Of a stretch of DNA of 64,000 nucleotides, positions 1-64,000 are shown one piece after another. Numbering within the stretch: the stretch's first letter is position 1; each line of letters starts with the position of its first letter. The notes beneath the pieces were generated by a model. The model had not been told where the DNA came from, ran no database searches, and saw only the letters and a program-made list of their open reading frames with translations. The position numbers and the translations under genes were made by a program. The stretch is from the NCBI GenBank assembly GCA_944381375.1, contig CALWKX010000037.1:1-64000 (forward strand), in the 5' to 3' direction. Origin of the DNA: an uncultured Lachnospiraceae bacterium. GTDB taxonomy: Bacteria; Bacillota; Clostridia; Eubacteriales; Anaerofustaceae.

Positions 1-16
1 CGAGTCCTATTTTCAT
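1..16 (-). CDS. 5' end of an unidentified gene leaving the window
   Basis: Five codons are visible on the minus strand (M-K-I-G-L), preceded by a good ribosome site (GGAGG, 6 bases before the ATG). The gene is divergent from the thioredoxin gene. Too little is visible to name a product. Confidence 0.55.
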
Positions 17-100
17 ATTATCCTCCGAAAAAATATTATACATAAATTACGGCTTTTCTCATAGCAAAAAATTTAAATAGTGTTTAATTACTATAATTCG

Positions 101-109
101 TGTTATAAT
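101..109 (+). promoter_or_regulatory. Extended -10 promoter of the thioredoxin gene
   Basis: TG-T-TATAAT is an extended -10 element 25 bases before the start codon. No convincing -35 is visible (TGTTTA at 81-86, 17-base spacing), as is usual for extended -10 promoters. Confidence 0.55.
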
Positions 110-134
110 AAAAATGATATATATGGAGGTTGAT

Positions 135-467
135 ATGTCGAGTGAGAATATAGTTATATTAAACGATGAAGATTTTGAAAACGAGGTATTAAAATCCTCA
201 AAGCCCGTTCTTGTAGATTTCTGGGCCGAATGGTGCGGACCATGCAAGTCATTGCTTCCTGTTATAGACGATATTGCAGATAATTATTCGGACAAAATAA
301 AAGTATGTAAATTAAACGTTGATGAATGCAAAAACACTGCGGCTAAATTCAATATTATGAGTATCCCTACAGTTTTGATTTTTAAAAACGGAGAAGTAGC
401 GAACCAGCTTGTAGGCGCAATGCCCAAAGCCTTGTATGTCAGAGCCATTGATGCGGTAACTCAATAA
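135..467 (+). CDS. trxA: Thioredoxin
   Basis: A 110-residue cytosolic thioredoxin that reduces protein disulfides through its dithiol. The active site WCGPC is at residues 33-37, and the SIPT segment supplies the conserved cis-proline loop; length and fold pattern are typical. In-frame ATG codons at 114 and 123 are rejected because the ribosome site GGAGG (125-129) overlaps the second and sits 5 bases before the ATG at 135. The gene is monocistronic, with its own extended -10 promoter and a strong terminator straight after the stop. Thioredoxin reductase is not in the window. Identification is secure; which reductase feeds it cannot be told from here. Confidence 0.96.
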   Translation: MSSENIVILNDEDFENEVLKSSKPVLVDFWAEWCGPCKSLLPVIDDIADNYSDKIKVCKLNVDECKNTAAKFNIMSIPTVLIFKNGEVANQLVGAMPKALYVRAIDAVTQ

Positions 468-496
468 AAAACGGCGATATTTTCGCCGTTTTTTTT
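466..496 (+). terminator. Intrinsic terminator after trxA
   Basis: A perfect stem ACGGCGA/TCGCCGT (471-477 with 483-489) has a five-base loop, an A-run before and eight Ts after. It can also act on cobT, which converges from the right. Confidence 0.9.
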
Positions 497-509
497 GAGT
501 AATGAATTG

Positions 510-1595
510 TTAAAATTTTAATTCATCAATTTTATCAGTATATTCTTCGCTTATCATTCCCTGTTCAAAAGTATACATATTATTCATCATAGAATTAGCG
601 CAATCAATAGCAAAGAAAGTAAACGGACAGCCGCTTCCTTCACCAAGCCTCATGTTTAGATCAAACATAGGCTTTAAGTTTAATTGTTCTTTTACCACTT
701 TATACCCTACTTCTTCCGTTATGTGTGATTCTATCATATAGCCTCTTACTTTGGGGCAAAGTTTGAATGCAGCATACGCCGCCGCAGAAGAAATATAACC
801 GTCAATAACTGCCGGAACTTTATAATATGCGCAGCCAATAAACACTCCGCATAAAGCAGCAATATCAAGACCTCCTACTTTTGCAAGAACATCAACAGGA
901 TCATCAGGATTCGGTTTATTTATTGTTAATCCGCGATTTATAACGTCGATTTTATTTTGCATGGCTTCATCATTGACCATTCCCGTACCACTTCCGACAC
1001 AGTCTTTTACTTTGGCGCCGCTTAATGCGCAAATAACAGCAGTGGAAGTGGATGTGTTTCCTATTCCCATTTCTCCTGTGCCTATTACTTCATAACCGTC
1101 ATCAATAGCAGTCTTTACGGCTTCAATACCTGTAAAAATTGCTTTAAGCGCTGCTTCCTCGCTCATTGCCGGTCCCAAGGAAAAATCATTCGTCCCGCGC
1201 ATAATTTTTTTGTTTATGACCGCCTTATCATTTATATCTCCGTTTACTCCAATATCGTAAACATAAAGCTTGGCGTTTGCTGCTCTTGCAAAAACGCCTA
1301 CGCCGGTAACCATTTTTGAAAAACATTCTGTCATCGTTACTGTTACGGATTGCGGAGCCGATGATACATTCTGTGCAACGATTCCGTTATCAGCGGACAT
1401 CATTATAATACATTTTTTATCTAAATTATTTTTAGTTTTTCCGGTAATCGAAGACAATTGAACGGCTAAATCTTCTATTCTGCCTAAACTGCCAGGGATT
1501 TTCAAAAGGCTCACGCAATAATCCTGAGCTTCTTTTGCCGCTTTGGAATCGACGTTTTCAATTTTACTGATAATGTCTTGAAGTTTTTCTCTCAT
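510..1595 (-). CDS. cobT: Nicotinate-nucleotide--dimethylbenzimidazole phosphoribosyltransferase
   Basis: CobT transfers phosphoribose from nicotinate mononucleotide to a lower-ligand base (classically 5,6-dimethylbenzimidazole), making the alpha-ribazole phosphate of cobalamin. The protein has 361 residues, typical of the family. It carries the conserved N-terminal PGSLGRIE motif and, near the C-terminus, RLGEGSG, whose glutamate corresponds to the catalytic base of the Salmonella enzyme. The open frame extends 33 codons further upstream, but that part lies in the riboswitch. The start at 1595 has AAAGGAGG six bases ahead and gives the usual N-terminus. It is controlled by the cobalamin riboswitch and leader terminator. 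No other B12 synthesis gene is nearby, so it may serve lower-ligand salvage or remodelling; that is inference. Confidence 0.95.
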   Translation of the reverse strand: MREKLQDIISKIENVDSKAAKEAQDYCVSLLKIPGSLGRIEDLAVQLSSITGKTKNNLDKKCIIMMSADNGIVAQNVSSAPQSVTVTMTECFSKMVTGVGVFARAANAKLYVYDIGVNGDINDKAVINKKIMRGTNDFSLGPAMSEEAALKAIFTGIEAVKTAIDDGYEVIGTGEMGIGNTSTSTAVICALSGAKVKDCVGSGTGMVNDEAMQNKIDVINRGLTINKPNPDDPVDVLAKVGGLDIAALCGVFIGCAYYKVPAVIDGYISSAAAYAAFKLCPKVRGYMIESHITEEVGYKVVKEQLNLKPMFDLNMRLGEGSGCPFTFFAIDCANSMMNNMYTFEQGMISEEYTDKIDELKF

Positions 1596-1605
1596 AATTC
1601 CTCCT

Positions 1606-1644
1606 TTAAAAATAAAAGCTTGCAGATAATAATCCGCAAGCTTT
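1606..1644 (-). terminator. Leader terminator, expression platform of the cobalamin riboswitch
   Basis: The perfect nine-base arms AAAGCTTGC/GCAAGCTTT (1615-1623 with 1636-1644) are followed on the minus strand by TTTTATTTTT and then the cobT ribosome site. It lies between aptamer and gene, so attenuation by premature termination is the likely mechanism. Its tail is also close to the ribosome site. Confidence 0.8.
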
Positions 1645-1667
1645 ACCATCACTTTTTGCATTTTTGT

Positions 1668-1814
1668 AAGGCAGGTCTTCTGACTCGGCTTCATAGCTTA
1701 AACGCGCCTTCCCCTTTAACGAGTGACATAATGCGTTTCGCTCAGCCATACAGCGGTGGGTCCGTGCAGGCATTAAACCTGCTTATCTATTCTCCGTAAA
1801 ACGGCACCTTACAA
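1668..1814 (-). promoter_or_regulatory. Cobalamin riboswitch aptamer
   Basis: Read on the minus strand, the leader shows the B12-box hallmarks. At the 5' side is AAGGTGCC. In the middle are GCCTGCACGG and CCACCGCTGTATGG. At the 3' end is GAGTCAGAAGACCTGCC, very close to the family consensus (normally CAGGAGACCTGCC). It lies between a consensus promoter and a leader terminator upstream of cobT. When adenosylcobalamin binds, cobT should be turned off. Confidence 0.93.
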
Positions 1815-1820
1815 AGCTAA

Positions 1821-1845
1821 ATTATATATATTTTATTTTGTGTTG

Positions 1846-1849
<4 letters not shown>
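1821..1849 (-). promoter_or_regulatory. Promoter of the cobT leader
   Basis: TTGACA and TATAAT with a 17-base spacer on the minus strand, a perfect sigma-A promoter. The -35 overlaps the clpC stop codon. The start of transcription falls at about 1814, giving a leader of roughly 220 bases. Confidence 0.85.
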
Positions 1850-4311
<2,462 letters not shown>

Positions 4312-4328
4312 TTGTTTCTCCGTAAATG

Positions 4329-5336
4329 CTATTTGTTTTCCAATTCTTGTTTTATATATTTTGCCCTATATAATTCCAGAGATTTATCATTTGATACGGA
4401 AGCGTTTTTCAAAGCTAAGGTTGCAGGTTGAATATTGATCATCAACCTGTTGAGTATTTCGCTGGGAACTTCGTCTATTAGATGCATATCAGCTCCCATT
4501 CTGAGCAAAGACAATAGCTTTAAAGCCTCTTCAGCCGATATCATATGAGCATGCGTAAGTATAGCATAAGCTCTCATGACTTTATCTTTGATTTCATCTT
4601 CTTTATGAATCATCAAAAGATCTCTTTCTGCACGCTCTTTTTTTATGATTTCACGGCATACAGCATGTAAATTCTCTACCAACTGTTCCTCTGTTTGTCC
4701 TAAAGACGTTTGATTGGAAATTTGAAATAAATCGCCCAAAACAAGACTGCCTTCTCCGTAAATACCCCTTACTGCCAAAGCATATTTACTTGCCATAGCT
4801 GATATTACACCTAATTTGGAATTTAATACCAAAGCCGGCAAATGAAGCATTACTCCGGCTCTAAGGCCTGTGCCGAGATTTGTAAGACAGCTTGTGATAA
4901 AACCATATTTTTCACTGTAGGCGCAATCAGCGCTTGATTGCAGCAAATCATCTATTTTATCAGCTTCTATATAAGTTTCTTTTAATCCAAAACCCGGTTT
5001 TATAGCTTGTATTCTTATATGGTCTTCTTCGTTTATCATTACGCTCACATCGCCCGTACGGCTTATTATCACGCCGCCAAGTGTATTTTTTCCAAGATCC
5101 GGGCTGATTATATGTTGTTCTACAAGCGCTTGCCTTTTTAAGTCAGTTAAACCCTCCATGCTCAAGTAACGAAATCCCAAGCTTTCGTCTTTTGTCAGAG
5201 CGTCTATTACAATATGATTTATATTTAATGCTTCCTGATGAGTTAATTTTGAGGGAAAACAAAACCCTTTTATATTACGTGCTATTCTTACACGTGTTGA
5301 AATTACGATATCATTTTCATAATGTTTTTCACTCAT
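4329..5336 (-). CDS. mcsB: Protein-arginine kinase McsB
   Basis: McsB phosphorylates arginine side chains of damaged or regulatory proteins and so marks them for ClpC-ClpP. The 335-residue protein belongs to the phosphagen-kinase fold: the nucleotide-binding arginines lie in STRVRIARN near residue 14, and the guanidino-kinase core contains [13 protein letters not shown]. It is slightly shorter than Bacillus McsB (363). The start overlaps the mcsA stop by four bases (ATGA), indicating translational coupling with its activator McsA. Identity is secure. Confidence 0.95.
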
Positions 5337-5851
5337 TGAGTCTCCTCCGGTGAAATATCTGAAGGCTGTTTTAATAATTTTATTAAATCTCTGTATTGCG
5401 CTGCCAGCTCATACTCTTCTTTGCTGACTGCATCGTCAAGTTTTTTTTGTATTTCGCTTATTTCCTTTTTAATTTGCAGTTTCCTTCCGCCGCTTGCTGA
5501 TATTTTGCCTACGTGCTGGGTAGTTCCATGAAGTCTTTTTATTATAGGCTCCAATACGTCTGCAAATGTATCATAGCATTTATCGCAACCAAGTTTGCCG
5601 TTTTGCATAAATTCCTCAAGAGTTGTTGAGCATTCAGGGCATGCTTTACTTGAGGGATGATTTTGTATATTATTATTGCCCTCGATATTGAATAATTGAT
5701 TAATTAAACTATTCAAATCAATAGATGAAACAGAGCCTAATGCAGCCTCTGCAGCGCAATGTTCACAGACATTAAGTACAGTTTTAACGCCGTTTATTAT
5801 ATTAATAATTTGTACTGTCGCAGTTCTTTTATTACATATCTGACATAACAT
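5333..5851 (-). CDS. mcsA: McsA, zinc-finger activator of McsB
   Basis: A 172-residue protein that activates the McsB kinase. Two zinc-binding units are visible: CQIC with CEHC in the first 35 residues, and CPEC with CDKC around residues 70-95. A C-terminal UVR motif (about 130-165, KLDDAVSKEEYELAAQYRD) is the type that binds ClpC or UvrB partners. It is the first gene of the operon. The ribosome site is GGGAG. The promoter lies about 110 bases upstream and carries an inverted repeat in its spacer. CtsR, normally encoded just upstream, is absent. Confidence 0.93.
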   Translation of the reverse strand: MLCQICNKRTATVQIINIINGVKTVLNVCEHCAAEAALGSVSSIDLNSLINQLFNIEGNNNIQNHPSSKACPECSTTLEEFMQNGKLGCDKCYDTFADVLEPIIKRLHGTTQHVGKISASGGRKLQIKKEISEIQKKLDDAVSKEEYELAAQYRDLIKLLKQPSDISPEETQ

Positions 5852-5961
5852 ATTATTCTCCCGCTGAATAAATAAAACATTAAAAACAGTTAGTATATAT
5901 TATGCTGAAACACTGTTAATTGCATAATGTAATCAACGCAATTATTTCCCTGATTTATTGT

Positions 5962-5989
5962 ATTATAACACTAAAAGCAATTAGTGCAA
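5962..5989 (-). promoter_or_regulatory. Promoter of mcsA-mcsB-clpC with an internal dyad
   Basis: On the minus strand TTGCAC and TATAAT are 16 bases apart. The spacer carries the inverted repeat CACTAA-TTGCTT-TTAGTG (5969-5986), overlapping the edge of the -35. This is a plausible operator; it does not match the CtsR heptad repeat GGTCAAA. Confidence 0.6.
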
Positions 5990-6038
5990 ATAATTCGATA
6001 TTAAGAAAACAGCATATACAGCGAATACCTTTTCTTTA

Positions 6039-6067
6039 TTGATATGCTTTGTTCATTATGCTACAAT
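6039..6067 (+). promoter_or_regulatory. Promoter of purA-rsmI
   Basis: TTGATA and TACAAT with a 17-base spacer, about 30 bases before the purA start. The ribosome site is AAAGGAAG. Confidence 0.75.
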
Positions 6068-6079
6068 ATAGCATATCAA
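6039..6079. repeat. Perfect 10-base inverted repeat bracketing the purA promoter
   Basis: TTGATATGCT (6039-6048) and AGCATATCAA (6070-6079) are exact inverted copies, 21 bases apart. The left arm includes the -35 and the right arm covers the transcription start. A third TATGCT lies between them (6057-6062). The geometry suits a repressor binding two half-sites; the regulator is unknown. Confidence 0.6.
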
Positions 6080-6097
6080 CTAAAAGGAAGTATTTAG

Positions 6098-7384
6098 ATG
6101 TCAAGTTTGGTTATTGTCGGAGCGCAATGGGGAGACGAAGGTAAAGGCAAAGTAACTGATTTTCTTACAGATAAAGCAGATGTTGTTGTCCGCTATCAGG
6201 GAGGCAACAATGCGGGCCATACTGTAATATCGAATGGAAAAGTTTACAAACTGCACCTTGTGCCTTCAGGCATAGTTCAAAATAAACCATCTGTGATTGG
6301 TTCAGGAGTAGCGCTGGATCCGTTATCTCTTATCGAGGAAATGAATGAGCTGAAAATGCAGGGAATAATTTTTGACAAGCTTTTAATCGATAAAAGGACT
6401 CATTTGATTTTACCTTATCATATAAAGTTAGACCAGCTCAGAGAAGAGAGTTCCGCAAGAACGGAAATAGGCACTACTAAGCGCGGCATCGGCCCCTGTT
6501 ATGAGGATAAAACGAAAAGATGCGGAATAAGAGTATGCGATTTAATGATGCCGGAGATTTTCAAAGAAAAACTTAAGCAAAATTTAAATAATGTAAATAC
6601 TGAGCTGAAAAAAATATATTCGTCTGACGAATTAGATTTTGACGATATTGCAGACAAATATTTGAATGCTGCAAAAATAATTCGTCCCTATGTAGCCGAT
6701 ACATCAATAATAGTGCAGGATTATATAAAGAGCGGGAAAAAAGTATTGTTCGAAGGAGCTCAAGGCACTATGCTTGATGTGAATTACGGTACATATCCTT
6801 ATGTCACATCTTCGCACCCAACTACTGCCGGCGTGTGTGTGGGAGCAGGAATACCGCCTACAGCAATTAACGAAGCCATAGGAATCGCCAAAGCTTACAC
6901 AACCAGAGTTGGAAAAGGGCCGTTCCCGACGGAACTTTTGGACAAAACGGGAGATTATTTAAGAGAAAAGGGGCATGAATACGGAGTAACTACCGGCAGA
7001 CCCAGGCGTTGCGGCTGGTTTGACACTGTTGGAGTAAGATATGCAGCCAGAATAAATGGATTGACCGGCTTAGCCATTACAAAGCTTGATACGCTTACGG
7101 GACTAAAAGAAATTAAATTATGCGTAAGTTATAAATATAAAGGTGAAATTCTAAATGTAATACCGCCAGAATTAAACATTTTTGATGAGTGCGAACCTGT
7201 ATACGAAGTGTTTGAAGGTTGGGAACAGGACATGTCCTCAGTTCGTTCTTATAATGACCTTAACGATAATGCAAAAAAATATTTATCGAGAATATCTGAA
7301 CTTTGCGAAACACCTATAAGCATAATATCGGTAGGTCCCGACAGACAACAAACTATCATAAACGGAAAATTTTTCAATGAATGA
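6098..7384 (+). CDS. purA: Adenylosuccinate synthetase
   Basis: PurA condenses IMP with aspartate using GTP, the first step from IMP to AMP. The 428-residue length is standard. The N-terminal GTP-binding motif GAQWGDEGKGK, the IMP-site signature QGGNNAGHT and the GTTKRGIGP segment are all present. It starts at an ATG behind AAAGGAAG, under a well-formed promoter flanked by a 10-base inverted repeat. It overlaps rsmI by eight bases, so the two are probably cotranscribed and coupled. No other purine gene is in the window. Confidence 0.97.
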   Translation: MSSLVIVGAQWGDEGKGKVTDFLTDKADVVVRYQGGNNAGHTVISNGKVYKLHLVPSGIVQNKPSVIGSGVALDPLSLIEEMNELKMQGIIFDKLLIDKRTHLILPYHIKLDQLREESSARTEIGTTKRGIGPCYEDKTKRCGIRVCDLMMPEIFKEKLKQNLNNVNTELKKIYSSDELDFDDIADKYLNAAKIIRPYVADTSIIVQDYIKSGKKVLFEGAQGTMLDVNYGTYPYVTSSHPTTAGVCVGAGIPPTAINEAIGIAKAYTTRVGKGPFPTELLDKTGDYLREKGHEYGVTTGRPRRCGWFDTVGVRYAARINGLTGLAITKLDTLTGLKEIKLCVSYKYKGEILNVIPPELNIFDECEPVYEVFEGWEQDMSSVRSYNDLNDNAKKYLSRISELCETPISIISVGPDRQQTIINGKFFNE

Positions 7385-8210
7385 TATTTTGTTGTACGTT
7401 GTTTCCACGCCTATTGGCAACATGGAAGATATCACTATAAGAGCGCTTAAAGTTCTGGAACAAGTAGATTTTATTTTATGTGAAGATACTCGCCGTTCCA
7501 TAAAATTACTCAATCATTTTAATATAAAAAATAAACTTATCAGCTACCATAAATTCAACGAGCAAGCAATAAGTGAGAAAATAATAAGGCGGCTTTATGA
7601 CGGTGAGAAAGCCGCCTTAATTTCTGACGCCGGGACTCCCCTTTTATCTGATCCGGGAAGCATATTAATCAATAAACTGATAGACAACAACATTGCCTTT
7701 ACTGTTATACCAGGAGCCAATGCATTGTTACCGGCTTTGATATTTTCTGGGTATAATATTAATGAATTTACATTTTTCGGATTTTTGCCAAAAAAATCTT
7801 CCCTTAGAAATATTAGCCTTATGAAAATAAGCAAAACTGATAAAACCTGCGTTGTCTATGCTGCAGCTCATGAAATAAAAACATTGCTTAAAGAAATTTC
7901 AGAAATAATGCCTCATAGAAAGCTTGCTTTATCAAAGGAGCTTACTAAAATATATGAGACGACATATAGGGGAACTTCTTCTGAAATATACAGCTTATTA
8001 GAAGATCCTCCTAAAGGAGAATATGTTTTGGTATTTTCAGATACTCAGCATGAAGCGCCTGAAAATATCGAATACGATCTTGATGAATTAAAACAAATGT
8101 ATGAGGAGTTGCTTGATAAGCTTATCAAACCGAATGACGCGCTGAAGCAATTAGCTGAAAAAACTCATATTCCTCGTAATGAACTTTATCAGAAGCTGCG
8201 CAAGCACTAA
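7377..8210 (+). CDS. rsmI: 16S rRNA (cytidine-1402-2'-O)-methyltransferase
   Basis: RsmI methylates the ribose of C1402 in the ribosomal decoding centre, using S-adenosylmethionine. The 277-residue protein is a tetrapyrrole-methylase-fold enzyme. It has the RsmI N-terminus VVSTPIGNMEDIT, the EDTRR motif, ISDAGTPLLSDPG, and the C-terminal HTH-like tail. It overlaps the end of purA and converges on murE with a four-base 3' overlap; no clean terminator separates them. Confidence 0.94.
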   Translation: MNDILLYVVSTPIGNMEDITIRALKVLEQVDFILCEDTRRSIKLLNHFNIKNKLISYHKFNEQAISEKIIRRLYDGEKAALISDAGTPLLSDPGSILINKLIDNNIAFTVIPGANALLPALIFSGYNINEFTFFGFLPKKSSLRNISLMKISKTDKTCVVYAAAHEIKTLLKEISEIMPHRKLALSKELTKIYETTYRGTSSEIYSLLEDPPKGEYVLVFSDTQHEAPENIEYDLDELKQMYEELLDKLIKPNDALKQLAEKTHIPRNELYQKLRKH

Positions 8211-9667
8211 GCGCGGCTTGTTTCATTAAAATAATTATTTACTGTATCTTTATCAGAAAAATATTCGTACTTGCCTTTAGATATTTGATAATTTTCGTGG
8301 CCTTTGCCTGCGATTAAAACTACGCCGTTCTTATCCGTATTTTTTAATGCATATACAATGGCTTTTTCACGCTGAGGTATGACGATGTAATTTTCTTTTT
8401 CTATAGGATTGATTATTTCTGAAAGAATTTTAGCGCTTCTTTCCCCGCGTGGGTTATCGTTCGTAAAAATGACATAATCAGCAAGATCAGAAGCGTTTTT
8501 CCCCATTAAAGAACGTTTTTTATTATCTCTGTCTCCCCCGCAGCCTATCACGCAAGTTATATTGTTTCCAAAAGCGCTTTTTAAAAAGCTAAGCGCTTTT
8601 ACCAAAGCGTCAGGCGTATGCGCATAGTCAATGTATACACTTGGCTTACCGTCATACACGCATTCCATTCTGCCTGCAGCGGTTTTGATCTTTGTCATTG
8701 CTGCTTTTATTTGAGACGAAGTAAATCCGTCTTTCAGCATTAAAATTATAATAGGAGTTATATTCAATGCCTGATAGCCGCCGCATAAAGGGAGTGTATA
8801 AAAATCTCTTCCAGTTTTTGAAATAAGCTCAAAACTCGTCGATTGCGCACCGCTTACTATATTTTGAATCATATAATCGGCATTAGTGTTTACTGAGTAG
8901 GATATTATATTTTTACCTTTGGCCTTTTGTTCCCGGTATAGACGCGCACCATATTGATCATCGATATTTATAATTAAAAGGCCTCGGCATGAATCAAATA
9001 ACTTTCGCTTAGCTGCATAATAATTTTCCATATTTACGTGGTAATCAAGATGATCTTGTGAAAGATTCAAAAAAACCGCGACGTCAAAATCTATGCCTTC
9101 ACAGCGTCCCAGCGCAAGTCCTTGAGATGATATTTCACTGAATATATTTTTTATTTCGTCCGTATTGGCGCATCGTATAAGTTCATAATAAACGGATTGA
9201 TCATAAGTCGTATTATTTGGAAGTATTATATTGCAATTTTTGATATTTGTGCCTAAAGTTCCTGTAAAAGAGCTTTTTTTATTTAAGTTATTATACATTT
9301 GATATGCAGCATTAACAAACGATGTTTTACCATTTGTGCCTGTGACAGCCACTAGTCTGATTCCGTGCATGTATTCCCTGTATATACGTTTGGCGGCCGC
9401 CGCCATTAATTTTTGAACGTCGTCTGTTTGAATATACGCAATACCTTTTCGTTGATCTGATATGTATGTTTTACTTACTATTGCTACAGCTCCGTTTTCA
9501 ATAGCCTCATCAACGAATTCGACCGCATTATTTTTTTGGCCCTTAAGAGCAAAAAAAATTGATCTGTATTTTCGCTCCTTTGAATTCGACGTTATTGTTG
9601 CAACATCTACATCTTCGCCTGAGTATAATATGTAGTCGTTTCCCTTAAATACCTTAGTAATATACAT
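8207..9667 (-). CDS. murE: UDP-N-acetylmuramoyl-tripeptide synthetase MurE (probably meso-DAP-adding)
   Basis: MurE adds the third amino acid to UDP-MurNAc-L-Ala-D-Glu in peptidoglycan precursor synthesis. The 486-residue protein shows the Mur ligase order: N-terminal uridine-nucleotide domain, ATP-binding GTNGKTS, the lysine that becomes carbamylated (AAKRKLF), and the C-terminal substrate domain. DNPR near residue 405 is the motif that marks meso-diaminopimelate-adding enzymes, consistent with lysA in the window. After DNPR the usual acidic residue plus proline is replaced by GERS. The start at 9667 is chosen because GGAGG lies seven bases ahead; the frame is open eight codons further. It stands away from any division/cell-wall cluster. 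Confidence 0.9.
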   Translation of the reverse strand: MYITKVFKGNDYILYSGEDVDVATITSNSKERKYRSIFFALKGQKNNAVEFVDEAIENGAVAIVSKTYISDQRKGIAYIQTDDVQKLMAAAAKRIYREYMHGIRLVAVTGTNGKTSFVNAAYQMYNNLNKKSSFTGTLGTNIKNCNIILPNNTTYDQSVYYELIRCANTDEIKNIFSEISSQGLALGRCEGIDFDVAVFLNLSQDHLDYHVNMENYYAAKRKLFDSCRGLLIINIDDQYGARLYREQKAKGKNIISYSVNTNADYMIQNIVSGAQSTSFELISKTGRDFYTLPLCGGYQALNITPIIILMLKDGFTSSQIKAAMTKIKTAAGRMECVYDGKPSVYIDYAHTPDALVKALSFLKSAFGNNITCVIGCGGDRDNKKRSLMGKNASDLADYVIFTNDNPRGERSAKILSEIINPIEKENYIVIPQREKAIVYALKNTDKNGVVLIAGKGHENYQISKGKYEYFSDKDTVNNYFNETSRA

Positions 9668-9732
9668 AAGCGCACCTCCATAATTAGTCATAGATATACT
9701 ATGGAGATGCGTTTATTTAGTTACTGCTTTAC

Positions 9733-10449
9733 TTACACCCACACATCGCCGGGAGCTTTATTACCAGACTTTTTAAAGACGGATAATTTCCCATACATAT
9801 CGCACGTTGCTAAAAAGATTTTGTTTATATCTTCTTCTCCCTGTTTTTTCAACTCTTTCACAAGCCATTCCAGATTTTTACCGGCATATTTTAAATTTTT
9901 CTCTATTAATTTACCATCAATAATTATATTATATACTATGCCTTCTTCACTTACTTTAATATTTTGATCATCAGGCGTTAAAGGACGGTACTGCGCTTTA
10001 GGCAAAAAGCTTATTTTCCCATTTGCTTCAAGAACCGCAAGCTCAATTTTCGATACGTCGTAATATCCTTCAGTTCTCATATTTGACAGAAATTCATTAA
10101 TATCAAGTTTTGTTCTTTTGAAATTTTTTTCATAAAATTCTCCGTTTTTTATCAGCGTTAAAGATCTTCCCTCAAATAATCTCCTTAAAGCAATAGATTT
10201 ACATGTTGAGTACGATATTAAAATACACACTAAAGTATATACTGTCATCGCCGCCGCAGCATATATTGCTTTCCCTTCTTCGGCTAATGCAAACTCGGCT
10301 CCAATGGACCCTATCGTAATGCCATTAATATAGTCAAACATGCTTAATTGAGAAATTTGTCTTTTACCCATCAGTTTTGTAAGTATAAACAATACTGTGA
10401 TTGAAATAAGAGAATTCAGACATACTCTCAACAGCTCATTCATATCCAT
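9733..10449 (-). CDS. DUF421 (YetF-family) membrane protein
   Basis: A 238-residue protein of the DUF421/YetF family. Three hydrophobic helices occupy roughly residues 1-85, including the family motif GKRQISQLSMFDY. A soluble C-terminal part follows, with the paired ELAVLEANGKISFLPK-like strands. Bacillus YetF-type proteins affect spores or membrane lipids, but the biochemical role is unsettled, so none is assigned. The start at 10449 follows GAGGTGA; earlier in-frame codons lack a ribosome site. It has its own probable promoter. murE lies 65 bases downstream on the same strand and may be read from it. Confidence 0.82.
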   Translation of the reverse strand: MDMNELLRVCLNSLISITVLFILTKLMGKRQISQLSMFDYINGITIGSIGAEFALAEEGKAIYAAAAMTVYTLVCILISYSTCKSIALRRLFEGRSLTLIKNGEFYEKNFKRTKLDINEFLSNMRTEGYYDVSKIELAVLEANGKISFLPKAQYRPLTPDDQNIKVSEEGIVYNIIIDGKLIEKNLKYAGKNLEWLVKELKKQGEEDINKIFLATCDMYGKLSVFKKSGNKAPGDVWV

Positions 10450-10468
10450 ATTATCACCTCGCCTATTT

Positions 10469-10498
10469 ATTGTAACCAAGCGAAGGTATTATATGCAA
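10469..10498 (-). promoter_or_regulatory. Probable promoter of the DUF421 gene
   Basis: TTGCAT and TACAAT with an 18-base spacer on the minus strand, immediately after the zapA terminator. Confidence 0.5.
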
Positions 10499-10527
10499 AA
10501 AGCGCCCATTTAAAATGGACGCTTTTG
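10495..10527 (-). terminator. Terminator after zapA
   Basis: AAAAGCG/CGCTTTT arms with an inner CCATTT/AAATGG stem form one long hairpin. On the minus strand it is followed by a T-run and sits eight bases after the zapA stop. Confidence 0.8.
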
Positions 10528-10534
10528 TTCGTTA

Positions 10535-11065
10535 TCAGTCATTAAAATCAAGAAGATTTTTCCGAGCTTTTACCAACTCAAGCTGGTTTTCAAGCAATTT
10601 GTTTTGTAATTCGGCAACAGTTCTTTTGCTTAACTCATATTCCGTTCTGAGGGTATTGAATTTATCTTTATATTCCTCAATCAATTCATTTAATTCATTG
10701 TTTTCAACTTCAAGACGTTCCATTTTGCTTTTCATTATCTTGTTTTTCGTTTCATTGTCTTCAAGCTCTTCCATGGCGTCTGTAAGTTTGTCTTTATAAC
10801 TGAGAAGCATCTGATATTCGGATTCTTTTTCTTTAAGTTCCTCAAAATCATCCTTTATTCTATAAAGTTCCTCACTTAAATTGAGCGCGGAAAGTACAGT
10901 GGCACTTAAATTCGTCATATAAGGCGACGTTTTTTTTGTCTCCCTTATAAGAGTGTCAACAAAGTCCGCTATCATATGAACTCTTTTGGGATCATCATCA
11001 GTTATTACCTGATAATCAATACCCATAATATTAATGGTTAACCTTGATTTAGTAAAATCACCCAT
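10535..11065 (-). CDS. zapA: Cell division protein ZapA, coiled-coil-extended
   Basis: ZapA binds and bundles FtsZ filaments at the division site. The N-terminal 90 residues fit the ZapA fold (LTINIMGIDYQVITDDDP at the start). The rest, to residue 176, is a long charged coiled coil, much longer than the roughly 85-residue Bacillus protein; such extended ZapA proteins are common in clostridia. It has a TTGAAA-16-TATAAT promoter, a GAGGTAG ribosome site and its own terminator, so it is a single-gene unit. Family assignment is good; the role of the extension is unknown. Confidence 0.85.
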   Translation of the reverse strand: MGDFTKSRLTINIMGIDYQVITDDDPKRVHMIADFVDTLIRETKKTSPYMTNLSATVLSALNLSEELYRIKDDFEELKEKESEYQMLLSYKDKLTDAMEELEDNETKNKIMKSKMERLEVENNELNELIEEYKDKFNTLRTEYELSKRTVAELQNKLLENQLELVKARKNLLDFND

Positions 11066-11084
11066 GAAATACTACCTCAAGTAT

Positions 11085-11112
11085 ATTATATTGTTCTACG
11101 CAAATTTTTCAA
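11085..11112 (-). promoter_or_regulatory. Promoter of zapA
   Basis: TTGAAA and TATAAT with a 16-base spacer on the minus strand, about 20 bases before the zapA start codon. Confidence 0.7.
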
Positions 11113-11169
11113 TCAGTTTTTTCAAATATCAACAAGATATAGACATTTTATAATAAATTTATCATCTAA

Positions 11170-14100
11170 TTAGTCATTTTTTATAATTTTTACATTTTCA
11201 TATCCGATTATATCGCGCATTTGTCTTAGAATCTCCAAATCATTTTTAATCCATAGATCTTGAGATGCAAGATATTTTTTTCTGTTTTCCGTGTCATAAA
11301 GCATTACTTTTACATTTCCCTTATTGGCAATCATTACTTCTTTGATAAGTGGAAGCAATTCGCTGTTGTAGCGATTAAGCATAATCATTATGTAAGCACC
11401 TTCAGGCACGCTTTGCAAAACAGAAGTATTTTGGTCATCCTTATCAGTGGTGCCACCATTACTCTTATTGGGTGCAAAATCATTTTTTCGTTTTATAGCA
11501 TTATTTGTTTGAGCAGGTGTATAATTCTTTGAAACTTTAAGATTCGAGAAAGAACGTTTGTCGTTCAAATCATAATATTGCGAAGCAATAACAGAAGTTT
11601 CTCCAGCGTCTTTTTTATTAATTCTTCCTTTAACAAGCACAGGCATATCTTTTCTAAGAAGAGTAAAATTTTGCTCATATACTTTAGGGAATGCTACAGT
11701 TTCAAACGAACCGTATATATCTTCGATTTGAACAAATGCCATTGAACTTCCTGTTTTAGTCATTGATGTTTTTACGGCCGTTATTATACCTCCCATAACA
11801 ACCATAGAGCCGTCTTCAATGGTTTCTTTATTTACTAAATGTTCTTTTTCTTCATCTTCTTCAAATTGCTGTTCTTGTGCAGGGTTCAATGTAAGAGCAT
11901 CACATGTGGCGTACTTATTAAGGATATCTTCGTATTTTGACATCGGATGTCCTGAAAGATAAAGACCCATTGCTTCTTTTTCATACATTAATATTTCTTC
12001 TTGCGTCAATGGTTTTATGTTTTGAGGTATTATCAATTTTACGCTTTTTTCTTCCCCGCGCATAAGATCCATAAGGTTCATCTGTCCTTCGATGCTTTTT
12101 TTGCGCTGACGCATTACGCCGTCTATGTAATCTTCAAAAATTGCCAAAAGTTCATTACGCTTGTATCCCATAGCGTCAAACGCTCCGCATTTGATCAGAC
12201 TCTCTACCCCTCTTTTATTCAAACTGTTAAATTCAAGCTTATTTACAAAATCAGCGAAATCAACGAATCGGCCTTTTTCCTTACGTGTTGTTATAATTTC
12301 ATTAACGGCAGTTTCTCCGAGTCCTTTTACTGCAAGAAGACCAAAGCGTATTTTACCGTTTGAGACAGTAAATCTTCTATGTGACTCATTGATGTCTGCA
12401 GGGAGAAGCTCTATATTAAAATCCTTAAGATTATGTATATACCTTCTTGTTTTGGCATCGTCTCCCATTACGCTGGTGATTAGAGCGGCCATGAATTCTA
12501 CAGGATAGTACGTCTTCAAATAAGCCGTTTGATATGTAACGAATCCGTATGCAGCGGCATGCGATCTGTTGAAAGCGTAGCGGCCAAAATCCAACATAGC
12601 GTCATAAATTTGATTTGCGCTGTTTTCATCAATACCATTCGCAGCGCATCCTGCAATTCCCAGTTTTTCATCGCCGTATAAAAATATCTGTCGTTGCTGC
12701 TTTAATTCTTCCTCCTTTTTTTTCGACATCGCTTTGCGCACATTGTCGCTTTGCCCAAGCGAATAACCTGCAAGATCGCGCACAATCTGCATGACCTGCT
12801 CCTGATATACAATACATCCGTATGTAACATTCAATATAGGCTCAAGCGCCTGGTGAATATATTTTATATTTGCCGGATTTTTTTTGTTCTCGATATAGGT
12901 ATCTATAAACTGCATAGGGCCGGGCCTAAACAAAGCAATTCCTGCAATAATATCTTCAAATGTATCCGGCTTTAATCTTTGCATAAATGAACGCATCCCT
13001 GAACTTTCGAGCTGAAAAATACCGGATGTATCTCCTTTTGATATTAATGAATAAACTTTCTGGTCATCAAAAGATATCTTGTCAAGCTCGATTACTATAT
13101 TCTGCGAGTGCTTTATATTTTCGAGAGTATCTTGTATAATTGACAGATTTCTAAGGCTTAGACAATCCATTTTCAAAAGTCCAAGCTGTTCGATAGTAGT
13201 CATCGGAAACTGTGTGGCCAAGCTTCCGTCTTTATTCAGATAAAGAGGAACATAATCACTCAAAGGCTTATCTGTAATTACAACGCCGGCTGCATGTATG
13301 GAGGCTTGGCGCGGACAGCCTTCAAGCGCTTTGCTTATGTCAATGAGCTTTTTGACTTCTTTGTTTTCATTTATCATCTCCTGTAAGTGAGGATTATCAG
13401 CTATAGCAGAATCAATCGTTACTTTTGGTCCTTCAGGAATTTCTTTTGCAACTTTATCTGTATCAGCATAGCTCATACCCATACTTCTGCCAACGTCTCT
13501 CACTGCCTGCCGTGCCTTAAGAGTTCCAAAGGTGATAATCTGTGCAGCATTATCACTGCTGTATTTATTGATGAGGTATTCCTTTACCATGTCTCTTTTA
13601 TCGGAGCAGAAATCTATATCAATATCAGGCATAGAGACACGCTCGCTGTTAAGGAATCTTTCGAATATCAAATTAAAACGTATAGGATCTACTTCCGTAA
13701 TATTAAGACAATAGCTTACAATACTCCCCGCTGCGCTCCCCCTGCCTGGGCCCACAGGTATATTATTGTCTTTAGCATATTTTACAAGGTCCCAAACGAT
13801 CAAAAAATAATCGTTAAAACCCATTTTATCTATAACGTCAAGCTCATATTCAAGTCTTTCTATCAATTCATCCGTACGATTATTATATTTTTTTTCAAAT
13901 CCTTCATAGCAGAGCTTACTTAAATAATCTTTTGCACTTACCTGACCTTCAGGCAGCTTAAATTTTGGAAGATGGTAATCATGGAATACTATTTCAATGT
14001 TGCATCTTTGCGCTATCTCATAAGTATTCGTAATTGCTTCAGGCGTATCAGGAAATAAAGTTTTCATTTCTTCTACGCTTTTTATATAAAATTCTTCATT

Positions 14101-14817
14101 CGGAAAACGCATTCGTTTAGGGTCTGATGTCGTTGTTGCTGTTTGAACGCAAAGCAAAATATCATGATAATCCGCATCCTCTTTATTTATATAATGAGCA
14201 TCATTTGTAGCGACAAGTTTAAGGCCGTTTTCTTTTGCGAGTTTTATTAAGCCTTTATTGGCTTTTTTTTCTTCCTCCAGACCGTGGTTTTGGATTTCCA
14301 CGTACAAATTATTCTTTCCAAAGGCTTCTAACAGCTTTTCAAGATGCTCTTGCGCCGCATTGATATCGTCTCTTATAATGAAATGAGGAACACGGCCTGC
14401 TATGCAGCCTGTAAGCGCAATAATGCCTTCGGAATATTGTTTAAGCACGTCATAATCTACACGCGGCTTAAAATAAAAGCCTTCGGAATATCCCAAAGTC
14501 ACTATTTTGAACAAATTATGAAGCCCTGTTTCATTTTCCGCCAATAAAACCAAATGATAATTATTTTTATCATAACGGCTGTCTTTTTGATGCATACTTC
14601 TTTCGGCTGTGTAAATTTCACATCCCAAAATCGGCTTTATGCCTTGTTTTTTACATTCAGTGTAAAAATCTATCACCCCGAACATTGCCCCATGATCCGT
14701 AATAGCTACGGAATCCATTCCCATTTCCTTTATTCGTTTTACTAATTTGGGAATATCGCAAAAACCATCCAGGAGTGAATACTGCGTATGTAAGTGCAAA
14801 TGTGTAAACTGTTCCAT
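11170..14817 (-). CDS. dnaE: DNA polymerase III subunit alpha (DnaE)
   Basis: The catalytic alpha subunit of a replicative polymerase, 1215 residues. In order it has: an N-terminal PHP domain beginning THLHLHTQYSLLDG; the polymerase core with the catalytic aspartates in PDIDIDF (about 397-403); the thumb and fingers; a tandem helix-hairpin-helix region; and a C-terminal OB-fold (VVMGGIITAVKTS). Like other clostridia the cell should also have PolC. The start at 14817 has GAGGT six bases ahead and gives the standard MEQFTHLHLH N-terminus; an open extension of 15 codons overlaps the promoter and is rejected. It is transcribed alone, divergent from cdaA. Confidence 0.97.
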   Translation of the reverse strand: MEQFTHLHLHTQYSLLDGFCDIPKLVKRIKEMGMDSVAITDHGAMFGVIDFYTECKKQGIKPILGCEIYTAERSMHQKDSRYDKNNYHLVLLAENETGLHNLFKIVTLGYSEGFYFKPRVDYDVLKQYSEGIIALTGCIAGRVPHFIIRDDINAAQEHLEKLLEAFGKNNLYVEIQNHGLEEEKKANKGLIKLAKENGLKLVATNDAHYINKEDADYHDILLCVQTATTTSDPKRMRFPNEEFYIKSVEEMKTLFPDTPEAITNTYEIAQRCNIEIVFHDYHLPKFKLPEGQVSAKDYLSKLCYEGFEKKYNNRTDELIERLEYELDVIDKMGFNDYFLIVWDLVKYAKDNNIPVGPGRGSAAGSIVSYCLNITEVDPIRFNLIFERFLNSERVSMPDIDIDFCSDKRDMVKEYLINKYSSDNAAQIITFGTLKARQAVRDVGRSMGMSYADTDKVAKEIPEGPKVTIDSAIADNPHLQEMINENKEVKKLIDISKALEGCPRQASIHAAGVVITDKPLSDYVPLYLNKDGSLATQFPMTTIEQLGLLKMDCLSLRNLSIIQDTLENIKHSQNIVIELDKISFDDQKVYSLISKGDTSGIFQLESSGMRSFMQRLKPDTFEDIIAGIALFRPGPMQFIDTYIENKKNPANIKYIHQALEPILNVTYGCIVYQEQVMQIVRDLAGYSLGQSDNVRKAMSKKKEEELKQQRQIFLYGDEKLGIAGCAANGIDENSANQIYDAMLDFGRYAFNRSHAAAYGFVTYQTAYLKTYYPVEFMAALITSVMGDDAKTRRYIHNLKDFNIELLPADINESHRRFTVSNGKIRFGLLAVKGLGETAVNEIITTRKEKGRFVDFADFVNKLEFNSLNKRGVESLIKCGAFDAMGYKRNELLAIFEDYIDGVMRQRKKSIEGQMNLMDLMRGEEKSVKLIIPQNIKPLTQEEILMYEKEAMGLYLSGHPMSKYEDILNKYATCDALTLNPAQEQQFEEDEEKEHLVNKETIEDGSMVVMGGIITAVKTSMTKTGSSMAFVQIEDIYGSFETVAFPKVYEQNFTLLRKDMPVLVKGRINKKDAGETSVIASQYYDLNDKRSFSNLKVSKNYTPAQTNNAIKRKNDFAPNKSNGGTTDKDDQNTSVLQSVPEGAYIMIMLNRYNSELLPLIKEVMIANKGNVKVMLYDTENRKKYLASQDLWIKNDLEILRQMRDIIGYENVKIIKND

Positions 14818-14833
14818 TTTCAACCTCATTTGT

Positions 14834-14862
14834 ATTATAACAAGATTCACTACCGAAAACAA
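14834..14862 (-). promoter_or_regulatory. Promoter of dnaE with a very short leader
   Basis: TTGTTT and TATAAT with a 17-base spacer on the minus strand. The -10 ends 16 bases before the start codon, so the leader should be only about 10-11 bases, just enough for the ribosome site. Confidence 0.7.
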
Positions 14863-14932
14863 ATCGTTGCAAATATTAAAATAGAAAATGCGTTATTTTT
14901 CATATTAGGTTTTTATACGTTTATTTTTGTTG

Positions 14933-14938
14933 TATAAT
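14933..14938 (+). promoter_or_regulatory. -10 box of the cdaA-cdaR-glmM operon
   Basis: A TATAAT hexamer lies 32 bases before the cdaA start. Only a weak T-rich -35 (TTTTTA, 17-base spacer) can be matched. Confidence 0.5.
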
Positions 14939-14970
14939 TTATAAAGAACATAAAAAGAAGGTTGCGATTA

Positions 14971-15822
14971 ATGCTTGAAACACTTAAATCATTATTTTAT
15001 GATGTTTATAATTCTTTTACCATTATGTCCGTTATAGATATATTACTTACGGCCTTTTTAATATATAAGATATTGGATTGGATCAGAGGCACTCAGGCCA
15101 TGAAGGTTGCTAAAGGTGTTGTTATTATCCTGTTGGCCACGCAGGTAAGCGATTGGATCGGTCTTATTACTATAAATTATATATTGAAAAACATAATAAC
15201 TGTTGGATTTATCGCTCTTATTGTCATGTTCCAACCTGAACTTAGACGCGGATTGGAAAGAATAGGCAGTACGAAGTTTTACAAATTATTCAAAAGTTTC
15301 TCCAAATCAAATATCAATGAAGATATACTTATAGCCGTCAATGAAACGGTAAGCGCAGTAAAAACCTTATCAGAAACTAAAACTGGTGCCCTTATTATAT
15401 TTGAAAGACATATAAAGCTCAGAGATATAATCGAAACAGGCGTTCAAATTGACGCAGTTCCTTCTAAAGATTTGTATATAAATATATTTACTCCTAATAC
15501 GCCATTGCATGACGGAGCAGTTATTATATCAAACACTACAATGCGTATCGCTGCTGCTGGCTGCCTTTTGCCTCTTACACAAAATAAGAGTTTGAATACG
15601 GAAATCGGCACAAGGCACAGAGCAGGTATCGGCGTTAGCGAAAATTCAGATTGCTTCAGCGTGATAGTCAGTGAAGAAACAGGTGTTATATCTTATTCCG
15701 TAAACGGAAAATTATCAAGATTCGTTGACCCAAAAACCTTAAAGACACTGCTTATGCAGTATCTTGAAGCGCAGGAAACAGCATCGCAAAAAGAGCAACG
15801 AAAGGCTGTTAAGGAAAAATGA
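14971..15822 (+). CDS. cdaA: Diadenylate cyclase CdaA
   Basis: CdaA joins two ATP molecules into c-di-AMP at the cytoplasmic face of the membrane. The 283-residue protein has three N-terminal membrane helices (about 18-90) and a DAC domain with the two signature motifs DGA (181-183) and RHR (215-217). The ATG at 14971 is nine bases after AGAAGG; a TTG three codons earlier is an alternative. The last four bases overlap cdaR (ATGA). The cdaA-cdaR-glmM order is conserved in Firmicutes, where CdaR and GlmM both modulate the cyclase. Confidence 0.96.
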   Translation: MLETLKSLFYDVYNSFTIMSVIDILLTAFLIYKILDWIRGTQAMKVAKGVVIILLATQVSDWIGLITINYILKNIITVGFIALIVMFQPELRRGLERIGSTKFYKLFKSFSKSNINEDILIAVNETVSAVKTLSETKTGALIIFERHIKLRDIIETGVQIDAVPSKDLYINIFTPNTPLHDGAVIISNTTMRIAAAGCLLPLTQNKSLNTEIGTRHRAGIGVSENSDCFSVIVSEETGVISYSVNGKLSRFVDPKTLKTLLMQYLEAQETASQKEQRKAVKEK

Positions 15823-17024
15823 AAAGATTACCTAAAAAAATACCCAAAAATAAATTCATAACAGCGTTGATTTCATTAATATTTGCATATTTGCTTTGGG
15901 CTGTTGCAAATACTTCAGGCGCAGACCCTACAACCACAAGAAATTACAATTCCATAGCTATTAATTATGTAGGATTGGCTGATAATCTAACAATTGAAAA
16001 TAAAATAGATACAGTTGATATAAAACTTTATGGCCGCACTGCTCAACTAAATCAAGTCAACAAAAATAATATTATTGCAACAGTAGATCTCAGCCAGATA
16101 ACCGCACCAGGCACGTATACTTTTGAAGTGGTAATTACGGGTTTATCCGATAGCGTAAGTATTTCTGATATATCTCCAAAATACTTAACGCTTACACTCA
16201 GCGAATTGTCAACAAAACAAATGAATTTTAATATAGATATTACAGGAAATCTTCCGAGCGGATATTATGTATTGGACCATTCGGCCAATACAGATACTGT
16301 TGTTGTGTCAGGTCCTCAGCAGGCGTTATCATCAGTAGAGTCAGTAAGAGGAGAAATCAATCTCAGTTCAAACAGATATGATTTTGAATCGCTGGTTAAT
16401 TTATATGCTTTCGATTCTGAAGGCAATGTTGTTGAAGGCGTAAATATCTCGCCGAATCAAATACAGGTTTCTACATTAGTAGGCATGACCAAAACAGTAG
16501 GAATCAATATTGTAACAAGTGGAAGTTGTCCAGAAGGATATGAGCTTGTATCAACAAGCGCAAATATTTCAAGCATTGAAATTTCAGGACCTGTTTCAAT
16601 AGTCAATAATTTAACCAGCGTATCTACTTCCCCTATCAATCTTAACAGCGTAACGCAATCACAAACAGTTCAAGCTAATCTCGTGCTTGATGGTGGCGTC
16701 AGCGCTTCTACTGATTCCATAAGCGTATATATTGAAATCAGAACAGGCAATGCAACTAAGAAAATGACCTATACATCATTACAGGTAAGAAATCTTCCTG
16801 CGAATCTTACATGCGATCTGTCTGCTTTCAGCAGTCTCACTATTTCCGTCACAGGCTCAAAAGAAATTATTGATTCGTTGTCAAATTCCGATATTATCGC
16901 TTATATAAACCTGTCAAATCTCAGTGCAGGTACACACACTGTCGATATACAATACAGCATTCCTGACGGAGTAACTATACTGACGTCAAGTTTAAACACC
17001 GTTACGGTAAGGCTTTCGGAGTAA
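15819..17024 (+). CDS. cdaR: CdaR, YbbR-repeat regulator of CdaA
   Basis: A 401-residue membrane-anchored extracytoplasmic protein. One N-terminal transmembrane helix (about 13-32) is followed by four YbbR-type beta-rich repeats filling the rest. In Bacillus and Listeria CdaR binds CdaA and tunes c-di-AMP synthesis. The coding sequence is rich in Ser, Thr, Asn and Val, as expected for an exported beta protein. It overlaps cdaA by four bases. Six bases separate it from the FAD protein. Confidence 0.9.
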   Translation: MKRLPKKIPKNKFITALISLIFAYLLWAVANTSGADPTTTRNYNSIAINYVGLADNLTIENKIDTVDIKLYGRTAQLNQVNKNNIIATVDLSQITAPGTYTFEVVITGLSDSVSISDISPKYLTLTLSELSTKQMNFNIDITGNLPSGYYVLDHSANTDTVVVSGPQQALSSVESVRGEINLSSNRYDFESLVNLYAFDSEGNVVEGVNISPNQIQVSTLVGMTKTVGINIVTSGSCPEGYELVSTSANISSIEISGPVSIVNNLTSVSTSPINLNSVTQSQTVQANLVLDGGVSASTDSISVYIEIRTGNATKKMTYTSLQVRNLPANLTCDLSAFSSLTISVTGSKEIIDSLSNSDIIAYINLSNLSAGTHTVDIQYSIPDGVTILTSSLNTVTVRLSE

Positions 17025-17030
17025 ATTTAC

Positions 17031-18632
17031 ATGCCAAAATATAAAGCTTTCAACATAAAAATAAATATAGAAAATTTAATCAATACAAAGCCTCGTGAAG
17101 CGATTATTTCAAAGCTTCACTTGATAGAAAATGATGTAAAGAATTTTGCTATCATCAGAGAATCTTTAGATTCAAGATATCATAAAAGCACAGGCATTTT
17201 TCGTGTATATACAGTTACTTTTGATTATCCTCACACAATAAAAAATACCAATGTTGAACGTTGTGAAAATAAAACTGATACAAAAGAGAATGCTCCGATA
17301 TTTTTCGAGAACAATACTTTTGCAAAGCCTGTCATTGTCGGTTCAGGCCCTGCAGGTCTATTTGCCGCACTGCGTTTATTAGAAATGAATATACTACCTG
17401 TAATATTGGAACAAGGTAAAGATATACCTGAAAGAAGCGCCGATATAAATACATTTTTTGAACAAAACACCTTAAATCCGATGTCGAATATTCAATGCGG
17501 GCTTGGCGGTGCAGGCACTTTTTCAGACGGCAAATTAATGAGCCGCATAAAAAATCCCCTAACACAATATGTAAATGATAAGCTTATAGAATTTGGAGCT
17601 CCGGCAGCCATAAAATATCAGGCAAAGCCTCATTTAGGCACGGACAGACTTAAAACCATCATTGGAAACATAAAACGCTATATTGAAGAAAATGGCGGAA
17701 GCTTTTTATTTTCTTCCGAAATGTCCGATATATGCATTAAGAACGGAAGAATAGTTTCCGTAATAATAAATGACAAAGATGAAATACCATGCGGCGATCT
17801 GCTGCTTGCCATTGGTAATGCATCCAGGAAAACGTTTAAGATGCTTTATCATAAAGGATTAGCGATAATCTCTAAACCATTTGCTGTGGGCGTCAGAGTC
17901 GAACACGAACAAAGCGTCATTAATAAACATATATACGGGATGTATTCAGAACATAAAGCCTTGCCTCCTGCTGAATATCAACTTATTTATAAAGATACTC
18001 AAGCAATGAGGTCTGTTTATACTTTTTGCAACTGTCCCGGAGGATATGTGCTCAACAGCTCTTGTGAAAATGATACAGTATCTACAAACGGTATGAGTTT
18101 TAGCAAGCGTCATGCCCATAATGCAAATTCAGCTATAGTCGTGACCGTTAAAACAGACGACTTTGACAAATATCCACTTTCAGGTATTGATTTTCAAAGA
18201 AGAATAGAAGAGCAAGCTTTTAAATTGGGCGGAGGAAACTATAAAGCTCCTGTTATGAATATTGATGACTTTCTTTCTCTTTCCTCAAATAAACATGCAA
18301 TGCCATCAATAAAGCCAGGTTATAATTATTGCGACATATCAGGGTGTTTTCCTGATTTTATTTTGTGCAGTCTGAAAAATGCTATTACGCATTTTTGCAG
18401 CAATTTTGAAGGATTCATCAGCGGCGTTATGACTGCGCCTGAAACCAGAACTTCATCTCCCGTAAGAATAATCAGAAACGCTCAAACATATATGAGTGCA
18501 ACCATAGAGGGCATATACCCTATTGGCGAAGGAGCGGGATATGCAGGAGGAATCATGAGCAGCGCCGTGGACGGTGCGGAAGCGGCAAATAAAATCGCTA
18601 TACGTTACCGCAAGGGATTCAAGGAGGAATAA
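17031..18632 (+). CDS. FAD-dependent oxidoreductase of the COG2509 type
   Basis: A 533-residue predicted flavoprotein of unknown substrate. About 90 N-terminal residues form a small lead domain. The dinucleotide-binding motif VGSGPAGLFAALRLLE follows, then the LGGAGTFSDGK segment, and a C-terminal FAD-contact motif GEGAGYAGGIMSSAVDG. This arrangement is typical of the uncharacterised FAD dehydrogenases of COG2509. It sits between cdaR and glmM with gaps of only 6 and 4 bases, so it belongs to the c-di-AMP/GlmM operon. Its function there is not known to me. The start ATG has only a weak ribosome site and may rely on coupling from cdaR. Confidence 0.85.
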   Translation: MPKYKAFNIKINIENLINTKPREAIISKLHLIENDVKNFAIIRESLDSRYHKSTGIFRVYTVTFDYPHTIKNTNVERCENKTDTKENAPIFFENNTFAKPVIVGSGPAGLFAALRLLEMNILPVILEQGKDIPERSADINTFFEQNTLNPMSNIQCGLGGAGTFSDGKLMSRIKNPLTQYVNDKLIEFGAPAAIKYQAKPHLGTDRLKTIIGNIKRYIEENGGSFLFSSEMSDICIKNGRIVSVIINDKDEIPCGDLLLAIGNASRKTFKMLYHKGLAIISKPFAVGVRVEHEQSVINKHIYGMYSEHKALPPAEYQLIYKDTQAMRSVYTFCNCPGGYVLNSSCENDTVSTNGMSFSKRHAHNANSAIVVTVKTDDFDKYPLSGIDFQRRIEEQAFKLGGGNYKAPVMNIDDFLSLSSNKHAMPSIKPGYNYCDISGCFPDFILCSLKNAITHFCSNFEGFISGVMTAPETRTSSPVRIIRNAQTYMSATIEGIYPIGEGAGYAGGIMSSAVDGAEAANKIAIRYRKGFKEE

Positions 18633-18636
18633 TTAT

Positions 18637-19983
18637 ATGGGCAGAATGTTTGGCACGGACGGTGTGCGCGGCAAAGCAAATAAAGAATTGACGGCCGAGC
18701 TCGCTTTTAAATTGGGGCGTGCGGCGTGCGGCAGATTGAAAAACGGTAGTTCTTCACCGAAATTTGTCATAGGCAGAGATACAAGAATATCAGGAAATAT
18801 GTTTGACTCAGCGCTCAGCGCCGGTATTATGAGCTGTGGAGGCAGCGTTATTTCTGCGGGCATAATCCCAACTCCAGCAATACCGATAATCACGCGTTAT
18901 TTTCAAGCAGATGCAGGGATAGTGATCAGCGCATCGCATAATCCTTATTATGATAACGGAATAAAATTCTTCAATTCACAAGGACTTAAGCTGACCGATG
19001 AAATCGAAGACGAAATCCAGGCTATTATTGAAAACAACAGTTTCCCAGTATATGCCACGAACGAACACATAGGATCAATAAGCTTTGAAAATAATGCAGA
19101 AAAAATATATCTTGATTATTTATTTGAAGCTATAAAACCGTATAATCTTAACGGCATGAAAATAGTACTCGATTGTGCTAACGGAGCGACTGTAAATACA
19201 TCACCATCAGCGTTTAAAAAAACCGGCGCTGAAACTGTCGTTATTAATAATTCACCTGACGGAATTAACATAAATCATGAATGTGGTTCTACGCATATAA
19301 ATAGCTTAGTACAAAGCGTTTTATCAGAAAAAGCGGATTTAGGTATTGCTTTTGACGGCGACGGAGACAGACTGATAGCCGTGGACGAAAAAGGCAATGT
19401 AATTAACGGCGATATAATAATGTATCTTTTCGCACAATATTTCAAAGAAAAAAAATGTCTGGCGAAAGATACTGTTGTCCTGACAGGCATGAGTAATCTT
19501 GGGCTTTTAAAAGCACTTGAGTTATTAGGGCTGAAATATAAACAGACCAATGTAGGCGATAGATATATATTGCAGGAAATTCTAGCTCAAAATTATAATT
19601 TCGGCGGAGAACAATCAGGGCACATAATATTGTATGATATCAATACTACCGGAGACGGCCTTGCTTCTGCTTTAATGCTTACAAAAATTATTAAAGAAAA
19701 GGATAGTTCTTTATTTGAGCTTACAAATAAATTTAAAACATATCCACAAGTATTGGTGAATGTTAAAGTTAAAACAGAAAATAAATTAATGTATCAGGAA
19801 AGCGCGGAGGTCAGCGAGTCTTTATCGCAGCTTAACAGAAAATATGACGGATGCGGCAGAATTCTTTTACGACATTCCGGCACAGAACCATTAGTAAGGA
19901 TAATGATAGAAGGCAGTAATGAAGAAGAAATAAAAAAAGATGCGCAATATCTGGCAGATATCATAAAAAAAATATCGGAATAA
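18637..19983 (+). CDS. glmM: Phosphoglucosamine mutase
   Basis: GlmM converts glucosamine-6-phosphate to glucosamine-1-phosphate for UDP-GlcNAc and peptidoglycan synthesis, and in Firmicutes it also inhibits CdaA. The 448-residue length is normal. The GTDGVRG N-terminus, the phosphoserine loop SASHNP, the metal loop DGDGDR and the C-terminal RHSGTEP phosphate loop are all intact. The frame extends 21 codons upstream into the FAD gene, but the ATG at 18637 has AAGGAGG nine bases ahead and the family N-terminus. Confidence 0.97.
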   Translation: MGRMFGTDGVRGKANKELTAELAFKLGRAACGRLKNGSSSPKFVIGRDTRISGNMFDSALSAGIMSCGGSVISAGIIPTPAIPIITRYFQADAGIVISASHNPYYDNGIKFFNSQGLKLTDEIEDEIQAIIENNSFPVYATNEHIGSISFENNAEKIYLDYLFEAIKPYNLNGMKIVLDCANGATVNTSPSAFKKTGAETVVINNSPDGININHECGSTHINSLVQSVLSEKADLGIAFDGDGDRLIAVDEKGNVINGDIIMYLFAQYFKEKKCLAKDTVVLTGMSNLGLLKALELLGLKYKQTNVGDRYILQEILAQNYNFGGEQSGHIILYDINTTGDGLASALMLTKIIKEKDSSLFELTNKFKTYPQVLVNVKVKTENKLMYQESAEVSESLSQLNRKYDGCGRILLRHSGTEPLVRIMIEGSNEEEIKKDAQYLADIIKKISE

Positions 19984-19984
19984 T

Positions 19985-20009
19985 AAGAAGCCTCTGTATG
20001 AGGCTTCTG
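19985..20009. terminator. Hairpin between convergent glmM and the 20.0-20.5 kb gene
   Basis: AGAAGCCTC/GAGGCTTCT arms with a five-base loop, starting two bases after the glmM stop. The T-tract is poor on both sides, so it may be a weak bidirectional terminator. Confidence 0.5.
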
Positions 20010-20540
20010 TTAATTTATGCGTTTAATTTTATAAGCTACTATTGCATGATGTAAAGCGATGATTAAAGCCAAAACACACAAAACGATAACGATTTGCCAT
20101 ATTGCTCCATATATATTTATTATAAAAGTAGTTTCAAATGTATATAAACATAAAAAGCTAAAAAAAGCTGCTATCATACTCAAAAGTGTTAATAATATAG
20201 AAACGCGCCTGAGTTTTATGTCTTTACAATCTTTATCAAGTTTATTATTTTTACTTATACGAAACAGCGCTATTAAAGAAGAGAAAAATTTATAATCCTT
20301 TTTTTCATCTCCCAACGGCCTGCTTATAAATGAAGAAATAAAGCTTAAAGCAATAAATATTACAGGATATAAAATTATATTAAACAAAACGTTTTTAAGG
20401 TGCACCTCGCTGTCTGCTCTCGGTTCTAATCCTATACAATAAGCAGAAATGCTTAGAATCAAAGCTATTACGCCGAATATACATATAAGAAACATAATTG
20501 CGCAGTATGAATTTTCTAATTTTTTTATATTGTCTTTCAT
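20010..20540 (-). CDS. Unknown four-helix membrane protein
   Basis: I do not recognise this 176-residue protein. Four hydrophobic segments are visible, at about residues 13-36, 48-70, 110-132 and 140-165. A charged loop rich in Lys and Asp lies between the second and third. It lacks a signal peptide, conserved metal ligands or repeats. It follows the GNAT gene by 50 bases on the same strand and could be read from the histidine operon. The start lacks a strong ribosome site. Coding is supported by length, a consistent hydrophobicity pattern and lack of any competing frame. Confidence 0.65.
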   Translation of the reverse strand: MKDNIKKLENSYCAIMFLICIFGVIALILSISAYCIGLEPRADSEVHLKNVLFNIILYPVIFIALSFISSFISRPLGDEKKDYKFFSSLIALFRISKNNKLDKDCKDIKLRRVSILLTLLSMIAAFFSFLCLYTFETTFIINIYGAIWQIVIVLCVLALIIALHHAIVAYKIKRIN

Positions 20541-20590
20541 ATAGTGTAAAAATCCTTTATTATTAATAATTTAAATCCGTATAATTTAGA

Positions 20591-21187
20591 TTATTCGTAC
20601 ATCCTGTTGAATGAATTAATAATAACTGCAACATTTTTAACGTTTAAATTTTTAAATTTTATAAAAATCTCAGGCTTCTGTGATTTATCTCCTATCACTT
20701 TTTCCATTATAACAATGTTGTGCCAATTACCAAGTTTATAGCCAGTTTTAATATATTCGCAAATTTTAGTAAAACCGAATTTTTCATGCAGAGCCATGCT
20801 GGCGTCATTTGGAACGACTATAAATGCGTATATATTTTTTATATTTTGAAGTTTGAGAAGTTTTATTAAAGCTTCATACAATATTGATCCTATACCGTGT
20901 TTGAGAATTTTTTTATCCAAATATACTGAAATTTCTACATTCCAATCATAAGCCTGCCTAGGATGATGTCTGTGCGCATAAGCATAACCAATAACTTCAT
21001 TGTTATATATTGCTGTCAAAAATGGATAGTCATCTTTTATTCCGTTGATTCTTTTTTCAAATTCATCTGCTGATACGGCTTCAGTCTCAAAACTAACTGG
21101 GGTATTGATAACATAATATGAATATATCTCGCTCAGTCTTTTCGCATCACTTGTTTTGACTTCTCTGAGGTAAAAATTTCTTTCCAT
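20591..21187 (-). CDS. GNAT family N-acetyltransferase at the end of the histidine operon
   Basis: A 198-residue acetyltransferase resembling the phosphinothricin-type GNAT group. The N-terminal strand LREVKTSDAKRLSEIYSYYV, the acceptor-side segment PVSFETEA, the Y-x-Y-A-H-R-H motif and a helix around KILKHGIGSILYEALIKLL support the fold; the acetyl-CoA loop here reads HGIGS. The last 30 residues are an atypical basic tail. Its ATG overlaps the hisIE stop by one base (TAATG), so translation is coupled to the histidine genes. The substrate is unknown; a role with histidine or an intermediate is only suggested by position. Confidence 0.85.
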   Translation of the reverse strand: MERNFYLREVKTSDAKRLSEIYSYYVINTPVSFETEAVSADEFEKRINGIKDDYPFLTAIYNNEVIGYAYAHRHHPRQAYDWNVEISVYLDKKILKHGIGSILYEALIKLLKLQNIKNIYAFIVVPNDASMALHEKFGFTKICEYIKTGYKLGNWHNIVIMEKVIGDKSQKPEIFIKFKNLNVKNVAVIINSFNRMYE

Positions 21188-21831
21188 TATTTCATTGTTT
21201 CTTGTTTATTCTTTTTATTAATTATTTGCCTTTTTGCAAGTTCATTGCTTACATCGGATAAAGAAATTCCCAAAGATACCATTAAAACAAGAGTGTGATA
21301 ACATAAATCAGCTATTTCATAAACGGTTTCTTCTTTCGAATCTTTCATTGCAGCTATGATTACTTCTGAAGTTTCTTCTCCGACTTTTTTTAGTATTTTT
21401 TCTTTGCCTTTTTCGAAAAGATATGTTGTATAACTATTTTCAGGACGATTTATGTTACGTTGTTCAAGAAGATAATAAAGCTTTTCATAGCTGAAATCAG
21501 CCCGGTTTTTATCTTCAATAATCATATTGGAAAAACAGCTTTCATTACCTAAATGACACGCCGGACCATCTTTAATTACTTCGATAAGCAATGAATCATT
21601 ATCGCAGTCAGATCTGATTGATACTACATGCTGATAATTTCCGCTTGTTTCCCCTTTTCTCCAAAGCTTGTTGCGGCTTCTTGAAAAAAAACATGTTTTA
21701 CCTTCTTTGAGCGTAATACTCAAACTTTCCTGATTCATATATGCTAAAGTAAGCACTTGTTTAGTGTAAAAATCCTGAATAATTACAGGTATGAGTCCTT
21801 TATCATCATATTTCAGATCTTTCACGTCCAT
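21187..21831 (-). CDS. hisI: Bifunctional phosphoribosyl-AMP cyclohydrolase / phosphoribosyl-ATP pyrophosphatase
   Basis: HisIE carries out the second and third steps of histidine synthesis. The N-terminal half (about 1-115) is HisI, with SRSRNKLWRKGETSG and the zinc-binding C-D and H-x-G-N-x-S-C elements. The C-terminal half (about 125-214) is HisE, with KVGEETSEVIIAA. The ATG at 21831 follows GGGGTG by six bases; a GTG at 21840 overlapping the hisF stop is the alternative. It is the last dedicated histidine gene of the operon. Confidence 0.93.
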   Translation of the reverse strand: MDVKDLKYDDKGLIPVIIQDFYTKQVLTLAYMNQESLSITLKEGKTCFFSRSRNKLWRKGETSGNYQHVVSIRSDCDNDSLLIEVIKDGPACHLGNESCFSNMIIEDKNRADFSYEKLYYLLEQRNINRPENSYTTYLFEKGKEKILKKVGEETSEVIIAAMKDSKEETVYEIADLCYHTLVLMVSLGISLSDVSNELAKRQIINKKNKQETMK

Positions 21832-21836
21832 CAATA

Positions 21837-22598
21837 TCACCCCACTGTTCTGACCGGCACTTTATTATTTTTAAGAAATGTTTTAAGTTCCTTAATGCTT
21901 ACTTCTCTAAAATGAAAGATACTTGCCGCTAAACCAGCGTCTATTCCTTCAAGCCTGAACAATTCCAGGAAATCTTCTTTCCCGCCTGCTCCGCCTGATG
22001 CAATTATAGGTATGCTTACAACCTTAGAAAGGTCATAAAGCATTTCTAAATCAAAACCTTTTTTTACTCCGTCAGTATCTATCGAATTCAGCACAATTTC
22101 TCCAGCACCGTTTTCTTCGCCCATTTTTGCCCATTGAAGAGCGTCTATTCCACTGTCGAACCTTCCGCCTTTAGTAAAAACATGATATTTGCCGTCTACC
22201 CTGGCTACATCCATTGACAATACAACACATTGATCACCGTATCTTTTGGCTGCCTTATTAATAAGTGAAGGATCTTTAACTGCCCCGGAATTTACACTTA
22301 CTTTATCAGCTCCTGCTTTAAGGACTCTGTCAAAATCATCCAGAGTATTTATACCGCCGCCGACGGTCAAAGGAATAAATATTTGAGACGCTACTTTTTT
22401 TAATATATCAGTAAACAAAGGACGCTCATCAACAGAAGCGGTTATATCATAAAAAACAAGTTCATCTGCTCCGTTCTCATCATAGAACGCAGCCATTTTC
22501 ACTGGATCTTCTACGTCATTTACGTTTTTGAAATTTTTACCTTTTACCACTCGTCCGTTTCTTATATCAAGACAAGGTATAATTCTTTTGGTAAGCAT
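21837..22598 (-). CDS. hisF: Imidazole glycerol phosphate synthase, cyclase subunit
   Basis: HisF, a 253-residue TIM barrel, joins PRFAR with ammonia delivered by HisH to give imidazole glycerol phosphate and [20 protein letters not shown] at the start carries the catalytic aspartate, and the second one is in the later half-barrel (NSIDTDG). It starts one base after the hisA stop and is followed directly by hisIE. All features are typical. Confidence 0.96.
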
Positions 22599-22599
22599 T

Positions 22600-23325
22600 T
22601 TAATTTGCTTTCTCCTTTGCTGCAGTAATGGCTTTGTCCAATTCCAGCCTGCCGCTGTATATAGCCTTGCCTAAAATTGCTCCATGAATCCCTATAGATG
22701 AAAGAACTTCAATCTCACTATATGAAGAGATTCCTCCGGAAGCGATAATATTTACACCCTCAAGTGCAGATAATTTTTTATATATATCCAGATTAGTTCC
22801 TTGAAGCGTACCGTCTTTTGAAATATCTGTATATATAATAGTTTTAACCCCTATATTTATAAGTTTCAGACAAAAATCATAACCGGAAACATTTGAAACT
22901 TCAAGCCAGCCATGAGTAGCGGTAAAGCCGTTTTTTGTGTCTACGCCTACTGCGATTTTTTCTTGATATTTATTTATCATTCGGCTGAGAAAGTCCATAT
23001 CTTTGAGAGCCAATGTACCAAGAATAACCCTATGCGCGCCTGCATCAAGATATTGGTTTATTCCTTTCTCGTCCCGTATTCCGCCTCCGACTTCTACTTT
23101 AAGACCGGATTCGATAATTATTTTTTTGATGATATCATAATTGGACAACTTACCGTCTTTGGCTCCATTCAGATCTACTATATGTAAGTATTCGGCGCCT
23201 TTACTGCAGAATTCATAAGCAAAGTCAAGCGGGTTGTCGGAGTATACTGTAATCTTATTGTAATCGCCTTGAGTAAGCCGTACTGCTTTGGAGTCTTTTA
23301 TATCTATGGCTGGTAATATTATCAT
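22600..23325 (-). CDS. hisA: ProFAR isomerase HisA
   Basis: HisA isomerises ProFAR to PRFAR. This 241-residue TIM barrel starts IILPAIDIKDSKAVRL with the catalytic aspartate and has the second one in TDISKDGTLQG. The ribosome site is AGAGG, and 12 bases separate it from hisH. Its similarity to HisF reflects the known duplication of this fold. Confidence 0.96.
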   Translation of the reverse strand: MIILPAIDIKDSKAVRLTQGDYNKITVYSDNPLDFAYEFCSKGAEYLHIVDLNGAKDGKLSNYDIIKKIIIESGLKVEVGGGIRDEKGINQYLDAGAHRVILGTLALKDMDFLSRMINKYQEKIAVGVDTKNGFTATHGWLEVSNVSGYDFCLKLINIGVKTIIYTDISKDGTLQGTNLDIYKKLSALEGVNIIASGGISSYSEIEVLSSIGIHGAILGKAIYSGRLELDKAITAAKEKAN

Positions 23326-23337
23326 TGTCGACCTCTT

Positions 23338-23958
23338 TTATAAGCTGCAAAAATTTTTAAGTATATTAAGCCCTATTCTACCGCTTTTTTCAGGATGAAA
23401 CTGCGTACCGAACACATTGTTTTTTTGTACAATTGCACTAACGTCAATACCGTACCTGCTGAATGCCGCAACAGATTCGCAACATTCAGCGGCGTAAAAT
23501 GAATGTACAAAATATACATATTCGCCCTCTTTAATATTTTTTAGAAGCGGACACGATGAGTTTTGGAATATCAGGCTGTTCCAGCCCATATGCGGAACTT
23601 TCAGGTTTAACTGTGCGTCTTCAAAGGCTTTTTTTAAAGACTTAACTTTACCATTTATATAGCTTAAACCTTTATGTTCCCCATATTCATAACTTACATC
23701 GAATAAAAGCTGCATACCCAGGCAAATTCCTAATAATGGTTTTCCTGAGGCAACTTCCTTATTTAAAGCAGGGATTAAACCGGTAGCTTTAAGCTTGTTC
23801 ATCGCGTCTTCAAAAGCGCCAACTCCCGGCAGTATAATTTTATCTGCCTTTTTTAAAACATCAGCGCGATCTGTTATTACATTTTCAATACCTATAAAAT
23901 CAAGTGATGACGATATTGAAAAAAGATTGCCTACCCCATAGTCAATTACTGCTATCAA
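23338..23958 (-). CDS. hisH: Imidazole glycerol phosphate synthase, glutaminase subunit
   Basis: HisH hydrolyses glutamine and channels ammonia to HisF. The 206-residue class I glutamine amidotransferase has the nucleophile in LLGICLGMQ and the His-Glu pair in TQFHPEKSG. The start overlaps the hisB stop by four bases (ATGA). Confidence 0.96.
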   Translation of the reverse strand: MIAVIDYGVGNLFSISSSLDFIGIENVITDRADVLKKADKIILPGVGAFEDAMNKLKATGLIPALNKEVASGKPLLGICLGMQLLFDVSYEYGEHKGLSYINGKVKSLKKAFEDAQLNLKVPHMGWNSLIFQNSSCPLLKNIKEGEYVYFVHSFYAAECCESVAAFSRYGIDVSAIVQKNNVFGTQFHPEKSGRIGLNILKNFCSL

Positions 23959-24545
23959 TCTATAATCCCCTTTGTGGAAGGTATTTCATCGCTGTTTTTC
24001 TCGTCTATTTCGGTTGCATTCCGTAAAGCGCGGGCAAAAGCCTTAAAAGCAGCTTCGATTAAATGGTGCGAATTGCCTCCTTCAAGCTGCTTTATGTGAA
24101 GCGTCATTTTCGAGCTTCTTGAAAATGCATAAAAAAACTCCTTAACAAGTTCTGTATCAAATTCCCCCACTTTTGGATTTGTTATATACAATTTGTAATT
24201 AAGATGCGTACGCCCGCTTAAATCAAGTGATACCAGTACTAATGTCTCATCCATAGGAAGAATGATACTCGCATATCTTTTTATACCGCGCCTATCCCCC
24301 AAAGCTTCATTAAATGCGTTTCCAAGACATATGCCTATGTCTTCAGTAGTATGATGCATATCAACTTGAGTATCTCCATTGCATGACAAATTAATATCAA
24401 ATCTACCATGTTTTGAAAAAAGCTCCAGCATATGATCAAGGAATCCACATCCGGTTGATATCTCATGCGCTCCTTTACCGTCAATATTTAAATCAATACA
24501 AATATCAGTCTCGTTCGATTTTCGATGAATAGAGCTTTTTCGCAT
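23955..24545 (-). CDS. hisB: Imidazoleglycerol-phosphate dehydratase
   Basis: A monofunctional 196-residue IGPD, without the histidinol-phosphatase domain of enterobacterial HisB. The metal-binding HHTTEDIG and SHHLIEAAFKAFARAL motifs are present, as is the FLDHML segment. It starts one base after the hisC stop. No histidinol-phosphatase is seen in the operon. Confidence 0.96.
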   Translation of the reverse strand: MRKSSIHRKSNETDICIDLNIDGKGAHEISTGCGFLDHMLELFSKHGRFDINLSCNGDTQVDMHHTTEDIGICLGNAFNEALGDRRGIKRYASIILPMDETLVLVSLDLSGRTHLNYKLYITNPKVGEFDTELVKEFFYAFSRSSKMTLHIKQLEGGNSHHLIEAAFKAFARALRNATEIDEKNSDEIPSTKGIID

Positions 24546-24546
24546 A

Positions 24547-25611
24547 TTATTTCTCCTGAAGAATTTCCATTGTTATATCTATAAATTTTTGCATTTCCTT
24601 TATCGTTGCTATTGATATCCTTATATAATCTTTTTCTCTCGGAGTATTAAAATAGCGTACGATAACATTTTTTTTGCGTAGTTTTTCAAAGTATTCTTTA
24701 CCGCTTATTTTATCATGTCTGCCAGCGAATACAAAATTAGCCATACTGTCGAAAACGCTGAATCCCAGCTTTTTCATTTCATATTTCGTATATTCACGCG
24801 CTTTGATTATTTCACTTCGTGTGTATTCAAAATATTCTTTATCTTTTATCGCCTCTGTTCCGGCAATCTGAGTTAGTCTGTTAACATTATACGGGTTAAA
24901 GCTGAATTTTATAGTATTCAAATCACGGATAAGCGATTCATTTCCTATTGCAGCCCCGAGCCTTCCTCCTGCAAGAGATCTCGATTTGGAAAAAGTGCGT
25001 ATAATAAGCAAATTATCATAAATTTTTGTAAGCGGAACAGCCGTTTCGGCGCCGAAATCAATATATGCCTCATCGATTATAATTAATCTGTCCTTATTTT
25101 TTTCAATAAGCTTTTTTATTTCGTCAAGCGGTAAAAAAAGTCCGGCGGGTGAATTGGGGTTAGATATTATTATATTTTTCGTAATATTATCATAGTCTTG
25201 AATATTTATACTAAAATCATCACGCAGAGGAACTATTGTAGTTTCAGCATTAAATAATGAAGCAAAAACGCTGTAAAAACCGTATGTCAAATCGGGAAAC
25301 GCAAACCCCTTATCGGAAAAAGCATAAAAACAAAATGCTAAGACCTCATCACTGCCATTACCTGTATATACATTGTTAAAGTCTACTTTCAGCTCTTTGG
25401 CTAATGTTTCGTTAAGTTTGGTGCAATATGGATCAGGATATAACAAAAGCCTGCATATTTCATCTTCTGACAAAGCGTTGATAACATTTTTACTTGGAGG
25501 AAAAGGATTTTCATTAGTATTTAATTTCAATACATTGTCTATATTGCCAGGTTGTTCACCCGGAACATAAGGTTCAAGATCATCAAATTTTGTTGAAAAA
25601 AAGCGACTCAT
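24547..25611 (-). CDS. hisC: Histidinol-phosphate aminotransferase
   Basis: HisC, a fold-type I PLP enzyme of 354 residues, transaminates imidazole acetol phosphate. NTNENPFPPS near the start, IIDEAYIDF, and the PLP-lysine segment RTFSKSRSLAGGRLG are intact. Its ATG overlaps the hisD stop by four bases. Confidence 0.95.
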   Translation of the reverse strand: MSRFFSTKFDDLEPYVPGEQPGNIDNVLKLNTNENPFPPSKNVINALSEDEICRLLLYPDPYCTKLNETLAKELKVDFNNVYTGNGSDEVLAFCFYAFSDKGFAFPDLTYGFYSVFASLFNAETTIVPLRDDFSINIQDYDNITKNIIISNPNSPAGLFLPLDEIKKLIEKNKDRLIIIDEAYIDFGAETAVPLTKIYDNLLIIRTFSKSRSLAGGRLGAAIGNESLIRDLNTIKFSFNPYNVNRLTQIAGTEAIKDKEYFEYTRSEIIKAREYTKYEMKKLGFSVFDSMANFVFAGRHDKISGKEYFEKLRKKNVIVRYFNTPREKDYIRISIATIKEMQKFIDITMEILQEK

Positions 25612-26894
25612 TTAATATCCTCTTCAAAACGTATTTTTATACTTTTTGCATGTGCGTCAAGACCTTCAGCATGCGCGAAATTTGCGACGTCGTCCTTAAC
25701 ATTGTTAAGTGCATTTTTTGTATAATAGATAAAACTGCTTCTTTTTATGAAATCATAAACTGACAAAGGGCTTGAAAATCTTGCCGTCCCGTTTGTAGGC
25801 AATGTATGGTTCGGACCTGCAAAATAATCCCCCAACGCTTCCGCTGCATGATAACCCATAAACACGCTTCCGGCATTTCGGACTTTATCAAACAATGCAA
25901 AAGGTTCATTTACGCACAGCTCCAGATGCTCAGGAGCTATTGAATTCGCTATATCTACAGCTTCATCAAGATTTTTCACCACAATTATTTTACCGTTATT
26001 TGCAATAGACTCCTGCGCTATTTGTCTACGCGGCAATAATTTTATCTGTTTTTCGATTTCTTCAGCGACTTCATCAGCCATCTTCAAGCTGGTGCATATT
26101 AATACAGCGCTTGCCAAAGGATCATGCTCAGCCTGCGAAAGCATGTCCGCAGCTACGTGTCTAGCGTTTGCTCCTTCATCCGCTATAACTAAAATCTCGC
26201 TTGGCCCTGCTATCATATCAATATCTACCAAACCATATACAAGGCGTTTTGCAGCCGCTACGAAAACATTACCCGGACCTACAATTTTATCAACCTTTGA
26301 TATACTTTGTGTTCCGTAAGCTAAAGCGGCTACTGCTTGCGCTCCGCCACATTTGTATATTTCATCAACTTCCGCTATTCTCGCTGCGCACAATATATTA
26401 TCAGCTATCAATCCGTTTTTTCCCGGCGGAGTCACCATTATAATTTTTTTTACGCCTGCTATTTTTGCAGGTATGACATTCATTAATACGCTGGAAGGAT
26501 AGCTGGCAGTGCCACCTGGAACATAAACTCCTGCTTTTTCAAGCGGCATTGATTTTTGACCCAGCATTATACCGTTTTCTGATATAAAGAAACTGTCGCT
26601 CGTTTGTTTTTTGTGAAATGCTTCTATATTTTTCTTCGCTTTGATTACTATCTGTTTTAAAGATTCATCTGTCCTTTGCCATGCCGCCTCTATTTCGTCA
26701 TTAGTTACTTTAAGATTCTCCAGTTTTACACCATCGAATTTTTCCGTATACGACAACACAGCGCTGTCTCCGTTAACGGATACTTGATTTATAATATCTC
26801 TAACAGATGCAATAATACTATCATTTTCTAATGTGTTATTTCTGCTTAAAATTTCATTACGGCTTATTTTGCCGCTTTGCATAATTCGTATCAT
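25608..26894 (-). CDS. hisD: Histidinol dehydrogenase
   Basis: HisD oxidises histidinol to histidine with two NAD. The 428-residue zinc enzyme shows the VPGGTASYPSSVLM segment, the KVDKIVGPGN motif and the Zn-site sequence EHDPLASA. It overlaps hisG by four bases (ATGA). Confidence 0.96.
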   Translation of the reverse strand: MIRIMQSGKISRNEILSRNNTLENDSIIASVRDIINQVSVNGDSAVLSYTEKFDGVKLENLKVTNDEIEAAWQRTDESLKQIVIKAKKNIEAFHKKQTSDSFFISENGIMLGQKSMPLEKAGVYVPGGTASYPSSVLMNVIPAKIAGVKKIIMVTPPGKNGLIADNILCAARIAEVDEIYKCGGAQAVAALAYGTQSISKVDKIVGPGNVFVAAAKRLVYGLVDIDMIAGPSEILVIADEGANARHVAADMLSQAEHDPLASAVLICTSLKMADEVAEEIEKQIKLLPRRQIAQESIANNGKIIVVKNLDEAVDIANSIAPEHLELCVNEPFALFDKVRNAGSVFMGYHAAEALGDYFAGPNHTLPTNGTARFSSPLSVYDFIKRSSFIYYTKNALNNVKDDVANFAHAEGLDAHAKSIKIRFEEDIK

Positions 26895-27508
26895 ATAATC
26901 ATTTCCAATTCATGTGTTATTTTATCGATTTTTTGTCTCATAAACTGATAGGAAGATTTATTTGCTATAAACCTTGCAGATGAATTAGATATTTCAGACA
27001 AAATTGTCAAATTATTCTCTCTTAAAGTTGTACCCGTCTCCACTATATCCACTATAACATCAGATAATCCCAGCAAAGGAGCCAGCTCTATACTGCCGTT
27101 AAGTTTTATAATTTCTATTGCACGATTAATCCTTGTAAAATAATCTTTTGTAATTTTAACATATTTTGTAGCGACTTTGAGAGGTACGGACATATCTTCG
27201 ATATAATTTTTTTTACCGGCAACTGCTATTTTACATTTACCGATCTTTAAATCAAGCAGTTCATATACATTAGAACCTGTTTCCATTAATATATCCTTGC
27301 CTACAATGCCGATATCTGCGGCTTTGTGCTCGACATAAATGGAGACATCGGATGGCTTTACCATTATGTATCTTATATCGTTTTTTTCGTCCTCTATTAT
27401 CAGCTTGCGGCTGTCGGCTTCAACAGCAATGCAATCATATCCTATTTGTTTTAATAATTCGTATGCCTTATTGGCAAGTCTGCCTTTCGGCAGCGCAAAT
27501 GTAATCAT
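26891..27508 (-). CDS. hisG: ATP phosphoribosyltransferase, short form
   Basis: The 205-residue short HisG lacks the C-terminal regulatory ACT-like domain and therefore needs HisZ, which is encoded just upstream. TFALPKGRL at the N-terminus and the PRPP-binding segment near DIVETGTTLRENN are clear. The start at 27508 overlaps the hisZ stop by four bases and has GGAG upstream; a five-codon extension is rejected. It catalyses the first committed step of the pathway. Confidence 0.95.
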   Translation of the reverse strand: MITFALPKGRLANKAYELLKQIGYDCIAVEADSRKLIIEDEKNDIRYIMVKPSDVSIYVEHKAADIGIVGKDILMETGSNVYELLDLKIGKCKIAVAGKKNYIEDMSVPLKVATKYVKITKDYFTRINRAIEIIKLNGSIELAPLLGLSDVIVDIVETGTTLRENNLTILSEISNSSARFIANKSSYQFMRQKIDKITHELEMII

Positions 27509-28614
27509 TGTACCTGCTCCCAATTACCGTATTTATCAAGCTTGTAAGTTATTCGGGTAAGAATTTCTTCATCATCTTTGTCTAATGCAATCACGCTTTT
27601 ATGTATTTGATTTAACTTTTTCACTGCCATTATTATTTTATCAGGCGCCGCATTATCATAAACAAGCTTTGCCTCGGCATAATACTTCTCATTTTTACGC
27701 AATGCTCTGTCTAATTCACCTATATAAAGAGCAAATCCAATCGCTCCTTGCGTTTTGTTTAAACGTTTCATCAGATTATCATAACGACCGCCTCTGAGAA
27801 TAACATTCGGTAAATAAGATAAGTATCCATTAAAAATCAATCCATTATAATAATTAGTATCTTCAATGACAGAAAAATCAAAACGAATATTATTTATCGA
27901 ATTTCCGGCTTTTAGTGATCCGGCCAAAACTTTTATTTCTTCGACCGCTGTTAATGCACGCTCATCAACGGCGAAATTATCCAGAAAATCTGATGCTGTT
28001 TGAAGGCTATCACTGTAGTTAACCATACTGTACAATAAGTCTAAGTATTTCTTTTCAATTTTAATATCTTTTTCGATCGAACTAAGCTCAGCAACACTTT
28101 TAAGCTTAAAAGCCTTATATATGCGTTTTGTTATGTATTCATCTGCATTTATTTTTGCCAGAAGAGACGAAATGAAAGCTGTGTGCGAAATATTGATTAT
28201 AAAGTCTTCGTCTATAGCCTGCATTGTTTGTACTGCAAGACTTAAAACTTCAGTTTCTGAATATCCAGCATCACTGCCGATGTATTCAAGTCCCATCTGT
28301 TTTATTTCACGAAGCTCTTTGCTGTCATATGAATTTCTGAAGACACTCTCTGAATAATAATATTTTCGCAGATGTGTATCTTTTTTGATATTTTTTATAA
28401 TACTCATCGTTACATCAGGCTTCATCGCCATCAAGGTTCCATCACTGTTTGTGAAAGTAATGATGTTTTCAGAGTTTATAAAGCTTTTATTTTCTCTGTA
28501 TAAATCATATGGCTCAAATTTAGACATTTTATATTTTTTGTAGCCATAACATTCATAAAGGGAAATCAATTTTAAAGGTATTTGCTCTTCTAAAGACAAT
28601 TCTGTTAATTGCAT
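27505..28614 (-). CDS. hisZ: ATP phosphoribosyltransferase regulatory subunit
   Basis: HisZ is a catalytically inactive histidyl-tRNA-synthetase paralogue that forms the octameric HisGZ enzyme. The 369-residue protein keeps the class II core (motif-2-like segment around RKYYYSESVFRN) but lacks the anticodon-binding domain. The start at 28614 has GGAGG six bases ahead; an 11-codon extension overlaps the promoter. It is the first gene of a ten-gene unit driven by TTGACT-17-TATTAT. Confidence 0.92.
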   Translation of the reverse strand: MQLTELSLEEQIPLKLISLYECYGYKKYKMSKFEPYDLYRENKSFINSENIITFTNSDGTLMAMKPDVTMSIIKNIKKDTHLRKYYYSESVFRNSYDSKELREIKQMGLEYIGSDAGYSETEVLSLAVQTMQAIDEDFIINISHTAFISSLLAKINADEYITKRIYKAFKLKSVAELSSIEKDIKIEKKYLDLLYSMVNYSDSLQTASDFLDNFAVDERALTAVEEIKVLAGSLKAGNSINNIRFDFSVIEDTNYYNGLIFNGYLSYLPNVILRGGRYDNLMKRLNKTQGAIGFALYIGELDRALRKNEKYYAEAKLVYDNAAPDKIIMAVKKLNQIHKSVIALDKDDEEILTRITYKLDKYGNWEQVQ

Positions 28615-28631
28615 AATTTTCCTCCGCAGGT

Positions 28632-28660
28632 ATAATAACATATGCAAATGCTTTAGTCAA
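28632..28660 (-). promoter_or_regulatory. Promoter of the histidine operon
   Basis: TTGACT and TATTAT with a 17-base spacer on the minus strand, just after the stop codon of the upstream membrane gene. The leader is only about 10 bases, leaving no room for a T-box or attenuator. Confidence 0.75.
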
Positions 28661-28663
28661 GCA

Positions 28664-29215
28664 CTATACTAAAGTAATAAAGCGATTTATAACACTGACA
28701 TCATCAAATAAAGGTATGCCAGGTGGATATAAAGTAAAATATCCGTAAATTATGAAAATAATTATAAATATTGAAATAGTGATATAAGCATTAACTATTT
28801 TTTTCTGATATTTAAATAAAAACAAAGAAAACAAAGCGCCCAAAGCTGCTGCTGCCAATAATATAAGAATATCTATTATCATTGATTGTATACCAAAAGC
28901 TCCAGTATAAAAATAATACAATAATGGAATAAAAATTATAGAAATAATCATCGCGGCAAGGCCGCAGCCTAAATACATTGAAGCCATTTGTTTATTGAAT
29001 CTTTTTATTATAAAGTAAGCGCCCATATACCAAATGAATGAAGGCAACACTACCATTTTCGTATGCTCCCAAATACTTTCATTCACAGGAGCAAACAAAG
29101 CAACTATCGGATTTTCATTTGTGAAATCATAAATCATATGCAGAAGTGCGCCTACAGAAAAAATAAAAATAACTGACCATAATATTGATTTTTCGTATTT
29201 ATTAAGACGTTTCAT
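28664..29215 (-). CDS. Small multi-helix membrane protein (DUF6512-like)
   Basis: A 183-residue protein with about six hydrophobic helices. The segment FAPVNESIWEHTKM, between the first two helices, is characteristic of a family I recall as DUF6512; the function is unknown. The ATG at 29215 gives the N-terminus MKRLNKYEKSILW. The frame is open further upstream, but that part includes the terminator of the previous gene. An ATG at 29248 is possible. No ribosome site precedes either, so a nearly leaderless message is conceivable. It sits between two unrelated transcription units. Confidence 0.7.
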   Translation of the reverse strand: MKRLNKYEKSILWSVIFIFSVGALLHMIYDFTNENPIVALFAPVNESIWEHTKMVVLPSFIWYMGAYFIIKRFNKQMASMYLGCGLAAMIISIIFIPLLYYFYTGAFGIQSMIIDILILLAAAALGALFSLFLFKYQKKIVNAYITISIFIIIFIIYGYFTLYPPGIPLFDDVSVINRFITLV

Positions 29216-29251
29216 ATTTATATAATATAGTAAAAATACATATTTCATACA

Positions 29252-29290
29252 TAAAAAACCGATGCGTAGAATAATAGTACGCATCGGTTA
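29252..29290 (-). terminator. Terminator after the rubredoxin fusion gene
   Basis: A perfect 12-base stem AACCGATGCGTA/TACGCATCGGTT (29257-29268 with 29278-29289), nine-base loop, followed on the minus strand by TTTTTTA. Confidence 0.9.
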
Positions 29291-29303
29291 TTATATTTTA
29301 ATA

Positions 29304-29924
29304 TTATGTTTCACAAATAAAATACTCTTTACCTTTTCCGCATACAGGACATTTGTAATTTTCGTCCAACTCTTCAAAAGGCGTAGCACCGTCATAAACA
29401 TAATGACATATGGAACAAACCCAGCTTCGATTTGAAGATTTTATTAACCTATCAGAATTATTTTTCATGACCCTATAATCTGCATACGTCATAGGTTTTT
29501 CATCTGATAGCACAAAAGAATTTTCCACATCGAGGATAAACAAATAATGAGTGCTAAGCTCTTTTGCCGTATTGAGAGTACAAACAAATCGTGCATTCAT
29601 CCCCTCTTCGATAAATGGATTCTTATATTTATCGACAGCAAAACTTGTATTTTCAAATTTGTCAATATCTCTTCCGCTGTTAAGCCCGAAGTGATTAATA
29701 ACATCAAGCGAACAATTTTGCGATATTACGCTTATATTCATACTTTTCTTGCTTAAAAAAAGCTCTGTAGTTAAATTAGATTTGAGCATTGTCGCCAGCA
29801 TAACCGGAGGAGACGAGGTCGCTTGGGAGGCAGTGTTGATAATGCAGGCATTATACTTTTGCTGATATTCAACTCCTGCTAAAAATAATCCGTAACTTAA
29901 TTTAAAAAATGCTTTGTTATCCAT
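29304..29924 (-). CDS. Flavin reductase-rubredoxin fusion (high-molecular-weight rubredoxin type)
   Basis: A 206-residue two-domain electron carrier. Residues 1-150 match the FMN-binding flavin reductase/flavoredoxin fold (split barrel; N-terminal LSYGLFLAGV and NACIINTASQAT). Residues 166-205 are a rubredoxin with iron ligands C170, C173, C192 and C195. In Moorella a homologous protein (Hrb) passes electrons from NADH-linked donors to oxygen- or NO-reducing flavodiiron proteins. None of those partners is in the window. The start at 29924 follows AAGGA and an extended -10 element (TGATATAAT, 29944-29952). It diverges from the corrinoid methyltransferase genes; two dyads lie between them. Confidence 0.9.
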   Translation of the reverse strand: MDNKAFFKLSYGLFLAGVEYQQKYNACIINTASQATSSPPVMLATMLKSNLTTELFLSKKSMNISVISQNCSLDVINHFGLNSGRDIDKFENTSFAVDKYKNPFIEEGMNARFVCTLNTAKELSTHYLFILDVENSFVLSDEKPMTYADYRVMKNNSDRLIKSSNRSWVCSICHYVYDGATPFEELDENYKCPVCGKGKEYFICET

Positions 29925-29943
29925 ATAATCCTTTTTTTGCTTT

Positions 29944-29952
29944 ATTATATCA
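29944..29952 (-). promoter_or_regulatory. Extended -10 promoter of the rubredoxin fusion gene
   Basis: TG-A-TATAAT on the minus strand, 20 bases before the start codon, with only a weak -35 (TTTGGT). Confidence 0.5.
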
Positions 29953-29999
29953 TCAAAACAAATATTACCAAACATTAAGCGATTTTATAATACTGACAA

Positions 30000-30015
30000 A
30001 CATACTTAAGTATGT
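30000..30015. repeat. Perfect 16-base palindrome in a divergent promoter region
   Basis: ACATACTTAAGTATGT reads the same on both strands. It lies between the rubredoxin fusion (minus) and the methyltransferase operon (plus), upstream of the -10 elements of both: a candidate operator. Confidence 0.55.
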
Positions 30016-30043
30016 ATAGAAATTGAATAATGATATTAAAATC

Positions 30044-30078
30044 AGTTAATTTGCTAGTATACGCAATAAAAATTAACT
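30044..30078. repeat. 9-base inverted repeat upstream of the methyltransferase operon
   Basis: AGTTAATTT (30044-30052) and AAATTAACT (30070-30078) are exact inverted copies around a 17-base centre. It could be a second operator or a weak hairpin; no T-run follows. Confidence 0.45.
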
Positions 30079-30160
30079 AATACATCTAAAATAAAGTGTT
30101 TTTATATTACTTATAAGGAATTCTAAATTTTTATTATCAAATATTGATTATAAAATATGA

Positions 30161-30166
30161 TATAAT
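30161..30166 (+). promoter_or_regulatory. -10 box of the corrinoid methyltransferase operon
   Basis: A TATAAT hexamer 25 bases before the first start codon. No acceptable -35 is found at 16-18 bases, suggesting activator dependence. Confidence 0.45.
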
Positions 30167-30191
30167 TTTTATATATTAACGGAGGCTTAAA

Positions 30192-30995
30192 ATGATCATT
30201 ATAGGTGAAAAAATCAACGGCAGTATACCGTCCGTAGCTAAAGCTATAGCCGAAAAAGACGCAGACTTCATAAAAAATCTTGCGATAGCTCAAACACAGG
30301 CTGGCGCAACATATATTGACGTATGCGCGTCTGTTGAAGACAGTATCGAATTGGAAGTCATGAAATGGCTGATAGACTTAGTTCAGCAAGTAAGCGACCT
30401 TCCCATAGCAGTGGACAGCCCTAACGCAAAAACATGCGTCGAGGCTATGGCTTATTGTAATAAGCCGGGATTAATTAACTCAGTATCCGGAGAAGGCGAT
30501 AAGATGGATATTGTATTTCCTAAAATCGCTGAGACAAAATGGGATGTGGTAGCGCTTCTTAACGGAAATAAAGGCATACCGAAAACGGCGGCAGACAGAC
30601 TTGAAGTATTTAATGAAATCATGGATAAGGCAAAGCAATACAACATTGCGCCAGAAAGATTCCACATAGATCCGTTGGTGGAAATGCTTTGCACCGCAGA
30701 AGACGGAATTTCTGTAGTAAACGAAGTTATTTCCACAATAAAGAAAGAATATCCTACAATACACATAACAGGTGCAATAAGCAATATATCATTTAATCTT
30801 CCTGTAAGAAAGCTAGTAAATCAGGCATTTTTAGTTCTCGCTATGAATGCAGGTTTGGACAGCGCCATATTAGATCCGCTTAACAGAGATATGATGGGCA
30901 TGATGTATGCAACTGAAGCTTGTTTGGGAAAAGATTATTACTGTATCAACTATATTACTGCTTACAGGGAAAATAAATTCGGCCCTGTTAAATAA
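30192..30995 (+). CDS. Methyltetrahydrofolate:corrinoid methyltransferase (MTII)
   Basis: A 267-residue pterin-binding TIM barrel of the dihydropteroate-synthase superfamily (AcsE/MtgA-like). It should exchange a methyl group between the corrinoid protein encoded two genes downstream and tetrahydrofolate. Landmarks are IIGEKINGSIPSV at the start, GATYIDVCAS, the AVDSPN pterin-site strand and SNISFNLP. The ribosome site is ACGGAGG. It heads a three-gene operon with a UroD-type methyltransferase and a corrinoid protein, the standard MTII-MTI-CP make-up of acetogen-type demethylation systems. The direction in vivo (onto or off THF) cannot be told from sequence. Confidence 0.88.
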   Translation: MIIIGEKINGSIPSVAKAIAEKDADFIKNLAIAQTQAGATYIDVCASVEDSIELEVMKWLIDLVQQVSDLPIAVDSPNAKTCVEAMAYCNKPGLINSVSGEGDKMDIVFPKIAETKWDVVALLNGNKGIPKTAADRLEVFNEIMDKAKQYNIAPERFHIDPLVEMLCTAEDGISVVNEVISTIKKEYPTIHITGAISNISFNLPVRKLVNQAFLVLAMNAGLDSAILDPLNRDMMGMMYATEACLGKDYYCINYITAYRENKFGPVK

Positions 30996-31024
30996 CTCAC
31001 ATTTCTATATTCAAGGAGGAAATA

Positions 31025-32296
31025 ATGCCTGCTAATTTATCACAGAAGGAAGTAGAGCGACTTCAATCATTAGGACGTCAGATAAGAGAAATAGCGGAAC
31101 TTGACATACAAGAAGAAAACCGCAAACTATGGCGCGCCGTTAATGACGGAAAAATGATCCGTCCTGTTATTCTTGCAAGAGATTATCCTGTCGTATTGCT
31201 GAGAGAAGGACCCGACAAGATAGATCCGATCATTGAAGATCCTTATTGGAGACGTAAAGAAATGGAGATGCTTCTCACGATATATGAATGGAATCATCTT
31301 CGTTGCGACAGAATCGTAGAGCCATATATAAATGTACAGGCCGTAATTAACGATACCAATGTTGGCCTCAGAATGTCCAGCTATCCGGCGCAATGGACAG
31401 AAAAAGCCGAAGATCTTGCACATTCTTATACATTCGAAAGAGTATTGTTCAACGAACAGGATGTTGAAGAAAAAATAAAAATGCCTGTTGTTACTTATGA
31501 TAAGGAAGCCACGATGGAACGCTATGAACAAATGTGTGAAATCATGGACGGTATTATTGACGTTAAGATTTTCGGAATTCAAAACTTCCGTTTTGCTATG
31601 TTTGACGACATATTTGCATGGACAACAATAAATCAGGGAATGATGGATTTAGTAATGAATCCGGATTATTTACATGCTGCAGCTGACAGATATGTAAAAT
31701 GTTTTATCCACAGAGCGAAGCAATATGAAGAGCTTGGATTATTAAGCTCCAACAACGATAGCAGCCTTATAGGAAACGGAGGCTACGGTTACAGCAATGA
31801 ACTTGCTCCTCCGACAGAAAGCGGCATCGGCGCTAAACTCAAAGATAACTGGGGAGTTACTCAGGATCAAATCCTAACGTCTGTATCTCCTGCTATGTCC
31901 AAAGAATTTTCATTCGACCACGCAGTACCGTGGACAGAACTTTTCGCAAGAACATATCACGGATGCTGCGAACGTCTCGACCATAAAGTAAAAGAATTGG
32001 GAACGTTTAAAAAGCTTAAAAAATTCTCCGTTTCTCCTTTTGCAAAATGTCAGGAAGCAATGGAAAAGATGGGAACAAAGTATGTTGTTTCATTTAAACC
32101 GAATTCTACATATCTCAACCTCGATCCTCCCGCATTCGATTTGCTGAAAGAAGAATTGATCAATGTATGCAAATGGGCTCGTGAATATAACAACAGCGTA
32201 GAAATCATTATGAAAACTATTATAACGCTTAATCATGAACCTCAGCGTTTATGGAAATGGTGCGACCTTGCTGCTGATATCGTTCAGAACTACTAA
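31025..32296 (+). CDS. Uroporphyrinogen-decarboxylase-family methyltransferase (probable MTI)
   Basis: A 423-residue protein of the UroD/cobalamin-dependent methyltransferase superfamily. It probably moves a methyl group from an unknown donor to the corrinoid protein. H312-x-C314, with a later cysteine (C382 or C342), resembles the H-x-C...C zinc site of MtaA/MtbA enzymes; this pairing is my inference. It is longer than MtaA/MtbA (about 340) and not of the MttB/pyrrolysine type. Aryl methyl ethers, methylated amines or other methyl donors are all possible. The ribosome site is AAGGAGG. It lies between the MTII and corrinoid genes with short gaps (29 and 33 bases). No transporter or reductive activator is adjacent. 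Confidence 0.83.
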   Translation: MPANLSQKEVERLQSLGRQIREIAELDIQEENRKLWRAVNDGKMIRPVILARDYPVVLLREGPDKIDPIIEDPYWRRKEMEMLLTIYEWNHLRCDRIVEPYINVQAVINDTNVGLRMSSYPAQWTEKAEDLAHSYTFERVLFNEQDVEEKIKMPVVTYDKEATMERYEQMCEIMDGIIDVKIFGIQNFRFAMFDDIFAWTTINQGMMDLVMNPDYLHAAADRYVKCFIHRAKQYEELGLLSSNNDSSLIGNGGYGYSNELAPPTESGIGAKLKDNWGVTQDQILTSVSPAMSKEFSFDHAVPWTELFARTYHGCCERLDHKVKELGTFKKLKKFSVSPFAKCQEAMEKMGTKYVVSFKPNSTYLNLDPPAFDLLKEELINVCKWAREYNNSVEIIMKTIITLNHEPQRLWKWCDLAADIVQNY

Positions 32297-32329
32297 TATA
32301 ATTTCAAATTAATAAGGAGAAAACATAAT

Positions 32330-32965
32330 ATGTCAAAAATAGAAGAATTGGCACAGGCTATTGAATACGGTAAATTAAAAGAAGTTCCTGATTTGGTAAA
32401 TGCCGCTTTAGAGGAAGGTAATGAACCTATTGAAATACTCAACAAAGGCATGGTTGATGCAATGAGTATCGTTGGGGATAAATTCATGAAGAATGAAATA
32501 TTCGTACCTGAAATGCTCATAGCTGCACGCGCAATGCAAGCCGGAGTAGAAGTACTTAAACCAAAGCTTGCCGGAGAAGCAGGCGCTACAATAGGCAAAT
32601 GTATTATAGGCACTGTTGCCGGAGATCTGCACGATATAGGCAAAAATTTGGTTGGCATGATGATCGAAAGCACGGGAATTGAAGTTATTGATCTTGGAGT
32701 AGATGTTACCTCCGATAAATTTATAGAAACCATAAAAGCAAATCCTGATTGCAACATCGTTGCTCTTTCCGCACTGCTTACAACGACGCTGGAAGCTTTA
32801 AAAGGCACAATAGTAGCCATAAAAGAAGCCGGACTTCGTGACAAAGTCAAGATCATGGTAGGAGGAGCTCCTGTAACCCAAGCTTTTGCTGATGAAGTCG
32901 GAGCTGATGGATATGCAAAAGATGCAGCCGGAGCCGCTTTGGTTGCTAAAGATTTAATAGCATAG
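32330..32965 (+). CDS. Corrinoid (B12-binding) methyl-carrier protein
   Basis: A 211-residue carrier of the MtaC/MtbC/MtvC type that shuttles the methyl group between the two methyltransferases. The N-terminal helical cap (about 1-85) precedes a Rossmann B12-binding domain with the base-off motif D99-L-H101-D-I-G104, then S-A-L (148-150) and GGAPVT (179-184). The ribosome site is AAGGAG. It is last in the operon, followed by a strong terminator. Function is secure at family level. Confidence 0.93.
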   Translation: MSKIEELAQAIEYGKLKEVPDLVNAALEEGNEPIEILNKGMVDAMSIVGDKFMKNEIFVPEMLIAARAMQAGVEVLKPKLAGEAGATIGKCIIGTVAGDLHDIGKNLVGMMIESTGIEVIDLGVDVTSDKFIETIKANPDCNIVALSALLTTTLEALKGTIVAIKEAGLRDKVKIMVGGAPVTQAFADEVGADGYAKDAAGAALVAKDLIA

Positions 32966-32978
32966 TTTCAATATGAAT

Positions 32979-33014
32979 AAAAAAAGCAGATATCTAAGAT
33001 ATCTGCTTTTTTTT
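32979..33014. terminator. Bidirectional terminator between the corrinoid gene and ferritin
   Basis: A GCAGATATCT/AGATATCTGC inverted repeat flanked by an A-run on the left and eight Ts on the right; it serves both convergent units. Confidence 0.85.
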
Positions 33015-33026
33015 CATTTGATCGTA

Positions 33027-33536
33027 TTAAAGCGTAAGTGACGGCGCTGAATAAGTTCTTGCTCCAAGCTCACTGTTAAGCATATACAAGGCCTTTGCAT
33101 CTTCACCGAAAAGCTCCATTTTTGTTATTAAATCATTAGTATTCTTTTCCTCTTCGCCCTGTTCTTCTATAAACCAATCCAAGAACTGAGTTGTACGGTA
33201 ATCATTGACTGATTGCGCAGCTGCATATATATTATTGATTAAAGACGTAACATATTGTTCATGTTCCATCGCTGCTTGTAAAGGTTCATCGATTTTTTTG
33301 TATGTTTTATCCGGCTTAGCAATAGCCTCCAATGTAACCTGTTGATTATTATTATGAAGATATCTATATATCAGCATTGCATGATCCTGTTCTTCCTTTG
33401 CCTGAATTTCGAACCAATTTGAAAATCCGTCTAACCCTTTTGAAGCATAATAATTTGCCATATCTAAATAAAGATATGCTGAATATAATTCTTTATTGAT
33501 CTGTTCATTGAGTAAGTTAGATACTTTCTTATCCAT
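33027..33536 (-). CDS. Ferritin
   Basis: A 169-residue non-haem ferritin that oxidises and stores iron. The four-helix bundle and ferroxidase residues are visible: the first-helix glutamate in NKELYSAYLYLDM, EIQAKEEQDHAM in the second helix, and FIEEQGEEE in the fourth. The start at 33536 follows GGAGG; an upstream extension is rejected. It has a consensus TTGACA-16-TATAAT promoter whose -35 lies inside a small inverted repeat. A single-gene unit. Confidence 0.95.
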   Translation of the reverse strand: MDKKVSNLLNEQINKELYSAYLYLDMANYYASKGLDGFSNWFEIQAKEEQDHAMLIYRYLHNNNQQVTLEAIAKPDKTYKKIDEPLQAAMEHEQYVTSLINNIYAAAQSVNDYRTTQFLDWFIEEQGEEEKNTNDLITKMELFGEDAKALYMLNSELGARTYSAPSLTL

Positions 33537-33590
33537 ATAATATTCGCCTCCTGAAATACAGCGCATTTTAACAGCACGCGCTTTTGGTTA

Positions 33591-33618
33591 ATTATAACAT
33601 ATTGCATTAACTTGTCAA
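33591..33618 (-). promoter_or_regulatory. Ferritin promoter with overlapping dyad
   Basis: TTGACA and TATAAT 16 bases apart on the minus strand. The -35 sits within CATTAA-(8)-TTAATG (33605-33624), a possible repressor site. It is not a PerR or Fur consensus box. Confidence 0.75.
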
Positions 33619-33677
33619 TTAATGGAATAAGTGTAAAATGTCAACATATACTTTCATGCCTGTAATACCAATCGTTC

Positions 33678-34220
33678 TTACGCTAAGTCAATAAGTACGC
33701 AAGCTACATATGTGAGCGTGTTTTTTCCGTAATAATACGGCAATCCGTTAGCTTTGCATACATCGCTTACTAACATACCGAACGCCTCCATAGATGAAAT
33801 CAATAATTCTGGGAAGCGGCATTCTTTATCAGGATATGTACATTCTTTACAAATTTTACAACCGCCGGCTCCAAGCAACAACGCATGAGGACAGATACGT
33901 TTTATTTCAATATTGAATTTCTTTACAGCACTTTCGTGCTTTTCTGAGGCATCCTGCATGCCTTCCGCATCAAAAGGTCCATCAAGATATCCTGTGGTTT
34001 GTAAAATGTATCCTTTTGTATATTTCTTAAGCTTTTTTTCACATTCTTCAAGAGTACCGCAAGCCGGAGGACAAGACCAATTCTTATTATACGCCCCGCA
34101 CCTGTTTTCTTTGCAAGTGTCTCTTACTTCACGGCGAAGATTTATAGTTTCTGTACTAAGTTCACCAACTGTAGTAAATCCACATTCATGCGCTAATTTT
34201 TCTATTTCTTTTTTGTGCAT
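33678..34220 (-). CDS. Cysteine-rich DUF2284 protein
   Basis: A 180-residue protein of the DUF2284 family, predicted to bind metal. Eleven cysteines lie in two clusters: C-x4-C-x8-C-x3-C (CKENRC, SCPPAC) near residues 37-55, and CPHALLLGAGGCKICKEC near 110-128. The spacing suggests zinc or an iron-sulfur centre. No function is established to my knowledge. The start at 34220 has CAGGAG ahead; six upstream codons are rejected. It stands alone between ferritin and the divergent MFS gene. Confidence 0.82.
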   Translation of the reverse strand: MHKKEIEKLAHECGFTTVGELSTETINLRREVRDTCKENRCGAYNKNWSCPPACGTLEECEKKLKKYTKGYILQTTGYLDGPFDAEGMQDASEKHESAVKKFNIEIKRICPHALLLGAGGCKICKECTYPDKECRFPELLISSMEAFGMLVSDVCKANGLPYYYGKNTLTYVACVLIDLA

Positions 34221-34341
34221 AATTTTCTCCTGATTCATTATAACAGATTATTTAGATAATTAGGCTTTTATTGTTATTTTTTTCTTTTCAAAACCTATCG
34301 CTACATGTTAAAATATAAACATAAACAAAAAAGGAAAATCT

Positions 34342-35502
34342 ATGCACATAATAATTATTTTGGGCGGATTCTGTTCGCTTGTTTTAGCAATGGGATTGAG
34401 CAGATTCGGATATACACCGATGATTGCGCTTATGAATAGAGATTTGAATATCTCTGATTCCATGACAGGTATTATAGCTTCTTCAAATTATGCAGGCTAT
34501 TTAATCGGGGCATTTTTAGCAAGCTTTATTTACAAAGCAAAACATAAAAAAATAATAATAAACATCAGTATAATCATAAATCTTGCTACTATCTGTGCAA
34601 TGGCTTTGACTACAAACCCAATAGTATGGAGTATTTACCGCTTTTTCTCAGGATTAACAACCGCATTTATATTCGTTTTATGCTCTTCAATAGTTATGAC
34701 ATCTCTGAATAAAATAGAAAAACAGCAGTATGCAGGTTTTCTATACGCCGGAGTCGGTATTGGCATTGCGCTGACAGGCCTGCTTGTACCTTTGTTTGAT
34801 AAGATTTATGCATGGCGCGCAGGATGGCTGGGCTTGTTTGCAACTGGACTTATTTTCGGTATTATAGCACTTATAATTTTGAGCCGTGTAAAAGTAGAAG
34901 ATACGATAAAATCTACAACTAATGCGAAGAAGCCCAAAGGATGGCTGAACATACTCATAACTTACGGTCTGGAAGGTTTCAGTTATGTTATAATGTCAAC
35001 ATTTTTAGTTAAAATTGTTGAAAGCATACCGGCGACCAGTCATTTGTCAATGAGCAGTTGGGTTATTGTGGGACTAGCAGCTGCCCCATCAACAATGATA
35101 TGGGCTTTTTTAGGTAAAAATATCGGATTAAATAAAGCATTACTGATCAGTTATATAATGCAAATATTATCAATGCTTTTACCAATTATCTCCCCTAATG
35201 CTTTTGGAATCATACTCAGCGCTGTTTTATTCGGAGGAACATTCATGGGAATAGTTACGCTGAGTATATCTACAGCAAATAAACTTATGCCCAAAGACAA
35301 TACAAAAGCAATAGGGCAGCTTACATCAGTTTACGCATTTGCTCAAATGATTGGACCCAGTGTTGCCGGAATAATTTCCCAAAAAACAGCAGGGTACCAT
35401 ACGGCTTTGATTATAGCGTCTATTGTTTTAGGATTAGCTGTGGTAGTGTTTATAATAAATGAGGTAAAAAATATAAAGGAGGTGCGAAAATGCCGTACGT
35501 AA
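34342..35502 (+). CDS. MFS transporter, YbfB/YjiJ type
   Basis: A 386-residue permease with about 12 membrane helices. The N-terminal LGGFCSLVLAMGLSRFGYTPMIALM and YAGYLIGA match the YbfB/YjiJ group of the major facilitator superfamily, whose substrates are mostly unknown. AAAGGAAAATCT precedes the start. The last 13 bases overlap a tautomerase gene, so the two are cotranslated; this hints at export or import of a compound that the tautomerase acts on. Confidence 0.87.
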   Translation: MHIIIILGGFCSLVLAMGLSRFGYTPMIALMNRDLNISDSMTGIIASSNYAGYLIGAFLASFIYKAKHKKIIINISIIINLATICAMALTTNPIVWSIYRFFSGLTTAFIFVLCSSIVMTSLNKIEKQQYAGFLYAGVGIGIALTGLLVPLFDKIYAWRAGWLGLFATGLIFGIIALIILSRVKVEDTIKSTTNAKKPKGWLNILITYGLEGFSYVIMSTFLVKIVESIPATSHLSMSSWVIVGLAAAPSTMIWAFLGKNIGLNKALLISYIMQILSMLLPIISPNAFGIILSAVLFGGTFMGIVTLSISTANKLMPKDNTKAIGQLTSVYAFAQMIGPSVAGIISQKTAGYHTALIIASIVLGLAVVVFIINEVKNIKEVRKCRT

Positions 35503-35696
35503 ACATCAAAGTAACAAAAAGAGGTGAAATTACAAGCGAACAAAAAGCTAAGCTGATAAAAGGAGCAACGCAATTACTTGTAGATGTGCTCAACAGAAAT
35601 CCAGAAAGTACTGTAGTAGTAATTGATGAAGTTGAAACGGACAACTGGGGCATGGGAGGAGAAAGCATCACGGTAAGACAAAGTAAAGGCAAATAA
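35490..35696 (+). CDS. 4-oxalocrotonate tautomerase family protein
   Basis: A 68-residue tautomerase with the catalytic N-terminal proline (MPYVNIKV) exposed after Met removal. The family sequence continues with the helix around KAKLIKGATQLLVDVL and the strand TVVVIDEV. Family members ketonise enols such as 2-hydroxymuconate or act on other small acids. It starts inside the end of the MFS gene behind AAAGGAGG. The substrate is unknown. A perfect terminator follows the stop. Confidence 0.9.
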   Translation: MPYVNIKVTKRGEITSEQKAKLIKGATQLLVDVLNRNPESTVVVIDEVETDNWGMGGESITVRQSKGK

Positions 35697-35727
35697 TGAG
35701 TAGGCGGCATCGCCGCCTACTTTTTTG
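35697..35727 (+). terminator. Terminator after the tautomerase gene
   Basis: AGTAGGCGGC/GCCGCCTACT stem with a three-base loop and six Ts. Confidence 0.92.
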
Positions 35728-35904
35728 CTGTCAATTATTTTTTTGTAAGATAATACGCAGTTATGTATCTATCATCTATCCCTTTGCTTAAATAGATATA
35801 TGTAAATACAATACCATTGTTTAAGAAGCCGTAATAATGTGTATTTTCATTGTTTTTTGATTTTTTATTTAATATATTTAATCAATAATAAACTTTTTTG
35901 ATAG

Positions 35905-35955
35905 TAAAAAAGGAGAGAATAATAAGCTATGCTTCTATTCTCTTCTTTTTACATC
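35905..35955 (-). terminator. Terminator after the 2-oxoacid oxidoreductase operon
   Basis: AGAGAATA/TATTCTCT arms (with an inner AAGC...GCTT part) form a hairpin. On the minus strand it is followed by CCTTTTTTA, 20 bases after the last stop. The stretch from 35728 to 35904 shows no gene or motif. Confidence 0.7.
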
Positions 35956-35972
35956 TATTTACTTAATTAGCG

Positions 35973-36518
35973 TTATTTTATTTGGTTAATAAAATCAATA
36001 CCTTCCTGCACGCCGCTTAAATTTACTGGAATAAATGCAGCTTTCTTTCCCTGCATCGTTTTTTCCATGACAGATTTTAGCGTATCCATGCTGACTACAG
36101 GGTGTTTTGCAAGATAAGCGCCCAACATAATCATGTTTGGTATTTTATCGCTGCCCAATTTAATAGCAAGCTGATTGGCGGGAATTTTATATACATTAAC
36201 ATCGTTGCGTTCAACTTCTATATCTACTAAAGATGAATTAACAAATATATCGCCGCCCGGAATTACTAAAGGCTCAAATTTACCCAAGCTTGGGTTATTC
36301 ATAATAATAATACTGGTAGCCTTAGTAATTATGGGAGAACTAACCGGAGCGTCTGACAAAATAACATGGCAGTTGGCAGTTCCTCCGCGCATTTCAGGGC
36401 CATATGAAGGAAGCCAGCTTACTTGTTTGCCCTCATTCATTCCTGAATATGTAAGAAGTTGGCCAATCAACATTACGCCCTGTCCGCCGAATCCGGCCAT
36501 TATGATTTTCTCATTCAT
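35973..36518 (-). CDS. 2-oxoacid:ferredoxin oxidoreductase, gamma subunit
   Basis: The 181-residue gamma subunit helps bind coenzyme A in this four-subunit oxidoreductase. Its fold begins with AGFGGQGVMLIGQLLTYSG, and SYGPEMRGGTANCHV is the characteristic CoA-side segment. It starts at the beta stop (one-base overlap) and ends the six-gene operon. The 2-oxoacid specificity (branched-chain or 2-oxoglutarate) cannot be decided from this subunit. Confidence 0.92.
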   Translation of the reverse strand: MNEKIIMAGFGGQGVMLIGQLLTYSGMNEGKQVSWLPSYGPEMRGGTANCHVILSDAPVSSPIITKATSIIIMNNPSLGKFEPLVIPGGDIFVNSSLVDIEVERNDVNVYKIPANQLAIKLGSDKIPNMIMLGAYLAKHPVVSMDTLKSVMEKTMQGKKAAFIPVNLSGVQEGIDFINQIK

Positions 36519-37261
36519 TATTCAGCCTCCCAATCTTTATATACACCGAGAGGATAGTAAGGAATCATATTATCCCTCAACCAATTAAGCGCTTCAACAG
36601 GAGATTTTCCCCAATTGGTAGGACACGATGAAATAACCTCAACTAAAGAAAATCCTTTGCCTTCCAATTGAGTCTGAAAAGCTCTCATTATAGCCTTTTT
36701 AGCCTGTCTGATATGAGCCGGCGAATCAACGCTGACTCTTGCTATGTATTTAGCGCCGTCAATAGTTGCCAACATTTCACTTATTTTAATCGGCTTGCCG
36801 GCAAGCTCTTCTTTACGACCGTCCTGGCATGTAGTTGTTTTCTGCCCTATGAGCGTTGTTGGCGCCATTTGGCCGCCCGTCATGCCGTATATGGCGTTAT
36901 TTACAAAAATAGTAGAAATTTTTTCTCCTCTATGAGCTACTTGCACAATCTCATTGCTTCCAATTGACGCAAGATCTCCATCGCCTTGATAAGTAAATAC
37001 AAATTTATCGGGCTGAACGCGCTTTATACCTGTTCCGACAGCAGGGGCTCTGCCGTGAGCTGCTTCCTGCATATCGCAGTTGAAGTAATCGTAAGCCAGC
37101 ACTGCACAGCCAACAGGCGCAACACCTATGCTTTTTTCCAATATATCAAGCTCAACCAAACATTCAGCAACAAGTTTGTGTATTATACCGTGAGTACATC
37201 CGGGACAGTAATGAGTCGATACATCAGTAAGACCGCGTGATTTTTGGTAAACTACGCTCAT
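36518..37261 (-). CDS. 2-oxoacid:ferredoxin oxidoreductase, beta (thiamine diphosphate) subunit
   Basis: The 247-residue beta subunit binds thiamine diphosphate and magnesium. HYCPGCTHGI near the start, YQGDGDLASIG (the GDG metal motif) and NNAIYGMTGGQMAPTT are intact. It follows the alpha gene by one base and overlaps the gamma start. Confidence 0.93.
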   Translation of the reverse strand: MSVVYQKSRGLTDVSTHYCPGCTHGIIHKLVAECLVELDILEKSIGVAPVGCAVLAYDYFNCDMQEAAHGRAPAVGTGIKRVQPDKFVFTYQGDGDLASIGSNEIVQVAHRGEKISTIFVNNAIYGMTGGQMAPTTLIGQKTTTCQDGRKEELAGKPIKISEMLATIDGAKYIARVSVDSPAHIRQAKKAIMRAFQTQLEGKGFSLVEVISSCPTNWGKSPVEALNWLRDNMIPYYPLGVYKDWEAE

Positions 37262-37262
37262 T

Positions 37263-38327
37263 TTACTTCTCCCCTCTTATTATTTTCTTTATTTCGTTTT
37301 TGATATCCTCAGGTTCGGGGATCATGCCGCCCGTACGCCCGTAAAAGTAAGATTTCCAGCGTCCATTAGCCGCTATTTTTACATCATCTATCATTTGCCC
37401 CAAGCTCATTTCAACGCATAGCAAGCCTTTACAATCTTTTTTTATCTTGTCAAAAGCTTCATCTGGATAAGGCCATAAAGTGATAGGTCTTATGAGTCCC
37501 ACTTTAAGTCCTTCTTCCTCACATTCCATAATAGCGCTTTTTACTATACGTGATGTTGTGCCGTAAGCCACACAAACAACATCTGCATCTTCGACATTGT
37601 AAGCCTCATATCTCACTTCATTTGCTTTGATATCTTCATATATCTTTTCTAGTTTGAGATTATGTTCTTCAAGCTGCGCAGGATTTAGATAAAGCGAATT
37701 TATTATATTGGGCTTGCGTTTTCCGTCAGTACCTGTAGTAGCCCAGTCTTTTGCGGGGAGGTTGCGTTTTTTCTTAGGAGGCGTTATCTCCACAGGTTCC
37801 ATCATTTGACCAATCATGCCATCGCCAAGAATCATTACAGGGACTCTGTAATAATCACTTGTCTCAAAAGCTTCGCTCATAATATCAGCCGTTTCCTGCA
37901 AATTATTTGGAGCATATACTATAAGCCTGTAATCTCCGTTTCCTCCGCCTCTTGTTGCCTGAAAATAGTCGCATTGCGACGGCTGTATTCCTCCCAGACC
38001 GGGGCCTCCTCTGACCATATTAACAATAACGCACGGCAGCATGGCGCCAGCAATATAGGAAATACCCTCCTGCTTTAAAGCAATTCCAGGGCTCGAAGAA
38101 GACGTCATAGCTCTGGCGCCGCTACCTGCTGCGCCATATACCATATTTATTGCCGCTATTTCACTTTCCGCCTGAACAAACATTCCTCCAACTTCCGGAA
38201 GTCTTTTAGAAAGATATTCAGGAACTTCATTTTGCGGAGTAATAGGATACCCGAAGAAATACCTGCATCCTCCGTTTATAGCGGCTTCACCTATTACCTC
38301 ATTGCCTTTCATCAATTTTTTCGTCAT
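37263..38327 (-). CDS. vorB: 2-oxoacid:ferredoxin oxidoreductase, alpha subunit (VorB-like)
   Basis: The 354-residue alpha subunit oxidatively decarboxylates a 2-oxoacid to its acyl-CoA together with the beta, gamma and ferredoxin subunits. KGNEVIGEAAINGGCRYFFG, YPITPQNEV, and ARAMTSSSSPGIALKQEG are hallmarks of the VorB/KorA branch. The order ferredoxin-alpha-beta-gamma fits enzymes annotated as 3-methyl-2-oxobutanoate (VOR) or 2-oxoglutarate (KOR) oxidoreductase. I lean to VOR without proof. The ribosome site is AAGGAA. It is fourth in an operon started by an unusual iron-ADH homologue. Confidence 0.85.
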   Translation of the reverse strand: MTKKLMKGNEVIGEAAINGGCRYFFGYPITPQNEVPEYLSKRLPEVGGMFVQAESEIAAINMVYGAAGSGARAMTSSSSPGIALKQEGISYIAGAMLPCVIVNMVRGGPGLGGIQPSQCDYFQATRGGGNGDYRLIVYAPNNLQETADIMSEAFETSDYYRVPVMILGDGMIGQMMEPVEITPPKKKRNLPAKDWATTGTDGKRKPNIINSLYLNPAQLEEHNLKLEKIYEDIKANEVRYEAYNVEDADVVCVAYGTTSRIVKSAIMECEEEGLKVGLIRPITLWPYPDEAFDKIKKDCKGLLCVEMSLGQMIDDVKIAANGRWKSYFYGRTGGMIPEPEDIKNEIKKIIRGEK

Positions 38328-38364
38328 TTTTTAATTCCTTCTGCCTTTATTGGCTCAATCTTAA

Positions 38365-38580
38365 TTAATCTCTTTCTACAGTAATTGCCGAGTCCGGACA
38401 CATTATTGCACAGTTAGCACAGCCGGTACATTTTTCAGAATCTGTGACATAAGCAGGGTGATAGCCCTTGCTGGTCACATAGTCTTTTTTAATAGCTATG
38501 ATTTTTTGCGGACAAACTTCAACGCAAAGGCCACAGCCTTTGCAAAGCAGTTCATCAAATGTTGTCTTGCCTTTTGCCAC
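38365..38580 (-). CDS. 2-oxoacid:ferredoxin oxidoreductase, 2x[4Fe-4S] delta subunit
   Basis: A 71-residue ferredoxin-like subunit with two C-x2-C-x2-C-x3-C clusters, CKGCGLCVEVCP and CTGCANCAIMCP. It carries electrons from the thiamine site to free ferredoxin. It starts with GTG, supported by GAGGTG eight bases upstream. It lies 25 bases after the P-loop gene and 37 before alpha, so all belong to one operon. Confidence 0.92.
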   Translation of the reverse strand: MAKGKTTFDELLCKGCGLCVEVCPQKIIAIKKDYVTSKGYHPAYVTDSEKCTGCANCAIMCPDSAITVERD

Positions 38581-38605
38581 TTAACTCACCTCTGTTTCCA
38601 CTACC

Positions 38606-39271
38606 CTAAAGCCAATCGGGTCTCATATAATAATTCTTCAACACAAAGATATTGTCTATTTTATTTTCTATTTGTTTTAAATGCTTTGGGATTACATTAA
38701 AAATTAAAGGAATGCCTGTCCGCTCCTCAAGTTTTTTACACAAGTCAAAACCTTTCATAACGTCATCAATTGCTGTTTCCCGCAGCATATGTGTATTATT
38801 GATTAATCCGCTTACACTAAGACGGCTTTGATTGCTTATATCTGCTAAATGTTTAAGAGCACCGTTGATCTCAGACGTTTCCGGTCTGTTAGCGTTGATC
38901 ACTAAATATAAGTCATATTCGGCGCGCTTTATAAGATGAGCATATCTTGATAAAACTTTGGCTCCGATACCATCTCCGCCTACATCGAATATTTTGAAAG
39001 CGTCTTTATTGTCGATTGCTCCGAATAATTCAGGAGGCATGGCTGGTATATCAACTGAAAGTCCGTGAAGCCCTGCAGCAGAACCAATAAGCTTAATACC
39101 ATGGCTTTGTAAAAGGTCCTCTCTTTCTCTGCTCCTGAAATAAGGATTAACTATATCCAAATCAGCCAGTATGACAGATTGGAATTTTTCTTTTGCCGTA
39201 ATAGCAAAATTGATACAAAACTCAGTTTTTCCGCTTCCTGAATGTCCGGTTATAATTTTTAAATTACTCAT
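38606..39271 (-). CDS. MinD/ParA-like P-loop NTPase
   Basis: A 221-residue SIMIBI-class P-loop protein. The Walker A motif G9-H-S-G-S-G-K-T16 is followed by D37-L-D-I-V-N-P-Y-F-R-S-R48 (switch I-like) and DVGGDGIG (Walker B/switch II-like, near residue 96). It lacks the deviant-Walker lysine of true ParA/MinD. Its role is unknown. The position between the altered ADH homologue and the oxidoreductase subunits suggests maturation, metal insertion or regulation of that enzyme, by analogy with CooC or ArsA-type ATPases. Its start overlaps the ADH end region by coupling rather than a ribosome site. Confidence 0.82.
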   Translation of the reverse strand: MSNLKIITGHSGSGKTEFCINFAITAKEKFQSVILADLDIVNPYFRSREREDLLQSHGIKLIGSAAGLHGLSVDIPAMPPELFGAIDNKDAFKIFDVGGDGIGAKVLSRYAHLIKRAEYDLYLVINANRPETSEINGALKHLADISNQSRLSVSGLINNTHMLRETAIDDVMKGFDLCKKLEERTGIPLIFNVIPKHLKQIENKIDNIFVLKNYYMRPDWL

Positions 39272-39273
39272 TA

Positions 39274-40455
39274 TCAATAACTCATTTCAAGAATATCTAT
39301 TATTTCCGTTTCCGCCAAATCTACAGGATTGCCATATGGATTCGTTACTGAAACAATACTGTAAAAGTCCTCTTTATCAACTCCTAATCGCGACAATCTG
39401 GGAGCTTTTAGTTTTTGGGTAAATTCCTTCAAATATTCGGTAACGCCTCTCAAAAGAACTCCGTGTTTATCAAAAGATTCATCTATTCCGCAAAACAAAG
39501 ATCCGATTTTGGCATACTTTTTTGTAGCTGTGCTTGTAGGATCAAACATCTGCACTCTTTGCATATTCAGCAGAGTTGCCGCAAACATTATAGCCCCGCA
39601 GACAGCGCCATGCGGTATATCGCAATATTTGGAGCAAACAGCATACGTAAGACCGTGAATAAGCGTTAGCCGGGAATTTGCGGATCCTATGCCTGCAAGC
39701 AATGACGCATAGGCATAAGAATTTAAAGCAGATTGATCGTTCGGATTATTTACTAATACGGGCAATGCTTCAGCAATTAATTTTAATCCTTGAAGCATAA
39801 GAGCGTCTGTAAATAAATTAGCGTTTTTTGATACGTACGACTCAATTAATCGACTGAATATATCAAAACCACAATACAAAATATCTTGCGGCGTTGCAAA
39901 TTTTATCAACAACGGATCAATTATAGCACACTCAGGTATAAAAATATCATTTTTCAAAGGTCCGCAGTATTTATCTGTCAACATTCCCTTGATAATTAAT
40001 TCATCGGAAACTGCATTGCCTGAACCTGACATAGTCGTAACGACAACCAGAGGCAATGTATTGCTATCATAATGATTTTTATTCTGAAATTTAATCAGTT
40101 CTGATATCTCTATTTCATTTTCAAATAAAATTCGAGCAGCTTTGGCAAAGTTGATAACATCATCTTCACCTACGGCAACGAAAATATCAGGTTTAAAATT
40201 CCGTAAAATTTTCATGACTTCATTAAAGCTGCCTTCATTTACAGGCATATTAATTTCAACAATAGTATAATCAATACCTGCATCTTTAAACTGTTCGATT
40301 ATTATATCTTTTATGCCTGAACAATCCATTAGCCTTCCGTTTGTAAATACAACTGCGCGGTTTTTCATACGCATAGCCGTGATTGTTCCTAATTTATTGA
40401 CGGAATTATCACCAAAAATTATATTACCTGGGAATTTTAGGCTAAATGTATTCAT
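39274..40455 (-). CDS. Divergent iron-alcohol-dehydrogenase-fold protein with altered active site
   Basis: A 393-residue member of the group III (iron) alcohol dehydrogenase fold; overall length and order fit. Key motifs differ. The NAD-binding GGGS-x2-D is replaced by G96-E-D-D with Asn further on. The TxGTGSE segment reads TMSGSGNAVSD (141-151). In the metal site D198, H267 and H282 remain, but the position of the second ligand (H in GMDALTH) is arginine (R202). So iron-dependent NAD dehydrogenase activity is doubtful. It is the first gene of a six-gene operon with the P-loop NTPase and the 2-oxoacid oxidoreductase, under TTGATT-16-TATAAT. The ribosome site is GAGGTAG. Confidence 0.85.
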   Translation of the reverse strand: MNTFSLKFPGNIIFGDNSVNKLGTITAMRMKNRAVVFTNGRLMDCSGIKDIIIEQFKDAGIDYTIVEINMPVNEGSFNEVMKILRNFKPDIFVAVGEDDVINFAKAARILFENEIEISELIKFQNKNHYDSNTLPLVVVTTMSGSGNAVSDELIIKGMLTDKYCGPLKNDIFIPECAIIDPLLIKFATPQDILYCGFDIFSRLIESYVSKNANLFTDALMLQGLKLIAEALPVLVNNPNDQSALNSYAYASLLAGIGSANSRLTLIHGLTYAVCSKYCDIPHGAVCGAIMFAATLLNMQRVQMFDPTSTATKKYAKIGSLFCGIDESFDKHGVLLRGVTEYLKEFTQKLKAPRLSRLGVDKEDFYSIVSVTNPYGNPVDLAETEIIDILEMSY

Positions 40456-40481
40456 CGCTACCTCTCGAATATTATTTTAAT

Positions 40482-40509
40482 ATTATACTACAAACCGCTA
40501 AATAATCAA
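40482..40509 (-). promoter_or_regulatory. Promoter of the ADH-like/NTPase/oxidoreductase operon
   Basis: TTGATT and TATAAT with a 16-base spacer on the minus strand, about 26 bases before the first start codon. Confidence 0.7.
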
Positions 40510-40560
40510 ACATATATTTACATGGCGGAATTGCAAATAGTTTATAAAAATATTATATTA

Positions 40561-40588
40561 TTTACACAAAGAAAAAATATAGTATAAT
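40561..40588 (+). promoter_or_regulatory. Promoter of thrC-thrB
   Basis: TTTACA and TATAAT with a 16-base spacer, about 20 bases before the thrC start; AAAGGAG ribosome site. Confidence 0.75.
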
Positions 40589-40607
40589 AGGGCGTAAAGG
40601 AGACTAT

Positions 40608-42107
40608 ATGCATACTCAATATACAAGTACAAGAAATAATGCTGTAAATTATTCAGCTTCCCAGTGTGTTATAAAAGGACTGAGTGACGACGGTGGATTA
40701 TTTGTTCCATGCAATTTATCTGAAATCAAATTTGATTACAAAGAATTTATAGGAAAATCATATGGATATATTGCAAAACAAATACTAAAAGCCTTTTTTT
40801 CTGATTTTACGAATAACCAAATCGAATATGCAGTTGACAGCGCGTATAATATAAATAATTTTGAAACAAAAGAAATTTTCACTTTAAAAAATTTTAGTAA
40901 ATATGGTGTGTTGGAACTTTTCAGAGGAAAGACGCTAGCATTTAAAGACGCCGCGCTTTCCGTAATGCCCTATCTGATGCAGTGCGCCAAGGAAAATATG
41001 AATGAAAAACGCGAAACTTTTATTCTTACTGCTACTTCAGGAGATACGGGAAAAGCCGCGCTTGAAGGTTTTAAGGATGTTGAAGGTATCAAAATTTTAG
41101 TATTTTATCCTTATAAAGGCGTATCTGAACTGCAACTTCTTCAAATGCTTACACAAGAAGGAAAGAATACTTATTCCTTTGCTGTTGAAGGCAATTTTGA
41201 TGATGTTCAAACCGCAGTAAAAAATATATTTACTGCATCACTTTTGCAGAAAGAGGGCTATGGCGATAAATTTTTTCTGTCATCTGCAAATTCCATAAAT
41301 ATAAGCAGATTAATACCTCAGATCGTATATTATTATTACGCTTACAGCAAAGCCGTATTGAATGAGTCTATAAAAGCTGGAGATGAAATTAATTTTGTAG
41401 TTCCAACTGGTAATTTTGGCAATATTCTTGCTGGTTATTACGCAAAGAAAACTGGACTTCCAATCAAAAAACTGATTTGCGCTTCTAATAAAAACAATGT
41501 ATTAACTGACTATTTCAATACAGGCTGTTATAACAAAAACAGACCTTTTTATAAAACAATAGCTCCATCGATGGATATACTCATATCAAGTAATTTGGAA
41601 AGGCTTGTATATGAAACAGAAGCTCGCTGCGATAAAAAAACATCAGAACTTATGGGACAATTATCACTGCAAGGCATATTCGAAAATAATATACATAACC
41701 ATATTTTTGATGATTTTTATGCGGATTACGCAACGGAGGACGATATAAAACAAACCATAAAAGATACATACAAGAAAAATTCTTACCTTATAGATCCGCA
41801 TACAGCCTGTGCATTTAAAGCATATAACAGCTACATCACGCAAACTAAGGATAATACATATACAGTTATTTTATCAACAGCAAGTCCGTTCAAATTTTCA
41901 AAAGATGTTTTGTCAGCTTTGGGTGATGACGATTCATTAGACGGCATTAAATCTTTATACAGATTGAGCGAATTAACAGCTATCAAACTTCCCAAAGCTA
42001 TTAATGGAATAGAAAACCGGCATAAAAAAGAGGAAACAGTAATAACACCAGAAAAAATGTCTGAAACAGTAATTTCTATATTAAAAGACGGAGAAAAAGA
42101 TGCATAA
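40608..42107 (+). CDS. thrC: Threonine synthase
   Basis: ThrC converts O-phosphohomoserine to threonine with PLP. The 499-residue protein is of the long type. YTSTRNN at the N-terminus, the PLP-lysine motif GKTLAFKDAALS, TATSGDTGKAAL and VVPTGNFGNILAGYYAKK are all intact. It overlaps thrB by eight bases. Homoserine dehydrogenase and aspartokinase are not in the window. Confidence 0.95.
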   Translation: MHTQYTSTRNNAVNYSASQCVIKGLSDDGGLFVPCNLSEIKFDYKEFIGKSYGYIAKQILKAFFSDFTNNQIEYAVDSAYNINNFETKEIFTLKNFSKYGVLELFRGKTLAFKDAALSVMPYLMQCAKENMNEKRETFILTATSGDTGKAALEGFKDVEGIKILVFYPYKGVSELQLLQMLTQEGKNTYSFAVEGNFDDVQTAVKNIFTASLLQKEGYGDKFFLSSANSINISRLIPQIVYYYYAYSKAVLNESIKAGDEINFVVPTGNFGNILAGYYAKKTGLPIKKLICASNKNNVLTDYFNTGCYNKNRPFYKTIAPSMDILISSNLERLVYETEARCDKKTSELMGQLSLQGIFENNIHNHIFDDFYADYATEDDIKQTIKDTYKKNSYLIDPHTACAFKAYNSYITQTKDNTYTVILSTASPFKFSKDVLSALGDDDSLDGIKSLYRLSELTAIKLPKAINGIENRHKKEETVITPEKMSETVISILKDGEKDA

Positions 42108-42984
42108 AATCATATCATATGCAACCAGTGCAAACGTAGGACCGGGTTTTGATTGCATAGGCTTATGCCTATCAGTTTTCAATACTTTCATTTTTTCAGA
42201 ATTTGACGATGCAGTGATTATAAATAACAATGCTGACACTATAAAAAATAAAGAAAATCTCATTGTAAAAAGTTTTTATGCCGCTGCTGAAATTTTAGGG
42301 AAAAAATTTAAAGGACTAAAAATCAATGTCAAAAGTAACATTCCGTTATCTCGTGGCCTTGGCAGCAGTGCAGCCTGCATTACTGCCGGAGTAGCTGCGG
42401 CATATCTGCTTTCAGGTCAGACTCCTGTCAAAAGCGACTTATATGAAATCTCGGCAAAAATTGAAGGGCATCCGGATAATGTTGCTCCTAATATCTTCGG
42501 AGCAGGTACCGTATCATATATTTCAGAAGGCAAATACAAATGCATGGGATTTAAGGTGTCTGATAAATATAAATTTTTAGCGCTTATACCAGATTTTAAG
42601 CTTTCAACACAGAAAGCGCGTGAAATCCTTCCTGATATGATAAACCGCGAAGATGTAGTTTACAATTTAAGCAGAGTAAATTTATTAATATCCGCTTTGC
42701 AATATGGCAATGACGATTTATTAAGAGAAGCTCTTGATGACAAACTTCACCAGCCTTACAGATGCCAGCTCATAAATCGTTATGAAGACGTTATTAAAAT
42801 ATGTAAAAAATGCGGAGCTATAGGCACATATATAAGCGGCGCAGGACCAACGGTAATGGCAGTAGTAAATGACGAAATTACACCTAAAATAATTACCAAA
42901 AAAATAGCAGAAGCTTCTATTCCATGGCGAAGCGAGCTTATGAAAGTAAATAATGAAGGGCTGGAATGTTTTAAACTAAACTGA
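42100..42984 (+). CDS. thrB: Homoserine kinase
   Basis: ThrB phosphorylates homoserine to give the substrate of ThrC. The 294-residue GHMP kinase has ATSANVGPGFDCIG at the start, the ATP loop PLSRGLGSSAA, and the C-terminal ISGAGPTVMAV. Its start is nested in the end of thrC, so synthesis is coupled. Confidence 0.96.
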   Translation: MHKIISYATSANVGPGFDCIGLCLSVFNTFIFSEFDDAVIINNNADTIKNKENLIVKSFYAAAEILGKKFKGLKINVKSNIPLSRGLGSSAACITAGVAAAYLLSGQTPVKSDLYEISAKIEGHPDNVAPNIFGAGTVSYISEGKYKCMGFKVSDKYKFLALIPDFKLSTQKAREILPDMINREDVVYNLSRVNLLISALQYGNDDLLREALDDKLHQPYRCQLINRYEDVIKICKKCGAIGTYISGAGPTVMAVVNDEITPKIITKKIAEASIPWRSELMKVNNEGLECFKLN

Positions 42985-43016
42985 ATTTATACATAATATA
43001 TTACCGGGAGGAATCT

Positions 43017-43247
43017 ATGACACAAAAAATAATGATCTACACCATTCCCGGTTGTTCTTTTTGCAGCAGAGCAAGAACAATATTAAAACAAAGAAAAATA
43101 CAATTCGAAGAAACTGTATTAGAACCAGGCAGCAAAGAAAGTGAAGATCTATATAAAAAAACTAATGTAAAAACATTCCCGCAAATATTTATTAATGGTA
43201 AATTTATAGGTGGATTAAGCGAACTCGAGGATATGTTGTTTATCTAA
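43017..43247 (+). CDS. Glutaredoxin
   Basis: A 76-residue dithiol glutaredoxin with active site C-S-F-C (about 12-15) in place of the common CPYC, the T-x-F-P-Q-I-F cis-proline segment and the C-terminal NGKFIGGLSEL motif. The ribosome site is GGGAGGA. It follows thrB by 32 bases and may share its transcript. In organisms without glutathione such proteins act with thioredoxin reductase or other low-molecular thiols; that is not shown here. Confidence 0.92.
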   Translation: MTQKIMIYTIPGCSFCSRARTILKQRKIQFEETVLEPGSKESEDLYKKTNVKTFPQIFINGKFIGGLSELEDMLFI

Positions 43248-43274
43248 TTAAAATATAAAATACTATGAGAAATA

Positions 43275-43306
43275 ATAAAAGGGCATATTATTTTTGCCCT
43301 TTTATA
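43275..43306. terminator. Bidirectional terminator between glutaredoxin and nitroreductase
   Basis: ATAAAAGGGCA/TGCCCTTTTAT arms with a nine-base loop between convergent genes; A- and T-rich flanks on both sides. Confidence 0.85.
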
Positions 43307-43309
43307 TTA

Positions 43310-43837
43310 TTAATTAACAAAATATACTCTGTTCTTCTTGCGCGGAGTCATACTTGAATCAGACTTTAGAGGATAACCCAAAATACAATGCCCTATCCCT
43401 TCATATTCGTCAGGAATATTTAACGATTTTAAAATATACTTACCTTCTTCACATTCGAATTCTTCTTTAGCGCGATGTATCCAACAACTTCCGATACCTA
43501 AACTATGAGCAGCCAGCATAAGATTTCCGATAACCAGACTGCCGTCATAAACCTTTGTTGGATTAGATTTTTTTGCAAGCACAACTAATACTACAGGAGC
43601 TCCATAAAAAGGATCAAAACCTCCTTCCCAACCGCCGATTTTACGATTCATTTCCATAAGTTCATCACGCGTTTTTTTATCAGACACTGCTATTATGATC
43701 GTCTCTTGACGGTTCATGCCGCTGGCGGCATAAAGCCCTGCATTTATGATTTTTTCGATATCTTTTTGCGGCAACATATCAGGTTTGAACTCACGAACAC
43801 TTCTTCTGGTAATTATTAAATCAATTAAATTATCCAT
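43310..43837 (-). CDS. Nitroreductase family protein
   Basis: A 175-residue FMN-dependent NAD(P)H oxidoreductase. ITRRSVREFKPDMLP at the N-terminus gives the FMN-phosphate arginines. AASGMNRQ contacts flavin and the ILGYPLK segment closes the fold. The natural substrate is not predictable. It is monocistronic, between a terminator and the PFOR terminator. Confidence 0.9.
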   Translation of the reverse strand: MDNLIDLIITRRSVREFKPDMLPQKDIEKIINAGLYAASGMNRQETIIIAVSDKKTRDELMEMNRKIGGWEGGFDPFYGAPVVLVVLAKKSNPTKVYDGSLVIGNLMLAAHSLGIGSCWIHRAKEEFECEEGKYILKSLNIPDEYEGIGHCILGYPLKSDSSMTPRKKNRVYFVN

Positions 43838-43863
43838 TTTAAATTATCCTTTCTAATATAAAT

Positions 43864-43898
43864 AAAAGACAGACGTTTATTAAACGCCTGTCTTTTAC
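43864..43898 (-). terminator. Terminator after the PFOR gene
   Basis: AAAAGACAG...CTGTCTTTT with inner CGTTTA/TAAACG arms, six bases after the stop; a TTTTATTT tract on the minus strand. Confidence 0.85.
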
Positions 43899-43903
43899 TT
43901 TAT

Positions 43904-46900
43904 TTACTGTTCTGCCTTTTGTTTGTAGACAGCATATCTTTCTTTAGCATCTTCTTCTGTTTTTTCAAATAACTCTTTAGCAACATCCGGGAATGTTAAA
44001 GCAAGAGATGTATATCTTGACTCAGAATTAATGAATGCAGAGAAGTCTCCTTTAGGTTCTTTACTGTCAAGCGTAAATGGATTTTTGCCTTCAGCTTTAA
44101 GCAAAGGATTGAATCTGTAAAGATGCCAATAGCCAGCTTCAACAGCTTTTTTCATCTGCTCCATAGCAGTGCCCATGCCGCTCTTGATACCATGGTTTAT
44201 ACACGGAGCATATCCTATGATAAGAGAAGGTCCATGGTAGCTTTCAGCTTCCTTCACAGCTTTGATAAGCTGATTTTTATCCGCACCCATTGCCACTTGA
44301 GCAACATATACATAACCATAAGACATTGCCATCATGCCAAGATCTTTTTTCTTGATCTTCTTTCCTTGGGCGGCAAATTTAGCTACAGCAGCAGTAGGCG
44401 TGGATTTCGAAGATTGTCCTCCGGTATTTGAATACACTTCCGTATCAAATACGAATACGTTTATATCCTCTCCGCTGGCAAGCACGTGATCAAGTCCGCC
44501 ATATCCTATATCGTAAGCCCAGCCATCTCCGCCGAAAATCCATACCGATTTCTTGACGAGCTGATTTTTATTTTCAAGAACATACTCAATAGCATCTTTG
44601 ACAGCCTCATTATTTGCCTTCTCGGCTTCAAGCGCTTTGATTAATTGTTCAGAAGCAACTTTAGATGCTTCCGCATCATCCTTTCCTGCTATCCATGACT
44701 GCGCTTTATCTTTTAGATCAGCGCTTATATCTTCTGCGCAAATCGCCTCAAGTTTTTCCTTTATAGTATTGCGTTGTTTTTTATCTGCCAAATAAATACC
44801 ATAACCGTTCTCCGCATTGTCTTCAAACAACGAATTAGCCCATGCCGGTCCTTTGCCTTCATCGTTAACAGTATAAGGAATACTCGGAGCTGATCCTCCC
44901 CAAATTGAAGAGCAGCCTGTAGCATTGGATATATACATTCTGTCGCCGTACAGTTGCGTGAGAAGTTTAGCGTAAGGTGTTTCACCGCAGCCTGCGCACG
45001 CGCCGGAAAATTCGAGAAGCGGTTTTATAAACTGGCTGTTTTTAACATTATACACATCACCAGCAAGTTTTTTCTCTTTCAAAGAAACAGCATAATCCCA
45101 ATTAACACTTTCATCGAGCTGAGTGTCAACAGGCTTCATAACGAGCGCTTTGTTCTTTGCAGGGCATACCTGCGAACAGCTTGAGCAACCTGTACAATCA
45201 TATGGGGATACCTGCATTCTGTATTCGTATCCTTCTAATCCCTTGCCTACAGCCTTTATAGTTTTGAATTCTTCAGGAGCATTTGCTTTTTCTTCAGATG
45301 TAACCAATATAGGTCTGATACACGCATGTGGACACACGAAGGCGCATTGATTACACTGAATACAGTTTTCGGGCAGCCATTCAGGAACATCGACCGCTAT
45401 GCATCTTTTTTCATAAGCAGCTGTTCCGGCAGGGAATATTCCGTCCTCTCTGCCTACGAATGCGGATACTGGCAGCGTATCGCCTTTTTGAGCGTTCATG
45501 GGGCGAAGTATATCCGTTATGAATTTCGGTTCATCTTTAACAGCTATCTTATCCTCGTCCTTTGCTTGAGCCCATGAAACCGGCACATCTACTTTATGAA
45601 GCGAAGTAACGGCATTATCAATAGCCGCATTGTTCATATTAACGATTTTTTCGCCTTTTTTGCCATAGCTCTTAACAACGGCTTCCTTCAAATATTTCTC
45701 TGCATCGGCGTAAGGAATAACATTCGAAAGCTTAAAGAAAGCAGCCTGCAAAATCATATTGGTTCTTCTGCCAAGTCCGATTTCCTGAGCTACATGCGTA
45801 GCATTTATTGTATAAAACTGTACGTCGTTCTGAGCAATGTATCTTTTCATCGCTGCAGGAAGATTTTCTTCAAGTTCTTCAGGCGTCCATGTAGTATTAA
45901 GAAGGAATGTTCCGCCTTTCTTTACATCTGAAACCATATCATACTGATTTACATAACTTTGCGTTGAGCATGATACAAAGTCAGCCTGATCAATAAGATA
46001 TGTTGATTTAATTGGTGATGAACCGAATCTCAGGTGAGATATTGTAACTCCGCCTGATTTCTTTGAGTCGTATGAGAAATAACCCTGCGCATACATATCG
46101 GTATTGTCTCCGATAATTTTTATTGCGCTCTTGTTCGCTCCAACCGTTCCGTCAGAACCAAGACCCCAGAATTTGCAGCTAATAGTGCCTTTAGGAAGCG
46201 TATTAACCGTTTCGGAAATGGGCAGCGATTTATATGTAACATCATCAACTATAGCAATAGTAAATTGATCTTTCGGTTCATCTTTTTCAAGATTGTCGTA
46301 TACTGCTTTCAGATGCGTTGGCGTAGTATCTTTTGAACCTAAACCGTAAATACCCCCAACGATAACCGGCTTAAACTCTTTGTCATAAAACATGCTTTTA
46401 ACATCGAGATACAAAGGCTCTCCCACAGCGCCGGGCTCTTTTGTTCTGTCAAGCACTGCAATTTTCTTTACTGACTTCGGAAGAACATCAAAGAAGTATT
46501 TTTCACTGAACGGTCTATAAAGATGTACTTTCAAAAGACCCACTTTTTTACCCTGTGCATTAAGGTAATCCACAGTCTCCTCAAGAGCTTCACAGACAGA
46601 CCCCATCGCAATAACGATATTTTCAGCATCAGGCGCACCATAGTAATTAAAAGGCTTATACTCTCTTCCTGTCAGTGCAGATATTTTCGCCATGTAATCA
46701 TTTACAATATCAGGGACAGCATCATAAAATTTATTGGAAGCTTCCTTAGCCTGGAAGAAAATATCCGGGTTTTGAGCCGTGCCTTTTGTATAAGGTGCAT
46801 TTGGATTCAAAGCTCTTTGTCTGAATTCTTTAATAGCTTGCATATCTGCAAGTTTTGCGAAATCATCATAATCTATGGTTTCTATTTTCTGAATTTCATG

Positions 46901-47431
46901 TGATGTTCTAAACCCGTCAAAGAAATGAACAAAAGGTACTCTTGATTTGATGGCAGAAAGATGCGCAACTCCGCCAAGATCCATAACCTCTTGAACGCTG
47001 TTTGTAGCAAGCATAGCAAAACCGGTCTGTCTTGTGCTCATTACGTCAGAATGATCTCCGAATATCGAAAGGGCATGTCCTGCAAGCGCTCTTGCTGACA
47101 CATGGAAAACTCCAGGCAGAAGCTCTCCTGCAATTTTATACATATTCGGTATCATCAACAAAAGACCTTGCGAGGCAGTAAACGTTGTTGTCAAAGCTCC
47201 GGCTGAAAGAGAACCGTGCACAGCTCCTGCTGCGCCCCCTTCAGACTGCATTTCAATAACATCTACTTTTTGACCGAATATATTTTTTTGTCCGTTGGCT
47301 GACCATTCATCAACCAGTTCCGCCATCGTAGAAGACGGCGTGATCGGGTAAATAGCCGCAACTTCCGTGAATGCATAAGCCGTATATGCGGCGGCTGTAT
47401 TACCATCCATTGTTTTTAATTTCTTGCCCAT
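43904..47431 (-). CDS. nifJ: Pyruvate:ferredoxin (flavodoxin) oxidoreductase
   Basis: A single-chain 1175-residue PFOR that cleaves pyruvate to acetyl-CoA and CO2 while reducing ferredoxin, the core of clostridial fermentation. Domains in order are: PFOR-I beginning TMDGNTAAAYTAYAFTEVA; the CoA/transketolase-like domain II; the gamma-like domain; two [4Fe-4S] clusters (CIQCNQCAFVCP and CTGCSSCSQVCP); and the C-terminal thiamine domain with CAGCGETPY, GGDGWAYDIG and NTGGQSSK. The start at 47431 has GGAGG four bases ahead; 12 upstream codons are rejected. Only a weak -10 (TATAAT) separates it from the RNase P RNA gene on the same strand. Confidence 0.97.
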   Translation of the reverse strand: MGKKLKTMDGNTAAAYTAYAFTEVAAIYPITPSSTMAELVDEWSANGQKNIFGQKVDVIEMQSEGGAAGAVHGSLSAGALTTTFTASQGLLLMIPNMYKIAGELLPGVFHVSARALAGHALSIFGDHSDVMSTRQTGFAMLATNSVQEVMDLGGVAHLSAIKSRVPFVHFFDGFRTSHEIQKIETIDYDDFAKLADMQAIKEFRQRALNPNAPYTKGTAQNPDIFFQAKEASNKFYDAVPDIVNDYMAKISALTGREYKPFNYYGAPDAENIVIAMGSVCEALEETVDYLNAQGKKVGLLKVHLYRPFSEKYFFDVLPKSVKKIAVLDRTKEPGAVGEPLYLDVKSMFYDKEFKPVIVGGIYGLGSKDTTPTHLKAVYDNLEKDEPKDQFTIAIVDDVTYKSLPISETVNTLPKGTISCKFWGLGSDGTVGANKSAIKIIGDNTDMYAQGYFSYDSKKSGGVTISHLRFGSSPIKSTYLIDQADFVSCSTQSYVNQYDMVSDVKKGGTFLLNTTWTPEELEENLPAAMKRYIAQNDVQFYTINATHVAQEIGLGRRTNMILQAAFFKLSNVIPYADAEKYLKEAVVKSYGKKGEKIVNMNNAAIDNAVTSLHKVDVPVSWAQAKDEDKIAVKDEPKFITDILRPMNAQKGDTLPVSAFVGREDGIFPAGTAAYEKRCIAVDVPEWLPENCIQCNQCAFVCPHACIRPILVTSEEKANAPEEFKTIKAVGKGLEGYEYRMQVSPYDCTGCSSCSQVCPAKNKALVMKPVDTQLDESVNWDYAVSLKEKKLAGDVYNVKNSQFIKPLLEFSGACAGCGETPYAKLLTQLYGDRMYISNATGCSSIWGGSAPSIPYTVNDEGKGPAWANSLFEDNAENGYGIYLADKKQRNTIKEKLEAICAEDISADLKDKAQSWIAGKDDAEASKVASEQLIKALEAEKANNEAVKDAIEYVLENKNQLVKKSVWIFGGDGWAYDIGYGGLDHVLASGEDINVFVFDTEVYSNTGGQSSKSTPTAAVAKFAAQGKKIKKKDLGMMAMSYGYVYVAQVAMGADKNQLIKAVKEAESYHGPSLIIGYAPCINHGIKSGMGTAMEQMKKAVEAGYWHLYRFNPLLKAEGKNPFTLDSKEPKGDFSAFINSESRYTSLALTFPDVAKELFEKTEEDAKERYAVYKQKAEQ

Positions 47432-47489
47432 ATAACCTCCGAAGTTATAAATTATTATTATACGCATGTAGAATGCGCAATCAGCAATA

Positions 47490-47828
47490 TAAAAGCAAGC
47501 TCATAAGCCGAGTTCTGTTTTAATGACCATCTATCTGGGATTTGCGTCACCGCAAACCTCTAGCGATCTACCACGAGCACAGCGGGCCGCTGTTTCGCGC
47601 TCTTTTTTGATCTTGCTGCGGATGGGGTTTACAAAGCCGAACGGTTACCCGTTCGCCGGTGAGCTCTTACCTCGCCCTTTCATCCTTGCTTAAAACGTGC
47701 GGTTTAAGCGGTTTGCTTTCTGTTGCACTTTCCTTGGAGTCGCCTCCACCTGATGTTATCAGGCATCCTGCCCTGCGCAGCTCGGACTTTCCTCCGTTCA
47801 TAAAACGGCGGTCAAACGGCTTGCTTAT
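47490..47828 (-). ncRNA. rnpB: RNase P RNA (bacterial class A-like)
   Basis: The minus strand shows all universal regions: GAGGAAAGTCCG near the 5' end, GGAAAGTGCAACAGAAAGC, the GGTAAGAGCTCACCG segment with the GGU that pairs with tRNA CCA, GGTAGATCGCTAGAGG, and ACAGAACTCGGCTTATGA near the 3' end. The P1 helix AAGCAAGC/GCTTGCTT closes the molecule and sets the ends to within a few bases. The roughly 340-base length is normal. Driven by TTGATT-17-TATAAT. Confidence 0.96.
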
Positions 47829-47834
47829 TGAAAA

Positions 47835-47863
47835 ATTATAACAAAACATGTAAAAAAAATCAA
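47835..47863 (-). promoter_or_regulatory. Promoter of rnpB
   Basis: TTGATT and TATAAT with a 17-base spacer on the minus strand, ending seven bases before the mapped RNA 5' end. Confidence 0.8.
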
Positions 47864-47898
47864 TATGAAAACTGCCCGCACAACAAATTGAATTAATA

Positions 47899-48996
47899 TT
47901 AAATTATTGTTTCACAATCACTTTGAGAACTAATTTCAATTTCAATGTTTACTTCATTATTGACAAGCAAATCGCGTATCAGAGCTACAAAATTATGTTC
48001 GCTCGAAAAATGAGAAGGACAAATTAAATAAATCCCAATTTGCGAAGCACGTATAAAATCAGGCATTTTGCAGTCGGCGGTTATATACGACTGTGCGCCA
48101 AAATACTTGGCTTTCCCTAAATAGGAAGAACCGCTTCCGCTGCAAAACGCTATTCGTTTTATTTCTTCGTTCTGCTCATATTTAAATGACGTTCTTATAT
48201 GTTTTTGTGAAAAATACTCTTTTACTTTATCTACTAACAGATTCAAACTGATTTTTTCAGGCAAATCCCCAACTATGCCCATTGCAACGCCGTAATTAAC
48301 TTCATTAAGCTTGATTATACGATAGGAAGGCGTCTTATTGGGGTATAAAGTATATAATGCGTCCAGAAGTTTATTTATATTTTTCTCGGCGCATGTAATT
48401 TCAAGTTTGATTTCTTCGAAATTACTTATCTTATCTTCAGAATCAAATAATTGCTTAGTATTAGCAAAAGATGCGGAACGATTATTTGGCAATATATTGA
48501 ATTCATAACTTACACAGCTTTTAACTTCTATCGCTCCTGCATTATAAAGTTCTTTGCAAAGCTTTTGAGCGTATTCCTTCGCTACATATATTTCCAAAGC
48601 CGCAAAACTTTCAGCACAGCAATCAAGAGCACGAACATTGCTGAGCATAAAATGATCAGCAAATGCTTTGTTCATTCCTTTTTCAGACATATCAAAACAT
48701 GTATGCGATGAGTAAATGTTGATATCGTTTTTTATAGCTTTCTTCAGTATTCGGGATATGCTATCGTTTTGTATGCTTTTTACTGGATTAAAAAGCAAAG
48801 GATGATGAGAAATAATAAGATCACATTTTTTTTGTACAGCTTCATCTATTACATTTTCAGTAACATCAAGACATATTAATATTTTATGAATTACAGCATT
48901 TTTATCACCAACCTGAATTCCGCTGTTATCCCATGGCAACGCGTATGCTTCGTCAGCATAGAAGTTCAGTATATTAATAATTTCACTCAGTTTCAT
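47899..48996 (-). CDS. Nif3-like dinuclear metal centre protein
   Basis: A 365-residue protein of the NIF3/YqfO family with the inserted PII-like (CutA-like) domain in its middle third. Metal ligands are visible in ISHHPLLF and SSHTCFD at the N-terminal half and in the C-terminal TADCKMPDF and CPSHFSSE. The biochemical role of the family is uncertain (possibly GTP cyclohydrolase-type or regulatory). It overlaps trmK, its usual neighbour in Firmicutes. The ATG at 48996 is preferred; a GTG at 49002 with better spacing to AGAAGGA is a real alternative. Confidence 0.88.
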   Translation of the reverse strand: MKLSEIINILNFYADEAYALPWDNSGIQVGDKNAVIHKILICLDVTENVIDEAVQKKCDLIISHHPLLFNPVKSIQNDSISRILKKAIKNDINIYSSHTCFDMSEKGMNKAFADHFMLSNVRALDCCAESFAALEIYVAKEYAQKLCKELYNAGAIEVKSCVSYEFNILPNNRSASFANTKQLFDSEDKISNFEEIKLEITCAEKNINKLLDALYTLYPNKTPSYRIIKLNEVNYGVAMGIVGDLPEKISLNLLVDKVKEYFSQKHIRTSFKYEQNEEIKRIAFCSGSGSSYLGKAKYFGAQSYITADCKMPDFIRASQIGIYLICPSHFSSEHNFVALIRDLLVNNEVNIEIEISSQSDCETII

Positions 48997-49687
48997 AATC
49001 ACTTAATTTCCTTCTAACAAACTCTATTTTATTTACAATCTGTCTGCGGTCGCTAATATTATTTACTGGCAGACTTTTTAGGATTTTTTCAAACGTTTTA
49101 AGCTTATAAATCAAAAATTCGTACATCGTCTTGTCCTTATTCGCTATAAGCATCGGAGAAAACTCATAATCTAAATCGCTGATATAATTATTGCATGGCA
49201 TATAAGCGCTGCGAGCAGATATAATTTGATAAAACAAATGCGCATCTTTTACAATACTTTCTTCAGTTATAAAATACGAATTTTCACAGAGAAATTTTCT
49301 TAGAATTTCCGGCTGTGTCATTGGCTGCATAATAATGAGACCGGCTTTTTCGGCCTGTATTGCGCCCTGCGAAAGAATCTCACTTATCGTCTCTGCCCCC
49401 ATGCCGCTAATAACTATAACATCGCATACATTATCCTTCAGAACTTCCAGTCCCCCGCCGAGCAGAAATTCACACTTATGATCAACTTTATATTTTTTAG
49501 CATTATACCGGCTGTTTTCTAAAGGGCCTTGATTTATATCAGTAATATAGGCTTTTTGAGCAACGCCCTCCAGCAGTGCGCTTATTGGAATATATGCGTG
49601 ATCAGAGCCTATATCTGCCAATGAATAGCATTGCGGAATTTTTCTTTTAATTTCATTTAATCTTATATCAAGCTGAAACAAACTCAT
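48983..49687 (-). CDS. trmK: tRNA (adenine(22)-N(1))-methyltransferase
   Basis: TrmK methylates A22 of several tRNAs using S-adenosylmethionine. The 234-residue protein starts with the conserved segment DIRLNEIKRKIP, then the SAM loop LADIGSDHAYIPI and VISGMGAETISEIL. A C-terminal coiled-coil tail is present, as in Bacillus YqfN. It is followed by the overlapping nif3-like gene. Confidence 0.92.
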   Translation of the reverse strand: MSLFQLDIRLNEIKRKIPQCYSLADIGSDHAYIPISALLEGVAQKAYITDINQGPLENSRYNAKKYKVDHKCEFLLGGGLEVLKDNVCDVIVISGMGAETISEILSQGAIQAEKAGLIIMQPMTQPEILRKFLCENSYFITEESIVKDAHLFYQIISARSAYMPCNNYISDLDYEFSPMLIANKDKTMYEFLIYKLKTFEKILKSLPVNNISDRRQIVNKIEFVRRKLSDYETE

Positions 49688-49799
49688 TAGTATACCTGCA
49701 TTTAATATATCATAAATAACTCAGGCATTAAACATATAAAAAAACAAACATATATTAAAGTTAAACTTCTAAAACATTTGATGTGCGATATTAACAATT

Positions 49800-49846
49800 A
49801 AAGCGTATATTTACTTCCAAAATATTACGAAGTAAAATACGCTTTT
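49800..49846 (-). terminator. Hairpin downstream of tRNA-Asn
   Basis: AAGCGTAT...TTTACTTC and GAAGTAAA...ATACGCTT pair as a long stem 19 bases past the tRNA end. The minus-strand tail (TTTAATTG) is only a moderate T-tract; a run of eight Ts directly follows the tRNA CCA. Confidence 0.55.
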
Positions 49847-49864
49847 GATAATATCAAAAAAAAA

Positions 49865-49940
49865 TGGCTCCTCAGGTAGGACTTGAACCTACGACCTCTC
49901 GGTTAACAGCCGATTGCTCCACCGATTGAGCTACTGAGGA
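49865..49940 (-). tRNA. tRNA-Asn (anticodon GTT)
   Basis: A 76-base cloverleaf with CCA encoded: acceptor TCCTCAG/CTGAGGA, D-stem GCTC/GAGC, anticodon loop CTGTTAA with GTT, T-arm GTAGG-TTCAAGT-CCTAC and discriminator G. The outermost anticodon-stem pair (27-43) is A-G, not a Watson-Crick pair. The gene stands alone between trmK and the RpiR regulator. Confidence 0.95.
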
Positions 49941-50015
49941 ACATTGTGCAATACATGCTTGCTATGTCATTATACTCATATCTAACGTTTTGTCAATACA
50001 ATAAAAAAATATTTT

Positions 50016-50897
50016 TCAATTATATATGTCGTAAGTGACGTTTTCACTCCATATTTCTTCTACTTTTTCAAAGGTCCGTCTTGTTTTTTCCTTATCTGAC
50101 ATGCCGATTCCAATAATAAGAGCATTAAGCATACTCATAGGGGCAACAAGCGTATCCACAAAAGATATAATATTGCTTTTTGTGAACAACACGTGATCAC
50201 ATAACGGGTAAATCGGAGAAGATTTCTCATCAGTAATACCAAGAACTGTTACTTTTCGTGCGCGGCAAAATTCCATATAACGTATTGTTTTCGATGAATA
50301 ACGGGGAAAAGATAAGCCAAGCACAACGTCATTTGTTTTAACACTCATCAATTGTTCAAAAGGCTCTCTTATACCCTCTTTTATCAATACACTTTTATCA
50401 TGGAGAACAAATCCTAAATAATAATCAAGATATTCCGCAAGCAAGCGGCTGGTGCGCGAACTTAATATATATATTTTATCAGCTTTGATCATCAAATCTA
50501 TAAAGCGGTTGAATACATCCATATCAAGCGTATCCATAGTCGCTTTGATATTTGCTATATCATACTTAAAAACCGATTTGATGTCTGATTCTACTCCGTC
50601 AGTCAGAGGCATATCTATTCTTTGAGATATTGTTAGCTTATCATTTGATAAAGCTCTCAACCCTTTTTTAAATTCCGGATACCCTTCATAACCAAGCATT
50701 TCTGCAAAACGAAGCACAGTTGCCGCACTTGTATTTGTGAATTCCGCTAACATACTTATAGTCAGATCTGAAACTTTATCTAAATTGTTTTTTATATACC
50801 CTGCTATCACTTTATGATTTTTGCTCATATCAGCATAAGCGGAATTTATTCTTTCCAAAACATTCAAATTTTCATTGAAAATGATATCGTTTTTCAA
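50016..50897 (-). CDS. RpiR-family transcriptional regulator
   Basis: A 293-residue regulator with an N-terminal RpiR helix-turn-helix (about 15-90; TISMLAEFTNTSAATVLRFAEMLGYEGYPEFK) and a C-terminal SIS sugar-phosphate-binding domain (about 120-265). The family senses phosphosugars or related ligands; the target here is unknown, as no sugar gene adjoins. It starts with TTG overlapping the stop of the upstream pseudouridine synthase (TTGA). The two form one transcript. Confidence 0.9.
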   Translation of the reverse strand: MKNDIIFNENLNVLERINSAYADMSKNHKVIAGYIKNNLDKVSDLTISMLAEFTNTSAATVLRFAEMLGYEGYPEFKKGLRALSNDKLTISQRIDMPLTDGVESDIKSVFKYDIANIKATMDTLDMDVFNRFIDLMIKADKIYILSSRTSRLLAEYLDYYLGFVLHDKSVLIKEGIREPFEQLMSVKTNDVVLGLSFPRYSSKTIRYMEFCRARKVTVLGITDEKSSPIYPLCDHVLFTKSNIISFVDTLVAPMSMLNALIIGIGMSDKEKTRRTFEKVEEIWSENVTYDIYN

Positions 50898-51616
50898 TCC
50901 TGCCCTCTTTTAACATCAAGCAGCTTTTTTATTTCATTATCTGTCAATTTTCTGTATTCACCGCTTTTCAAGCTGCCTAATTTTATACCACATTCTTCTA
51001 TTCTTTTAAGTTCAGTTACGTATAAACCAACCGCATCGCACATTTTGCGTATTTGGCGATTACGCCCTTCCTTGATGGTTATATCCAATGTGCTTATCGT
51101 TTTACTGTCGCTTATTAATTTTACCTCAGCCCTTGAAGTCATCTTCCCGTCTATGAATATTCCTTGCTTCAATCGTTCCAGCTTATTTTTATCAACGACG
51201 CCTTTAACTTTAACTATATAGCGTTTTTTATTCTGGAATTTCGGATGAGTCGCTTTATAAGTAAAATCGCCGTCATCAGTAAGTATTATCAAACCCTGAG
51301 AATCCTTATCCAAACGTCCTACAGGATATAATCTTTTGCTTTCGTTTTTAATTAAATCAACTGCGGTAATCTCACCTCTTGCGGATGAGGAAGCGCTTAT
51401 CACTCCCTTGGGCTTATTGAGTATATAGTACACATTTTTATCGATAAGTGAAATTGTTTGCCCATCTATTGTTACGCAATCATCATCGCCGTTTACCTGA
51501 TAAGCAAAATCCGTAACAACGGTACCATTAACTTTAACTTTGCCTTTTTTTATATACTCATCGCATTTTCTTCTGGAGGCAATTCCGCAATGCGCTAAAT
51601 ATTTATTTAGTCTCAA
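50894..51616 (-). CDS. Pseudouridine synthase, RsuA/RluB family
   Basis: A 240-residue enzyme with an N-terminal S4 RNA-binding domain (RLNKYLAHCGIASRRKCDEYI) and the RsuA/RluB catalytic core (GRLDKDSQGLIILTDDG, with the catalytic aspartate). It modifies 23S or 16S rRNA; by length and neighbours it is closest to RluB, but no scpB-rluB adjacency is seen here. It begins with a TTG codon and has no strong ribosome site. It is coupled to the RpiR gene downstream. Confidence 0.9.
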   Translation of the reverse strand: MRLNKYLAHCGIASRRKCDEYIKKGKVKVNGTVVTDFAYQVNGDDDCVTIDGQTISLIDKNVYYILNKPKGVISASSSARGEITAVDLIKNESKRLYPVGRLDKDSQGLIILTDDGDFTYKATHPKFQNKKRYIVKVKGVVDKNKLERLKQGIFIDGKMTSRAEVKLISDSKTISTLDITIKEGRNRQIRKMCDAVGLYVTELKRIEECGIKLGSLKSGEYRKLTDNEIKKLLDVKRGQD

Positions 51617-51645
51617 TATTTTTTGATTCCGAAAATTTTTTATAT

Positions 51646-51674
51646 ATTATAACATTTAATGCTAATTTATTAAA
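51646..51674 (-). promoter_or_regulatory. Probable promoter of the pseudouridine synthase-RpiR unit
   Basis: TTTAAT and TATAAT with a 17-base spacer on the minus strand, 30 bases before the TTG start. Confidence 0.45.
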
Positions 51675-51692
51675 GACGAGCAAAATAAAAAG

Positions 51693-51721
51693 TTTTCATT
51701 CATTTGCTTTTCTGCTATAAT
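51693..51721 (+). promoter_or_regulatory. Probable promoter of lysA
   Basis: TTTTCA and TATAAT with a 17-base spacer, 34 bases before the start; the ribosome site is TTGGAG. Confidence 0.5.
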
Positions 51722-51755
51722 ATAACGAAATTGCATAATTTATTGGAGTATCAAT

Positions 51756-53024
51756 ATGAGTGAAAACTTTATCTTCGAAGGCCATGATACTGTTGAACTT
51801 GCCAGACGTTTTGGAACGCCGCTTTACGTAATAAGCGAAAACAGAATCGAAAGAGCCATAAAAAAAATCAAGTCTGCATTCAACAATGCAGGACTTAATT
51901 ATTCTATAAATTACGCCGGTAAAGCTTTTATATGTAAAGCTATGTGTAAAATTCTCCAAAAACTTGACGTATGTCTTGACGTTGTATCCGGAGGTGAACT
52001 TTTCACGGCTTTAAGCGCCGGATTTGATCCGGCCTGCATTACGCTTCACGGCAGCAATAAATCTGAGATAGAAATTCGAGAAGCTATTGACGCTGGTATC
52101 AAAACCATTACGATAGACAGTATAAGCGAAATAGATATTGTAAATAAAATAGCTAGCGAATTGCATAAAACAGCAAATGTTCATTTAAGACTTTCTCCAG
52201 GTGTGGAAGCGCATACGCATGAATACATTCAAACAGGAAGAATAGATTCAAAATTCGGTATCCCGATAAATATGGGCATAAGAGCCGCTGCGAAAGTTGA
52301 ATCAAGTTCTAATCTAAGGCTTACGGGCTTGCATTGTCATATCGGTTCTCAAATATATTCGTCAAAGCCGTTTCAAATAGCTGCCACGTCAATGCTTGAA
52401 ATGATATATAACATCAAAGAAATGGGCGTGGAGATCACAGAACTTAATCTGGGCGGAGGTTTCGGAATCAACTATTTACAAGACGACCCTGTATTTGATA
52501 TAGATGAATATGCTGTAATATTATCAAAGACTTTTGAAAAACAATCTAAAGAATTAGGCATAAAAATACCAAAATTGATTGTAGAACCGGGCAGATACAT
52601 TATAGGTCCGGCAGGAATAACGCTTTACAGTGTCGGCACAGTCAAAGAAATACCGTTTCTCAGAAAATATCTCAGTGTGGACGGAGGAATGGCGGACAAC
52701 CCGCGGCCGGCTCTTTACAAAGCAGTGCACCATGCAATAATAGCCAATAAAGTCAATAAAGAAGCAAATGATCTTGTGACCGTAAGCGGCAAATGCTGTG
52801 AAACAGATACTCTCATAAAAGACATATTGCTTCCCAAAGCGCAAAGCGGCGATATATTATGCGTATTTAATACAGGTGCGTACAATTATTCTATGGCGAG
52901 CAATTATAACCGTCTTACACGTCCTGCCGTAGTTTTGCTTAAAGACGATAAGGCTGAAATAATGGTAAAGCGGGAAACATATGAAAATATCACAATAAAT
53001 GATACATACCCTTCGTGGCTTTAA
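51756..53024 (+). CDS. lysA: Diaminopimelate decarboxylase
   Basis: LysA decarboxylates meso-diaminopimelate to lysine. The 422-residue fold-type III PLP enzyme has the PLP lysine in NYAGKAF, then GLHCHIGSQ, LNLGGGFGINY, EPGRYI and the CCETDTL segment that supplies the active-site cysteine across the dimer. It heads a run of four plus-strand genes. Its presence supports DAP as the cell-wall diamino acid. Confidence 0.96.
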   Translation: MSENFIFEGHDTVELARRFGTPLYVISENRIERAIKKIKSAFNNAGLNYSINYAGKAFICKAMCKILQKLDVCLDVVSGGELFTALSAGFDPACITLHGSNKSEIEIREAIDAGIKTITIDSISEIDIVNKIASELHKTANVHLRLSPGVEAHTHEYIQTGRIDSKFGIPINMGIRAAAKVESSSNLRLTGLHCHIGSQIYSSKPFQIAATSMLEMIYNIKEMGVEITELNLGGGFGINYLQDDPVFDIDEYAVILSKTFEKQSKELGIKIPKLIVEPGRYIIGPAGITLYSVGTVKEIPFLRKYLSVDGGMADNPRPALYKAVHHAIIANKVNKEANDLVTVSGKCCETDTLIKDILLPKAQSGDILCVFNTGAYNYSMASNYNRLTRPAVVLLKDDKAEIMVKRETYENITINDTYPSWL

Positions 53025-53035
53025 TAATTAAGAAT

Positions 53036-53626
53036 ATGCAACAGATTATTATTTATATCTTTATAGCTATAGCATCTTTGATATCTCTCACATTGCATGA
53101 ACTTTCACATGCATATGTAGCGCATCTATTGGGAGACGATACTGCGAAAAATTCCGGCCGGCTCACGCTTAACCCTCTGGCTCATATCGATATTGTCGGT
53201 CTTTTGTGTTTGATAGTTTTCAGGATCGGATGGGCGAAGCCAGTGCCCGTTAATCCTTATAACTTCAGAAATCGCAAAAGTTCTATGCTGCTCGTAAGCC
53301 TTGCGGGACCTCTTACTAATCTGATCTTGGCTATCTTGGCCGCTCGTATTTTCGCTTTTACAGCATCAACAAGCTATTATTTGTCCTTGTTTATATTGTT
53401 ATTCGTAAGGATCAATATAGGGTTGGCAGTTTTCAATATACTGCCCTTCCCTCCGCTTGACGGATCAAAAATAATAGCTTCACTGCTGCCGGAAAAATTA
53501 GAACATTTCTTTTATAAATATGAACGTTATCTTTACATAATTGTTTTGATAATGTATTTTACAGGCATAATATCTAAAGTACTTTATCCGGCTATTAACT
53601 TTTTATATGATTTATTTCTTTCTTAG
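53036..53626 (+). CDS. Site-2 protease family (M50) membrane metalloprotease
   Basis: A 196-residue integral membrane protease with the zinc motif HELSH in the first helix (near residue 22) and the second-ligand motif NILPFPPLDG near residue 140. It is of the short YwhC/YdiL type, common between lysA and scpA in clostridia. It is not SpoIVFB by position, although it belongs to the same superfamily. The ATG at 53036 begins before the first helix; a GTG at 53015 inside lysA lacks a ribosome site. Confidence 0.9.
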   Translation: MQQIIIYIFIAIASLISLTLHELSHAYVAHLLGDDTAKNSGRLTLNPLAHIDIVGLLCLIVFRIGWAKPVPVNPYNFRNRKSSMLLVSLAGPLTNLILAILAARIFAFTASTSYYLSLFILLFVRINIGLAVFNILPFPPLDGSKIIASLLPEKLEHFFYKYERYLYIIVLIMYFTGIISKVLYPAINFLYDLFLS

Positions 53627-53640
53627 AAAGAGAAAAAATT

Positions 53641-54363
53641 ATGGAAAAACATACTGTTAAAATACCTGTATATGAAGGGCCTCTCGATTTGCTATTAGCA
53701 TTGATTGCCAAAAATGAAGTTGATATTTATGATATACCTATTTTCACCATTACTGAGCAATACTTGCAATATATTTACACTCTTAATGATCTAAATATAG
53801 ACGTAGCAAGCGAATTTATAGTTATGGCTGCAAAATTGATTCAGATAAAATCAAAACTTTTACTTCCTCAAAGCGAAGAAGATGAGGAACAGCCGGACCC
53901 ACGCGAAGAGCTAATACAAAAACTCCTGGAATATAAACTTTATAAAGAAGCTTGCATAAATATAAAAAACAACGAAGACGGATATTACCACACGCTGACA
54001 AGAGAACCTATTTTTTTACCTGATAGGATGAATGATAATACGCAGTTAAATATTAACTCATTAATTCTTTCATGCGCGCTTAAAAAACTTTTGGAAAAAC
54101 GTGGTCTATCCAAAGAAGACAATTTTGATACATACACTATTGAAGCAGAAAATTTCACTATCGAAGAAAAAATGGTTCAGGTATTAAATCTGACTCAAGA
54201 CCTCGGACATGTCAGCTTCTTTTCGCTTCTGGACAACAAAGCCACAAAAGGCGATATAATCGTTACTTTTTTAGCAATATTAGAACTACTTAAATTAAAT
54301 AAAGTCACTTTAAAGCAAAGCAAAAATTTTGATGATATTCTGATTGAAAAGGCGGTAAGCTAA
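53641..54363 (+). CDS. scpA: Segregation and condensation protein A
   Basis: ScpA is the kleisin that closes the SMC ring in chromosome condensation. The 240-residue protein shows the N-terminal YEGPLDLLLALIAKNEVDIYDIPI, the ASEFIVMAAKLIQIKSKLLLP helix bundle and a C-terminal winged-helix. It is immediately followed by scpB with no gap. Confidence 0.95.
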   Translation: MEKHTVKIPVYEGPLDLLLALIAKNEVDIYDIPIFTITEQYLQYIYTLNDLNIDVASEFIVMAAKLIQIKSKLLLPQSEEDEEQPDPREELIQKLLEYKLYKEACINIKNNEDGYYHTLTREPIFLPDRMNDNTQLNINSLILSCALKKLLEKRGLSKEDNFDTYTIEAENFTIEEKMVQVLNLTQDLGHVSFFSLLDNKATKGDIIVTFLAILELLKLNKVTLKQSKNFDDILIEKAVS

Positions 54364-54957
54364 ATGACTCAATCATCAGTATTAGATTATAAATGCATAT
54401 TGGAAGCAATCCTTTTTGCATCTGGGGATATGGTTCCAGTTAAAACATTGGCTGAGGCAATTAATTTAAGCATAAATGAAACACAAAAATATTTAGACGA
54501 ATTAAAAGATGAATATGATTACAATATGCGTGGTATTAAGATATGCCGCATGAACAATATGTACCAGATGGTGAGCCGTAAAGAATACTACGAGTATATA
54601 TCTAAAGTGATGCATCTTTATTCTTCCGCTTCATTGTCGCAGGCAGCGCTTGAGACTCTCGCAATAGTTGCATACAAACAGCCTATATCGCGAACTGATA
54701 TTGAATATATCAGAGGGGTGCAATCTTCAAGCTCTCTTGATCTTCTTATTGCAAAAGGACTTGTTAAAAGCAGCGGAAAACTTGATTTGCCTGGAAAACC
54801 GAATGCGTATGTTACCACTGAAGAATTTTTAAAACTTATGAATATAACTTCAATAGATCAGTTGCCGGAAATAGAAAAATACAAACAAGATCTTGAGACA
54901 TCACCACAAAAAATAAATTTTGACAGTTTTAAGCTAGAAAAATCTTTAATTAATTGA
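54364..54957 (+). CDS. scpB: Segregation and condensation protein B
   Basis: ScpB dimerises through two winged-helix domains and binds ScpA in the SMC complex. The 197-residue protein has LEAILFASGDMVP at the start and the family motif ALETLAIVAYKQPISRTDIEYIRG. It ends the lysA-M50-scpA-scpB run. Confidence 0.95.
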   Translation: MTQSSVLDYKCILEAILFASGDMVPVKTLAEAINLSINETQKYLDELKDEYDYNMRGIKICRMNNMYQMVSRKEYYEYISKVMHLYSSASLSQAALETLAIVAYKQPISRTDIEYIRGVQSSSSLDLLIAKGLVKSSGKLDLPGKPNAYVTTEEFLKLMNITSIDQLPEIEKYKQDLETSPQKINFDSFKLEKSLIN

Positions 54958-54963
54958 ACGATC

Positions 54964-55017
54964 GAAAAGCAGAACGGCACAGCAAAATACTGTGCCGTTC
55001 TGCAATCAGATATTTAT
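54964..55017. terminator. Bidirectional terminator between scpB and ricT
   Basis: A perfect 14-base stem GCAGAACGGCACAG/CTGTGCCGTTCTGC with a seven-base loop between convergent genes; TTTT follows on the minus strand and an AT-rich T-tract on the plus strand. Confidence 0.85.
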
Positions 55018-55059
55018 TTTTTTATTATAATCATGGCATATTGCGCTTGTTTATTTTAA

Positions 55060-55965
55060 TTATTCCTTATCTTCTTTCTCAAGTTCTTTTAATTCTTCGA
55101 TCTCATCATCCATAAGCTCTTGCTGTTCAACAGAATTATTTTTTGTTTTTTGTTTCGAGGGACCAATTATAGTTACATCATCTTTATCATATTCTTTAAT
55201 AATTTGCTCATCAGAATCATATTTTACACTTACTTTCCCTTTTAACGGCTCGAGTTTTATCACAGTACCCGTACCGTCAGACGTTTTTACCTTATAACCT
55301 ATTCCAGGCAATTGTTTTAATGCGCACTCATAACAATCAGATTCAAATTGGAGACAACAAAGAAGTCTGCCGCAAATGCCGCTAATTTTACCAGGATTAA
55401 GTGAAAGTCCTTGTTCTTTGGCCATTTTAATCGATACAGGGACAAATTCACTCATCCATTTATGACAACACAATTCGAGACCGCATTGTCCGAGTCCCCC
55501 CATCATTTTCGCTTCATCGCGCACGCCAACCTGTCTAAGTTCTATTCTGTTATGAAAAATTGCAGCTAAATCCTTAACTAGCTCACGAAAATCGACCCTG
55601 CCTTCAGCAGTGAAATTAAATATAACTTTAGTTGCATCGAAAGTATATTCAGCATTAATAAGCTTCATGTCAAGTTTATGTTTTTCTATTTCTTTCTTTG
55701 CTATTTCATAAGCTTCCAAAGCTCGTTGAATATTTTTTTCATGATCCGCGTCATCTTTGGGAGTAGCCTTTCTTATAACGGGTTTGATAGGGTGTTTAAG
55801 CTCCTCCTCGGGCATGTAGCGCACTTTTGAAACAACTTGTCCGTATTCAAGCCCTCGCGCTGTTTCAACTATAACATTATCCCCTACTTTTAAAAATACC
55901 TGCTTAGGGTCAAATATATATATTTTACCGGCAGGTTTAAATCTGATCCCTACTGTTTTCTGCAT
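55060..55965 (-). CDS. ricT: RicT (YaaT/PSP1-domain protein)
   Basis: A 301-residue PSP1 protein. In Bacillus RicT forms the [4Fe-4S] RicAFT complex that promotes mRNA maturation by RNase Y and affects sporulation and biofilm formation. Cysteines in CGLELCCHKWM and GRLLCCLQFESDCYEC match the cluster-binding residues. A charged tail follows (about 260-301). The start lies inside the end of holB (29-base overlap), in the conserved order tmk-darA-holB-ricT. Confidence 0.9.
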   Translation of the reverse strand: MQKTVGIRFKPAGKIYIFDPKQVFLKVGDNVIVETARGLEYGQVVSKVRYMPEEELKHPIKPVIRKATPKDDADHEKNIQRALEAYEIAKKEIEKHKLDMKLINAEYTFDATKVIFNFTAEGRVDFRELVKDLAAIFHNRIELRQVGVRDEAKMMGGLGQCGLELCCHKWMSEFVPVSIKMAKEQGLSLNPGKISGICGRLLCCLQFESDCYECALKQLPGIGYKVKTSDGTGTVIKLEPLKGKVSVKYDSDEQIIKEYDKDDVTIIGPSKQKTKNNSVEQQELMDDEIEELKELEKEDKE

Positions 55966-56746
55966 TATACTCCTCCTGAAGCTTTATGAGCATTGCCTGC
56001 ACAGTCAAAAAAACCGATGAATTGCCCTTCAGATTTATTAGCGCTTGTCTGATATGATAGCCCATCTTATAAGAAAGAGCATCTGAGATCTTAGCGTTTC
56101 GAATACATAACAGCTCAAACATATATTCCATGCATTTCTGAGCAAACATACGGTCTTTTGATATAAAATCACTGAGTATAAAAATTTCAGCAACATTGCC
56201 TGCAAAGAGAATTTCTTCTGTTTTCTCGCGTATATAAAGCCTTTCTTTATTTGAAATTTCCTGCTCATAATTTTCAATGTCCAAGTTTATGCTTTGAACT
56301 CTTGAAAGTATTGTCGGCAAAAGATTGTCCGTACTTACAGCCAGCAAAATAAGTATTCTGTTATCAGCAGGATCTTCTAAAGTTTTAAGCAAAGCGTTCT
56401 GTGCAGTCTCATTCATTTTGTCAGCATCATTTATAACGGCAAATCTATACAAACCTTCAAATGAATTATATGAAAAAAATTCGTTTATTTTTCTTATCTG
56501 CTCTATTTTAACAGTTGCACCTTGAGCAGCAATAGTGAGCAAATCCGTATAAAGACCATCTTTGAGACGTTTCTTTAATACATACGTTTCATTTGCATCC
56601 ATATTGCCTTTTGAAATAATCCTATAACAAAATTCTATTGCCAGCTCATATAATTTATCTTTATTGACAGAAGTGAAAAGATATGCATGAGCATACGCGC
56701 CGCTGTTTACTGCACGAGAAAGCAATTCATATTTTTCAAGCATCAT
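55937..56746 (-). CDS. holB: DNA polymerase III delta' subunit
   Basis: A 269-residue clamp-loader subunit. The AAA+ core has a degenerate nucleotide loop (FTSVNKDKL), as expected for delta', the NDADKMNETAQNALLKTLEDP segment and the SRVQ version of the arginine-finger SRC motif. It is shorter than the usual 320-330 residues. Eleven bases separate it from darA; it overlaps ricT. Confidence 0.9.
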   Translation of the reverse strand: MMLEKYELLSRAVNSGAYAHAYLFTSVNKDKLYELAIEFCYRIISKGNMDANETYVLKKRLKDGLYTDLLTIAAQGATVKIEQIRKINEFFSYNSFEGLYRFAVINDADKMNETAQNALLKTLEDPADNRILILLAVSTDNLLPTILSRVQSINLDIENYEQEISNKERLYIREKTEEILFAGNVAEIFILSDFISKDRMFAQKCMEYMFELLCIRNAKISDALSYKMGYHIRQALINLKGNSSVFLTVQAMLIKLQEEYNAENSRDQI

Positions 56747-56757
56747 TATTTACCGTA

Positions 56758-57087
56758 TTAATATTTTTCAAACCTGTCAACATCAAGAATAAAAACTGTC
56801 GCTCCGCCTACTCTAACCTTTATAGGCATTGTGCTCAACCCCAAATCCATAGAACCGACAGGCATCGGAGATGCTACAAACTGTTCTCTGCTTTTACTAG
56901 TATTTTTTATAATTTCCAGCGCCTTTTCCACATTGCAATCATCAGTGCCTATCATAAGCGTTGTATTATTCATCTTCAAAAATCCGCCTGTCGAAGAAAG
57001 TTTTGTAACATAAAATTCCGCTTCCATTAAGGCGTCTGTGAGAATAATGGCATCTTCTCTTTGAACAATAGCCAATATTAATTTCAT
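56758..57087 (-). CDS. darA: Cyclic-di-AMP receptor DarA (PII-like)
   Basis: A 109-residue PII-like trimeric protein (YaaQ/PstA/DarA) that binds c-di-AMP. The family sequence LILAIVQREDAIILTDALMEAEF, STGGFLKMNNTTLMIG and the C-terminal MPIKVRVGGATVFILDV are all present. The output partner is unknown in most bacteria. With CdaA and CdaR in the same window, both synthesis and sensing of c-di-AMP are encoded. It lies between tmk and holB, as in Bacillus. Confidence 0.95.
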   Translation of the reverse strand: MKLILAIVQREDAIILTDALMEAEFYVTKLSSTGGFLKMNNTTLMIGTDDCNVEKALEIIKNTSKSREQFVASPMPVGSMDLGLSTMPIKVRVGGATVFILDVDRFEKY

Positions 57088-57099
57088 TTAAAACCCTCT

Positions 57100-57774
57100 T
57101 TAAAGATATTTTGTAATATTTTCGTATAACTCTTCATTTATACTTTCTTTAGACCTTAATATACCCTCCTGAACGCAACAGATACGAGCCCAAAAATCTA
57201 CTTCTGAACAGCGGACAGCCTCATTATAAGATCTAAGCATATACTGCGCATTTTTTTCATGAATATCTTTGGATGTATTCAACGAAAATTTATTCTTCCT
57301 TGACCGTATCAATTCATCTGAAACATACGGAGGCATGTCCAAAAAAAATACCTTAGTCGGTACAGGAATGGCAAATTTCACGTACTCTAAATCCTTAAGC
57401 CAAGATATGAATTTATCTTTTTCTTTCTGATCAGATATTTTTGAAGCTTGATGGATCATATTTGACGTTACATATCTGTCTGTCAAAATTATATAGCCGT
57501 TTTCATATGGTTTTTTTAACTGTTTTTGAAAAGTAGCATACCTGTCGACAGCATAAAAAACAGACGCAGCATATGGACTTACAGAATCAGGATCAGCACC
57601 GAATTCTCCGTTTAAATACATTTTCACCAACGAAGATGATTCGCTGTCATAATTAGGAAACCCTATTTTTACTACCTTGCGCTGTTCTTTTAAAAGCCTG
57701 TTATACAGCATATCGGCCTGAGTTTGTTTTCCGCTGCCATCAGTACCTTCTATAACAAATAGTTTGCCTTCCAT
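57100..57774 (-). CDS. tmk: Thymidylate kinase
   Basis: Tmk phosphorylates dTMP to dTDP. The 224-residue P-loop kinase has EGTDGSGKQTQADML, the DRY segment (LTDRYVTSN) and a lid region around RSRKNKFSLN. The ribosome site is weak. A -10-like TATAAT lies 25 bases ahead. It is the first gene of tmk-darA-holB-ricT. Confidence 0.93.
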   Translation of the reverse strand: MEGKLFVIEGTDGSGKQTQADMLYNRLLKEQRKVVKIGFPNYDSESSSLVKMYLNGEFGADPDSVSPYAASVFYAVDRYATFQKQLKKPYENGYIILTDRYVTSNMIHQASKISDQKEKDKFISWLKDLEYVKFAIPVPTKVFFLDMPPYVSDELIRSRKNKFSLNTSKDIHEKNAQYMLRSYNEAVRCSEVDFWARICCVQEGILRSKESINEELYENITKYL

Positions 57775-57832
57775 AATGTTACCGATTGTTTTTTCATATT
57801 ATAGCACATATATGCTCTGAAACTAAGTATTC

Positions 57833-58378
57833 TTAATTTAAAATGAATATTAATGGAATATCTTGCAAAACATATTCATCTTCGCCGAAGTAAACATGAA
57901 CATTAAAGTTTGAAATATTTTTTTTAAAAAAAGGATCAAATCGCGCATATAACTGCTTTTTATAATTCAGAGACTCATTTTCGTTATAAGGATAATCTCT
58001 TAATTCTTGATAATACGGCGAAATTTTTTCACCGTCATATTCCAGAACGCAATAAGCTGCACCTTCCAAATCGCTTTTGTCTAAAGTTTCTATATTGATC
58101 AATATATCAAAACTGCTTTGGTCATCCGTAACCCATGAATACTTGATAAAATACCTGATTATATCGAATTTTTCTATATCAATTCTAATATTGCCTCTAA
58201 CAACGGCATACTCTGATTTACCATATTCCTGCCTTATTAATTCGTCAAAATTTGGCGGAAGCTGACTGTTTACGGTTAAGCTTACAGTATTTATCTTGTG
58301 GTAAATGAAACAAAACAGAGATACAAACAACAAAAATATATTAACAATAAAAAATATTAATAACTTCTTCTTTTTCAT
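57833..58378 (-). CDS. Unknown N-terminally anchored protein
   Basis: I do not recognise this 181-residue protein. A basic start (MKKKK) and one long hydrophobic segment (about 6-27) look like a membrane anchor or uncleaved signal; no lipobox cysteine is placed for lipoprotein processing. The rest (about 28-181) is a mixed, acidic, beta-rich domain without known motif, presumably outside the cell. It is upstream of tmk on the same strand. The ribosome site is poor. Confidence 0.65.
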   Translation of the reverse strand: MKKKKLLIFFIVNIFLLFVSLFCFIYHKINTVSLTVNSQLPPNFDELIRQEYGKSEYAVVRGNIRIDIEKFDIIRYFIKYSWVTDDQSSFDILINIETLDKSDLEGAAYCVLEYDGEKISPYYQELRDYPYNENESLNYKKQLYARFDPFFKKNISNFNVHVYFGEDEYVLQDIPLIFILN

Positions 58379-58457
58379 ATTACATCATATGAATTATGAA
58401 ATTTTTTAATGCTTTTTTAGTTTACAACTCGATCCTTTGTCAATAATAAATATCAAG

Positions 58458-58613
58458 ATGAGTATATCAGTGATAAATCATATCAACGGGAAAATAAGCG
58501 ATCCTAAAGAAGTTTCAATCAAAAGTGAATCATTGTATAGGATTATAAATAGGGCGGTTTTAACATCCTTGTCAAACAATAACGATGCGCTTAACAAGGA
58601 GATAAAAGTTTGA
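58458..58613 (+). CDS. 51-codon ORF overlapping the recombinase start
   Basis: An ATG-initiated frame of 51 codons (MSISVINHING at the start, ALNKEIKV at the end), whose TGA overlaps the recombinase TTG start by two bases (TTGA). No strong ribosome site precedes it. The composition is polar and helical-looking, with no known domain. The exact stop/start overlap argues for a real small gene coupled to the recombinase; it could also be chance. Confidence 0.45.
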   Translation: MSISVINHINGKISDPKEVSIKSESLYRIINRAVLTSLSNNNDALNKEIKV

Positions 58614-59965
58614 AAGCTGCTTTATACGCACGTGTCTCTACTGATATGCAAAATGAAGGATATTCTATAGACGCTCAAAAAGAATTGCTGAAAAAATACT
58701 GCGAAGTAAAGCAAATCAAAGATTATGATTATTACGTAGACGGCGGCTATTCCGGCAGTAACATCAACCGGCCAATGCTTACTAAGCTCATACAAGACTG
58801 CAAAAATAAAAAAGTTAATATTGTTATCGTTTATAAACTTGACAGACTGTCAAGAAGTCAAAAGGATACATTATATTTGATCGAAGAAGTATTCATTCCA
58901 AACGGAGTGGATTTTATTTCTATCAGCGAAAATTTTGACACCACTACTGCTTACGGGAAAGCAATGATAGGTATTCTTTCCGTTTTTGCACAACTTGAAA
59001 GAGAAACCATAAAAGAAAGAACTCGAATGGGTATGAAAGAACGCATAAAAGGCGGTTATTGGCCTGGCGGAGGAAAGCTTCCTTATGGTTATGACTATGA
59101 TAAAAGCAAAGGCATACTTGTGAAAAACGAACGCGCCGAAAGCGTAAAAAAAATGTTTGAGCTGTATTTAAGCGGATGGTCTGCTGAAAGGATTGCTAAA
59201 TATTTCAATATAAAATACGACAAAATCGTTATGCAAATTTTGAAAAGCAAAATCAACTGCGGGCTTATAGAATATAAAGGAACTGTATATGAAGGACTTC
59301 ATGAACCAATAGTAAGTAAAGAAATATTTGACGAAACTGCCAAGCTTATTCGTCAAAGGAGCAAAAGCAAATTAAAACAAGGATCTTTCCTTTTATCAGG
59401 AATTATTTATTGCGGTAAATGCGGAAGTAAAATGCGATACCAAAAATGGGGTAAAAAAGGATACAAAATTTGCTGCTATTCTCAACAATCGAGCAAAGAA
59501 TATATGATAAAAGACCCGAACTGCCAAAACAAAAAACATTGGGCTTATGAAATTGAAGACGCAGTCCTTGGGCAGCTTTTTGCCTTTTCGTTGAATCCCA
59601 AACAGATAGAAAACAAGAAAGATCATGCTCATCAGTTAAACATCACTGCTATTAAAAAAAATATTGCTGAAGTAAATAAAAAAATCAACAACCTGATAAA
59701 TTTTATCTCAGAAGGGTTAGCTACTGATGAAATAAAAGCTTCATTAATCAAATTAAGCGAACAGAAAAAGGCTCTTGTACAGGAATTAAAAAATATAAAT
59801 TACTATAATGATAAAAATCAACTTTTTTTAGACAAAATAACAAATTTGAACATGGTATGGGACGATCTGTCGTTTGATGAAAAAAAGGCCGTCATACGAC
59901 TTTTGATAGACAAAATTGTGATAACGGATGATAAAGCGGATATATATTACGCATTTGAAAATTAG
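58610..59965 (+). CDS. Large serine recombinase, SpoIVCA-like
   Basis: A 451-residue site-specific recombinase. Domains in order are: resolvase catalytic domain (1-140) with nucleophile S10 in LYARVSTD and YKLDRLSRSQKD; recombinase DNA-binding domain (about 150-250); zinc ribbon with CGKCG and later cysteines (about 268-310); and a C-terminal coiled coil (about 340-420). It starts with TTG, supported by AAGGAG seven bases ahead. Bacillus SpoIVCA of this family excises the skin element from sigK; here the gene ends 135 bases before an intact sigK. No integrase target, attachment repeats or cargo are seen, so its substrate is unknown. Confidence 0.92.
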   Translation: MKAALYARVSTDMQNEGYSIDAQKELLKKYCEVKQIKDYDYYVDGGYSGSNINRPMLTKLIQDCKNKKVNIVIVYKLDRLSRSQKDTLYLIEEVFIPNGVDFISISENFDTTTAYGKAMIGILSVFAQLERETIKERTRMGMKERIKGGYWPGGGKLPYGYDYDKSKGILVKNERAESVKKMFELYLSGWSAERIAKYFNIKYDKIVMQILKSKINCGLIEYKGTVYEGLHEPIVSKEIFDETAKLIRQRSKSKLKQGSFLLSGIIYCGKCGSKMRYQKWGKKGYKICCYSQQSSKEYMIKDPNCQNKKHWAYEIEDAVLGQLFAFSLNPKQIENKKDHAHQLNITAIKKNIAEVNKKINNLINFISEGLATDEIKASLIKLSEQKKALVQELKNINYYNDKNQLFLDKITNLNMVWDDLSFDEKKAVIRLLIDKIVITDDKADIYYAFEN

Positions 59966-60020
59966 GCCGGAATGTTTCTAATATGCGTTTTTATATAACT
60001 AAATAATAATTTCAATGACA

Positions 60021-60030
60021 TAAGACAAAT
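60021..60030 (+). promoter_or_regulatory. SpoIIID-like box upstream of sigK
   Basis: TAAGACAAAT fits the Bacillus SpoIIID consensus WWRRACARNY at every position. It is 40 bases before the -10-like element of sigK. A single match to a degenerate site in AT-rich DNA can occur by chance. Confidence 0.4.
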
Positions 60031-60069
60031 TTAATATTATTTCCGTAATTATGATTTGGCTTCAACTTT

Positions 60070-60077
60070 CATATAAT
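60070..60077 (+). promoter_or_regulatory. Sigma-E-like -10 element of sigK
   Basis: CATATAAT resembles the mother-cell sigma-E/K -10 consensus (CATACAnT / CATAnnnT). No sigma-A -35 lies 16-18 bases upstream of the contained TATAAT, and the -35 match for sigma-E is weak. Confidence 0.45.
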
Positions 60078-60100
60078 GTAGAAGCGTTGAGGAGGGGCGA

Positions 60101-60802
60101 ATGGTATTTAATTTTTATGATGTATTATCCCTGCTGCAGGATGTATTTTTCTTTTTAGGCTACTTTTCCGGCAGTAATTCTTTCGAAGAAAAGTTGTCTA
60201 TGGAAGAAGAAGCAAAATATATACGCTTAATGAGTGAAAAAAATGATCAAGACGCAAAAAGAAAACTAATAATACACAACTTGAGACTTGTAGCCCATGT
60301 AAGCAAAAAATATGCATCATGCAGCATATCACAAGAAGATCTTTTGTCGATAGGCACTATAGGATTAATCAAAGGCGTCAATACATATAAACCCGAAAAA
60401 GCTACAAAGTTTGCCAGTTATGTAGCAAAATGCATTGATAATGAGATACTTATGGCAATAAGAAACGAAAACAAACTCAGTATGAATGTATATTTGGAAG
60501 ACATTATAGGGGCTGACGAAGAAGGTAACAGCGTAACGTTAATAGAAGTCGTAGGATGTGAAGACGATATATCACAAAAAGTAGATTTAGCTGTGGAAAG
60601 CGTAAAGCTCAAAAATTATATTGAAATGTCATTAACACCGCGTGAGCGTATTATCATAAAAATGCGTTATGGGCTCGATAATCACAAAAAGTACACTCAA
60701 ATTGAAATCGCGCAACTTTTAAATATTTCAAGATCATATGTATCAAGAATTGAAAAAAAAGCTATAGAAAAACTTGCAGCCGAATTTCAAAAAATAGTAT
60801 AA
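60101..60802 (+). CDS. sigK: Sporulation sigma factor K precursor (pro-sigma-K)
   Basis: A 233-residue late mother-cell sigma factor. The first 20 residues are hydrophobic (MVFNFYDVLSLLQDVFFFLG) and correspond to the pro-sequence of Bacillus sigma-K, with cleavage expected at G20-Y21. Region 2 (HNLRLVAHVSKKY, ISQEDLLSIGTIGLIKG) and region 4 with its helix-turn-helix (YTQIEIAQLLNISRSYVSRIEKKA) are uninterrupted, so there is no skin-type insertion. The ribosome site is GAGGAGG. A SpoIIID-like box and a sigma-E-like -10 lie upstream. It implies that the organism sporulates or did so recently. Confidence 0.93.
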   Translation: MVFNFYDVLSLLQDVFFFLGYFSGSNSFEEKLSMEEEAKYIRLMSEKNDQDAKRKLIIHNLRLVAHVSKKYASCSISQEDLLSIGTIGLIKGVNTYKPEKATKFASYVAKCIDNEILMAIRNENKLSMNVYLEDIIGADEEGNSVTLIEVVGCEDDISQKVDLAVESVKLKNYIEMSLTPRERIIIKMRYGLDNHKKYTQIEIAQLLNISRSYVSRIEKKAIEKLAAEFQKIV

Positions 60803-60828
60803 AACAATTCAATAAGCAATATAATCTA

Positions 60829-60868
60829 ATAAAAAACAGTCCCTTTTGCGAAGGGACTGTTTTTTCAA
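60829..60868. terminator. Bidirectional terminator between sigK and the DUF2207 gene
   Basis: AAAAAACAGTCCCTT/AAGGGACTGTTTTTT arms around a short loop, lying between convergent genes. Confidence 0.92.
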
Positions 60869-60869
60869 T

Positions 60870-62762
60870 TTACCAGCTTCTTCCGCCGCCGCCACCAAAA
60901 CCGCCGCCGGAAAATCCACCGCCGCCAGAAAATCCGCCGCCAGTACTGCCACCGCTGTGTTTTACAGGAGGAGTACTCATGTTTGAACCTAACAAGCGCA
61001 TACTATGCATAATTCGCATATTAAAATACAACATATTCGGATAAGAATACGGCGAATAATACCATGACGGAGGGCTTATAGCAATTTGATCGAATTTCTT
61101 TATCCATGCATCGCTTACTCCTAAAACATATGCATAAGGCATTATTCTGTAAAAGTATGAAGGATCATCATTTACCAGTGTTTCTAACCTGTCTTTTTCA
61201 GCCAATTCCATGAAATTTCTCAGCCCCAATAATTTTTCCAACATTTGCGTACCATATTCACTGCGTTTTGAAGTAAACTGTGCAAATATCAACGATATTA
61301 CTGAGCATATAATTGAAATCCCAAAACTCCACAAAGGATATGAGGTAAGCCCTATGAGTGTCGTAAGATAATAAATCTGAATTCCTCCATATACAATAAG
61401 CGATAAACCAAAAAGCGCATACGTAACTACACGAGTTCTTATATGGAATTTAGATATTGATATTGTAGCAAATATTGCAGCCAAAAACAGTACCAGCCCT
61501 GCAGGGAAAAACGCAGAAGCTACAGCAGCAAACACATAATAGTAAGCATCATAGTGATAAACTATAGCATTAATAAGAAATATTAGAATGCTGAATAAGA
61601 TGCTGAAAAATTGCATTTTATTGGCTGCAGTATCATAAAGCCTGCGGCTTTTCACATTAAAGCTATTTGAAAGAGACGTTTTAGCCGCAGAAAGGTATTC
61701 ATAGTAATTCTTTTTAAGAAATCCTGAATGTACTATATTGCTTTTTTGAAACAGCCCTCTAAAAGCCGTTCTTTCAAACGCCTTTGCTTTATCGTCCAAA
61801 TCCTTCAACTTAGCAAGCTCAAATTCGTCATTTTCCAACTCTTTTATTGTCAAATAACCTTTATCAGCCCAGTAAGTGATAAGAGCAATTATATCTTTAT
61901 TATCTGCTGCGCCGTCAACTATAAATCCTGCTTCCGCCGGCGTAATATTTTCAGGAGGGTAAAATTCCACTGTAGGATATAGTTTTTTATCAACCCCATA
62001 TTTAAAGTAAAAAACTATTGATATAATAAGCAATATTACAGAAAATACCAACGCAAATATCCAACCAGAAAAAAGATTGGTTTGACTGGTAAAATATCCG
62101 TTCTCAAGTTGTACTTTCAGGGTAACACCATTATAGTTATTCAGCGGTTCAATTATATTTGCTCTAATTGTATTGCCGTCAACCGTAAAAGCAACACCGT
62201 CTTCATCAGTTGAATAATATCTGCCTGAAGTAAATTTTACTAATGAAGAATCGAATTCTTTCGGCATATTAATAACAAATGAAGCGGAATATATTGGGCA
62301 ATCCCATTCGGTTCCTATAAGATTCAAATACAAATCGTCATATTCGCTGATCCCATCATCAGGCAACTGCATCGTATAACTAATTTTATATACTTTATTG
62401 CCATACACATATGAATCAGCCGAGCCTATTTTGATCTCATAATAACCGCCGCTTCTGCTTACAGAAAATTCATCATCAGCTACGTTTATATCAGTTATTT
62501 TGATCTTTATACGGTCTGTATGATCCACGCCGTCCACAACTCTGGTTATTTCGGATATATACGGTACTGAAAGTATTATCCCATGCCGTGAGTCTGAAAA
62601 ATTCATTGTTATATTTTGCGTCAGACGTATTGTATTATCCTCATACACATCAGCAACAACTTCATAATTTTCAATTACGAAAGCTTCGGCTGCATCAACT
62701 GTATTTATCGATACGAAGGCGCACAAAATAACGGCAGTAATAAAACACAATATTTTTTTCAT
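60870..62762 (-). CDS. DUF2207 membrane protein with glycine-rich tail
   Basis: A 630-residue predicted envelope protein. A cleavable signal peptide (about 1-25, ending VDAAEA) precedes an extracellular beta-rich DUF2207 domain (about 26-235). One transmembrane helix follows (about 238-260), then a cytoplasmic winged-helix-like part, four further helices (about 390-500) and a tail of GGG-F-S repeats ending GGGRSW. DUF2207 proteins commonly pair with LemA, as here; no biochemical role is established. A gap of three bases separates it from lemA. Confidence 0.88.
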   Translation of the reverse strand: MKKILCFITAVILCAFVSINTVDAAEAFVIENYEVVADVYEDNTIRLTQNITMNFSDSRHGIILSVPYISEITRVVDGVDHTDRIKIKITDINVADDEFSVSRSGGYYEIKIGSADSYVYGNKVYKISYTMQLPDDGISEYDDLYLNLIGTEWDCPIYSASFVINMPKEFDSSLVKFTSGRYYSTDEDGVAFTVDGNTIRANIIEPLNNYNGVTLKVQLENGYFTSQTNLFSGWIFALVFSVILLIISIVFYFKYGVDKKLYPTVEFYPPENITPAEAGFIVDGAADNKDIIALITYWADKGYLTIKELENDEFELAKLKDLDDKAKAFERTAFRGLFQKSNIVHSGFLKKNYYEYLSAAKTSLSNSFNVKSRRLYDTAANKMQFFSILFSILIFLINAIVYHYDAYYYVFAAVASAFFPAGLVLFLAAIFATISISKFHIRTRVVTYALFGLSLIVYGGIQIYYLTTLIGLTSYPLWSFGISIICSVISLIFAQFTSKRSEYGTQMLEKLLGLRNFMELAEKDRLETLVNDDPSYFYRIMPYAYVLGVSDAWIKKFDQIAISPPSWYYSPYSYPNMLYFNMRIMHSMRLLGSNMSTPPVKHSGGSTGGGFSGGGGFSGGGFGGGGGRSW

Positions 62763-62765
62763 TTT

Positions 62766-63320
62766 CTAAAATTCGACTTTAATATTTTCTCTTTGCGAAG
62801 CATCAATAACTTCAAACATCTGTGCCTTTTCGAAACGGAACATAGACGCTATAATCGAAGAAGGAAATGATTCGCATTTTGTATTGAACTGTTTAACAAC
62901 TGCATTGTAATATTTCCTTGATTGAGCAATATCAGTTTCAGTGGCTTCAAGCTGACGTTGCAAAGTAAGAAAATTCGTATTTGCTTTTAAATCAGGATAA
63001 GCTTCTCCAAGTGCAAGAATACTTTTAAGCGCATCTGAAATCGCATTTTCACTTTCCATGATTCTGGCGTTGTTTCCGCTTTTTTGAGCCTCTGCTCTCG
63101 CTTGAATCGTCTTTTGAAGCGTTTCAGCCTCATGTGCGGCATAGCCTTTTACTGTATTGACAAGATTCGGTATAAGATCAAATCTTTTTTTCAAATAAAC
63201 ATCCATTGTGGAATAAGCTTCCTCAATGGTATTTTTCGTTTTCACAAATGAGTTATAACTAACCACTGCCCATATAATTAATATGACGACTAAGGCCAGT
63301 ATTACATACAAAACAATCAT
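62766..63320 (-). CDS. LemA family protein
   Basis: A 184-residue protein with one N-terminal membrane helix (about 3-22) followed by the long helical LemA domain, with DLIPNLVNTVKGYAAHE and the YNAVVKQFNTKCESFPSSII segment near the end. The function is unknown. The start at 63320 follows AAAGGA; 22 upstream codons are rejected. It forms an operon with the DUF2207 gene and probably with the helical protein upstream. Confidence 0.93.
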   Translation of the reverse strand: MIVLYVILALVVILIIWAVVSYNSFVKTKNTIEEAYSTMDVYLKKRFDLIPNLVNTVKGYAAHEAETLQKTIQARAEAQKSGNNARIMESENAISDALKSILALGEAYPDLKANTNFLTLQRQLEATETDIAQSRKYYNAVVKQFNTKCESFPSSIIASMFRFEKAQMFEVIDASQRENIKVEF

Positions 63321-63389
63321 AATAAATCCTTTCAATTGTAACGTTAAATAAGCCTTTGGTATACCCAAAAGCTTATTAGAAATCAATTA

Positions 63390-63743
63390 TTATTCATCTT
63401 CGTTTTCGTCATCGTCAATGTCAATATCAACTTGTTTATCAGCGTTGATATCATCAATTGCTTGATACATTTGATTAATTTCTTCAACAAGCGTGTTATC
63501 TGTGTATGCTATGCCATTTTTAACAGATTCATAATATTCTTTCCCGAGTTTCTTAAACGCTTTATTGATTTTGTATTCAAGTTTCTCTATTGCGATCTTC
63601 TTTTTCGTCGCGTCCCATATTTCTTCAGCCTTCTCCCCTACTGCAGAAGCGATTTCACCAGCTTTTTTACCAGCTTGATTTGCAATTACTTTTGTCTTTT
63701 CTATAAAAGCATCCATTTTTTCTTTAGCATCGTCGTTACCCAT
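63390..63743 (-). CDS. Unknown charged helical protein with acidic tail
   Basis: A 117-residue soluble protein I do not recognise. Residues 1-60 form a Lys/Glu/Ala-rich amphipathic helix with AGKKAGEIASAVGEKAEEIW, resembling stress-type helical repeats. Residues 60-100 hold a second helical pair, and the C-terminus is very acidic (DIDIDDDENEDE). The ribosome site is GGAGG and the gene lies 69 bases before the lemA start, so it probably heads the lemA-DUF2207 operon. Confidence 0.75.
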   Translation of the reverse strand: MGNDDAKEKMDAFIEKTKVIANQAGKKAGEIASAVGEKAEEIWDATKKKIAIEKLEYKINKAFKKLGKEYYESVKNGIAYTDNTLVEEINQMYQAIDDINADKQVDIDIDDDENEDE

Positions 63744-63866
63744 CGATAAACCTCCGAATTTATTCTTATGTAATTATATCATACATTAATCATTTTTTGT
63801 ATATTTGTTTTTATTTGATCTAAAAATATATAAAGATTATATATTAAAAATCAAAGGAGGAAAGTG

Positions 63867-64000
63867 ATGTCTCCAACCCTTATGCTGAGTGTAACAATAA
63901 TTAGCTTAATTATAATATTTTCTTTTATTTGGCTTATCATAAAAAAGAAAAAACAATACCATGAAACAAATCCCGAAGATAAGCCTTATTCTTTTCAGCC
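63867..64000 (+). CDS. Start of a small membrane protein leaving the window
   Basis: The first 44 codons are visible: MSPTLMLSV, a hydrophobic helix (about 5-24) and a basic stretch KKKKQYHETNPEDKPYS. The ribosome site is AAAGGAGGAAAG. It is divergent from the charged helical protein. The product is unknown. Confidence 0.6.
   Translation, partial: MSPTLMLSVTIISLIIIFSFIWLIIKKKKQYHETNPEDKPYSFQ

Follow-up and report, generated by a model that had tools for sequence, protein, structure and literature searches.

A large serine recombinase beside sigK that very probably belongs to a phage-derived system splitting sigG in Clostridia

Introduction

A gene for a large serine recombinase that stands directly in front of an intact sporulation sigma factor gene raises the question of which DNA the enzyme acts on. 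Such a pair is found in the window, the whole 64,000-nucleotide stretch of DNA analysed here, which comes from contig C37 of the draft genome of an uncultured Lachnospiraceae bacterium (G000; 1.54 Mb in 38 contigs). SigG is the sigma factor of the forespore, where it switches on the late forespore program, and SigK is the sigma factor of the mother cell. A first-pass annotation of this DNA had proposed either that the recombinase is a relic of an element lost from sigK or that it has another target. The second proposal is the one that the comparative evidence supports: the most likely target is a split sigG and not sigK. The recombinase very probably belongs to a domesticated, phage-derived system that interrupts sigG and rejoins its halves for sporulation. 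Published papers are cited by PMC number.

The recombinase and its neighbors in the window

The first-pass annotation placed the recombinase directly in front of an uninterrupted sigK, and this arrangement is confirmed, with 135 bp between the recombinase stop codon and sigK. It had also begun the recombinase at 58458, where a separate 51-aa ORF starts; the recombinase itself begins at 58610, and the end of the small ORF overlaps its start by 4 nt (Table 1). The protein contains the Resolvase, Recombinase, and Zn-ribbon domains (Pfam) of large serine recombinases, with the catalytic serine in the Resolvase N-domain and a coiled coil made of two long helices (residues 340–367 and 373–410) in the model. 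This AlphaFold2 model has a pLDDT of 85.7, and its top PDB matches are serine integrases. Ser10, invariant across 36 aligned rows, is the expected nucleophile, and the PHROG 95 integrase family matches the recombinase with 427 bits. The earlier label "SpoIVCA-like" is correct only in the sense that both are large serine recombinases. Genome-wide, G000 has a single good match to this recombinase and one weak relative (25%).

Table 1. Positions of the features discussed (window coordinates unless another sequence is named)
Feature	Sequence	Position	Strand	Remarks
Large serine recombinase	Window	58610-59965	+	451 aa, TTG start; Pfam domains
Small ORF	Window	58458-58613	+	51 aa, in front of recombinase; candidate recombination directionality factor (RDF)
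sigK	Window	60101-60802	+	233 aa, intact; neighbor, outside the recombinase system
181-aa ORF	Window	57833-58378	-	Upstream of the small ORF and recombinase module
Cluster resembling corrinoid-dependent methyltransferase genes	Window	30192-34238		Named by eye
Core at break of sigG N-half	C27	24620-24632
Core at break of sigG C-half	C26	14910-14922
Two tyrosine-recombinase genes	C26	About 9.2-11.1 kb (L204:3184-5135)		Phage_integrase
MTRK-start gene	L463	3813-4370
MTRK-start gene	L464	1916-2533
MTRK-start gene	L381	3481-4080
MTRK-start gene	L383	7346-8086
Other serine integrase with CC-centered palindrome behind it	L408	About 7426		Phage contig

The 51-aa ORF has no match in Pfam or NCBIfam. 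Small ORFs of one family (M.I.RY.NG..) precede the recombinase at 64 of 88 loci, as against 1 of 73 control large-serine-recombinase loci, when scored at E<0.01 with an HMM whose training set came from some of these loci; the ORF of the window matches this HMM weakly (E 0.012). Its position and conservation make the small ORF a candidate RDF. The 181-aa ORF upstream has no Pfam match and no convincing NCBIfam match. Elsewhere in the window lies a cluster of genes that resemble those for corrinoid-dependent methyltransferases.

A sigG gene broken at one codon

Orthologues of the recombinase are present at 80 loci in named genomes (identity 42%–60%), including again the closest family orthologues, those of G009, G010, and G012 (58%–60% identity; 13 family genomes searched). 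The gene downstream of the recombinase was first revealed by conserved-neighbor clustering of these 80 loci, in a cluster that had also taken in antisense ORFs and carried a misleading label, and was identified by reading the ORFs. The fragments behind the recombinase are the N-terminal half of a sporulation sigma factor whose last residues are FSTYAVPM. A sigG half lies within 500 bp of the recombinase end at 49 of the 80 loci, with the same break codon: at 15 loci it is the N-half behind the recombinase on the opposite strand (convergent), and at 34 it is the C-half on the same strand. A half is found further off at 8 loci and is absent from the fetched flank at 23. The break falls between the codons VPM|IIGE in all 52 genomes for which both breaks were fetched.

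The sigG of G000 consists of two halves only, one on contig C27 and the other on C26 (Table 1), and the recombinase is detached from both. The intact sigG of G005 sits between argS-ddl and dacF-spo0A-spoIVB-recN (argS, ddl, spo0A, and spoIVB named by search, dacF and recN by eye). Since the N-half of G000 adjoins argS-ddl and the C-half adjoins the dacF-spo0A-spoIVB-recN side, one gene has been broken in place.

Within the family (13 genomes, NCBIfam sigG model), sigG is intact in five genomes (G001, G002, G003, G005, and G011), consists of two halves in four (G000, G009, G010, and G012), and has no match of sigG length in the remaining four. Split sigG and recombinase coincide exactly: the four split genomes have both, and the five with an intact sigG lack the recombinase. 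Among 69 further recombinase genomes searched, with 7 of the 80 loci and L121 left out, sigG is split in 66 and neither half reaches the cut-off in 2. The last, G090, counts against the association: its recombinase belongs to the sigG-type clade, yet its sigG is full-length and halves are absent. G114 and G131, which belong to the 66, have a full-length sigG copy besides the halves and may be mixed bins. One further contig, L096 (JAISZW010000141.1), comes from a bin named for the archaeon Candidatus Methanovirga and carries a clostridial-type recombinase with a sigG C-half; it is probably a contaminating contig.

An even draw of 393 genomes from the class contained eight with a recombinase of at least 668 bits, and all eight have half-length sigG only; these carriers overlap with the other sets, three being family genomes and five coinciding in coordinates with genomes searched earlier. 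The next seven recombinases score 377–407 bits, and sigG is intact in five of these genomes and without a match at the cut-off in two. Including those five, 280 non-carriers score sigG above any half seen. Six non-carriers with a weak sigG score were checked, of which five had SigF-like full-length matches and one a contig-end fragment. G360, with a C-terminal sigG fragment (residues 103–254) and no recombinase, was set aside, as the fetched locus is 1956 bases long, which places the end of the contig at the edge of the fragment.

Attachment half-sites at the two breaks

At one break the left sigG half is followed by an outer arm, and at the other an outer arm is followed by the right half (n = 52; the set excludes genomes such as G111, G121, and G131, for which the second half was missing or not fetched). 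The CC dinucleotide in the Pro codon of VPM is common to both breaks in all 52 genomes. Within a genome, the outer arms form a palindrome with complementary bases at 16.8 of 24 positions, versus 12.5 between genomes, and none of 20,000 permutations gave a value as high. A non-redundant set of 16 genomes gives 16.75 versus 12.72, again with none of 20,000 permutations reaching it, and in G106 arms about 14.7 kb apart match at 20 of 24 positions. Joining the halves at CC yields an open frame and restores P-M in all 52 genomes; by themselves, 42 of the N-halves encode P-M and 10 have lost the Met codon. Genome-wide, the core motif occurs twice in G000, exactly at the two breaks. Judged by sequence, the sigG breaks are the attL and attR half-sites of a palindromic attP. 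The assembled genomes thus hold a sporulation gene interrupted at a precise point, together with a site-specific recombinase, and the two breaks carry attL and attR. The joined state was not seen, as there is no intact attP beside the recombinase at any of the 80 bacterial loci. A lone attP-like match among these loci, in L122, is terminator-like and far from the recombinase, and it was rejected.

Phage relatives of the recombinase

Four IMG/VR contigs of 63–147 kb (L379, L381, L382, and L383) encode the recombinase at 43%–51% identity, each with an intact attP (17–23 of 24 positions) within about 100 bp behind it. Genes for anaerobic ribonucleotide reductase, dUTPase, or endolysin lie in the flanks of L379, L382, and L383. 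A scan of all viral contigs for the att pattern found six places: the four known ones (the fourth as L472, whose fetched piece is the attP side of L382 only), one in L474 beside a 38% relative of the recombinase, and one in L475, where no recombinase relative was found. Annotated phage integrases are at most 39% identical to the recombinase, save that of MT839977.1 (48%). This 5.9-kb record, labeled "Bacteriophage sp." (L378), is taken for a bacterial or prophage junction because its sigG-type recombinase is directly followed by a sigG C-half.

In phages and bacterial elements, a gene of about 185–246 aa with an MTRK start lies across attP from the recombinase (Table 1). G077 and G106 have homologues of it inside their elements, others have them beside the breaks, and one such gene has a weak HNH-repeat match.

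In a tree built by a quick method after dropping 16 Butyricicoccaceae rows, 72 sigG-type recombinases group together, except that the long-branch outgroup row L408 joins them. Phage recombinases branch among the bacterial ones at four separate points, and the recombinase of the window and its three orthologues from the family form a supported clade. Monophyly of the sigG-type recombinases is supported by this tree, though not proven. The phage contig L408 carries a different serine integrase with a CC-centered palindrome of its own directly behind it. The recombinase system is most likely a domesticated phage-derived element in sigG.

A model for the rejoining of sigG

The ancestral phage would have integrated at the V-P-M codons of sigG. 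By analogy with known systems, we infer that recombination takes place in sporulating cells, where the recombinase and the small ORF, as its RDF, would join attL with the N-half to attR with the C-half at CC. The products would be attB, which is the intact sigG, and attP. Joining would be timed to the forespore and reversed after germination. The recombinase alone could run attP × attB back to the split state, by the precedent of its enzyme family: the recombinase of the Clostridioides difficile element skinCd integrates alone, and excision needs its RDF (PMC5025042).

Arrangement of the halves and fate of the intervening DNA

The halves are arranged in different ways. In eight genomes (G071, G072, G074, G075, G077, G106, G119, and G135) they are in direct order and 2.5 to 25 kb apart, and in Ruminococcus, G077, and G106, one contiguous element carries the recombinase between them. 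In G076 (Hominifimenecus), the halves are on opposite strands, 26 kb apart, so that joining would be an inversion. In A. massiliense (G067), they share a strand of a 3.2-Mb contig but follow each other in reversed order at a distance of 112 kb, and joining would therefore divide a circular chromosome. In G000, the halves and the recombinase are on three contigs (C26, C27, and C37) and no small contiguous element was found; the 38-contig draft is compatible with a large one. Because the halves are direct, inverted, or unlinked, joining would excise a few kb in some species, whereas in others it would be an inversion or would split the chromosome.

A further possibility is that the halves are joined by a one-way excision, as in skin, so that the cell using sigma-G would lose the DNA between them. 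The direct order in eight genomes, as in skin, fits this reading, and the C. difficile skin is a precedent, its excision being confined to the terminal mother cell (PMC5025042). The forespore, where sigma-G acts, is in contrast inherited. Moreover, the intervening DNA in Ruminococcus includes host metabolic genes, which encode a nicotinate phosphoribosyltransferase, a beta-mannosidase-like protein, and a transporter of the MFS type, and the inverted and reversed arrangements of G076 and G067 also speak against it. In both G000 and G012, pheS-pheT adjoin attR, an arrangement that probably predates the split of the two genera since both have it; with housekeeping genes adjoining a sigG half, germ-line loss of the intervening DNA is implausible in G000. 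One-way loss is thus unlikely, although it keeps some weight.

Two tyrosine-recombinase genes lie beside pheST in G000, on the P-arm side of the C-half (Table 1).

For reversible joining of the halves, a wider proposal is offered tentatively. The window bacterium and groups such as Agathobaculum may need a reversible programmed rearrangement of the inherited chromosome to make spores, in which the unlinked sigG halves would be joined in the forespore by a large inversion or a transient state of two circles, to be undone after germination.

Translation, selection, and expression

The two halves might instead work together as two polypeptides, without any joining of DNA. Both halves are conserved and open, and two-protein sigma factors exist in B. 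subtilis. However, a Shine-Dalgarno-like 4-mer precedes the core ATG of the C-half in 1 of 52 genomes (51 lack it), versus 29 of 32 N-half starts. A two-protein sigma factor would also leave the conserved attL and attR arms, the covariation of the arms, and the retained recombinase unexplained, and we consider it improbable.

A similarly small chance is given to a dead gene, in which phage integration would have inactivated sigG in lineages abandoning sporulation and left the recombinase and the halves behind. Sporulation is doubtful in some carriers, because G000 has no match to a SASP gene and R. albus 7 is listed as a Spo0A+ non-spore-former without several sporulation genes (PMC3533761). 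The available part of the R. bromii paper PMC5814915 contains nothing on sigG. Against a dead gene, G009 and G012, both with split sigG, carry SASP genes, the att arms are kept, and the frame across the join is open in every genome of the break set. Furthermore, dN/dS is low, at 0.04–0.07 for the sigG halves (dS above 1) and 0.09–0.11 for the recombinases. The medians are 0.041 for C-halves and 0.111 for the recombinase in Agathobaculum (13 loci), and 0.066 for N-halves, 0.060 for C-halves, and 0.093 for the recombinase in Ruminococcus (5 or 6 loci).

A sigma-70 scan of window positions 58300–60150 gave 13 matches versus 8.5 ± 2.9 by chance, none of them useful. The sigma-F-like −10 consensus is GGnnAnAHTR. 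It is found upstream of the small ORF at 41 of 79 loci, versus 11.0 in mononucleotide shuffles and 13 on the antisense strand; outside Butyricicoccaceae the count is 22 of 58, versus a mean of 9.7 and a largest value of 17 in 300 dinucleotide shuffles. Forespore expression of the recombinase is a lead only, because the full −35/−10 pattern occurs at 3 of 79 loci and the window locus is absent from the sigma-F-like matches.

Relation to sigK

The window sigK scores 265.7 bits against NCBIfam PRK05803 (cut-off 252) and 260.4 bits against TIGR02846, below the cut-off of 298.65, and its N-terminus is still pro-sequence-like. In the family genomes, the best sigK match is one intact gene, and in G009, G010, and G012, sigK and the recombinase are on different contigs, the neighbors of the recombinase being thrS-like or prfA-like genes (named by eye). 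No SigK-like gene adjoins the recombinase at the 80 other orthologue loci, where the hits of a SigK query were fragments for the most part; a longer one, a 39% match 1.8 kb away in L106, is taken for another sigma factor. No CC-centered palindrome of the att type occurs anywhere in the window. The suggestion that the recombinase is controlled in the same compartment as sigK also found no support, with SigG belonging to the forespore and SigK to the mother cell.

The adjacency of recombinase and sigK in the window is accidental. This adjacency, and the restoration of sigK by serine recombinases in other spore formers (PMC5025042), would suit a recombinase that excised an element from sigK and stayed after its loss, but such a relic is highly improbable, given that sigK is intact in the window, that the recombinase is away from sigK in the family and at the 80 other loci, that in both genera tested it evolves under purifying selection, with a dN/dS of about 0.1, and so does not look like a decaying relic, and that its most likely sites of action sit in sigG.

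Comparison with known rearrangements

The skin elements of sigK (B. subtilis, with SpoIVCA; C. difficile skinCd, with CD1231 and its RDF CD1234) resemble the sigG system, as proposed here, in that the serine recombinase of a prophage-like element restores a sporulation sigma gene through attL × attR; they likewise have a small RDF, for which the sigG system has a candidate, and attachment sites with inverted repeats (PMC5025042). Unlike skin, the system described here affects sigG, with its forespore product, rather than the sigK of the terminal mother cell, and the window recombinase is detached from the interrupted gene. Moreover, joining of sigG cannot always be simple excision, because the halves are unlinked, inverted, or reversed in some relatives.

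In Bacillus cereus ATCC 10987, the sporulation gene gerE is similarly split, by the gin element, which is not a phage and bears cargo, and whose recombinase GirC with the extra factor GirX can be likened to the recombinase and small ORF (PMC5595907). It differs in that gerE is a mother-cell gene, the element occurs in some B. cereus and B. toyonensis only and is a single excisable one, and there are three recombinases. SP-beta in spsM and yin in yabG are also phage or prophage-like interruptions of sporulation genes (PMC4191935, PMC10747680), but these genes do not encode sigma factors and the elements are single and contiguous. Among serine integrases with an RDF (SP-beta integrase, phiC31, Bxb1, and LI integrase), the fold is like that predicted for the modeled recombinase, and the attP arms are likewise symmetric about a central dinucleotide. 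Unlike phage serine integrases, the sigG recombinase is mostly a resident gene that has been kept with no phage structural genes next to it.

A search of the open-licence PMC literature, with subscription papers and preprints outside its scope, found no description of a sigG that is split or interrupted by a phage. The sporulation rearrangements found there, in the parts available, concern sigK, gerE, spsM, and yabG, and all are excisions.

Implications for sporulation in Clostridia

If the rejoining of sigG is borne out, sporulation in a large group of gut and rumen Clostridia would depend on a sigma factor gene restored by a recombinase. The rearrangement would fall in the cell that founds the next generation, where DNA cannot simply be discarded. 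Under the tentative reversible reading, this developmental rearrangement would affect the germ line, unlike that of a discarded cell. A split sigG may account for carriers that have been scored as lacking a normal sigG, and the sigG junction could be used as a test for sporulation. Additionally, the findings point to a family of phages whose attachment site is defined and lies within a key sporulation gene, and to serine integrases that form a new set and come with their matching att sites.
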